IMG/VR virus record: IMGVR_UViG_3300025122_000135
Location: 1 to 25,754 of that record
Reading direction: 5' to 3' (one strand)
DNA: 25,754 nucleotides
Source: a virus
The notes under the pieces: model-generated
Told to the model about the DNA's origin: nothing
The model's input: only the letters and a program-made list of their open reading frames with translations
Database searches by the model: none
In this document: in pieces, positions 1-25,754 of the stretch
Numbering within the stretch: the stretch's first letter is position 1
Layout: each line of letters begins with the position of its first letter
Translations under genes and position numbers: made by a program

Positions 1-255
1 GGGTCTGGTATCTATCACGTCCACAGTCACTATATTGTAAGCGGTTCCTCAGCTGTTGTGGTTGATTTGCCAAGCCTTGAGAACGGTGATTCCATGTGGT
101 TTAAACGTCACCCAAGCATGACAAACAATGTTACAATCCGGCCTAGTGGGTCTACCAACTTGATTGATGGTATTAATGATCCGGTAGTGTTGGAAACGGC
201 GGGTGCTTCTATGCAGCTAGTTGGTTCGGGTTCCCTGAACTGGTACATCTACTAA
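1..255 (+). CDS. Fiber-like virion protein, C-terminal part (5' end outside window)
   Basis: The frame is open from base 1 and ends at TAA 253-255, so the gene starts upstream; the GTG at 58 is internal and no start is visible. The visible 84 residues show a pattern shared with the C-terminus of the gene at 335-1360: SSAVV, a leucine-proline step, a Trp-x-Lys, TNNV, a P-x-GS, IDG, and a final WYI. This fold-like module recurs at the end of phage fiber or surface proteins, where it probably forms a beta-rich trimer tip; that role is inference. The gene and its paralogue lie directly upstream of the head genes. Nothing catalytic is visible. It could be a tail fiber, a head decoration or another surface protein. 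Confidence 0.6.
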   Translation, partial: GSGIYHVHSHYIVSGSSAVVVDLPSLENGDSMWFKRHPSMTNNVTIRPSGSTNLIDGINDPVVLETAGASMQLVGSGSLNWYIY

Positions 256-294
256 GATTGTGTTGAAGGCTTAATAGTCGAGTATAAAAACTTT

Positions 295-311
295 AAGGGT
301 GCACCCTTTTT
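295..311 (+). terminator. Short hairpin with T-run after the first fiber-like gene
   Basis: Bases 295-308 form a perfect palindrome (AAGGG, TGCA loop, CCCTT) followed by a run of T to 311. The stem is only 5 bp, so termination would be weak. It lies in the 79-base gap before the next gene and is followed 13 bases later by a CTATTTA motif. Confidence 0.4.
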
Positions 312-323
312 GTATCTGAGGCT

Positions 324-330
324 CTATTTA
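324..330 (+). promoter_or_regulatory. CTATTTA intergenic motif, copy 1
   Basis: One of five exact CTATTTA heptamers found by eye, all in gaps between genes. This copy ends 4 bases before the ATG at 335, which is too close to act as a conventional -10 element for that start. Promoter function is a guess based on its recurrence. Confidence 0.25.
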
Positions 331-334
331 AGAC

Positions 335-1360
335 ATGGCATATAAATTTAGAAAAGGAGATGCAGAATTATCAGGTGCGATGACCACCGATGATATTGCC
401 TATTTCTATGACACGGACACCAAAATTGATTGGGACAACGATTATATAAGTCTTCAGACGGACGGTAATGACGTTTTGGTGGTTAGCGGCTCCCGCGTCG
501 GCATTGGCACATCATCACCGGATCATACTTTAACGATATCTGGTTCTGTCTCAGCCTCGTCAGACATGTCTGCCTCAGCTTTCTATGGCATGGCACTTTC
601 TGCATCGGGAGATGCTTATATCGGCAACAACCTGTTCGTTTACAACAATTCAGTACAGCTCTGGGGTGGTCTGGATCTCAACAGCGCAGGTATTACTGCT
701 ACCGGACCGATTGCTGACGCCACAACGGTGTCCGGCTCCGGTCCCGCATATTTTGGGAGTATACAAACCTCCGGAAGCGTAACATTAGATGGGGGAGTTT
801 TATCTTCATCCGCCAATGTCTCTGCCTCGGCTTTCTACGGCGATGGTTCTATGTTGCAAGGCGTGACCGGTTCTGGCGGTGGAGCCTCCCCCGGAGGCGA
901 CGACACTCAAGTTCAGTTTAACAGCAGTGACTCTTTTGATGGGGATTCCAAATTTACATGGAACGACGGACTTGAGGAACTAGCAGTGTCGAGCATTTCT
1001 AGTTCCACATACATTAGCGCGTCAACAGTTGATATATATACCGCCATTCATTTTTCACAGTCCGCCACGCAGACATCTGACTTTAATGTTGCCAGCCCGG
1101 GGATTCCCTGCTATAGAGTTGATACAAGTTCTGCGGTTGTAACTGCCTCTTTGCCGGCATTAGCTGTTGGTATGGAAGGGAGGTGGGTCAACATTAAAGA
1201 TATTGGACTTAGCGCATCAACCAACAATGTGGTGGTAAAACCAAATGGTAGCGATACAATTGACGGGGCCACCAGTTTAAAGATTCAAGCCAACGGGGGA
1301 TCTGTGGGACTACAGGCAGATCCAGACTCGACCGAGTGGTATATCGTTTTTACGAATTAG
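335..1360 (+). CDS. Fiber-like virion protein with repeated SASAFYG motifs
   Basis: A 341-residue protein rich in Ser, Gly, Ala and Thr, with low charge, typical of phage fibers. Near residue 55 it has a VGIGTSSP-type segment, then two copies of SASAFYG (about residues 80-86 and 162-168) and an extra ISAS repeat, a pattern common in phage fiber and surface proteins. The last 90 residues match the C-terminal module of the upstream partial gene (TNNVVVKPNGS, DTIDG, EWYI). No enzyme motif or signal peptide is seen. The start ATG at 335 has only a weak GAGG-like site about 15 bases upstream. The role is probably host recognition or surface decoration; the exact virion location is unknown. Confidence 0.65.
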   Translation: MAYKFRKGDAELSGAMTTDDIAYFYDTDTKIDWDNDYISLQTDGNDVLVVSGSRVGIGTSSPDHTLTISGSVSASSDMSASAFYGMALSASGDAYIGNNLFVYNNSVQLWGGLDLNSAGITATGPIADATTVSGSGPAYFGSIQTSGSVTLDGGVLSSSANVSASAFYGDGSMLQGVTGSGGGASPGGDDTQVQFNSSDSFDGDSKFTWNDGLEELAVSSISSSTYISASTVDIYTAIHFSQSATQTSDFNVASPGIPCYRVDTSSAVVTASLPALAVGMEGRWVNIKDIGLSASTNNVVVKPNGSDTIDGATSLKIQANGGSVGLQADPDSTEWYIVFTN

Positions 1361-1369
1361 GAAAAGAAT

Positions 1370-2233
1370 ATGGGATTAGTATTAGAAAGTGACACATGGA
1401 AACTCCAGTCAGACGCAGACTGGTACGTGGAGTACACCGTTGACTTCACCACGCAGAGTTCTGCTGCGATCGCTCACAACGAGACGTTTAGTCTTGGAGC
1501 ACAGACCGGCGATGGGTCAGCCGCGACATGGACCGCTGAGGAGGATGACACGGGAGATACCGACGACGCTATCGGCACGCTTGAGTGGGTCGCCGGCTCA
1601 GGGCTCAAGGTCACTCCAGCAACTGGCACCAACACATGGAACCAGGGACTAGACTCCCCCTGCCTCACGGTAGCCCTGTCAGACTGTATCCCAAACCTGA
1701 CGAGCCAAGACGTCATCTGTGTCCAAGCTTTTACTGCAGAGCCAGTCACTCTCGCTGCCAATCACGATGGGTATGGTATTGTCTTGTATGACCCCGCGGC
1801 AGACCTTGCGTCGGTCAGCAAGTGGATCTATTATCGGAACTATTATACCAACGGCGCGCGGTATTGGCAGGTCAGCGGGAATCCAATGAATGCCGCCGGG
1901 ACAAATGACGCGGGTGGTGTCGCGACAGTTCCAAGAAGTTTCGAGATCGTCGCCTATCTCACTGGAGGAAGTGCGATCTGCGCTCATTCAACATCGACAG
2001 ACACCAGCGCCGTTCCGCTGAACACAATCTCGACAGACCGAGCATGGGTCGAGGCTGCCGACAACCCCCTGAGCTCCTGGGGGACATTCTCTGAGCCGAC
2101 CATGGCCATCGACCCGGACGACTGGAGACTGGCTCTCATGAGCTTTAAGGTGGCCTCCGGGACAAGCTTCTATAATTACTTTTCGTCCGTTAGGATCCTT
2201 CGCCTTGGTGGACTCGGCGGTGGAGCCGATTAA
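1370..2233 (+). CDS. Hypothetical virion-associated protein, G+C-rich
   Basis: A 287-residue protein I do not recognise. It starts at ATG 1370 with an AGGAAAAG site nicely spaced upstream, 9 bases after the previous stop, so it is probably co-transcribed with the fiber-like gene. It has many Thr, Ser, Asp, Gly and aromatic residues, suggesting a beta-rich fold such as a jelly roll or lectin-like domain (inference). It ends in a Gly-rich tail, LGGLGGGAD. Third-position use favours C and G: bases 1621-1680 contain 36 G+C of 60, against 29 of 60 at 961-1020 in the preceding gene. That suggests recent acquisition. It could be a receptor-binding or decoration protein. Confidence 0.55.
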   Translation: MGLVLESDTWKLQSDADWYVEYTVDFTTQSSAAIAHNETFSLGAQTGDGSAATWTAEEDDTGDTDDAIGTLEWVAGSGLKVTPATGTNTWNQGLDSPCLTVALSDCIPNLTSQDVICVQAFTAEPVTLAANHDGYGIVLYDPAADLASVSKWIYYRNYYTNGARYWQVSGNPMNAAGTNDAGGVATVPRSFEIVAYLTGGSAICAHSTSTDTSAVPLNTISTDRAWVEAADNPLSSWGTFSEPTMAIDPDDWRLALMSFKVASGTSFYNYFSSVRILRLGGLGGGAD

Positions 2234-2282
2234 TTTCAACGACCCTAAATCACAACTATTAGTCATTTCCCTATCTTACGAA

Positions 2283-2289
2283 CTATTTA
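2283..2289 (+). promoter_or_regulatory. CTATTTA intergenic motif, copy 2
   Basis: Exact CTATTTA in the 90-base gap ahead of the scaffold gene, ending 34 bases before its ATG. The distance would suit a late-promoter -10 element. A weak 5-bp hairpin (2214-2229) overlaps the end of the previous gene upstream of it. Confidence 0.3.
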
Positions 2290-2323
2290 TTTCTGATAAG
2301 TCATCAGATCTGGAGTTAATTTT

Positions 2324-3475
2324 ATGTCTTCATTATTAGAAGAAGCAATCGTAGATGCTAAAGCCCTTAAGGAAGCAGCACTTAAAAATGCTGAAAATAC
2401 CGTATTAGAGAAATATTCGGGTGAAGTAAGACGCGCCATCGACACTCTCTTAGAGCAGGATGACCTGGGACTAGGTCTAGAAGAGGACGCTGCCACCGAA
2501 GGCGCCGACGCTGATTTGATGGAGTTTGCCAAAGATGTTCCATACGGACATCAAGACGAGGCACTAGATGCCCCGGCCCAGGACGAGATTATTGAGATTG
2601 ACTTTAATGAGCTTAAGACGCGTCTTGAAGAAGAAGACGAAGTTGTGGGGCCTGACGACTTGATCGATGCGACTGCCTTGGCAGACGACATTGCTCTGGA
2701 AGAGAGCGGCGCGGAAGAAGTCGACCCTTCCGATCCCGTCGCCTCCGAAGAAGGAAACGAGGCTGAGTTGGCTGCCGGGGCACGGGAGAACGAAGACGAT
2801 TCCGGACCCGGACCCTCGACAATGTCCGAAGAACAAGACGATGACCTTAATCTTACCGAAGAGATGATCAGTGATCTTATTGAAGAACTGGTGTCCGAGA
2901 AAATCACCTTTGATGGTACTCCACGTCCGCAAGGCTGGTCGTCCCTTAACTCCGCCGACAATAGTGTTGAGCAAGCAAACAACGACGCCATGGCAGCGGC
3001 CCAAGCTGCCCTCCTCGACGAAGAGGAAGAAGAACTAGAAGAGGAGTCCACGGCACCTGATGTGATATCGGACGTGACACTCTATGAGACTAAGATCTCA
3101 AAACTTACAGAATCAACAAAAGAGTTACATTCTCTTTTGACTGAAGCCAAGAATCAGCTTACTAAGTTGAACTTGGCGAACGCCAAGCTTGTTTATCAAA
3201 ACAAGGCTTTGAATAGCGCCTCCTTGAATGAGCGACAAAAAGAACAAATTGTCGAAGCTGTTCAATCTGCCAATTCTGTTGAAGAAGCGAGCATGATTTT
3301 TGAAACAATTCAAAACGCAGTGGGGGCCCCGAAAGATCATCGGATACGCCCACAGACACTTCGTGAAGCGGTTCAAAGACCTACGTCGCTTTTACTCAAC
3401 TCTAAGAAAAACAACGAGGCAACATATGATCCTAAAATGGATCGTATGCTGCGTTTAGCAGGTTTGAATAAATGA
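2324..3475 (+). CDS. Prohead core scaffolding protein (gp22-like)
   Basis: A 383-residue, very acidic protein directly upstream of the major capsid gene, the position of the T4 prohead core protein gp22. Residues 1-45 are helical and Ala/Leu/Glu-rich; about 45-245 are dominated by Asp and Glu with Ser and Pro; about 253-335 form a likely coiled coil containing NLANAKLVYQNKAL and SLNERQKEQIVEA, a pattern I associate with T4-type scaffold proteins. The C-terminus is a short basic-hydrophobic helix (MDRMLRLAGLNK) that could contact the capsid shell. The role would be an internal scaffold for capsid assembly, later degraded by the prohead protease. No protease gene lies in the window. The start has a GGAG site 8 bases upstream. 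Confidence 0.75.
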   Translation: MSSLLEEAIVDAKALKEAALKNAENTVLEKYSGEVRRAIDTLLEQDDLGLGLEEDAATEGADADLMEFAKDVPYGHQDEALDAPAQDEIIEIDFNELKTRLEEEDEVVGPDDLIDATALADDIALEESGAEEVDPSDPVASEEGNEAELAAGARENEDDSGPGPSTMSEEQDDDLNLTEEMISDLIEELVSEKITFDGTPRPQGWSSLNSADNSVEQANNDAMAAAQAALLDEEEEELEEESTAPDVISDVTLYETKISKLTESTKELHSLLTEAKNQLTKLNLANAKLVYQNKALNSASLNERQKEQIVEAVQSANSVEEASMIFETIQNAVGAPKDHRIRPQTLREAVQRPTSLLLNSKKNNEATYDPKMDRMLRLAGLNK

Positions 3476-3510
3476 CATTCAATTATTACAATTATAAGGA
3501 GGTTATATAA

Positions 3511-5286
3511 ATGTCTATTGTACAGAAATTAACAGAAGGCATCGTTAACCGTGATCTTTCTTCGGAAGGCTCTGCCCTCATTGCAAAATGGGAACAGACC
3601 GGTCTTCTGGAGGGTCTCGGTTCCGATGATTCTAAAAACGGTATGGCTCGATTGCTTGAAAATCAGGCAAAAGAGCTTCTCCGTGAGTCCAGTTCCATGG
3701 CCGCAGGCGGGGATGTTGAGGGCTTTGCAGCCGTCGCGTTCCCACTCGTCCGTCGTGTATTCGGCTCCTTGATCGCTAACGAACTTGTTAGTGTTCAGCC
3801 GATGAGTCTCCCCTCGGGACTTATCTTCTTCCTCGACTTCACCTATGGTGGTGTTGTAGAGGATACGACAACCGCTCGACTCGGATTCGAGGTTGGTAAA
3901 TCAGTGTATGGTGGCGACGTTGTCGGTGCCCAGATCACTGGTGGTGTTGATCTAAGTGGTCACGATGGCGAAGATGCTGGTGGTGTGTATAACTTACGCA
4001 ACGGCTACTCTTCTCCAACGGGATCGGCTGCGACAAGCCCCGCCTGCGACATCTCTGGTAACATTGATGGCGGCGGCGCTGTTGGTGACAACGCTCTCTC
4101 CAATGGCTGGACCTCAGCTATCGGCGGTGGCGGACTCACCGCACAGTACATCAGTGCTCAGATGCTGAAGTATGATCCTGATCTTACTTCGGGCTCTAGC
4201 TTTGCTGTTTTAACACAGGACCTTTCGTCCACACAGTTCAACTATGATGACCTTGTTGGCATCGATGCTCAGTGGACCACAGCGCTCAACCCTGACAATG
4301 ACATTCAGATTATTCGTCGACTGTCTTCATTAAGTAAGTCCTCTGATCTGTCGACCACATCTGATGGTATCGTCCGTATCGTCGCTGTTGGTACTGGTTC
4401 GGCCGCACAGGTCGGCGCAGCACTTAATGCTGCAACGCTGACGTATCCCATCGTGGACAACTTCGGTGGCAACACTACAGGTAACCCAATTGGTGCGGTT
4501 CTGCCGGCTACCACGTGGGGACTTGAAGGTGCTGATAACATCCCCGAGATCGACATCAAGGTCGATTCCGTGGCTGTCACTGCAATGACCAAGAAGCTCA
4601 AGGCCAAGTGGACCCCAGAGTTAGGACAGGATCTTAACGCTTACCACAACCTTGACGCTGAGGTTGAGCTGACTCAGATTCTTTCTGAGCAGATTGCTCT
4701 TGAGATTGATCAGGAGATCCTTGAGGACCTCGTTAAGGGTTCGACGGCCGGAGTTCGCTTCTGGTCTCGCAACCCCGGCGATTTCCTTAATCGTACGACT
4801 GGCGCTGCCAACTCTTCGCCTGAGTTCACCGGTAACGTGTCTGAGTGGTATGAGACCCTCGTTGAGACTATCAACGATGTCTCCGCTCTGATTCACCGTA
4901 AGACTCTGCGTGGTGCTGCTAACTTTGTGGTGTGTTCACCTGAAGTTGCTAACTTGCTTGAGTTCACTGCTGGCTTCCGTGCCAACGTGACTGCTGATAG
5001 CGATCGTGGTGACATCGGTGCTGTTAAGGTCGGTTCGCTTTCGAAGAAGTTCGACGTTATGGTCGATCCTTACTTCCCGCGTAACATCATTTTGGTGGGA
5101 CGTCGTGGTAGTAGTTTCCTCGAGAGTGGTTATGTGTATGCACCCTATGTGCCGCTGCAGACCACACCTACGATCTTCGGTGTTGAAGATTTCGTGCCCC
5201 GTAAGGGAGTCATGACTCGATACGCCAAGAAGATGGTTCGCCCGGATATGTATGGCTTAGTTGTCGTTAAGGCTCTGAACGAATAA
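3511..5286 (+). CDS. gp23: Major capsid protein (gp23-like)
   Basis: A 591-residue protein with the hallmark of T4-type capsid proteins: an N-terminal segment SALIAKWEQTGLLEGL (about residues 21-36), MARLLENQA (45-53), then AFPLVRRVFG (76-85), IANELVSVQPMSLPSG (88-103) and FFLDF. It forms the hexameric capsid shell. In T4 the prohead protease removes about 65 N-terminal residues; a candidate site here is after Glu70 in DVE/G, with LLE/G at 32-35 as an alternative closer to the known consensus. The start ATG follows a strong AAGGAGG site. The gene is followed within 26 bases by a strong terminator, as expected for a very highly expressed gene. At 591 residues it is somewhat longer than T4 gp23 (521), with extra Gly/Ser-rich segments around residues 150-220. 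Confidence 0.95.
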   Translation: MSIVQKLTEGIVNRDLSSEGSALIAKWEQTGLLEGLGSDDSKNGMARLLENQAKELLRESSSMAAGGDVEGFAAVAFPLVRRVFGSLIANELVSVQPMSLPSGLIFFLDFTYGGVVEDTTTARLGFEVGKSVYGGDVVGAQITGGVDLSGHDGEDAGGVYNLRNGYSSPTGSAATSPACDISGNIDGGGAVGDNALSNGWTSAIGGGGLTAQYISAQMLKYDPDLTSGSSFAVLTQDLSSTQFNYDDLVGIDAQWTTALNPDNDIQIIRRLSSLSKSSDLSTTSDGIVRIVAVGTGSAAQVGAALNAATLTYPIVDNFGGNTTGNPIGAVLPATTWGLEGADNIPEIDIKVDSVAVTAMTKKLKAKWTPELGQDLNAYHNLDAEVELTQILSEQIALEIDQEILEDLVKGSTAGVRFWSRNPGDFLNRTTGAANSSPEFTGNVSEWYETLVETINDVSALIHRKTLRGAANFVVCSPEVANLLEFTAGFRANVTADSDRGDIGAVKVGSLSKKFDVMVDPYFPRNIILVGRRGSSFLESGYVYAPYVPLQTTPTIFGVEDFVPRKGVMTRYAKKMVRPDMYGLVVVKALNE

Positions 5287-5311
5287 TATAACTGACGTAG
5301 GTTAAATTAAT

Positions 5312-5343
5312 GAAAGCCCCGTCTCTTTTGAGGCGGGGCTTTC
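5312..5343 (+). terminator. Rho-independent terminator after major capsid gene
   Basis: A 14-bp stem, GAAAGCCCCGTCTC paired with GAGGCGGGGCTTTC (one G-T wobble), closes a TTTT loop; the distal arm ends in TTTC and is followed by TATTTA. It starts 25 bases after the capsid stop codon and should limit read-through into the neck genes. Confidence 0.85.
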
Positions 5344-5349
5344 TATTTA
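5343..5349 (+). promoter_or_regulatory. CTATTTA intergenic motif, copy 3
   Basis: Exact CTATTTA that begins on the last base of the capsid-gene terminator and ends 27 bases before the ATG at 5377. Placement between a terminator and the next gene start is what a promoter would show. Confidence 0.3.
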
Positions 5350-5376
5350 GTAATGGACTAATCGAGGACCTCTTTA

Positions 5377-6645
5377 ATGGCTATACCCAAACTTAACCCC
5401 GCATCTACTTCAAACTCTAACGTGTTGCCTGTCACGGGCAGTACAGACAACGTTGTCGCAACGCTACCGTTTGGAATCTATGCCGCATCTACTGCGTTTG
5501 TATCCGGCGCCGCAGACCAGGTATCCTATACTTACAAAAAGCTGGGAGGAGATGTCCTCGATATTGAAATGACTGAAGGGAATGTGTATGCGGCCTATGA
5601 AGAAGCGGTCTTAGAGTATTCCTATTTGGTAAATCTACATCAAACCAAAAACTCTCTTTCGAACTACCTTGGAGCAGCAACTGCATCGTTCGATCAGGAC
5701 GGACAGATTATTTCCGGAGACTCACTATCCGGATCCAATGTTGAATTGAAGTATCCTAGGTTTAATTATGGGTACGTCCGTCGTATCTCAGAAGGACTGG
5801 CAACGGAAGCTGGATTCGGTGGGCTCACTCCCATTTACTCAGCCTCTATCAAGACAAACGCCGGCACCCAAGATTATGATCTACAGACTTTAATTTCTGG
5901 ATCCTCCGCCCTTAGTGCTTCAGTTCCTTATTATGGAAAAGTAAAGGATAAAAGGGTAATCATTCGCAAAGTGTTCTTTAGGACACCACGCGCCATGTGG
6001 AGATTCTATGGATATTACGGAGGATTCTCCGTTGTTGGAAATATGAGGACTTACGGACAGTATGCAGATGATTCTACGTTCGAGATAATCCCAACATGGC
6101 AGAATAAGGCACAGGCCATGGCTTATGAGGATGCCTTATATACGCGCATTTCTCACTATTCTTATGAGATTAAAGACAACTGGCTAAGGATATTCCCAAA
6201 CCCGGACTCCACAAGTCCCAGGAATTTTTGGATACAGTTTAGTATTGATCAAGAATACGAACCGTGGCAGGAAACCGGCCGCGGCTCAGATGGTGTTTCC
6301 GGCATCAATAACCTTAATACAGTACCTTTTAGTAATTTACCGTATGAGAGCATCAACTCTATTGGAAAGCAGTGGATCCGGCGCTTTGGACTAGCGTTAG
6401 CTAAGGAGATGCTCGGCCAGATCCGCGGAAAGTTTAGTACCGTTCCTATTCCCGGCGAAAGCGTAACTTTAAATGGGACAGAACTATTAAGCCAGGCCGC
6501 CGCCGAACAATCTTCTCTACGTGATGAATTGAAGGCAATACTGGATGAAATAACCTATGACAAGCTGGCAATTACTGACTCCTCTATGCAGGATGCAGCC
6601 GAAAAAGTGCTGGTCAATGTTCCCGCCGGCATTTACGTAGGATAG
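5377..6645 (+). CDS. Neck / head-completion protein, gp13-like by position
   Basis: A 422-residue protein between the capsid and sheath genes. Residues about 50-100 hold a helical segment, VYAAYEEAVLEYSYLVNLHQ, followed by KNSLSNYLG; this Tyr- and Glu-rich helix pair resembles head-tail connector and neck proteins. The middle (about 185-310) is aromatic and beta-rich (RAMWRFYGYYGGFS; NFWIQFSID), and the C-terminus is helical (EMLGQIRGKFS; LRDELKAILDEI). The likely role is closing the filled head and joining it to the tail, as T4 gp13/gp14 do; the assignment rests mainly on context and helix pattern. It begins after the terminator at 5312-5343 with a GAGG site, and its stop is 9 bases before the next start. 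Confidence 0.55.
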   Translation: MAIPKLNPASTSNSNVLPVTGSTDNVVATLPFGIYAASTAFVSGAADQVSYTYKKLGGDVLDIEMTEGNVYAAYEEAVLEYSYLVNLHQTKNSLSNYLGAATASFDQDGQIISGDSLSGSNVELKYPRFNYGYVRRISEGLATEAGFGGLTPIYSASIKTNAGTQDYDLQTLISGSSALSASVPYYGKVKDKRVIIRKVFFRTPRAMWRFYGYYGGFSVVGNMRTYGQYADDSTFEIIPTWQNKAQAMAYEDALYTRISHYSYEIKDNWLRIFPNPDSTSPRNFWIQFSIDQEYEPWQETGRGSDGVSGINNLNTVPFSNLPYESINSIGKQWIRRFGLALAKEMLGQIRGKFSTVPIPGESVTLNGTELLSQAAAEQSSLRDELKAILDEITYDKLAITDSSMQDAAEKVLVNVPAGIYVG

Positions 6646-6654
6646 GAAGGGCTC

Positions 6655-7599
6655 ATGTCACGCAGTAAACGTACACAAGCTCAAATTCAAGACAAGAAGG
6701 CTCAGGAGTATGATTATGTTGGGAATAAAGAAGTTGCGTCCCACTTGCATGAAATCGAATTGGCTGAGTCGACGTTGGAAACCATTGATGGAGCAATGCT
6801 TAACTTTATTAATGAAGATCTTGATCTTTCTGTCTCTCGAAATGATGGATTCGAAAAGGTCCCGGTCTTGTGGGTGAGCGCAGAGCGCGCCTATCAAATT
6901 AAACACAACAAAGATCTGAGAGACAGAGAAGAAACACTTGTCCTTCCATTAATTACTATAAATCGGTCTTCGGTTGTTAAAGAACCAGACTTTAGGGGGA
7001 CAGCCTGGGCGAATATCTACCCTCAACCTGATGCAGCCGGCGGAACTATCACTCTAGCACGCACCATCAATCAAAAGAAGACGGCCGAATTTCAAAATGC
7101 GTATGCTAATCGAAAATACGGCACCGAAGGCAACGTCACAAGTAAAATGAAAAACTCCAATAAACGAAACATGTCGACTCAACGCGTTGTATATGAAACT
7201 ATCACGATGCCGCTACCAGTATGGGTGAAAGTTACTTATGAAATCTCTTTACGCACCGAGTACCAGCAGCAGATGAACACTCTCATCACCCCCTTCTTTA
7301 CTATTGCTGGCAACTCAAGGATGCCCAAGCGAATTGAAAATGAGGGGCATGCCTATGAGGTCTTCATTGATGGGAGCTTCAGTGATAATGCCAATAAAAC
7401 CGATCTCGGGATGGCACAGCGCAACTATGAGACCATTATTACCGTAGAGGTCTTAGGATACCTAGTGTCCGCCGGGGAAAATCAGGAAAAACCGAAGATT
7501 GTCCGAAGGCAAAACCCCGTCGAATTTAAATTTTCCCGTGAAAGGACAATCGTGGGCGATATACCCCGTAATATTAAAGATGGATTTTTTAAACAATAG
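6655..7599 (+). CDS. Tail completion / sheath stabiliser-like protein (gp15-like)
   Basis: A 314-residue protein with an AGGAAGGG ribosome site just before its ATG. The first 25 residues are Lys/Gln-rich. The core (about 55-290) contains VPVLWVSAERAYQI, a LPLITINRSS segment and, at about 180-215, MPLPVWVKVTYEISLRTEYQ followed by QQMNTLITPFF. The last segment is a pattern I associate with T4-type proteins that cap the tail and stabilise the contracted sheath end (gp15 family). Position just before the sheath gene agrees: in T4, gene 15 lies shortly upstream of gene 18. It is slightly longer than T4 gp15 (272). A gp14-type neck protein is the main alternative. Confidence 0.55.
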   Translation: MSRSKRTQAQIQDKKAQEYDYVGNKEVASHLHEIELAESTLETIDGAMLNFINEDLDLSVSRNDGFEKVPVLWVSAERAYQIKHNKDLRDREETLVLPLITINRSSVVKEPDFRGTAWANIYPQPDAAGGTITLARTINQKKTAEFQNAYANRKYGTEGNVTSKMKNSNKRNMSTQRVVYETITMPLPVWVKVTYEISLRTEYQQQMNTLITPFFTIAGNSRMPKRIENEGHAYEVFIDGSFSDNANKTDLGMAQRNYETIITVEVLGYLVSAGENQEKPKIVRRQNPVEFKFSRERTIVGDIPRNIKDGFFKQ

Positions 7600-7620
7600 T
7601 TCTGTTAGGATAGTTTCAGA

Positions 7621-7627
7621 CTATTTA
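7621..7627 (+). promoter_or_regulatory. CTATTTA intergenic motif, copy 4
   Basis: Exact CTATTTA ending 39 bases before the sheath ATG. Its CTAT also forms the 3' arm of an imperfect hairpin with 7596-7604, so it could act in RNA rather than as a promoter. Confidence 0.3.
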
Positions 7628-7666
7628 ACTTTGAAGAATTAGTTACTTGTGAGGAGACCGTAACAC

Positions 7667-10564
7667 ATGTCAGTAAAAAAATATAGGTTCGTATCACCCG
7701 GCGTTTTTGTCAACGAGATTGACAACACCCAGATCCCGGCGTCGCCAGCAGGAATGGGACCTCTGCTCATCGGCCGCGCCGAAAAAGGCCCTGCGCTGCG
7801 CCCCGTTACCGTAAACTCTTTCGAAGAATTCGTACAGATCTTTGGTACTCCGGCCCCCGGCGGCATCGCCTCCGGACGTGCCGGCGATGTATGGAGAAAA
7901 GGCAACGATAAGACCGCAGCCACTTATGGTATGTACGCGGCCCAGGCATATCTCAGAAACAGCTCCCCCATAACGTACATCCGTCTCCTTGGAGCACAGA
8001 CCACCGCCGACGGCGGACCCGTTGCAGCCAGCGATGGTGAAGCCGGCTGGAACATGAACGCAGCATATGGACTTGTTGTATTTAATAGTGCTTCTAATAA
8101 TCAGATCACGGGAGCGCTAGCCGCTATTTTCTATACCGACTCTGGTACCACTATCAACTTGAGTGGAAACCTTCAGACTAATCAAGGCGAGTCCGCATCC
8201 GGCCCCAGCGGCTCGAGCTATCGTTTCCAGGGCCCCAATGGCGTCGTGGGTAACGTCAACACCGCGAATCAATTTAAGATGGTAATTGAGAACTATAAGG
8301 GTACGTCCGATCTTACCACCACCTTTAACTTTACTGACACCGATTCGCGGTACATTCGTAAAGTATTCAACACCAACCCACAGATGACTAATTCGAGCCT
8401 CATGGGATCTGGTGAAACAAAGCTTAATTACTTCTTGGGTGAAACATTCGACCGGCATCTTAAGTCTAACATCACAAATGGTACAATGGCCGCGGTTGTG
8501 AGGCTTTACAACACAGGCTCTTCACTAGCCGGCTCCGACTTCAATGGTGGTCTAAATGGAGCACAGACACCCCCCATCATTAGTTGCCGCCTCGACCCAA
8601 CCGACGAGCCGGTCGACCTCTTCACGGTTCATGCTCTCGAAGAGCCGGGCGACTGGACCAACCGAAACCTTAAGATCTCCATTCAGGATATCAAGCGTCC
8701 CGGGAACGACCAGGACGATTATGGAACCTTTTCGCTTGTTGTACGACAGCTAAACGATTCAGACAACGTTGTCCGGGTTATCGAGCAGTGGAATCAGTGC
8801 GATCTCAATCCTGAGTCGGCCAACTATGTTGCTCGCCGCGTCGGTGATATGTACCGCGAGTGGAACGAGGTTGAGCGCCGATACATTCAGCGTGGTAACT
8901 ACCCTAGCAACTCTAACTACATTCGTATCCAGGCTGCAAGCATGGTTGATGGTGGATTGGCGAATGCGTCCCTTCTTCCCTTCGGCTTCCGCGGAATGGT
9001 CAAGTACGACGACGAAGAGATTAACGGGGCCCGCGGGACTCCTTATTCGACGGGCATGCAACAGGGGAATTGGGTTTCCTCTTCGATCTCCGAGCCGTCG
9101 ATGGCGGCCATTACGGCTTTCTTCCCTCAAACGTCGGTGTACGTTCCCTTCATACTGGGCGACTCGCCCACCTCCGCCTCTGTTCTTTACCCTGCCCCCG
9201 AATTGCGCATCAGCGCATCGAGCGGAGACCTGAGCCATAACACTGACGCATTTTTCGGTTTCCAGACCTCTCAAGGCGCCGGAAGTACAGTTTTTGATCA
9301 TTCGTCAATTGACCTGTGCCGTCCCCGCGGTGGCGAGATTGGGTCTATGTTCGCGACCGGAGATCAGATGGAACGTTCCGTAATGTTCAGTCTTGACGAT
9401 GTTTGTGGCAATACCAATGGACTTGGCAACGGCGTCTGGATAAGTGGTTCCCACTCCTCCGCAAGCGCCGCCGCCAGCTTTACGTACCTCAGTGGTGCAG
9501 TAAGTGGTGTCCTCGACGCTGGCTTCGATCGTTTCACCGTTCCAATGTACGGCGGCTTCGACGGAGTGAACATTACAGAAATGGATCCGTTCAACAGCAG
9601 CACACGCGCCGCATGCATACCCACTACTGCTACTAACCTGACGAGTTACTCTTTCAACACATATAACCGTGTTATTGATGCGATCTCCGACCCTGAGGTT
9701 GTTGAAATGAATTTAGCGGCAGCTCCAGGACTTACAAATAGTGGACTTACCACAAAGCTCGTGCGCACTTGCGAAGATCGAGCCGACGCCCTAGCCGTTA
9801 TTGATCTGCCCTTTGGTTATACACCCCGCGAAAGTTCTGTGGCTAGCAATCCCCGACAGAACACTGAAAGCACCATCCGAAACAACATTAATAATTTGCG
9901 GAATCGATCCCTGAATTCTTCTTACGGTTGTACTTTCTATCCATGGGTTCGAGCACGAGACACCATTAACGGTACTTTCGTGTGGGTCCCCCCGTCAGTC
10001 GCTGCAATTGGTACATTCTCCAGCTCGCAGCGCAAGACACAGGTTTGGTTTGCACCGGCCGGCTTCAACCGCGGCGGACTTTCTGAAGGCTCCGCCGGTA
10101 TCCCGATTACGGATGTAGCCCACGCACTGCGACGCAAGGATCGCGACGATCTCTACGCGGCAAACATTAACCCGATTGCCAAGTTCCCTGCAGAGGGTAT
10201 CGTGATCTTCGGACAGAAGACACTTCAGACTACCCCATCTGCACTGGACCGTATTAATGTTCGACGCCTTATGATCTTCGTGAAGAAGCGCATTTCGCAG
10301 ATGGCTGCTACAATCTTGTTTGATCCGAACGTTCAAGTCACATGGTCTCGCTTCCTGAGTATGGTTAGACCTTTCTTGTCGAACGTGAAGTCCAACTTCG
10401 GTCTTTCGGACTACAAAGTTATCTTGGATGAGACCACTACAACTGCGGAACTGGTTGATCGAAACATCATGTATGCGCAGATTTTCTTGAAGCCGACAAG
10501 GGCCATTGAGTTCATCGCGATTGACTTTAATATCACGAGAACGGGCGCGTCGTTCGACGATTAG
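7667..10564 (+). CDS. gp18: Tail sheath protein (gp18-like)
   Basis: A 965-residue contractile sheath subunit. The N-terminus has the sheath signature FVSPGVFVNEID (residues 8-19), followed by LLIGRAEKGPA and a VNSFEEFVQIFG segment. The C-terminal core has FPAEGIVIFGQKTL (from about residue 840), a RINVRRLMIFVKKRI helix, and KPTRAIEFIAIDF near residue 945, which in sheath proteins forms the interlocking strands that transmit contraction. T4 gp18 is 659 residues, so about 300 more residues sit between the conserved ends, probably as surface-exposed inserted domains. The start is supported by a GAGGAGA site. It lies upstream of the tube gene, as in T4. Confidence 0.93.
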   Translation: MSVKKYRFVSPGVFVNEIDNTQIPASPAGMGPLLIGRAEKGPALRPVTVNSFEEFVQIFGTPAPGGIASGRAGDVWRKGNDKTAATYGMYAAQAYLRNSSPITYIRLLGAQTTADGGPVAASDGEAGWNMNAAYGLVVFNSASNNQITGALAAIFYTDSGTTINLSGNLQTNQGESASGPSGSSYRFQGPNGVVGNVNTANQFKMVIENYKGTSDLTTTFNFTDTDSRYIRKVFNTNPQMTNSSLMGSGETKLNYFLGETFDRHLKSNITNGTMAAVVRLYNTGSSLAGSDFNGGLNGAQTPPIISCRLDPTDEPVDLFTVHALEEPGDWTNRNLKISIQDIKRPGNDQDDYGTFSLVVRQLNDSDNVVRVIEQWNQCDLNPESANYVARRVGDMYREWNEVERRYIQRGNYPSNSNYIRIQAASMVDGGLANASLLPFGFRGMVKYDDEEINGARGTPYSTGMQQGNWVSSSISEPSMAAITAFFPQTSVYVPFILGDSPTSASVLYPAPELRISASSGDLSHNTDAFFGFQTSQGAGSTVFDHSSIDLCRPRGGEIGSMFATGDQMERSVMFSLDDVCGNTNGLGNGVWISGSHSSASAAASFTYLSGAVSGVLDAGFDRFTVPMYGGFDGVNITEMDPFNSSTRAACIPTTATNLTSYSFNTYNRVIDAISDPEVVEMNLAAAPGLTNSGLTTKLVRTCEDRADALAVIDLPFGYTPRESSVASNPRQNTESTIRNNINNLRNRSLNSSYGCTFYPWVRARDTINGTFVWVPPSVAAIGTFSSSQRKTQVWFAPAGFNRGGLSEGSAGIPITDVAHALRRKDRDDLYAANINPIAKFPAEGIVIFGQKTLQTTPSALDRINVRRLMIFVKKRISQMAATILFDPNVQVTWSRFLSMVRPFLSNVKSNFGLSDYKVILDETTTTAELVDRNIMYAQIFLKPTRAIEFIAIDFNITRTGASFDD

Positions 10565-10579
10565 GAAATAAAAAATTAA

Positions 10580-10603
10580 TCTAGGAGGTTTGTTCCTCCT
10601 AGA
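10580..10603 (+). promoter_or_regulatory. Perfect hairpin between sheath and tube genes
   Basis: Nine-base arms TCTAGGAGG and CCTCCTAGA pair perfectly around a TTTGTT loop. No T-run follows on the plus strand, so it is not a classic terminator there; on the minus strand it is followed by a T-rich tract. The 5' arm contains an AGGAGG ribosome-binding-like sequence locked in the stem, while the site used by the tube gene (AAGGAGA) lies downstream. It may be a processing, attenuation or mRNA-stability element setting the sheath-to-tube ratio. A CTATATA sequence starts on the base after the stem. Confidence 0.6.
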
Positions 10604-10639
10604 CTATATAATATAAGGTTTAAAAGGAGACTTAATATC

Positions 10640-11293
10640 ATGACATTTTGGAGTCAAGCATCATCGGAGCCGAAAAGACAACATAGATTTTTGCTGGAGT
10701 TGCCGCTGCTCGGCGCCGACAATAACACCCCCACGAGCAGAGTTTATCAACGCTATCTAGCAAAGACTGTCAGTAAACCTTCATACACCATAGGGGCGAC
10801 AGAACACAAGTTCCTTGGTAATACATACCACTACCCGGGCGCCGTTACATGGGACGAAGTATCCTGCACGATTGTTAACGCTGTCGATCCGAACGGTGAT
10901 GCAATGTTGTATAAAGCTCTTTATCAGTCCGGTTACTATGATCCGCAGGATCAGGAGGCCTTCTTCAACTCCTCGCCTACAGGGAAACCCGGTACTCCTA
11001 ATAAGGCAAACGCCCTGGCGACCCTTGGTGAAGTAAAGATTATTGAACTTAATGGTGCTGGGTATGCAATTGATGAATGGCAGCTGAACAACGCCTGGAT
11101 CTCAAGTGTTAAGTTTGGTGATCTAGACTATGCCGGCGAAGAATTACTTAATATTGAGATGACTTTCAGGTATGATTGGGCTACGTTCGGCCTCATCGGC
11201 GGTGCCGGCGAGGATGGACAGGCGGGTCTTTACAAGGACAAAGAAGCAATCCGGGCCCCGTCTTTTGGCCTCCAGCAACGCGGCGCGGAATAG
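10640..11293 (+). CDS. gp19: Tail tube protein (gp19-like)
   Basis: A 217-residue protein directly after the sheath gene, the T4 gene 18-19 order. It begins with MTFWSQASSEPKRQHRF, typical of tube proteins, and contains AKTVSKPSYTIGATEHKFLG, then PGAVTWDEVSCTIV, matching the tube fold in which strands precede a conserved Trp. The C-terminus (LLNIEMTFRYDWATF) is the usual closing strand. T4 gp19 is 163 residues; the extra length is mainly an insertion around residues 95-135 and a short tail. It polymerises into the rigid inner tube through which DNA passes. The AAGGAGA site lies 9 bases before the ATG. Confidence 0.88.
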   Translation: MTFWSQASSEPKRQHRFLLELPLLGADNNTPTSRVYQRYLAKTVSKPSYTIGATEHKFLGNTYHYPGAVTWDEVSCTIVNAVDPNGDAMLYKALYQSGYYDPQDQEAFFNSSPTGKPGTPNKANALATLGEVKIIELNGAGYAIDEWQLNNAWISSVKFGDLDYAGEELLNIEMTFRYDWATFGLIGGAGEDGQAGLYKDKEAIRAPSFGLQQRGAE

Positions 11294-11336
11294 CTCGGGT
11301 AAACCATAGCGCAGAAGCGCAGAAAGAAGGTGATTT

Positions 11337-12200
11337 GTGAGTAGAAGGAATAACTTGGAGCGCTCAGGCGCCGCAGACAAAGATGCGGCACCACCTCCAA
11401 CAGCTGTTACACAGCAAGATGGGGGTGATATATTTTCATTTATAACCCCTACAGAATTTGTTGACCTCCCCAGTCAGGGGCTCCGATATCCAGAGCGACA
11501 CCCTCTGCATAAGATAGCGACGATTGAAATTCGTCACATGACTGCTAAAGAAGAAGATATTTTAACTTCCGAGTCCTTGATTAAGAAGGGCATTGCTTTG
11601 GATAGACTGGTACAAGCAGTTGTCGTTGATAAAAGTATTAAGCCAGAAGATCTGTTGATTGGGGACAAGAATGCTGTCCTAATAGCAGCCCGAATAACTG
11701 GTTTTGGATCCCAGTATCATACAAGTCTTACTTGTCCGTCTTGTACAACAATAAACGAAACAACCTTAGACCTGGATGACCTCCAGAGTAAAGAACTCAC
11801 TGATCTTCCTGAAAATGTTACCGCAACAGAAGAAGGAAATTATGTAATTACGCTTCCCGATTTTAATGATCTAGAAGTGGAAGTCAGATTGCTTACGGGC
11901 CATGATGAAAGATTCATTATGAAAAAAAGAGAAAAGCGCCGCAAGCTTAAACTCGCCGACACCAATGTTACAGATCAATTAACGGCCATTATTGCCAGAG
12001 TAAACGAGATTACCGACCCCGCATTGCTAGCGCAATTTTCAGAACAGGTTCCAACTCGAGTTTCTCGCGAAATTCGGAACACCTATGAAGAGCTAGTCCC
12101 GGACTTGGATATGACGTTTGGCTTTGAGTGCGATAATTGCGGCCACGTGGGTAAGGTGGGTATGCCTATTACGGCGGACTTTTTTTGGCCTGACATCTAA
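11337..12200 (+). CDS. gp26: gp26-like baseplate / tail-assembly protein with zinc-ribbon cysteines
   Basis: A 287-residue protein with a GTG start preceded by AGAAGG. It matches the T4 baseplate (gp26) family pattern: FVDLPSQGLRYPERHPLH (about 39-57), then IRHMTAKEEDILTSESLIKKG and VDKSIKPEDLLIGDKNA, then Cys133-x-x-Cys136 and Cys265-x-x-Cys268, which probably bind zinc. The C-terminus ends in ADFFWPDI. T4 gp26 (208 residues) is needed for hub assembly. Here the gene lies between the tail tube and tape measure genes, the usual place of tail-assembly chaperones. Its last codons contain a run of seven T and a second open frame continues from there, so a longer frameshifted product of about 348 residues is likely. 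Confidence 0.85.
   Translation: MSRRNNLERSGAADKDAAPPPTAVTQQDGGDIFSFITPTEFVDLPSQGLRYPERHPLHKIATIEIRHMTAKEEDILTSESLIKKGIALDRLVQAVVVDKSIKPEDLLIGDKNAVLIAARITGFGSQYHTSLTCPSCTTINETTLDLDDLQSKELTDLPENVTATEEGNYVITLPDFNDLEVEVRLLTGHDERFIMKKREKRRKLKLADTNVTDQLTAIIARVNEITDPALLAQFSEQVPTRVSREIRNTYEELVPDLDMTFGFECDNCGHVGKVGMPITADFFWPDI
12180..12189 (+). other. Candidate programmed frameshift site (T7 run, TTT-TGG-C)
   Basis: Codons TTT TTT TGG at 12180-12188 include a run of seven T. A +1 slip of the TTT at 12183-12185 to 12184-12186 keeps perfect pairing and puts GGC next, entering the downstream frame; a -2 slip could reach the same frame. The zero frame stops at 12198-12200. Confidence 0.6.
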
Positions 12201-12384
12201 GTACCAAGAAGGTGTTTATGAAGAACTTTTTGTTCTAAAACACCATGGCGGCTGGTCTATTTTCGAGGCATACAACTTGCCTACCCAGCTGCGCAGATGG
12301 TTTGTTCAGCGCCTGATAAAAGAGTTCGAAAATCAGAACAAAGAAATGGAAAAAGCATCCAAGGCCAATAGTAGAAAAGGTTAG
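12187..12384 (+). CDS. Downstream frame, likely frameshift extension of the gp26-like protein
   Basis: A 65-residue reading frame in the +1 frame relative to the gp26-like gene. Its sequence looks coding: YEELFVLKHHGGWSIFEAYN, then LRRWFVQRLIKEFE and a Lys/Glu-rich end, a compact amphipathic helical pattern. There is no ATG or GTG start after the slip site, and the only upstream start is a TTG at 12118 without a ribosome site, in a stretch where the other frame is clearly coding. The simplest reading is expression as a C-terminal extension through slippage at 12180-12188, as with the lambda G/GT-type tail chaperones that lie between tube and tape measure genes. Alternatives are a rarely used independent start, or a sequencing indel splitting one gene. 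Confidence 0.65.
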   Translation, partial: GLTSKYQEGVYEELFVLKHHGGWSIFEAYNLPTQLRRWFVQRLIKEFENQNKEMEKASKANSRKG

Positions 12385-12392
12385 CTTTATAG

Positions 12393-12420
12393 AAAGCCGC
12401 TCGAAGGAGCGGCTTTTTTT
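12393..12420 (+). terminator. Rho-independent terminator after the gp26-like / frameshift gene
   Basis: Ten-base arms AAAGCCGCTC and GAGCGGCTTT close a GAAG loop and are followed by a run of T (seven T in all from 12414). It is 9 bases past the stop of the downstream frame and separates it from the tape-measure unit. Confidence 0.88.
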
Positions 12421-12428
12421 ATATTCTA

Positions 12429-12435
12429 CTATTTA
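12429..12435 (+). promoter_or_regulatory. CTATTTA intergenic motif, copy 5
   Basis: Exact CTATTTA 9 bases after the terminator at 12393-12420 and 17 bases before the ATG at 12453. A -10 element here would give a very short leader. Confidence 0.3.
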
Positions 12436-12452
12436 TTGATGAGGTATATCTA

Positions 12453-12776
12453 ATGGAAAAAATGGTAATAGACTTAAGTGTGGGCTCGACCTCGGGAAAC
12501 CTAGAGGAAGGCGCAATTACTGCATTTGCAGCTGCCACACAGCAAATGCTTACACGAATGCTCCTTGCGGGCTTTGATGTACCGGTGAGTATACGAGGAA
12601 CTCAAAAACAAATCGATGCATTTTTCGGCGCGCTAAAGGGAGAAAAGCGTTATATGACCTCATACATGAAGCACGGTCTAGGCGATAACCGCACCATGCA
12701 AAACCAGCATACCCTAAACCGTTCCATCGCGGCCTTCGAAAATGAAACTGGCTTAAAGTGGCCATTTAAAAACTAG
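12453..12776 (+). CDS. Small hypothetical protein upstream of the tape measure gene
   Basis: A 107-residue protein with a GAGG site before its ATG. It has a Gly/Ser/Thr-rich start, an Ala-rich helix (EGAITAFAAATQQMLTRMLL), a strand-like FDVPVSIRGTQ, then DAFFGALKGEKRYMTSYMKH, ending with GLKWPFKN. No known motif is recognised. It stands alone between a terminator and the tape measure gene, 6 bases before that gene, so it is probably co-translated with it. In many tailed phages small chaperones precede the tape measure; this is a candidate, though virion structure or an unrelated role is equally possible. The mixture of helix and strand suggests a folded soluble domain rather than a leader peptide. 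Confidence 0.7.
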   Translation: MEKMVIDLSVGSTSGNLEEGAITAFAAATQQMLTRMLLAGFDVPVSIRGTQKQIDAFFGALKGEKRYMTSYMKHGLGDNRTMQNQHTLNRSIAAFENETGLKWPFKN

Positions 12777-12782
12777 GGTCGG

Positions 12783-15700
12783 GTGATGGAGGAAAAGCAA
12801 CTTCTCGAAGCCATCCTCGCGGAACTTAAAAAATCAACCGCCGGCGACGGCCTCGGCGGCGCCCGCGGCCCTTCGATGGATATCGGCGCGGCCTCACCTC
12901 GCTTTGATCAAGGAAAAGCTCAGGCCCAGATCGACTTTGCCAAAGAACACAAGGCAGAGATGGACGCTCAGATCGCTGCGGGAAAAGAGCTCGACTGGGT
13001 GCAACGCCAGCAATATGACTCCATCACTGCAATAAGCGAGGCCAACGCGGAAAATGTCGGAGAAGTAAAAGGACTTATAACGAATTATGTAAAGCTGGGC
13101 GACGAGATGAAGAAGGGCTCGATGAAAGCCAAAAACGCGACGTCGCAGATGTTCAAGCTCTCTGGCGCAGCCAACACCCTTAACGAGTTAGTCCCCACTA
13201 CTACGAAACAATGGATGTCTTTTGGTACTGAATTGGTTGAGGGTGCGAGGAGCGGCAAACTTTTTGTAGCCATGGCCGCAAAGCTCATCGGGACAATGAT
13301 CAATATCGCGGTGGCAACGGATAAGGCGACAGCCAGCTTTGCTGCATACAGCGGCGTAGTAGGCAACGGCAATCATCTCACCAGCAAATACGGGCAAATA
13401 CTGAGTAAAACGGAGCGCCAAGCTGCAGTCTTCGGTGCCACCCATGCCGATATCGCCGGCGTGCAGCAAGCGATGTTCGGTAATTATCAGAATTATACCA
13501 GCTTAAGTGGGGACCAAGCAATCGCGCTTGGAAAACAAACAGCTGCTTTGAAAAAACTCGGCGTCGCAGAGCAGCTCACCACTCAAATTTTCGATACTGC
13601 CACAAAATCATTAGGATACAATGACACCGAGCTGGTGGGGCTTACCCAAACTCTACACGACACTGCGGTCAGCATTGGAAAACCAACGGCACAGGTCGCC
13701 GCGGATTTCGCTGACGTTTCAAAGAAGCTTGCCTTCCACGGTACTAATGTTGTGGGAATTTTTCAGAACCTAGAGAAGCAATCTAAGGCGACGGGTCTCT
13801 CAGTCAGTGACCTAGTGGGAGTTTCAGGGGAAGCTTTTGATACATTTGATGGTGCCGCCGAAAAGGTGGGTCGCCTGAACGCAATACTGGGCGGACCATA
13901 CCTTAATTCTATTGACATGTTGAATGCTTCTGAAGATGAACGTCTTGAGATGATCAATGCGTCCATGGATGCCAGCGGTCAAATGTTCTCTGAGTTAGGA
14001 AAGTACGAGCAGAAAGCAATCGCGTCTGCCCTAGGGGTAGAGGTTGATGTTGCACGTAGAATGTTTGGAAACCTCTCAGCTGCCGAAGAAATTCAAATCA
14101 GGAAGCAGGAAGAAGTCGCCGAGACCGCGCGCAAAGCACAAGAAGTAATGGACAAACTAAAGAACGCCTTTTATAGTTTAGTTGTGGCCGTCAACAAACT
14201 GTTCGCGCCTTTCACATGGGCAGTCGAGAAATTCTCTCAATTCACTGCATGGCTGAATGAAGGCGACAGCGCAGCCAAGAAGGCATTCAAGTGGATTCTT
14301 AATCTCACCGTCCTTTTTGGCGGACTCTGGGGATCGCTGAAGATGGCAGGTAAAGCTATCGCGAAGCCCGCGCAAGCCCTCCGTAAACTAGGCGTGCACA
14401 TGCGCGTAGCCGGCGAATCCGGGGGCTTTCTTCATAAAACGGGAACGACTATCTTAAAACTTGGTCACCGCCTGGGGTCGATGGGAAGCGCGCTGCTTAA
14501 GCCATTTACTTTGATAGGAAAGGCATTTAGGCTGCTGCTTAAGCCGTTTACTTTGGTAGGAAAGGCATTTAGGGGAATTTTCCAGCTTTTTAGAGGAGGG
14601 TCGGCCGCCATGTCGGTCTTCATGTTATCCTTGCGCGCCGGCTTGGCCGCGGTTAAGACGGGCTTTGCTAGCTCAGGCGTCGGGATCCCCATATATCTTG
14701 CTATTGCTGCGGTCGAAACCCTGATCTTTAGTCTGAACAACTTGTGGGCCATTTTCAAGAGCGTTTTTAAGCTTATCGGAGGGATTGTCTCAGGCGACGG
14801 GGCCAAGATATCAGAAGCCTTTAATACCATTATGGAAAATATTGCTGAGATCTTCTATAAGGGTCTCAATGCTCTGACGTTTGGCCTTTTTGGGCTTATT
14901 GTTAAATGGGCCGGCGGCAAAGAGAAAATCTTAGAGATATTTAAGTCCCTCGCCACCAACGCTTTCATGCCTCTTATAATAGCCGTGAAAGTTGTGGGGT
15001 TGGTCTTCAAGGGGTTGTGGCTTGTTGCGAAGACCGTCTTTGGGGGAATTAAAAAACTTGTTGGCACTGTGATTTCAGCATTCAAGGGTGCCTTTGCACC
15101 CGTCATAGAAGCTTTTAAGGGAATCGGTGCCTCATTCGGGAAAGCGTGGGGCACCATCAAGGCGGCAATTCAACCGATTAAAGATGCGTTTGCTTCTATC
15201 GGCGCAGCATTCGCAAGCATGTTCGGCGGAGGCGGCGGCGGAGGCGGCTTTTTGGACGCGGTCTTTAGCGGCATAGAAGTGGCTTTTGGTTTTATAATGA
15301 AGGTGGTGTTGCTCCCCCTTAAGGCCGTCTTTGGACTTCTTGGTCTCGCCATTAAGGGTTTTGCAATACTGGTTCAAATTGCTCTAACCCCCATTGTATG
15401 GCTTTTTAAGGGCATCGGCCTCGCCATAGAAGTCATGGCCAAGATAATTAAATTTGCTCTGTCCCCTGTTGTAGCAATCTTCAAGTTCATCAAGTTCATT
15501 ATAGAGGGAGTAGCGAAGACGTTCGAGTTCCTCGGCAAGGTGATAATGTCACCAGTTACTTTCATCCAGAAGATGTTCAACATGCTCCCAAAATGGATCG
15601 TCAAACGAGCCGTGAGCGTCCTGGGCATCGGTGGAGGTACCAGCGATGCGACTGCCGATGTACCAGGCGAAAAAGTCGACGATGTTATTATTACTGCCAG

Positions 15701-16046
15701 CGGAAAGCTAATTAAGCCACATCAGAAAGATACCATAATCGCCACCAAGCCAGGCGGAGTCCTGATGAAGAATCAAGAAAAACAACAAGAGGGGTTCAGC
15801 CAAATGTCGTCTATGGCCGGGAAGGTATTCGGCGCGAGTCCTCTTGGGATGCTCCTCAAGGCCGGCTCCGGAATGGCTGGAATGGCCGGGAAAGCGCTCG
15901 GAGGCGGACCGGACGGTGAACAAGGTCCTCCAAATGTAAAAGTAGATGTTAACGTTAAAATTGGTGAAAAACAATTAACCGACATCATTATAGAGGCGTT
16001 ATCATCGCCGGAGGCTGGAAAGGCAATATCGCCTTTCTTAAACTAG
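12783..16046 (+). CDS. Tape measure protein
   Basis: A 1087-residue protein and the longest of the tail-length candidates, placed after tube and chaperone-like genes. Residues 1-160 are helical and charged; about 160-460 are Ala-rich helical; about 500-960 hold many hydrophobic stretches with regularly spaced Lys (for example IYLAIAAVETLIFSLNNLWA near 635-655, and a dense series from about 835 to 930), typical of tape measures that enter the host membrane. A poly-Gly run lies near 814. The C-terminus has VDDVIITASGKLIKPHQKDT and VKVDVNVKIGEKQL, a common tape-measure ending. No lysozyme or peptidase motif is seen. GTG 12783 and ATG 12786 are adjacent possible starts; ATG may be the real one. 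It would set tail length and be ejected with the DNA. Confidence 0.88.
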   Translation: MMEEKQLLEAILAELKKSTAGDGLGGARGPSMDIGAASPRFDQGKAQAQIDFAKEHKAEMDAQIAAGKELDWVQRQQYDSITAISEANAENVGEVKGLITNYVKLGDEMKKGSMKAKNATSQMFKLSGAANTLNELVPTTTKQWMSFGTELVEGARSGKLFVAMAAKLIGTMINIAVATDKATASFAAYSGVVGNGNHLTSKYGQILSKTERQAAVFGATHADIAGVQQAMFGNYQNYTSLSGDQAIALGKQTAALKKLGVAEQLTTQIFDTATKSLGYNDTELVGLTQTLHDTAVSIGKPTAQVAADFADVSKKLAFHGTNVVGIFQNLEKQSKATGLSVSDLVGVSGEAFDTFDGAAEKVGRLNAILGGPYLNSIDMLNASEDERLEMINASMDASGQMFSELGKYEQKAIASALGVEVDVARRMFGNLSAAEEIQIRKQEEVAETARKAQEVMDKLKNAFYSLVVAVNKLFAPFTWAVEKFSQFTAWLNEGDSAAKKAFKWILNLTVLFGGLWGSLKMAGKAIAKPAQALRKLGVHMRVAGESGGFLHKTGTTILKLGHRLGSMGSALLKPFTLIGKAFRLLLKPFTLVGKAFRGIFQLFRGGSAAMSVFMLSLRAGLAAVKTGFASSGVGIPIYLAIAAVETLIFSLNNLWAIFKSVFKLIGGIVSGDGAKISEAFNTIMENIAEIFYKGLNALTFGLFGLIVKWAGGKEKILEIFKSLATNAFMPLIIAVKVVGLVFKGLWLVAKTVFGGIKKLVGTVISAFKGAFAPVIEAFKGIGASFGKAWGTIKAAIQPIKDAFASIGAAFASMFGGGGGGGGFLDAVFSGIEVAFGFIMKVVLLPLKAVFGLLGLAIKGFAILVQIALTPIVWLFKGIGLAIEVMAKIIKFALSPVVAIFKFIKFIIEGVAKTFEFLGKVIMSPVTFIQKMFNMLPKWIVKRAVSVLGIGGGTSDATADVPGEKVDDVIITASGKLIKPHQKDTIIATKPGGVLMKNQEKQQEGFSQMSSMAGKVFGASPLGMLLKAGSGMAGMAGKALGGGPDGEQGPPNVKVDVNVKIGEKQLTDIIIEALSSPEAGKAISPFLN
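14493..14573 (+). repeat. 42-base tandem duplication inside the tape measure gene
   Basis: Two copies of a unit beginning CTGCTTAAGCC repeat with a 42-base period, encoding LLKPFTLIGKAFRL and LLKPFTLVGKAFRG. Only a few substitutions separate the copies, so the duplication is recent. It adds exactly 14 residues in frame. Confidence 0.9.
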
Positions 16047-16056
16047 AGGTATAAAT

Positions 16057-16899
16057 ATGTCAGCAATCAACGCAAACCCAAGCGACCCCGCACTCATTGC
16101 GGATCCATTTTTTCAAGTTCACATTACGCACTTACCGACAAACAACACCATTAGTTTTAAAGGGTGGGTAACAGAGTTCTCTGATGAGTTCACATCTACC
16201 TGGAATTCGGAAACCGTTTATGGACGTATGGATCCATTAGTAACTTTTCAAAATACTGGACGAGCTATTTCCCTTGGCTTCGATCTTCCTGCCGCAGACG
16301 GCAACGAGGCTGCAGCTAATCTTGCTAGATTAAATCGTCTCGCACAGTTTTTATATCCGATGTACTCAGAAGGACCCGACCGCACTATACAAAATACGCT
16401 ACAAGGGGGCCCCCTCATAGGATTGAAGTGGACAAATATGATTGGAAATGCACAAAATGGTGAAAGACTTATTGGGTATTTAGGCGGCTTCACATATCAG
16501 CCTGATCTTAACGCCGGCTCATTTTTCTCAACAGGGACCTCCACCGATGTTGTAGACACCACTACCAACGACGACCGCCAAGAAGGCTATGAAACGAGGG
16601 ATGTCTCGACTTCCTCTGAGCGCGTCCTTATCCCAAAACTGGTGAGTGTAAGCTTGAACTTTACGGTTTTACATACTCATTTAACCGGTTGGTATAAAGG
16701 CGGCGGCGGCGCTGGAGGGTATACTTTCGGAAACTCTGATGTAGATGCTAAGTTCCCCAGTGCTCATTTTGTAGTTAATTCTGAAACACAATCCCAGGAG
16801 TCTGATATTGGCGGAGGCGACGATGACAGTTATGAAAATGTGGGAGAAATACAGAAGAGTAAAGAGTCTGAGGTTCTTAATAAGGGGGGAGTTAAGTAA
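16057..16899 (+). CDS. Baseplate / tail-tube cap-like protein
   Basis: A 280-residue protein immediately after the tape measure gene; in T4 that position (after gene 29) is held by the tube-cap genes 48 and 54. The N-terminal 95 residues are strand-rich: FFQVHITHLPTNNTISFKGW, then VTEFSDEFTSTWNSE, YGRMDPLVTFQNTGRAI and LGFDLPA, resembling tube-fold initiator proteins. It continues with LARLNRLAQFLYPMY and a GYLGGFTYQPDL strand pair, and ends in a charged, flexible tail. The likely role is the platform on which the tube starts; this is inferred from position and strand pattern. The GAGG site precedes the ATG, and the stop overlaps the next start by one base (TAATG). Confidence 0.6.
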   Translation: MSAINANPSDPALIADPFFQVHITHLPTNNTISFKGWVTEFSDEFTSTWNSETVYGRMDPLVTFQNTGRAISLGFDLPAADGNEAAANLARLNRLAQFLYPMYSEGPDRTIQNTLQGGPLIGLKWTNMIGNAQNGERLIGYLGGFTYQPDLNAGSFFSTGTSTDVVDTTTNDDRQEGYETRDVSTSSERVLIPKLVSVSLNFTVLHTHLTGWYKGGGGAGGYTFGNSDVDAKFPSAHFVVNSETQSQESDIGGGDDDSYENVGEIQKSKESEVLNKGGVK

Positions 16900-17240
16900 T
16901 GCCAAAAAGATACGATAATCGAAGAATTCTTCTGAATAGGGAGCCTCTCTATGACAACTATTTTGAAGAGCGGCATGTCAAATCGATTCGTCAGTATAAC
17001 TCTGCAACCATGAGGTACCCCACGGCAGCCGAACTAAGTCGTATCACACAGAAAAAGCATATTTGGGGCACTGGCGATCGTTACTATAAAGTTGCCATTG
17101 AAAACTATGGTTCAGCTCAGTATTGGTGGGTGATTGCCTTGTTCAATAAAAAGCCCACGGAAGCTGATATTAAGAATGGCGAAGTAATTTGGATTCCTTT
17201 GCCTTTAGAAAATATACTGAGACTGTATAATAAGGTTTAG
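16899..17240 (+). CDS. LysM-like baseplate protein (gp53-like)
   Basis: A 113-residue protein with a basic N-terminus and, at about residues 57-107, a LysM-like segment: GTGDRYYKVAIENYG, then QYWWVIALFNKK, and GEVIWIPLP near the end. This Asp-x-Tyr-Tyr...Tyr-Gly...Tyr-Trp-Trp-Val-Ile pattern is common in small phage baseplate proteins, and T4 gp53 contains a LysM-type domain in the wedge. In contractile tails such proteins sit at the hub or inner baseplate, so the domain probably mediates protein contacts, though peptidoglycan binding is possible. The start overlaps the previous stop by one base, implying coupled translation, and its stop is 3 bases before the next gene. Confidence 0.72.
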   Translation: MPKRYDNRRILLNREPLYDNYFEERHVKSIRQYNSATMRYPTAAELSRITQKKHIWGTGDRYYKVAIENYGSAQYWWVIALFNKKPTEADIKNGEVIWIPLPLENILRLYNKV

Positions 17241-17243
17241 TAT

Positions 17244-20200
17244 ATGTCAGTTGTTAGTTTCAATTGGGGCAACACCGCCTATTATAAAATCGACCAACGC
17301 GTGGGCATTATGTCAGCGGACGCCGCGGACGGTGGCTCTGGCATTCCCGCCACCCGAGCCCGGGCAAGACAGTTTGCTCTCTCGGACCTTGCTGGTCTGC
17401 GCGCGCCTAACTATCAGGGATCAGCTGACAACATATGGCATCCCGAAGAGCTGGAGATCGTGGAAGAGGACACCGGCGCCTTGGCCCAATCGACCGGCTA
17501 CTATAATGTTACTTATCGCATCCCTAGGCTAGCTGCTGATGCGGCTTCTCAGCAGCCCCATGTCCTTAATAACGAACTCCGACCTGTGCCGATCCCCGAG
17601 CCCACCGGTGCAGACAACAAAGCTGCCATCGTGGCTAACTGCCCTGACCGCGCAGCATTCGCTATTCATGATGGTAAATACAAAGTTACTGTCGTAGTCG
17701 ACAACGCAGACAGTTCTTCGCATAAGAAGGCGTGGGCAGCCGCATGCCTGCAGATGGCCAACGCCTTCGCTCCGGAACGCGCCCCCGGGAACCACGTGGA
17801 AGCTTTCCACGGCGACCCGGAGATTCCGAACGGCACATATGTGGGCACTCCCGGATCCCCCGGAGTCTTTATCGACGCAAACGACAACGCGCTGCTCTCC
17901 TCGTTTTCTGCGACCGGGATTCACGGCTTCGACGTCGCCGGCGGATCCTGCCGGTTGCCCGAAACCACAACGGACGGCAAGGGGTGGAGCCAAACAGGAA
18001 AGTATATTGCAACCTTCGCGGTTGGAGTGAACAATGTAATAACCGCAAATGTGATACCTGGAGACCCCGCGGCTGCAGCTGCAGGGGAAGACCCAAGCGA
18101 GACTGGACCAGCTGGAGAAGACCCAAGCGAGACTGGACCCGCCGGCGAAACCTCTCCGGACGCTCCCCCCTCCGCACCAGCAACTGCCAACCCTGACGCG
18201 CCGCCTGGTGTGGAAGAGAGCACAGGCAATTATATAATTACGGTTATAGTGCCGGAGGGTGAAGATCCAAAGGAAGCGGCAAAAGATCAGCTGGCGAAAT
18301 ATGTTACTGACTCCTCCCGTGCCCGGGCCTCTAACATCAACGTTGATGGTACCCTTGAACCGCTGAGTTCCGATCCGGCCGGCGGCAGCGGGGATGTTAA
18401 CGGGAAAAAAATTCTTATCATGGGTGACAGTCAGTGGCACGGAACCGCGCTGGGTAAAGCCGTCAAGGAGAGCCTCGAGGCTAAAGGCGCCGAGGTTCGA
18501 ACCTTGTGGAAATATGGCAAGGGAGCCGCAGTCGCTGCCAGCTACTGGGGGATCACAGTCAACAGCAGTACGGGCAACATCAGTGTAAGTTCTAGTGGAT
18601 TGCTGGGATCCATGCTCAGCAGTTTCAGTCCCGAGATTGTTATTATAGGTTTGGGTGGTAATGATTCGTACGGATGGAACAATAAGAAGGAAAAATATAA
18701 AAAAGTATTAGAGGGGTGGATTACTGCCTTTAAGGACGCAGGAGTTGAAGAAGTTCGCTGGCTAGGTCCCTCCTATGCTACCAATCTAATGTCTAACGGA
18801 CGGTCTTACGATACAATTCGTCAAAAGATCCGTGAACACCAGCAGGAATATCTGACCTCCTCCCCGGTCGCCGGGATACGAACTACTTGGACAGATACGG
18901 TCCCCCTCACCAGAGATCTCGAACGTAAAGATGATGGCGTCCACTATGTAAGAGGAGCGGCGGGTTATGAGGCGTGGGGAGAACTTATGACCTCCGAGTC
19001 CGGACCCCTCGGAGATTTGATGTCCGGTAGCGCTGCCGGCTCTACCCGCGTTCAATATGCAGTTCCAATCCAAAAGGTACAGGTAACGTCGAAGCCCCCC
19101 AAAGGAGGCACCGGATACGAACCACCACCAGCCGCGCCGCCTCCGGATGGCGAAGAGGAAGGCGACGACAGCACGAAGGCACCAGCAGAAATTAATTTAG
19201 AGCCCCTCGATTTCCAGTGTGTGTTGATGCAAAACATTCGTCAATTAGCAGCGAAGCATCAGTCTGTAGAATATCTTCATAACAAGCGACTTACTAGTGA
19301 TAATCCGGGCAACGTGTTGTCTATCATTAATCATGGAAACATGACAGATGAAGTGAGAGAGTTGCTCAGCATGTGTCCCGAAATATATGGATCGCTAACT
19401 CCATTTCTTAAGATCTGGCGCGTAGAATATGACGATAAGGGCAACGTATTAAAGAATTCTGATGGAACCCCTAAAGAGAAGGAGTTACGAATTCCTAACT
19501 TTGTTTCTGAACATGATGTGGAAGATATTTTGGCCGGCCGACGGAGTAGAATTTCTGGTGCGGGGCTCAAAAGGTTTTCTTGGGAGCTAAAAGGTGTCCA
19601 GCCAGCCGAGGTGGATAACAACATCACGGCCAAGTTAGAAATCTATTTCCAATCAGTGGGAGATTTTTTTGGAGGAGCCGAGCAAGCCGGCGGAAACGTT
19701 CCTAACTTCTTAGATTTAATAATCAACTCCCCAGCCGTGCGAAAAGTAAAAGATAAAAGCGGCACGGGAAGCCAATCCCCCAGCGGCAAGCCGCGAAAAT
19801 GCGGAGGCGGCGCAGCTGCCTCTAACCAATATGACGGAGCAAACTTTAGAATTAAAGTGTGTGCCGGGTGGGCTGCCCCGGAAGATATGGAAAGCATGTT
19901 CCCCACAATGCCGCCAGCTAAAATTAAGCTTCTGCGGGAAGCCGTCATGGCTTCGCGAGCTTCCTTGTTTTTGCAACAGGTGCGCCACAATATTCAATTT
20001 AATGAAAACGGCTCACTACTGTTAAGCATTGACTATCATGCGGCTCTGACCGGCATGCTCCGCGGCACCTCGGCCGATATATTTGCCGACGGCAAGCAAA
20101 AGGATGACATTAAAAAGCTTCGCGACGACAAGCGCAACAATGATCAAGAAGCCGCCGATGAAGATACCAGCGACGACAAGAAGAAGGAGCTCGACTCGGA

Positions 20201-21791
20201 TACGGACGATTTGCTGAAAAAGATTGATAAACTTGAACAAGCCGATAAACTACAAAAGTATAGAATGCTTCTCAAAGGACTCTTTGCTAGTGATAAAGTT
20301 ATGATTTTGGAACTCCCGGCCGCAGAGGTGTATACGAAGGGTATCGATGATATGACTCACGAAGAGAGAGTTAAATTTGCTCGTGAACGGCAGTCTTCGA
20401 CGTATCTCTCTGGCGAGAAACTCCGAGGAGGCGCCTTCGAATCTTCAACTCTCGATGCCCTCTCCGACGAGGACGACCTCGAGGACGCGGCAAAAAAGGC
20501 CGACAAAGCTGGGTCAAAGAAGGCGAAGCAGGCGACGAAGAAAGTCAGAAAAGCGAAGAAGAAGGACACAGTTGAAATTCCGTTTATGTATCTGGGAGAT
20601 ATCCTTGATAATGTAATAAACCAAATTAGAACCAACAACGCCGCCCCCCTTAACTTTGCATTTTTTGTTTCTGAAGTAGAACTAATCGATCCCTTGGTAG
20701 CATATCAGGTTAAAGATTTTGCTGACTACGCGGCATGCGGAAACGTAAAAGATACTTATGTCTTAAATGCCATGGAAGCGGCCACTCCCGGTATTACGTT
20801 GAAGGGCTCCGAAGGACTCCTATTAGAGATAAATATTGGTGACATTCCTATCTCCTTGGATGCATTCCAGAAGTGGTTTACTGATAAGGTAATTAAAAAG
20901 AGTCTTGATCACTACTATTTTTTGAATTTCATCAAGGATATTAGCTCACAGCTTATTTCCAATTCTCTTAAATCTCGCTGTTTCGGTAAAAAATATAAAT
21001 TTTTTCAACGATTTGATGCACAGCCAATAAACCTAGGCGGCGCCGCCGAGTTGAAGCCGAAGAAGCTTGTCTCGGACAAAAAGTTAGCTAGTTACAAGAG
21101 AAAGCTCACGTGCGAATCGTCTGCTGGCGAGAGCCTGCTGTCCATTGTATTGATGTCAACTGATACTAAACCAAAATCTTTACGAGGAGACTTTGAACAA
21201 GATTTAGAAAACGGTATTTATCATAACTACATTGGATCTTCGTGCGGACTGGTTAAAAAGATTAATTTTAATCGCGAAGATATGCCTTATATGCGGGAAT
21301 CTAAAATACAAAAACAGGGCGCCCTAGGTGCTGCTCAGCTGAGAGAATTATATTCTGTGGACGTTGATCTAGTGGGAAACAATCTCTACCGCAACGGGTC
21401 TTACATCTATGTCAGCCCTCTTTTGCTGGATACGACCATGGCCGAATTAGAGTTTTTGGGTTTGCATGGATATTATATGGTGACTAGTGTAGGCTCTGAG
21501 GTGACCGAGACATCCTTCACCACAAAGATTAAGGCCCTCCACGAAGGGGTGAAATTCCAGACCACCAAGTTGGGGTCGACCACTCAACCAGCCGCAACCC
21601 CCGAGCCGTCGGATAATCCAGAAAAAGAAAAGGACGATCAGACCGCGCCCCCGCCGGCGACCACTGGCCCGTCGACTAATCCACCTGAGAGTGAATCGAC
21701 TCCCCTCGAACAGATTAATGCTGGCTTGAAGGCGGCAGGGAAGCCACCAATCACCAAAGAGCAAGCGAAGGCTCTGCAGGGGCTGCTCTAA
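17244..21791 (+). CDS. Giant baseplate hub-like protein with embedded SGNH/GDSL hydrolase domain
   Basis: A 1515-residue protein. Residues 1-350 carry four GxY strand-start repeats (about 84, 143, 251, 327) and a Pro/Glu/Ala linker with a tandem repeat. Residues about 388-585 form an SGNH hydrolase: GDS with Ser396 in MGDSQWHG, the GGND block with Asn473, and Asp564-x-x-His567 in DDGVHYV, all catalytic blocks in the right order and spacing. After a Pro-rich linker, residues from 650 on form a long hub-like region with LPFLKIW-type strands, a Lys/Glu-rich coiled stretch (about 948-1110), GDILDNVINQI, and IPISLDAFQKWF, ending in a Pro/Thr-rich tail. Its position with baseplate genes suggests a hub or tail-tip protein that carries an envelope-degrading esterase, analogous to the lysozyme domain in T4 gp5. 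The substrate is unknown. Confidence 0.75.
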   Translation: MSVVSFNWGNTAYYKIDQRVGIMSADAADGGSGIPATRARARQFALSDLAGLRAPNYQGSADNIWHPEELEIVEEDTGALAQSTGYYNVTYRIPRLAADAASQQPHVLNNELRPVPIPEPTGADNKAAIVANCPDRAAFAIHDGKYKVTVVVDNADSSSHKKAWAAACLQMANAFAPERAPGNHVEAFHGDPEIPNGTYVGTPGSPGVFIDANDNALLSSFSATGIHGFDVAGGSCRLPETTTDGKGWSQTGKYIATFAVGVNNVITANVIPGDPAAAAAGEDPSETGPAGEDPSETGPAGETSPDAPPSAPATANPDAPPGVEESTGNYIITVIVPEGEDPKEAAKDQLAKYVTDSSRARASNINVDGTLEPLSSDPAGGSGDVNGKKILIMGDSQWHGTALGKAVKESLEAKGAEVRTLWKYGKGAAVAASYWGITVNSSTGNISVSSSGLLGSMLSSFSPEIVIIGLGGNDSYGWNNKKEKYKKVLEGWITAFKDAGVEEVRWLGPSYATNLMSNGRSYDTIRQKIREHQQEYLTSSPVAGIRTTWTDTVPLTRDLERKDDGVHYVRGAAGYEAWGELMTSESGPLGDLMSGSAAGSTRVQYAVPIQKVQVTSKPPKGGTGYEPPPAAPPPDGEEEGDDSTKAPAEINLEPLDFQCVLMQNIRQLAAKHQSVEYLHNKRLTSDNPGNVLSIINHGNMTDEVRELLSMCPEIYGSLTPFLKIWRVEYDDKGNVLKNSDGTPKEKELRIPNFVSEHDVEDILAGRRSRISGAGLKRFSWELKGVQPAEVDNNITAKLEIYFQSVGDFFGGAEQAGGNVPNFLDLIINSPAVRKVKDKSGTGSQSPSGKPRKCGGGAAASNQYDGANFRIKVCAGWAAPEDMESMFPTMPPAKIKLLREAVMASRASLFLQQVRHNIQFNENGSLLLSIDYHAALTGMLRGTSADIFADGKQKDDIKKLRDDKRNNDQEAADEDTSDDKKKELDSDTDDLLKKIDKLEQADKLQKYRMLLKGLFASDKVMILELPAAEVYTKGIDDMTHEERVKFARERQSSTYLSGEKLRGGAFESSTLDALSDEDDLEDAAKKADKAGSKKAKQATKKVRKAKKKDTVEIPFMYLGDILDNVINQIRTNNAAPLNFAFFVSEVELIDPLVAYQVKDFADYAACGNVKDTYVLNAMEAATPGITLKGSEGLLLEINIGDIPISLDAFQKWFTDKVIKKSLDHYYFLNFIKDISSQLISNSLKSRCFGKKYKFFQRFDAQPINLGGAAELKPKKLVSDKKLASYKRKLTCESSAGESLLSIVLMSTDTKPKSLRGDFEQDLENGIYHNYIGSSCGLVKKINFNREDMPYMRESKIQKQGALGAAQLRELYSVDVDLVGNNLYRNGSYIYVSPLLLDTTMAELEFLGLHGYYMVTSVGSEVTETSFTTKIKALHEGVKFQTTKLGSTTQPAATPEPSDNPEKEKDDQTAPPPATTGPSTNPPESESTPLEQINAGLKAAGKPPITKEQAKALQGLL
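18087..18146 (+). repeat. 30-base tandem repeat in the hub-like gene linker
   Basis: Two nearly identical 30-base units beginning GAAGACCCAAGCGAG encode EDPSETGPAG twice. They lie in the Pro/Glu-rich linker just upstream of the SGNH domain, suggesting a flexible spacer whose length can vary. Confidence 0.9.
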
Positions 21792-21818
21792 AAAGAGGCC
21801 GCATCGCTATATATTAAT

Positions 21819-23108
21819 ATGACTATAATCTTCAACCCCCGAGACCTCTTCAACCCACAGGGAAGCAATAGTCTTACATCATTGGGGATGTATTATCAGC
21901 GCCTTCTGTATAAAGAAGAAATATACCCTGATGATGTGACTGCGCCATTGGACACATGGTACGACAAAATGTTCTATGGACGAGTGGATCATAAGCAGAA
22001 CACTATAGACCCCAAAGAATCGCGACTCAAAGCCGTCCCTGACTCTAAAGAAGTTTATGCTTTAAATTTTGTGGCGGATGCCTTTAAAGATTTTTCTAAT
22101 CACATGAAGCAGGCAACAGCCATCGGCATTTGTGCGAAAGATGGCAACACCAGTATTACTAACCTTGTAGCTCACAAGGGGTATGAGCCCTTTGCCCAAC
22201 TATATAATGAATTTTTAGGAGCCAGCTTTGAGGCATATGTGGGGAGTATCTCCCCGAATACTCCTAAAATTACTGATCTTGCCTCCTTTGCTAAACATTT
22301 TATTATTTTCCTTAAAAAAATTGCAGCCAACTTGCCGCTAACTTTGTGCAATTACACTCTTACAAATCATTTTAATACTTTTAATACGGGACTCTCGATT
22401 AGCATTGCTTCAAGCTTCGCACCAGGCGAAGACGCGCCAAAGTATACTGATTTTATCAATGATCCCAATTTTCATTTTTACGTCGCAGCTGCAAAAAAGT
22501 TTGGTTTTACTGTCAACAAGAATATGCCATGGATTCTGACCGCCGATCTTTTTACTGCCGCCAGCATGAAATATATTTCGCGTTACAAGGGATCGACAGG
22601 GGCGCCCATAACTGACCAAACCTTCTTTGATGTATTATATACTAAAGTGTGTTATAAAGATATTCACCGGTTGCGTCTGTTCATTAAAAATAGTTATGAA
22701 ACCTTTATTGCTTACCATCCGTTTTATGAGGAGCGTGTAACATCTCACCACTGCAATCAGTTGGTGCTCAGCTCACATCGCCGACAACAGTTGTTGCCGG
22801 ATATTACAACTATACTTACAGACAAATACATGATAGACTTGTATCTCGAATTACGAAGTCTTGAAGCAGGCAATCCTGTTCAAATTACTACCAAGCTAAA
22901 GACTGAGTTGGCAAATATATACAGGCTCAAGCCGGACGCATCCCTCACGGGGCTAGAAAACGCTATAGCGTATATTAACATGATATATCGCGATTACATC
23001 TACAGCGTGACATACCCTTCCATCAACGAATTTATAAAACTACTTGACAATAACGCCATGGCTGGTACAATATCTACAGTAGCTTCAATTGCGACTGAGC
23101 TGTATTAA
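21819..23108 (+). CDS. Hypothetical structural protein after the hub gene
   Basis: A 429-residue protein, rich in Tyr, Phe, Asn and Lys, that I cannot assign. It has an N-terminal segment FNPRDLFNPQG, then YYQRLLYKEEIYP, a long mixed helical region (for example LASFAKHFIIFLKKIAANLP at about 150-170), a C-terminal FYEERVTSHHCNQLVLSSHR and a final helix YINMIYRDYIYSVTYPSINE. No enzyme motif, signal peptide or transmembrane hairpin is evident. It lies between the hub-like gene and the polymerase, in the same direction, 27 bases after the previous stop; its ribosome site is weak. A baseplate or tail role is the default guess from position. Confidence 0.65.
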   Translation: MTIIFNPRDLFNPQGSNSLTSLGMYYQRLLYKEEIYPDDVTAPLDTWYDKMFYGRVDHKQNTIDPKESRLKAVPDSKEVYALNFVADAFKDFSNHMKQATAIGICAKDGNTSITNLVAHKGYEPFAQLYNEFLGASFEAYVGSISPNTPKITDLASFAKHFIIFLKKIAANLPLTLCNYTLTNHFNTFNTGLSISIASSFAPGEDAPKYTDFINDPNFHFYVAAAKKFGFTVNKNMPWILTADLFTAASMKYISRYKGSTGAPITDQTFFDVLYTKVCYKDIHRLRLFIKNSYETFIAYHPFYEERVTSHHCNQLVLSSHRRQQLLPDITTILTDKYMIDLYLELRSLEAGNPVQITTKLKTELANIYRLKPDASLTGLENAIAYINMIYRDYIYSVTYPSINEFIKLLDNNAMAGTISTVASIATELY

Positions 23109-23122
23109 TTAAGGGGGAGAGT

Positions 23123-24310
23123 ATGTTATTTCAGGTGTTGGATTCTAAGTCTGACTGTGTTGGGTATTTTGCCGACAATAGTATAACTTCGACATCCCAG
23201 CTCCCAGAGAGTGGCAGCACGTGGGAGTACTCCTCCCATCTTCCCGGTGAACACTACAAGATAGGACGCATCTACAGCCAAGGAGCGACGATTACAGACG
23301 TTTGTCCGGAAGATATGAGGGAGGACTGGGAAAAGATCAAGAAGACGCTTAGAGCGTGTCTCAAGTCCTTTAGAACCGCCCGTCTTTCATTGGATGAAAA
23401 CTGCTTATATGATGCAGTGCCCGAATACTTCCTTTTTCAATACCTGGAGGCCAAGAATAAGATCACACAGCACGTGCTGGACACAATCCCCTGTCCAGCC
23501 AATTATGATTTTATGTATAATCTGGTTGAGATGCTCTCGGACATTCGTTCTCGCGAATTGAGTGTAAGTGTTGGACCCATTCGACATCTCCTGAGTTCTG
23601 TGCGAGGACTTAACTTCCATCGCACCCTCCAGACCGTGAAACACACGTGTGACTATAACCCATGGGGCACCGTCACGGGCCGCTTGTCCACAAATCCCAA
23701 TAGCTTTCCTATTCTCACGATGAACAAGGAGTTCCGCGCGTGTATTAAACCAAAGAACGACTGGCTGGTGGAGCTTGACTTTAATGCAGCCGAGTTGAGG
23801 GTGTTGCTCGCCCTCGCTGGTGTAGAGCAACCAAAGAACGACATTCATAACTGGAATGTTGAGAACATTTTCGACGGCAAGCTGACCCGGGAAGAAGCCA
23901 AAGTGAAAACCTTCGCGTGGCTGTACTCTAGTAAGGAAAACAAGCAGTTAGAGAGTCTTTATAACAAGGATTTAGTACGAAATAAGTACTGGGATGGCTG
24001 TAAAATTGAGACAGATTATGGTAGAATAATAGAGAACGTAGACGAGCATCATGCTCTCAATTACGTCGTTCAAAGTACCACGATTGATATGGTGCATGAA
24101 CAGGCTTACAAAATCTATGAGCTTTTGAAGGGGAGGAAGAGCCATATCGCATTTCTTATTCACGATGCAGTATATATCGACCTCGCCGACGAAGATCGAA
24201 ATGAGTTGCTGAATTTGCTTGACACGTTCCAGAAGACAAGGTATGATGTATTCAAGGTTAATGTCTCCGCCGGAAGGAACCTCGGAGAAATGAAGGAACT
24301 CAAACTATGA
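23123..24310 (+). CDS. Compact family A DNA polymerase
   Basis: A 395-residue protein with the polymerase motifs of family A in order: TGRLS (185-189), motif A LDFNAAELR with Asp219 and Glu224, motif B Arg256-x3-Lys260-x3-Phe264-x3-Tyr268 with exact family spacing, Asn313-x3-Gln317 (NYVVQSTT), and motif C His347-Asp348-Ala349. It adds nucleotides to DNA in the host cell. Motif C has Ala where Pol I has Glu, and motif A-to-B and B-to-C distances are shorter than in Pol I, so the fingers are trimmed. There is no room for a 3'-5' exonuclease. T4 uses a family B enzyme, so this is unusual in a T4-like phage. A strong GGGGGAGA site precedes the ATG; the stop overlaps the next start by 4 bases. Confidence 0.82.
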   Translation: MLFQVLDSKSDCVGYFADNSITSTSQLPESGSTWEYSSHLPGEHYKIGRIYSQGATITDVCPEDMREDWEKIKKTLRACLKSFRTARLSLDENCLYDAVPEYFLFQYLEAKNKITQHVLDTIPCPANYDFMYNLVEMLSDIRSRELSVSVGPIRHLLSSVRGLNFHRTLQTVKHTCDYNPWGTVTGRLSTNPNSFPILTMNKEFRACIKPKNDWLVELDFNAAELRVLLALAGVEQPKNDIHNWNVENIFDGKLTREEAKVKTFAWLYSSKENKQLESLYNKDLVRNKYWDGCKIETDYGRIIENVDEHHALNYVVQSTTIDMVHEQAYKIYELLKGRKSHIAFLIHDAVYIDLADEDRNELLNLLDTFQKTRYDVFKVNVSAGRNLGEMKELKL

Positions 24311-24624
24311 AGAAGATCTATCAAAAGTTAATCAGGGATCGTATCCCTGGAGTGATTGCAGACGCAGGCAAGTCCTTTGCCACAAGAAAAGCATCAGAAA
24401 CAGAGCTGATGGGCTACGCTATGAAGAAGCTTCAAGAGGAAGTGCAAGAATTTATCGAAGAACCCAGCGCAGAAGAGGCTGGCGACATTATGGAGATCTT
24501 TCATTTTATCTGCGATAAACTAGAGATCAAAGATCTTACGATTGAGGCCGAGCAGACCGCAAAGCGTGTTTCACGCGGCGGATTCGACAAGGGTCTCATT
24601 TTGGAGTGGGTTGAAGAGGAATGA
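24307..24624 (+). CDS. MazG-like nucleotide pyrophosphohydrolase
   Basis: A 105-residue protein of the MazG/phosphoribosyl-ATP pyrophosphohydrolase superfamily. It begins YQKLIRDRIPGVI (from residue 5), as in short MazG-like proteins, and has the metal-binding pattern Glu44-Glu45-x-x-Glu48 (EEVQEF) and Glu57-x-x-Asp60 (EAGD), then a helix with IFHFICD and a final RGGFDKGLILEWVEEE. Such enzymes hydrolyse nucleoside triphosphates to monophosphates and pyrophosphate, cleaning modified nucleotides or changing the nucleotide pool; phages often carry them. It overlaps both neighbours by 4 bases (ATGA-type), so it is translated as part of the polymerase operon. The substrate cannot be read from the sequence. 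Confidence 0.85.
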   Translation: MKKIYQKLIRDRIPGVIADAGKSFATRKASETELMGYAMKKLQEEVQEFIEEPSAEEAGDIMEIFHFICDKLEIKDLTIEAEQTAKRVSRGGFDKGLILEWVEEE

Positions 24625-25475
24625 AAGTAGTTGGTCTCGGCAACGCCGGCTGCAAGCTGGCCAAAGCATTTTCTAAATTTCCTCAATATGAGGCGATTAG
24701 TATCGATGTTCATAAGGATGCCACAATAACAATTAAAAAAAGAAACTCTCATGAGGAATACGACACACACTTTCCTAATCTAAAGAAGAAGCTACGTTTT
24801 TCTAACGAGGATGTGTTGGTGGTTACTGCCGGCGCGGGACAGATATCAGGAGGCATCCTTCGCCTCCTTGAACAACTAAAGAATAATAGAGTGTCATTGT
24901 TATACATTCAGTCAGACCTCTCGCTCATCAGCGAGGTCCAGAAGCGCCAAGATAAAATAGTAAAAAATATTTTACAAGAGTATGCTCGTAGTGGCCTCTT
25001 AGAAATGATATATCTAATAGATGATCTCCGAGTACAGCAGAGTATAGGAGAAATGTCTATCATTGGATACTATGATACCATCAATCAGGCGATTGTAAAC
25101 ACGCTTCATATGGTAAATATTTTCAAACATAGCGAGCCCATCATAGGCAATTTTATAAATCCATCGGAGATTAGTCGAATTGCTACATTTGGAGTAGCGA
25201 ACCTGGATGAAGACGGCGCCCAAGAAAATTGGTTTTACCCCTTGACAAACGTTCGTGACATGGTATACTACTATGGTATTAATGAGGAAGACCTAAAGAA
25301 TGATGGAACGCTTTTTCGGAAGATTACAGACTTCGTGAAGTCCAAAGCGACAAGCGGTGTTAGTGTATCGTACGGAATATATCAGACCACCTATGATCAG
25401 AAATATTGTTATTGCATTCAGTATTCATCTGTGGTACAATCATATACAGAACTAGACGATCAAGAGATTAGTTGA
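24621..25475 (+). CDS. Divergent tubulin/FtsZ-like GTPase-fold protein
   Basis: A 284-residue protein with the layout of FtsZ and tubulins. Residues 1-11 (MKVVGLGNAGC) match the first nucleotide loop. VLVVTAGAGQISGG (65-78) aligns with the Gly-rich T4 loop, but with fewer glycines than GGGTGTG. After a strand (VSLLYIQSD) come helices and a DDLRV segment at 134-138 in place of the FtsZ asparagine-Asp loop, and a long helix YYDTINQAIVNTLHMV. GNFINPSEIS (166-175) aligns with the T7 loop; the usual catalytic aspartates seem replaced by Ser. It is shorter than FtsZ (about 320-380) and lacks a clear C-terminal tail. It may form filaments, cap host FtsZ, or be a non-hydrolysing relative; function is unknown. 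It overlaps the MazG-like gene by 4 bases. Confidence 0.65.
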   Translation: MKVVGLGNAGCKLAKAFSKFPQYEAISIDVHKDATITIKKRNSHEEYDTHFPNLKKKLRFSNEDVLVVTAGAGQISGGILRLLEQLKNNRVSLLYIQSDLSLISEVQKRQDKIVKNILQEYARSGLLEMIYLIDDLRVQQSIGEMSIIGYYDTINQAIVNTLHMVNIFKHSEPIIGNFINPSEISRIATFGVANLDEDGAQENWFYPLTNVRDMVYYYGINEEDLKNDGTLFRKITDFVKSKATSGVSVSYGIYQTTYDQKYCYCIQYSSVVQSYTELDDQEIS

Positions 25476-25508
25476 TCGTACTTTAACCCAACTATAAGGA
25501 GATAAAAA

Positions 25509-25754
25509 ATGGGTATTAACTTAGACAAGATGAGAGAAAAGCTCTCGTCACTACGCGGAGAAGGAAACTCCTCAAATGACACATTCTGGCGCCCCGAGGA
25601 CGGGGACCAGACTATTCGAATCGTTCCGACAGCGGACGGAGACCCTTTCAAGGAAATGTGGTTTCACTACAATGTCGAAAAGGGCGGTTTCCTATGTCCC
25701 AAGCGAAACTACAGCGACGAGTGTCCTGTATGTGAGTTCGCCTCACAGTTGTGG
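25509..25754 (+). CDS. gp32: Single-stranded DNA-binding protein (gp32-like), N-terminal part
   Basis: Starts at ATG 25509 after an AAGGAGA site and runs open to the window end, giving 82 residues. The first part has MGINLDKMREKLSSLR, then FWRPEDGDQTIRIVP, the gp32 entry strand. His53, Cys63, Cys72 and Cys75 (in FLCPKR and ECPVCEF) reproduce the H-C-C-C zinc-binding module of T4 gp32 (His64, Cys77, Cys87, Cys90) with similar spacing. It coats single-stranded DNA during replication, recombination and repair, working with the polymerase encoded just upstream. The C-terminal acidic domain lies outside the window. It follows the tubulin-like gene after a 33-base gap. Confidence 0.9.
   Translation, partial: MGINLDKMREKLSSLRGEGNSSNDTFWRPEDGDQTIRIVPTADGDPFKEMWFHYNVEKGGFLCPKRNYSDECPVCEFASQLW

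Follow-up and report, generated by a model that had tools for sequence, protein, structure and literature searches.

The gp26-like gene of this virus and the reading frame that overlaps its end very probably encode the tail-assembly chaperone of a T4-like, contractile-tailed phage, with a short form (TAC-N) and a long form (TAC-NC) that would arise by +1 slippage of the ribosome near the end of the gp26-like frame. The locus lies in a 25,754-nucleotide stretch of viral DNA (IMG/VR record IMGVR_UViG_3300025122_000135, positions 1 to 25,754), which was analyzed as a whole and is called the window here. The features of the locus and its surroundings are as follows.

10640 to 11293, plus strand: tail tube protein, directly upstream of TAC-N (phrog_4542 tail tube, E 5e-22)
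11337 to 12200, plus strand: TAC-N, the short form, a gp26-like protein of 287 aa with a GTG start codon and its stop codon at 12198-12200 (PF12322, phrog_150)
12180 to 12189, plus strand: slip site TTT TTT TGG C, where Phe-tRNA on TTT would move +1 to TTT, with GGC as the next codon
12187 to 12384, plus strand: TAC-C, the C-terminal domain in the +1 frame, 65 aa past the junction, without an ATG or GTG of its own
11337 to 12384, plus strand: TAC-NC, the predicted long fusion of 348 aa, 11337-12185 joined to 12187-12384, as would follow from a +1 shift
12391 to 12418, plus strand: terminator-like hairpin with a T tail, directly 3' of the TAC-C stop
12453 to 12776, plus strand: 107-aa ORF that separates the chaperone gene from the tape-measure gene, with no Pfam or PHROG match of note
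12783 to 16046, plus strand: likely tape-measure protein, 1087 aa, so assigned from its length and position (phrog_58 tape measure, weak, E 0.55; phrog_17020, E 5e-7)

In frame 0, the gp26-like gene ends with GAC TTT TTT TGG CCT GAC ATC TAA, and the seven consecutive T occupy positions 12180-12186. The +1 frame reads TTT TTT GGC CTG and continues to a stop at 12382-12384. These coordinates and codons confirm what an earlier, sequence-only reading of the window had described, namely a gp26-like frame that closes just past a run of seven T and a +1 frame that runs on for 65 residues. No ATG or GTG was found when the +1 frame was scanned for starts; its only start-like codons are TTG, two of them far upstream (12118 and 12124) and one deep inside the conserved domain. 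The position of the gene agrees with the same reading, since it is flanked by the tail tube gene on the 5' side and by the likely tape-measure gene on the 3' side, with the 107-aa ORF intervening.

The downstream +1 frame is under purifying selection. Among 54 non-redundant close relatives, the C-domain read in this frame had a mean pN of 0.24 and a mean pS of 0.83, a ratio of 0.29 (0.13 for close pairs), whereas the two alternative frames of this stretch gave pN/pS values of 1.02 and 1.84; per sequence, they contained 2.9 and 5.7 stops. Because the pN/pS values and stop counts of the relatives are frame-specific, the +1-frame stretch downstream of the gp26-like ORF is confirmed as a genuine coding feature, beyond chance.

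Codon choice in the overlap is similarly constrained. The nine bases TTT TGG CCT are invariant in all 54 of these relatives. The second Phe codon is TTT in 54 of 54, against a usage of 74% elsewhere, and the Pro codon past TGG is CCT in 54 of 54, against a usage of 22%. CCT is fixed because the Pro and Leu codons overlap there, as expected if both frames are read. Three codons ahead of the first Phe codon, Thr is written ACG in 43 of 47 sequences (16% usage), and synonymous codon choice at 12171-12179, immediately 5' of the slip site, is strongly biased among members of the window's clade (ACG GCA GAG/GAC; the window itself has ACG GCG GAC), a bias that makes a +1-frame TGA in many relatives. 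RNA structure around the slip site, followed to 126 nt downstream, stayed at the level of the shuffled background (mean z about 0), nor could a stimulator resembling a Shine-Dalgarno sequence be recognized. Stimulatory RNA structure is common with +1 frameshifting, yet it is not required.

The N-terminal part (11337-12200) matched PF12322 (T4_baseplate) with an E value of 3e-15, over the cut-off, and phrog_150 ("baseplate hub") with 1e-15. The TAC-N family profile scored both gp26 and gp51 of T4, which fits gp51 as a gp26-like protein extended at its C-terminus. The C-domain profile matched the C-domains of cyanophages P-SSM2 and S-PM2 (HMM E 2e-5 at Z=1000; hhalign probability 92%); its match to Caulobacter phage Cr30 was weaker, and the C-terminus of T4 gp51 aligned weakly. 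TAC-C scored 17.9 bits against PF20546 (DUF6760), under the Pfam gathering cut-off of 27, and weakly matched phrog_634 (baseplate hub assembly catalyst family). A bacterial search with PF20546 and PF12322 for the same arrangement in extracellular contractile injection systems returned nothing useful. Comparison among the relatives supports the overlap, selection on both frames, the slip-site rule given below and the homology to the T4-like chaperones.

An AlphaFold2 model of the short form was made from a TAC-N-only alignment; a mixed alignment, in which short fragments looked misaligned, was dropped. The model had a pLDDT of 90 and a pTM of 0.83 and was good from about residue 39 on, the first 38 residues being poorly predicted. 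In the model of the fusion, for which the alignment rows were the relatives' plain unshifted translations, the C-domain was predicted to be helical, with block-mean pLDDT values of about 70-96. A Foldseek search of TAC-N against the PDB gave no significant match. The HK97 tail-assembly chaperone (2OB9) had the top probability among the PDB matches listed (0.44, with E 0.92 and a target TM score of 0.45), which is no more than suggestive of an HK97 chaperone fold in the TAC-N model.

The pair could also be a structural component of the baseplate hub and not a chaperone, as the Pfam and PHROG names of the N-part ("baseplate", "hub") would imply; older T4 genetics, as recounted in a T4 review (PMC3004832), placed gp26 in the hub. 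We consider this reading unlikely. The same review (PMC3004832) names both gp26 and gp51 among the hub-assembly chaperones, papers citing Vladimirov et al. (2022) describe short and long chaperone genes of T4-like phages, and the position and frameshift pattern seen here are those of lambda-type chaperones. The suggestion of the sequence-only reading that a gp26-family protein serves as a tail chaperone with short and long forms agrees with where the gene lies, with its relatives and with the literature; as a new idea it does not stand, because the pair was, according to papers citing that work, identified in T4-like phages by Vladimirov, Gautam & Davidson (2022, Virology 566:9-15).

A downstream domain was detectable in 148 distinct loci. 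It lies in the +1 frame in 145 of them, which are distinct junctions with identical ones removed, many related to one another and not independent events, and in the -1 frame with its own ATG in the other 3. All 80 close relatives in IMG/VR (48-99% identity over the gp26-like part) keep the overlap in the same +1 frame. The same layout was found in Microcystis phage Mel-JY01, Flavobacterium phage immuto, an uncultured 484-kb phage, Bacillus phage SP-15, Listeria phage LIS04 and Streptococcus phage GXN1. About 110 further loci came from scans with immuto and the 484-kb phage and from one genome scan, and the scans matched hundreds more loci beyond the 145 distinct ones. Collection scans with the SP-15 and RM378 queries each matched the query itself only, the multi-family alignment was too diverse to be used as a query for such scans, and a DNA-level search of phage records gave no match. 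In RM378, the site is TTT TTT TGG and the +1 frame is open; the C-domain profile did not recognize its C-domain. In Xanthomonas phage XacN1 (positions 3001-3995), the gp26-like gene is followed by a short ORF, for which a -1 slip at TTT TTT ATT and a start at its own ATG are both possible, and this phage was kept out of the frame classes.

Among the 145 distinct +1 loci, the site reads TTT TTT TGG CCT in 94, TTT CTT TGG CCT in 28, TTC TTT TGG CCT in 14 and TTT CTA TGG CCT in 3; TTT CTA TTC, TTT TTT AGT, TTT TTT CAC, TTC TTT CGT (in GXN1), TTT TTT TTC and TTT CTT TAC occur once each. The overlap contains UUU followed by U or C (UUU_Y, a frame-0 TTT and then a pyrimidine) in every one of them. 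Therefore, a Phe-tRNA, which reads both UUU and UUC, can move +1 at all sites with its pairing intact. The sequence-only reading had proposed looking in homologues for both the overlapping frame and the T run. The frame is shared (145 of 148); within the site, 48 of the 145 have no run longer than four T, and UUU_Y is kept in all. A programmed +1 frameshift that joins the gp26-like gene to the downstream frame, as had been proposed, is the best explanation of this conservation, of the selection and of the UUU_Y rule.

The direction of the slip had been given as +1 or -2. A -2 shift, which would leave one extra Phe at the junction and is known in phage Mu (PMC5009743), also re-pairs fully at TTT TTT TGG. 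However, at TTC TTT TGG, found in 14 distinct loci, it would put the Phe-tRNA on TCT, and the CTA TGG, CTA TTC and TTC TTT CGT sites misfit it as well, whereas a +1 slip at UUU_Y fits 145 of 145. TTC TTT TGG and TTT CTA TGG re-pair fully only in +1; the +1 alternative is thus retained, and -2 is quite improbable.

It is very improbable that the C-domain is made separately, from a non-AUG or distant start coupled at the gp26 stop. Three loci (L004, L194 and L199) do carry it as a separate ORF, in the -1 frame and with its own ATG at the gp26 stop. Against a separate start, the overlap is free of ATG, GTG and TTG in 80 of the 145 loci (of ATG and GTG in 107), many members of the window's clade have a +1-frame stop (TGA in TTGACGGCA) shortly ahead of the slip site, and the conserved peptide of the C-domain begins at the junction. 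RNA-polymerase slippage, which would produce a mixed mRNA pool and could be invited by the seven T of the window, is extremely improbable, as the arrangement is kept in the 48 loci whose sites (TTT CTT TGG, TTC TTT TGG and TTT CTA TGG among them) lack a run of more than four T. Finally, a homopolymer is a typical place for indels, but a sequencing indel or a decaying gene is refuted by the purifying selection in the +1 frame and by the recurrence of one and the same +1 offset in 145 distinct loci, which come from many projects and include named phage genomes.

The loci with a separate C-domain gene also bear on the history of the +1 frameshift. When a tree was built from the gp26-like part with the final eight codons excluded, L194 grouped with L199 as its sister (support 100), nested in the TTT CTT TGG clade. 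Their sites read TTC TTG TAT and TTC CTT TGG CCA; UUU_Y is gone, and the C-domain starts from an ATG. We interpret this as a derived loss of the slip site and gain of a start codon inside a frameshifting clade. The sequence-only reading had counted independent starts in relatives as evidence against frameshifting. They do not refute it, because they occur in three loci only, two of which are derived within the clade and have lost the slip site. Three changes among the decoding modes (-1, +1 and separate) suffice on the tree, which is a quick one with some long deep branches of unsure placement.

A chaperone pair made by frameshifting has already been described for T4-like phages; the shift in this group appears to be +1, as opposed to -1 in the cyanophage and Caulobacter relatives checked. 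The locus shares with the T4-like TAC-N/TAC-NC pairs the combination of a gp26-like N-domain with a helical C-domain, the occurrence of short and long forms, and a place near the tube and tape-measure genes. T4 differs in that its long form has a gene of its own, 51, and taken by itself the match of the C-domain to gp51 is weak. The abstract of the 2022 chaperone paper reportedly has T4 using genes 26 and 51 and other groups using frameshifting. P-SSM2 and S-PM2 have a similar C-domain, encoded directly behind the gp26-like gene in a frame that overlaps it, and Cr30 has an overlapping C-domain frame with a weaker match; unlike here, the frame in all three is -1, at TTT TTC or TTT TTT C sites, and in P-SSM2 and S-PM2 it follows TTT TTC. 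Papers citing the 2022 work report a short gene with a longer fusion gene in some T4-like phages (PMC10885494) and polyT -1 signals in others (PMC12846349), and a 2016 recoding review (PMC5009743) still treated conserved tail-chaperone frameshifting as a rule to which T4 was the exception.

Lambda gpG/gpGT (and Mu) likewise have a short and a frameshifted long chaperone between the tube and tape-measure genes. However, no sequence homology to them was detected, and their shifts are -1 in lambda and -2 in Mu instead of +1. With respect to the slip itself, there is a likeness to the UCC_UUU_CGU site of influenza PA-X, at which the P-site tRNA on UUU slips +1 to the overlapping UUY; the TTC TTT CGT site of GXN1 is similar to it. 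At the RF2 site CUU_UGA, the P-site tRNA on CUU slips +1 onto the overlapping UUY. The genes of both systems are unrelated to the present one, and the A-site codon here is mostly UGG (Trp), versus CGU or a stop.

We infer slippage itself, its efficiency and the tail-assembly roles as follows. The majority of ribosomes would end at the normal stop and give the short TAC-N. On some ribosomes, the Phe-tRNA on UUU would re-pair +1 with the overlapping UUU (UUY in relatives) before TGG, and reading on in the +1 frame would add the 65-residue helical TAC-C to give TAC-NC. On the model of lambda gpG/gpGT and T4 gp26/gp51, the tape-measure protein may be coated by many copies of the short form and few of the long one, and the C-domain may recruit tail tube subunits.

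A wider proposal, for and against which we find the case evenly balanced, is that UUU_Y acts as a structure-free +1 signal kept throughout a large section of the T4-like chaperone family whose members are mostly uncultivated, with -1 shifts or separate genes elsewhere and several switches of mode; the ACG GCA GAG/GAC element may be stimulatory in the window's clade. In the searchable literature, where the 2022 chaperone paper is represented by the papers citing it, we found no description of a +1 shift with the UUU_Y rule across the group, nor of a derived slip-site loss together with the gain of a start codon. One related chaperone pair would have arrived at three solutions, -1, +1 and separate genes, and the distinct +1 loci are a large natural data set from which the requirements of a bacterial +1 slip site could be learned. 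In annotations of such phages, the C-domain is missed or named as a separate hypothetical protein.

Several other features of the window were observed. A 284-aa ORF (24621-25475) has a start (MKVVGLGNAGCKLAK, VTAGAGQISGG) that looks tubulin/FtsZ-like by eye, and a Pfam search with it gave no match. The 1515-aa protein at 17244-21791 has a GDSL/SGNH-hydrolase-like stretch at about residues 390-570, under the Pfam cut-off. A hairpin similar to that at 12391-12418 was present in 16 of 54 relatives, the closest included, and in 0 of 54 in a control stretch. On its 3' side, many relatives carry AACTATTTATTG.TGAGG, a possible late-promoter motif, and the first ten bases of this motif have an exact second copy at window position 2281.

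Follow-up and report, generated by a model that had tools for sequence, protein, structure and literature searches.

Most of what is known of phage tubulins comes from jumbo phages and Bacillales elements, in which they act as GTP-driven filaments. Within the open-access literature on phage tubulins, beyond which an earlier mention is possible, just the jumbo-phage PhuZ and the plasmid TubZ are described, and tubulin goes unmentioned in a paper on Far-T4 genomes. PhuZ is a phage tubulin that centres DNA (PMC4244570). Far-T4-like phages themselves were recently reported to have high turnover in coastal seawater and a putative link to Flavobacteriales (PMC13037479). Here we describe a tubulin-like gene, termed pseudo-tubulin, carried by a 25,754-base virus record that is called the window below.

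A tubulin-like gene in the Far-T4 replication operon

The gene lies among three neighbours on the same strand:

23123-24310, + strand: family A DNA polymerase (polA), 395 aa; Pfam DNA_pol_A 1.6e-15; conserved upstream partner
24307-24624, + strand: MazG/phosphoribosyl-ATP-pyrophosphohydrolase-like small protein; identity by sequence inspection, no significant Pfam match
24621-25475, + strand: pseudo-tubulin gene, 284 aa, probably of the TubZ branch; open reading frame, alignments A1 and A4, AlphaFold2 models, fold searches, TubZ profile match
25509-25754, + strand: gp32-type SSB, cut by the window end; PHROG 1192 3.7e-9, Pfam gp32 below its cut-off

The reading frame is intact, with the coordinates, strand and length first noted. 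Its start sits inside the stop of the MazG-like gene (ATGA overlap), which likewise overlaps polA by ATGA, and gp32 begins 33 bases after the pseudo-tubulin stop. When 2.9 million viral contigs were scanned, the single-sequence query recovered 86 relatives confirmed by tblastn, and a profile recovered 321. The gene is real and under strong purifying selection, with dN/dS of about 0.04-0.12 in close pairs. Two alignments are used below, one of 46 close family members (A1) and one of 45 diverse members with 29-68% identity to the window protein (A4).

The family has gone unrecognised. The single sequence gave no usable match in Pfam, PHROGs, the PDB (phmmer) or 50,697 phage records (tblastn), two distant members likewise matched none of the phage records, and the family is found in no phage isolate record searched and in no protein family library (Pfam, PHROGs, NCBIfam). 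No relatives came either from scanning 84,980 cellular genomes twice with family-specific peptide patterns, which a very distant host gene could escape.

Synteny was counted over 160 distinct loci, each denominator comprising the loci with room for the neighbour in question. polA lies within 1.5 kb upstream of the pseudo-tubulin in 108 of 110 loci and gp32 lies downstream in 121 of 124, whereas the MazG-like gene is less tightly linked (76/110). Where gp32 was the only means of locating a contig, the pseudo-tubulin was present in 62 of 64. Farther along the operon come RecA/UvsX, a gene that by eye resembles an exonuclease, a DnaB-type helicase and ribonucleotide reductase. The record has T4-type structural genes, gp23 and gp18 indicating a T4-like phage, and its gp23 is nearer to RM378 and other Far-T4 members than to T4, the best matches being Microcystis phage Mel-JY01, an uncultured 484-kb phage, Flavobacterium phage immuto and RM378. 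The original prediction of a gene in the replication operon of a T4-like phage is thereby upheld and narrowed to the Far-T4 kind: the pseudo-tubulin is a core replication-operon gene of a large, uncultivated marine Far-T4 group. Six contigs of 112-194 kb have exactly one copy each, and the gene is absent from the Far-T4 relatives RM378, immuto and Mel-JY01 and from two huge phages.

Some other genes merit separate mention. The window polA, only 395 aa long, has HDA instead of HDE in motif C and has no tblastn match in the 50,697 phage records. Before gp32 in Mel-JY01 (L155, 6598-7884), an S-adenosylmethionine lyase-like protein (Pfam 4.4e-10) replaces the tubulin. At another locus (L131, 18743-19664), small genes that by eye resemble IscA, IscU and GroES follow ribonucleotide reductase. 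A 1515-aa tail protein in the window (17244-21791) contains, again by eye, an apparent SGNH/GDSL-hydrolase-like stretch (KILIMGDSQWHG...).

Predicted fold, affinity and nucleotide site

AlphaFold2 with A1 produced a model of the window protein (pLDDT 88.6, pTM 0.88), and a second family member (locus L253), 32% identical to the first, was modelled with the same fold (pLDDT 92.3). Both models, which are of monomers, have two domains in the manner of tubulin, helix H7 standing between the nucleotide-binding and C-terminal domains and being followed by the T7 loop, strand S7, a short hairpin, S8, H10, S9 and S10; helices H8 and H9 of FtsZ/TubZ form in neither. The best PDB matches of the window model in Foldseek were FtsZ (1fsz, E 1.8e-11) and TubZ, and VIA-align gave Z scores of 23.6 against CetZ (257 residues, 3.3 Å), 21.9 against both TubZ and FtsZ and 20.8 against tubulin. 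The L253 model scored 24.1 against CetZ and 23.2 against TubZ. The protein is almost certainly a member of the tubulin superfamily. An NAD-type Rossmann enzyme of unrelated fold might have been suspected from Pfam TrkA_N, which matches 32 of the 46 close members (best 1.5e-5), presumably via the N-terminal GxGxxG, but both models superpose on tubulin over their full length and a PanE control aligns over just 13 residues. We consider such an enzyme extremely improbable and reject the TrkA_N identity on the predicted fold and the PanE control.

Sequence profiles place the family more narrowly. Pfam Tubulin (PF00091) reached 0.011 at best, in two family members, and exceeded its cut-off in 0/15 records, while the same search detected tubulin in 13/14 control genomes. 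A search of 177,635 PDB sequences with the A4 profile ranked TubZ of Bacillus cereus at the top, with an E-value of 0.0015 and an alignment that runs from T4 to T7, and matched neither FtsZ nor tubulin. Of the tubulin families compared by hhalign, TubZ is the closest at 97.4% (196 columns; E 1.3e-11, an E-value for one comparison), PhuZ gives a weak N-terminal match (64%, 97 columns) and FtsZ is at noise level (0.9%) with a profile that is thin yet finds TubZ at 99.6% and PhuZ at 96.4%. The TubZ profile scored 73-88, whereas none of its 30 column-shuffled versions exceeded 18.4, reversed profiles reached about 16 and PanE 18. Through the TubZ match the family is homologous to a recognised tubulin-superfamily family. 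Its affinity probably lies on the TubZ side. A sequence tree with FtsZ, TubZ and PhuZ would be unreliable because identities are 10-18%.

The bacterial FtsZ profile (NCBIfam TIGR00065) likewise scored 0.04 at best, and the C-terminal tail differs from the FtsZ peptide. These results bear on the possibility that the protein is an FtsZ antagonist, capping or co-assembling with host FtsZ and blocking division. Damage to one longitudinal face of the tubulin fold would be in keeping with a capping role. However, the FtsZ profile similarity is at noise level, the C-terminal peptide of FtsZ is missing, the operon context is replication and not early host takeover, and the known phage FtsZ inhibitors are small unrelated proteins. 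Because H8 is lost and similarity to FtsZ is lacking, we regard this as the weaker reading, and a highly unlikely one.

The nucleotide-site elements, numbered on the window protein, are as follows:

24633-24656, + strand: T1 loop GLGNAGCK, residues 5-12; G5 and G7 near invariant (A4 column counts)
24828-24854, + strand: T4 glycine loop AGAGQISGG, residues 70-78; degenerate relative to GGGTGTG of FtsZ/TubZ
25020-25025, + strand: presumed T6 guanine-contact position, residues 134-135; N in 41/45 members, D135 in the window
25068-25127, + strand: core helix H7, residues 150-169; Y150 and N155 kept in 41/45
25146-25181, + strand: T7 loop GNFINPSEISRI, residues 176-187; first catalytic acid lost, no H8 modelled

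The T6 and H7 residues we take to be guanine contacts from established FtsZ/tubulin knowledge and the profile alignment, as opposed to a bound structure. Q119, R123 and S124 are invariant in A4 (n=45). The T4 loop reads GAGxISGG in the close clade, is poorer in distant members and is lost in some (VVGSSYSSNYSL), and the signature [SAG]GGTG[SAT]G is not kept in the family. Nor is the T7 motif NxDxx[DE]: the first acid is not conserved, whereas the second is E or D in 32/45 members, an assignment uncertain by one residue in the alignment. As judged from the alignments, the base pocket appears mostly kept and the phosphate loop and first catalytic acid gone.

The sequence-based expectations with which this work began can be weighed here. 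The loop and helix order of a divergent tubulin/FtsZ-like fold is confirmed by the models and structure searches, and the degenerate glycine-rich loop stands as predicted, while the particular link to FtsZ gives way to TubZ. That the T7 aspartates appear to be Ser holds in that the first acid is absent but fails near the second, where the window protein has the acidic E183. The proposal of a non-hydrolysing protein draws its support from motif loss. On these grounds GTPase activity is probably impaired, although the second T7 acid in 32/45 members makes residual catalysis possible. Because changes reach H8 as well as the catalytic acid and the glycine loop, GTP would not be hydrolysed through the normal inter-subunit mechanism.

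A working cytomotive filament, which would bind GTP, polymerise head to tail and move or centre phage DNA as TubZ and PhuZ filaments do, must be set against this pattern. TubZ is the closest family, the guanine pocket residues are mostly kept, and PhuZ sets a precedent for DNA centring. Against such a filament, the GGGTGTG loop is degenerate across the family and absent from some members, the first T7 acid has gone, neither model has H8 or H9, and the upstream gene is polA or MazG instead of one resembling TubR. We consider a working filament unlikely.

A putative gp32 control region inside the gene

The last third of the pseudo-tubulin gene overlaps a putative gp32 control region of candidate promoters and a covarying hairpin:

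25242-25269, + strand: promoter-like TTGACA-16-TATACT with TGG before the second hexamer; codons 208-217, synonymous variation suppressed
25412-25440, + strand: second promoter-like site, TTGCAT-17-TACAAT, read by eye; codons 264-274, synonymous variation suppressed
25456-25488, + strand: gp32 leader hairpin ACGATCAA-GAGATTAG-TTGATCGT with conserved ACTTTAACC; covariation, model match 45.1 bits

In a codon analysis of A1, synonymous variation was suppressed at 22 of 185 testable positions, all within three blocks (codons 202-219, 261-274 and 279-283) that coincide with the two promoter-like sites and the leader hairpin. Several distant viruses have a promoter-like site 40-80 bases before the gp32 start instead of inside the tubulin gene. 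The hairpin proper (25456-25479) has 8 bp, a GANATTNG loop and the 3' element ACTNTARCC; it lies about 29 bases before the gp32 start and holds the pseudo-tubulin stop codon in its 3' stem. Distant viruses have the hairpin wholly between the genes, with different stems. Across 33 leaders (A10), all 8 of the 8 pairs have substitutions on both sides. Pairing holds in 100% of 264 cells, compared with 27-51% in slid positions, the former value being inflated by the choice of hairpins on pairing score and the 3' ACTNTA element. The hairpin model finds one strong gp32-leader copy in four of the six large contigs and weak matches in the fifth and in the sixth (L247). No Rfam family matched at its cut-off, and a loop-to-3'-flank pseudoknot sought by eye was not consistently supported.

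A stem change of CAG to TAG, accompanied by CTG to CTA, creates an earlier stop at seven loci (L020, L025, L034, L035, L036, L038 and L114), and in several viruses it shortens the pseudo-tubulin by four residues. At these loci RNA structure appears to override the protein tail. We rejected a protein-level explanation for the conserved DDQDIS tail, its codons being frozen by the RNA hairpin; C-terminal conservation, which in the close subclade is in part due to overlapping DNA- and RNA-level control elements, makes the tail no evidence of protein function.

The leader pseudoknot of T4 gene 32 represses translation of its own gene and overlaps the preceding reading frame (PMC535899). The present leader is alike in being structured, in lying 5' of the gp32 ribosome site and in overlapping the end of the preceding frame, and differs in being a simple 8-bp hairpin with its own loop and 3' element. 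By analogy with T4, a putative autogenous SSB operator is a reasonable inference.

Possible role and comparison with known tubulins

We propose that a shortened tubulin of the TubZ branch has become fixed in the Far-T4 replication operon as a hydrolysis-impaired static scaffold or adaptor, and put the probability of this explanation as a whole at about one half. The protein may still bind guanine nucleotide, or the pocket may be kept for structural reasons; conservation of the guanine-contact positions speaks against a purely structural role, which would not require it. As a static, non-dynamic oligomer or adaptor it would hold or place PolA, the gp32 SSB and replicating DNA, and would not push DNA as a dynamic filament does. 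Tubulins with a mutated T7 acid tend toward static filaments, and this, with the motif and H8 losses, leads us to favour a static scaffold or adaptor over a filament, a sensor or an FtsZ antagonist. Taken by itself, the scaffold or adaptor role falls a little short of even odds; synteny with polA and gp32 shows co-expression at most, not physical interaction.

A non-polymerising sensor of guanine nucleotides (GTP, ppGpp or dGTP), or a replisome cofactor acting on PolA or SSB, would also suit the tight polA/gp32 linkage, the nearby ribonucleotide reductase gene and a base pocket kept beside degenerate phosphate and catalytic loops. Six large contigs from the clade gave no T4-type clamp (PF02916) over the cut-off, which would be in keeping with such a cofactor, but this is a weak point since the model barely responds in controls. 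Such a sensor or cofactor seems quite unlikely.

Hundreds of marine Far-T4 contigs have a reduced, probably non-hydrolysing tubulin as a core gene of the replication operon, and a family unrecognised by Pfam, PHROGs and NCBIfam now has a name. Its occurrence raises the question of whether a tubulin fold can serve DNA replication without GTP-driven dynamics. It is a tentative and rather doubtful proposition that in Far-T4 phages, which are of ordinary size, the replication site is organised by a static scaffold of a tubulin independent of GTP hydrolysis; if true, it would extend tubulin-based intracellular organisation beyond nucleus-forming jumbo phages and imply recruitment of a tubulin as a replisome component.

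Among described proteins, the best viral structural match is A0A6J5RW92, an FtsZ-like protein of an uncultured Caudovirales phage (TM 0.76 on query, E 2.6e-11), which is longer (452 aa) and only 14% identical. CetZ and FtsZ give the highest structural Z scores (23.6 and 21.9), but the pseudo-tubulin differs from FtsZ in lacking H8 and the C-terminal peptide as well as the signature motif and the first T7 acid, and it has no profile similarity to FtsZ. PhuZ (phiKZ gp39, of nucleus-forming jumbo phages) is, as here, a short phage-borne tubulin fold (327 aa), yet belongs to another phage lineage and keeps more of the glycine loop and the T7 DxxD. In contrast to TubZ, the pseudo-tubulin lacks GGGTGTG, NxDxx[DE] and modelled H8 and H9, has 284 aa and a short tail where the TubZ proteins compared have 376-451 aa and an extended C-terminal region, and is preceded by polA or MazG in place of a tubR-like gene. 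TubZ/RepX of Bacillales plasmids and gp138 of Bacillus phage G are nevertheless its best profile match, over the N-terminal domain, H7 and T7, and TubZ and the pseudo-tubulin are alike in their core fold and in their carriage by mobile elements.
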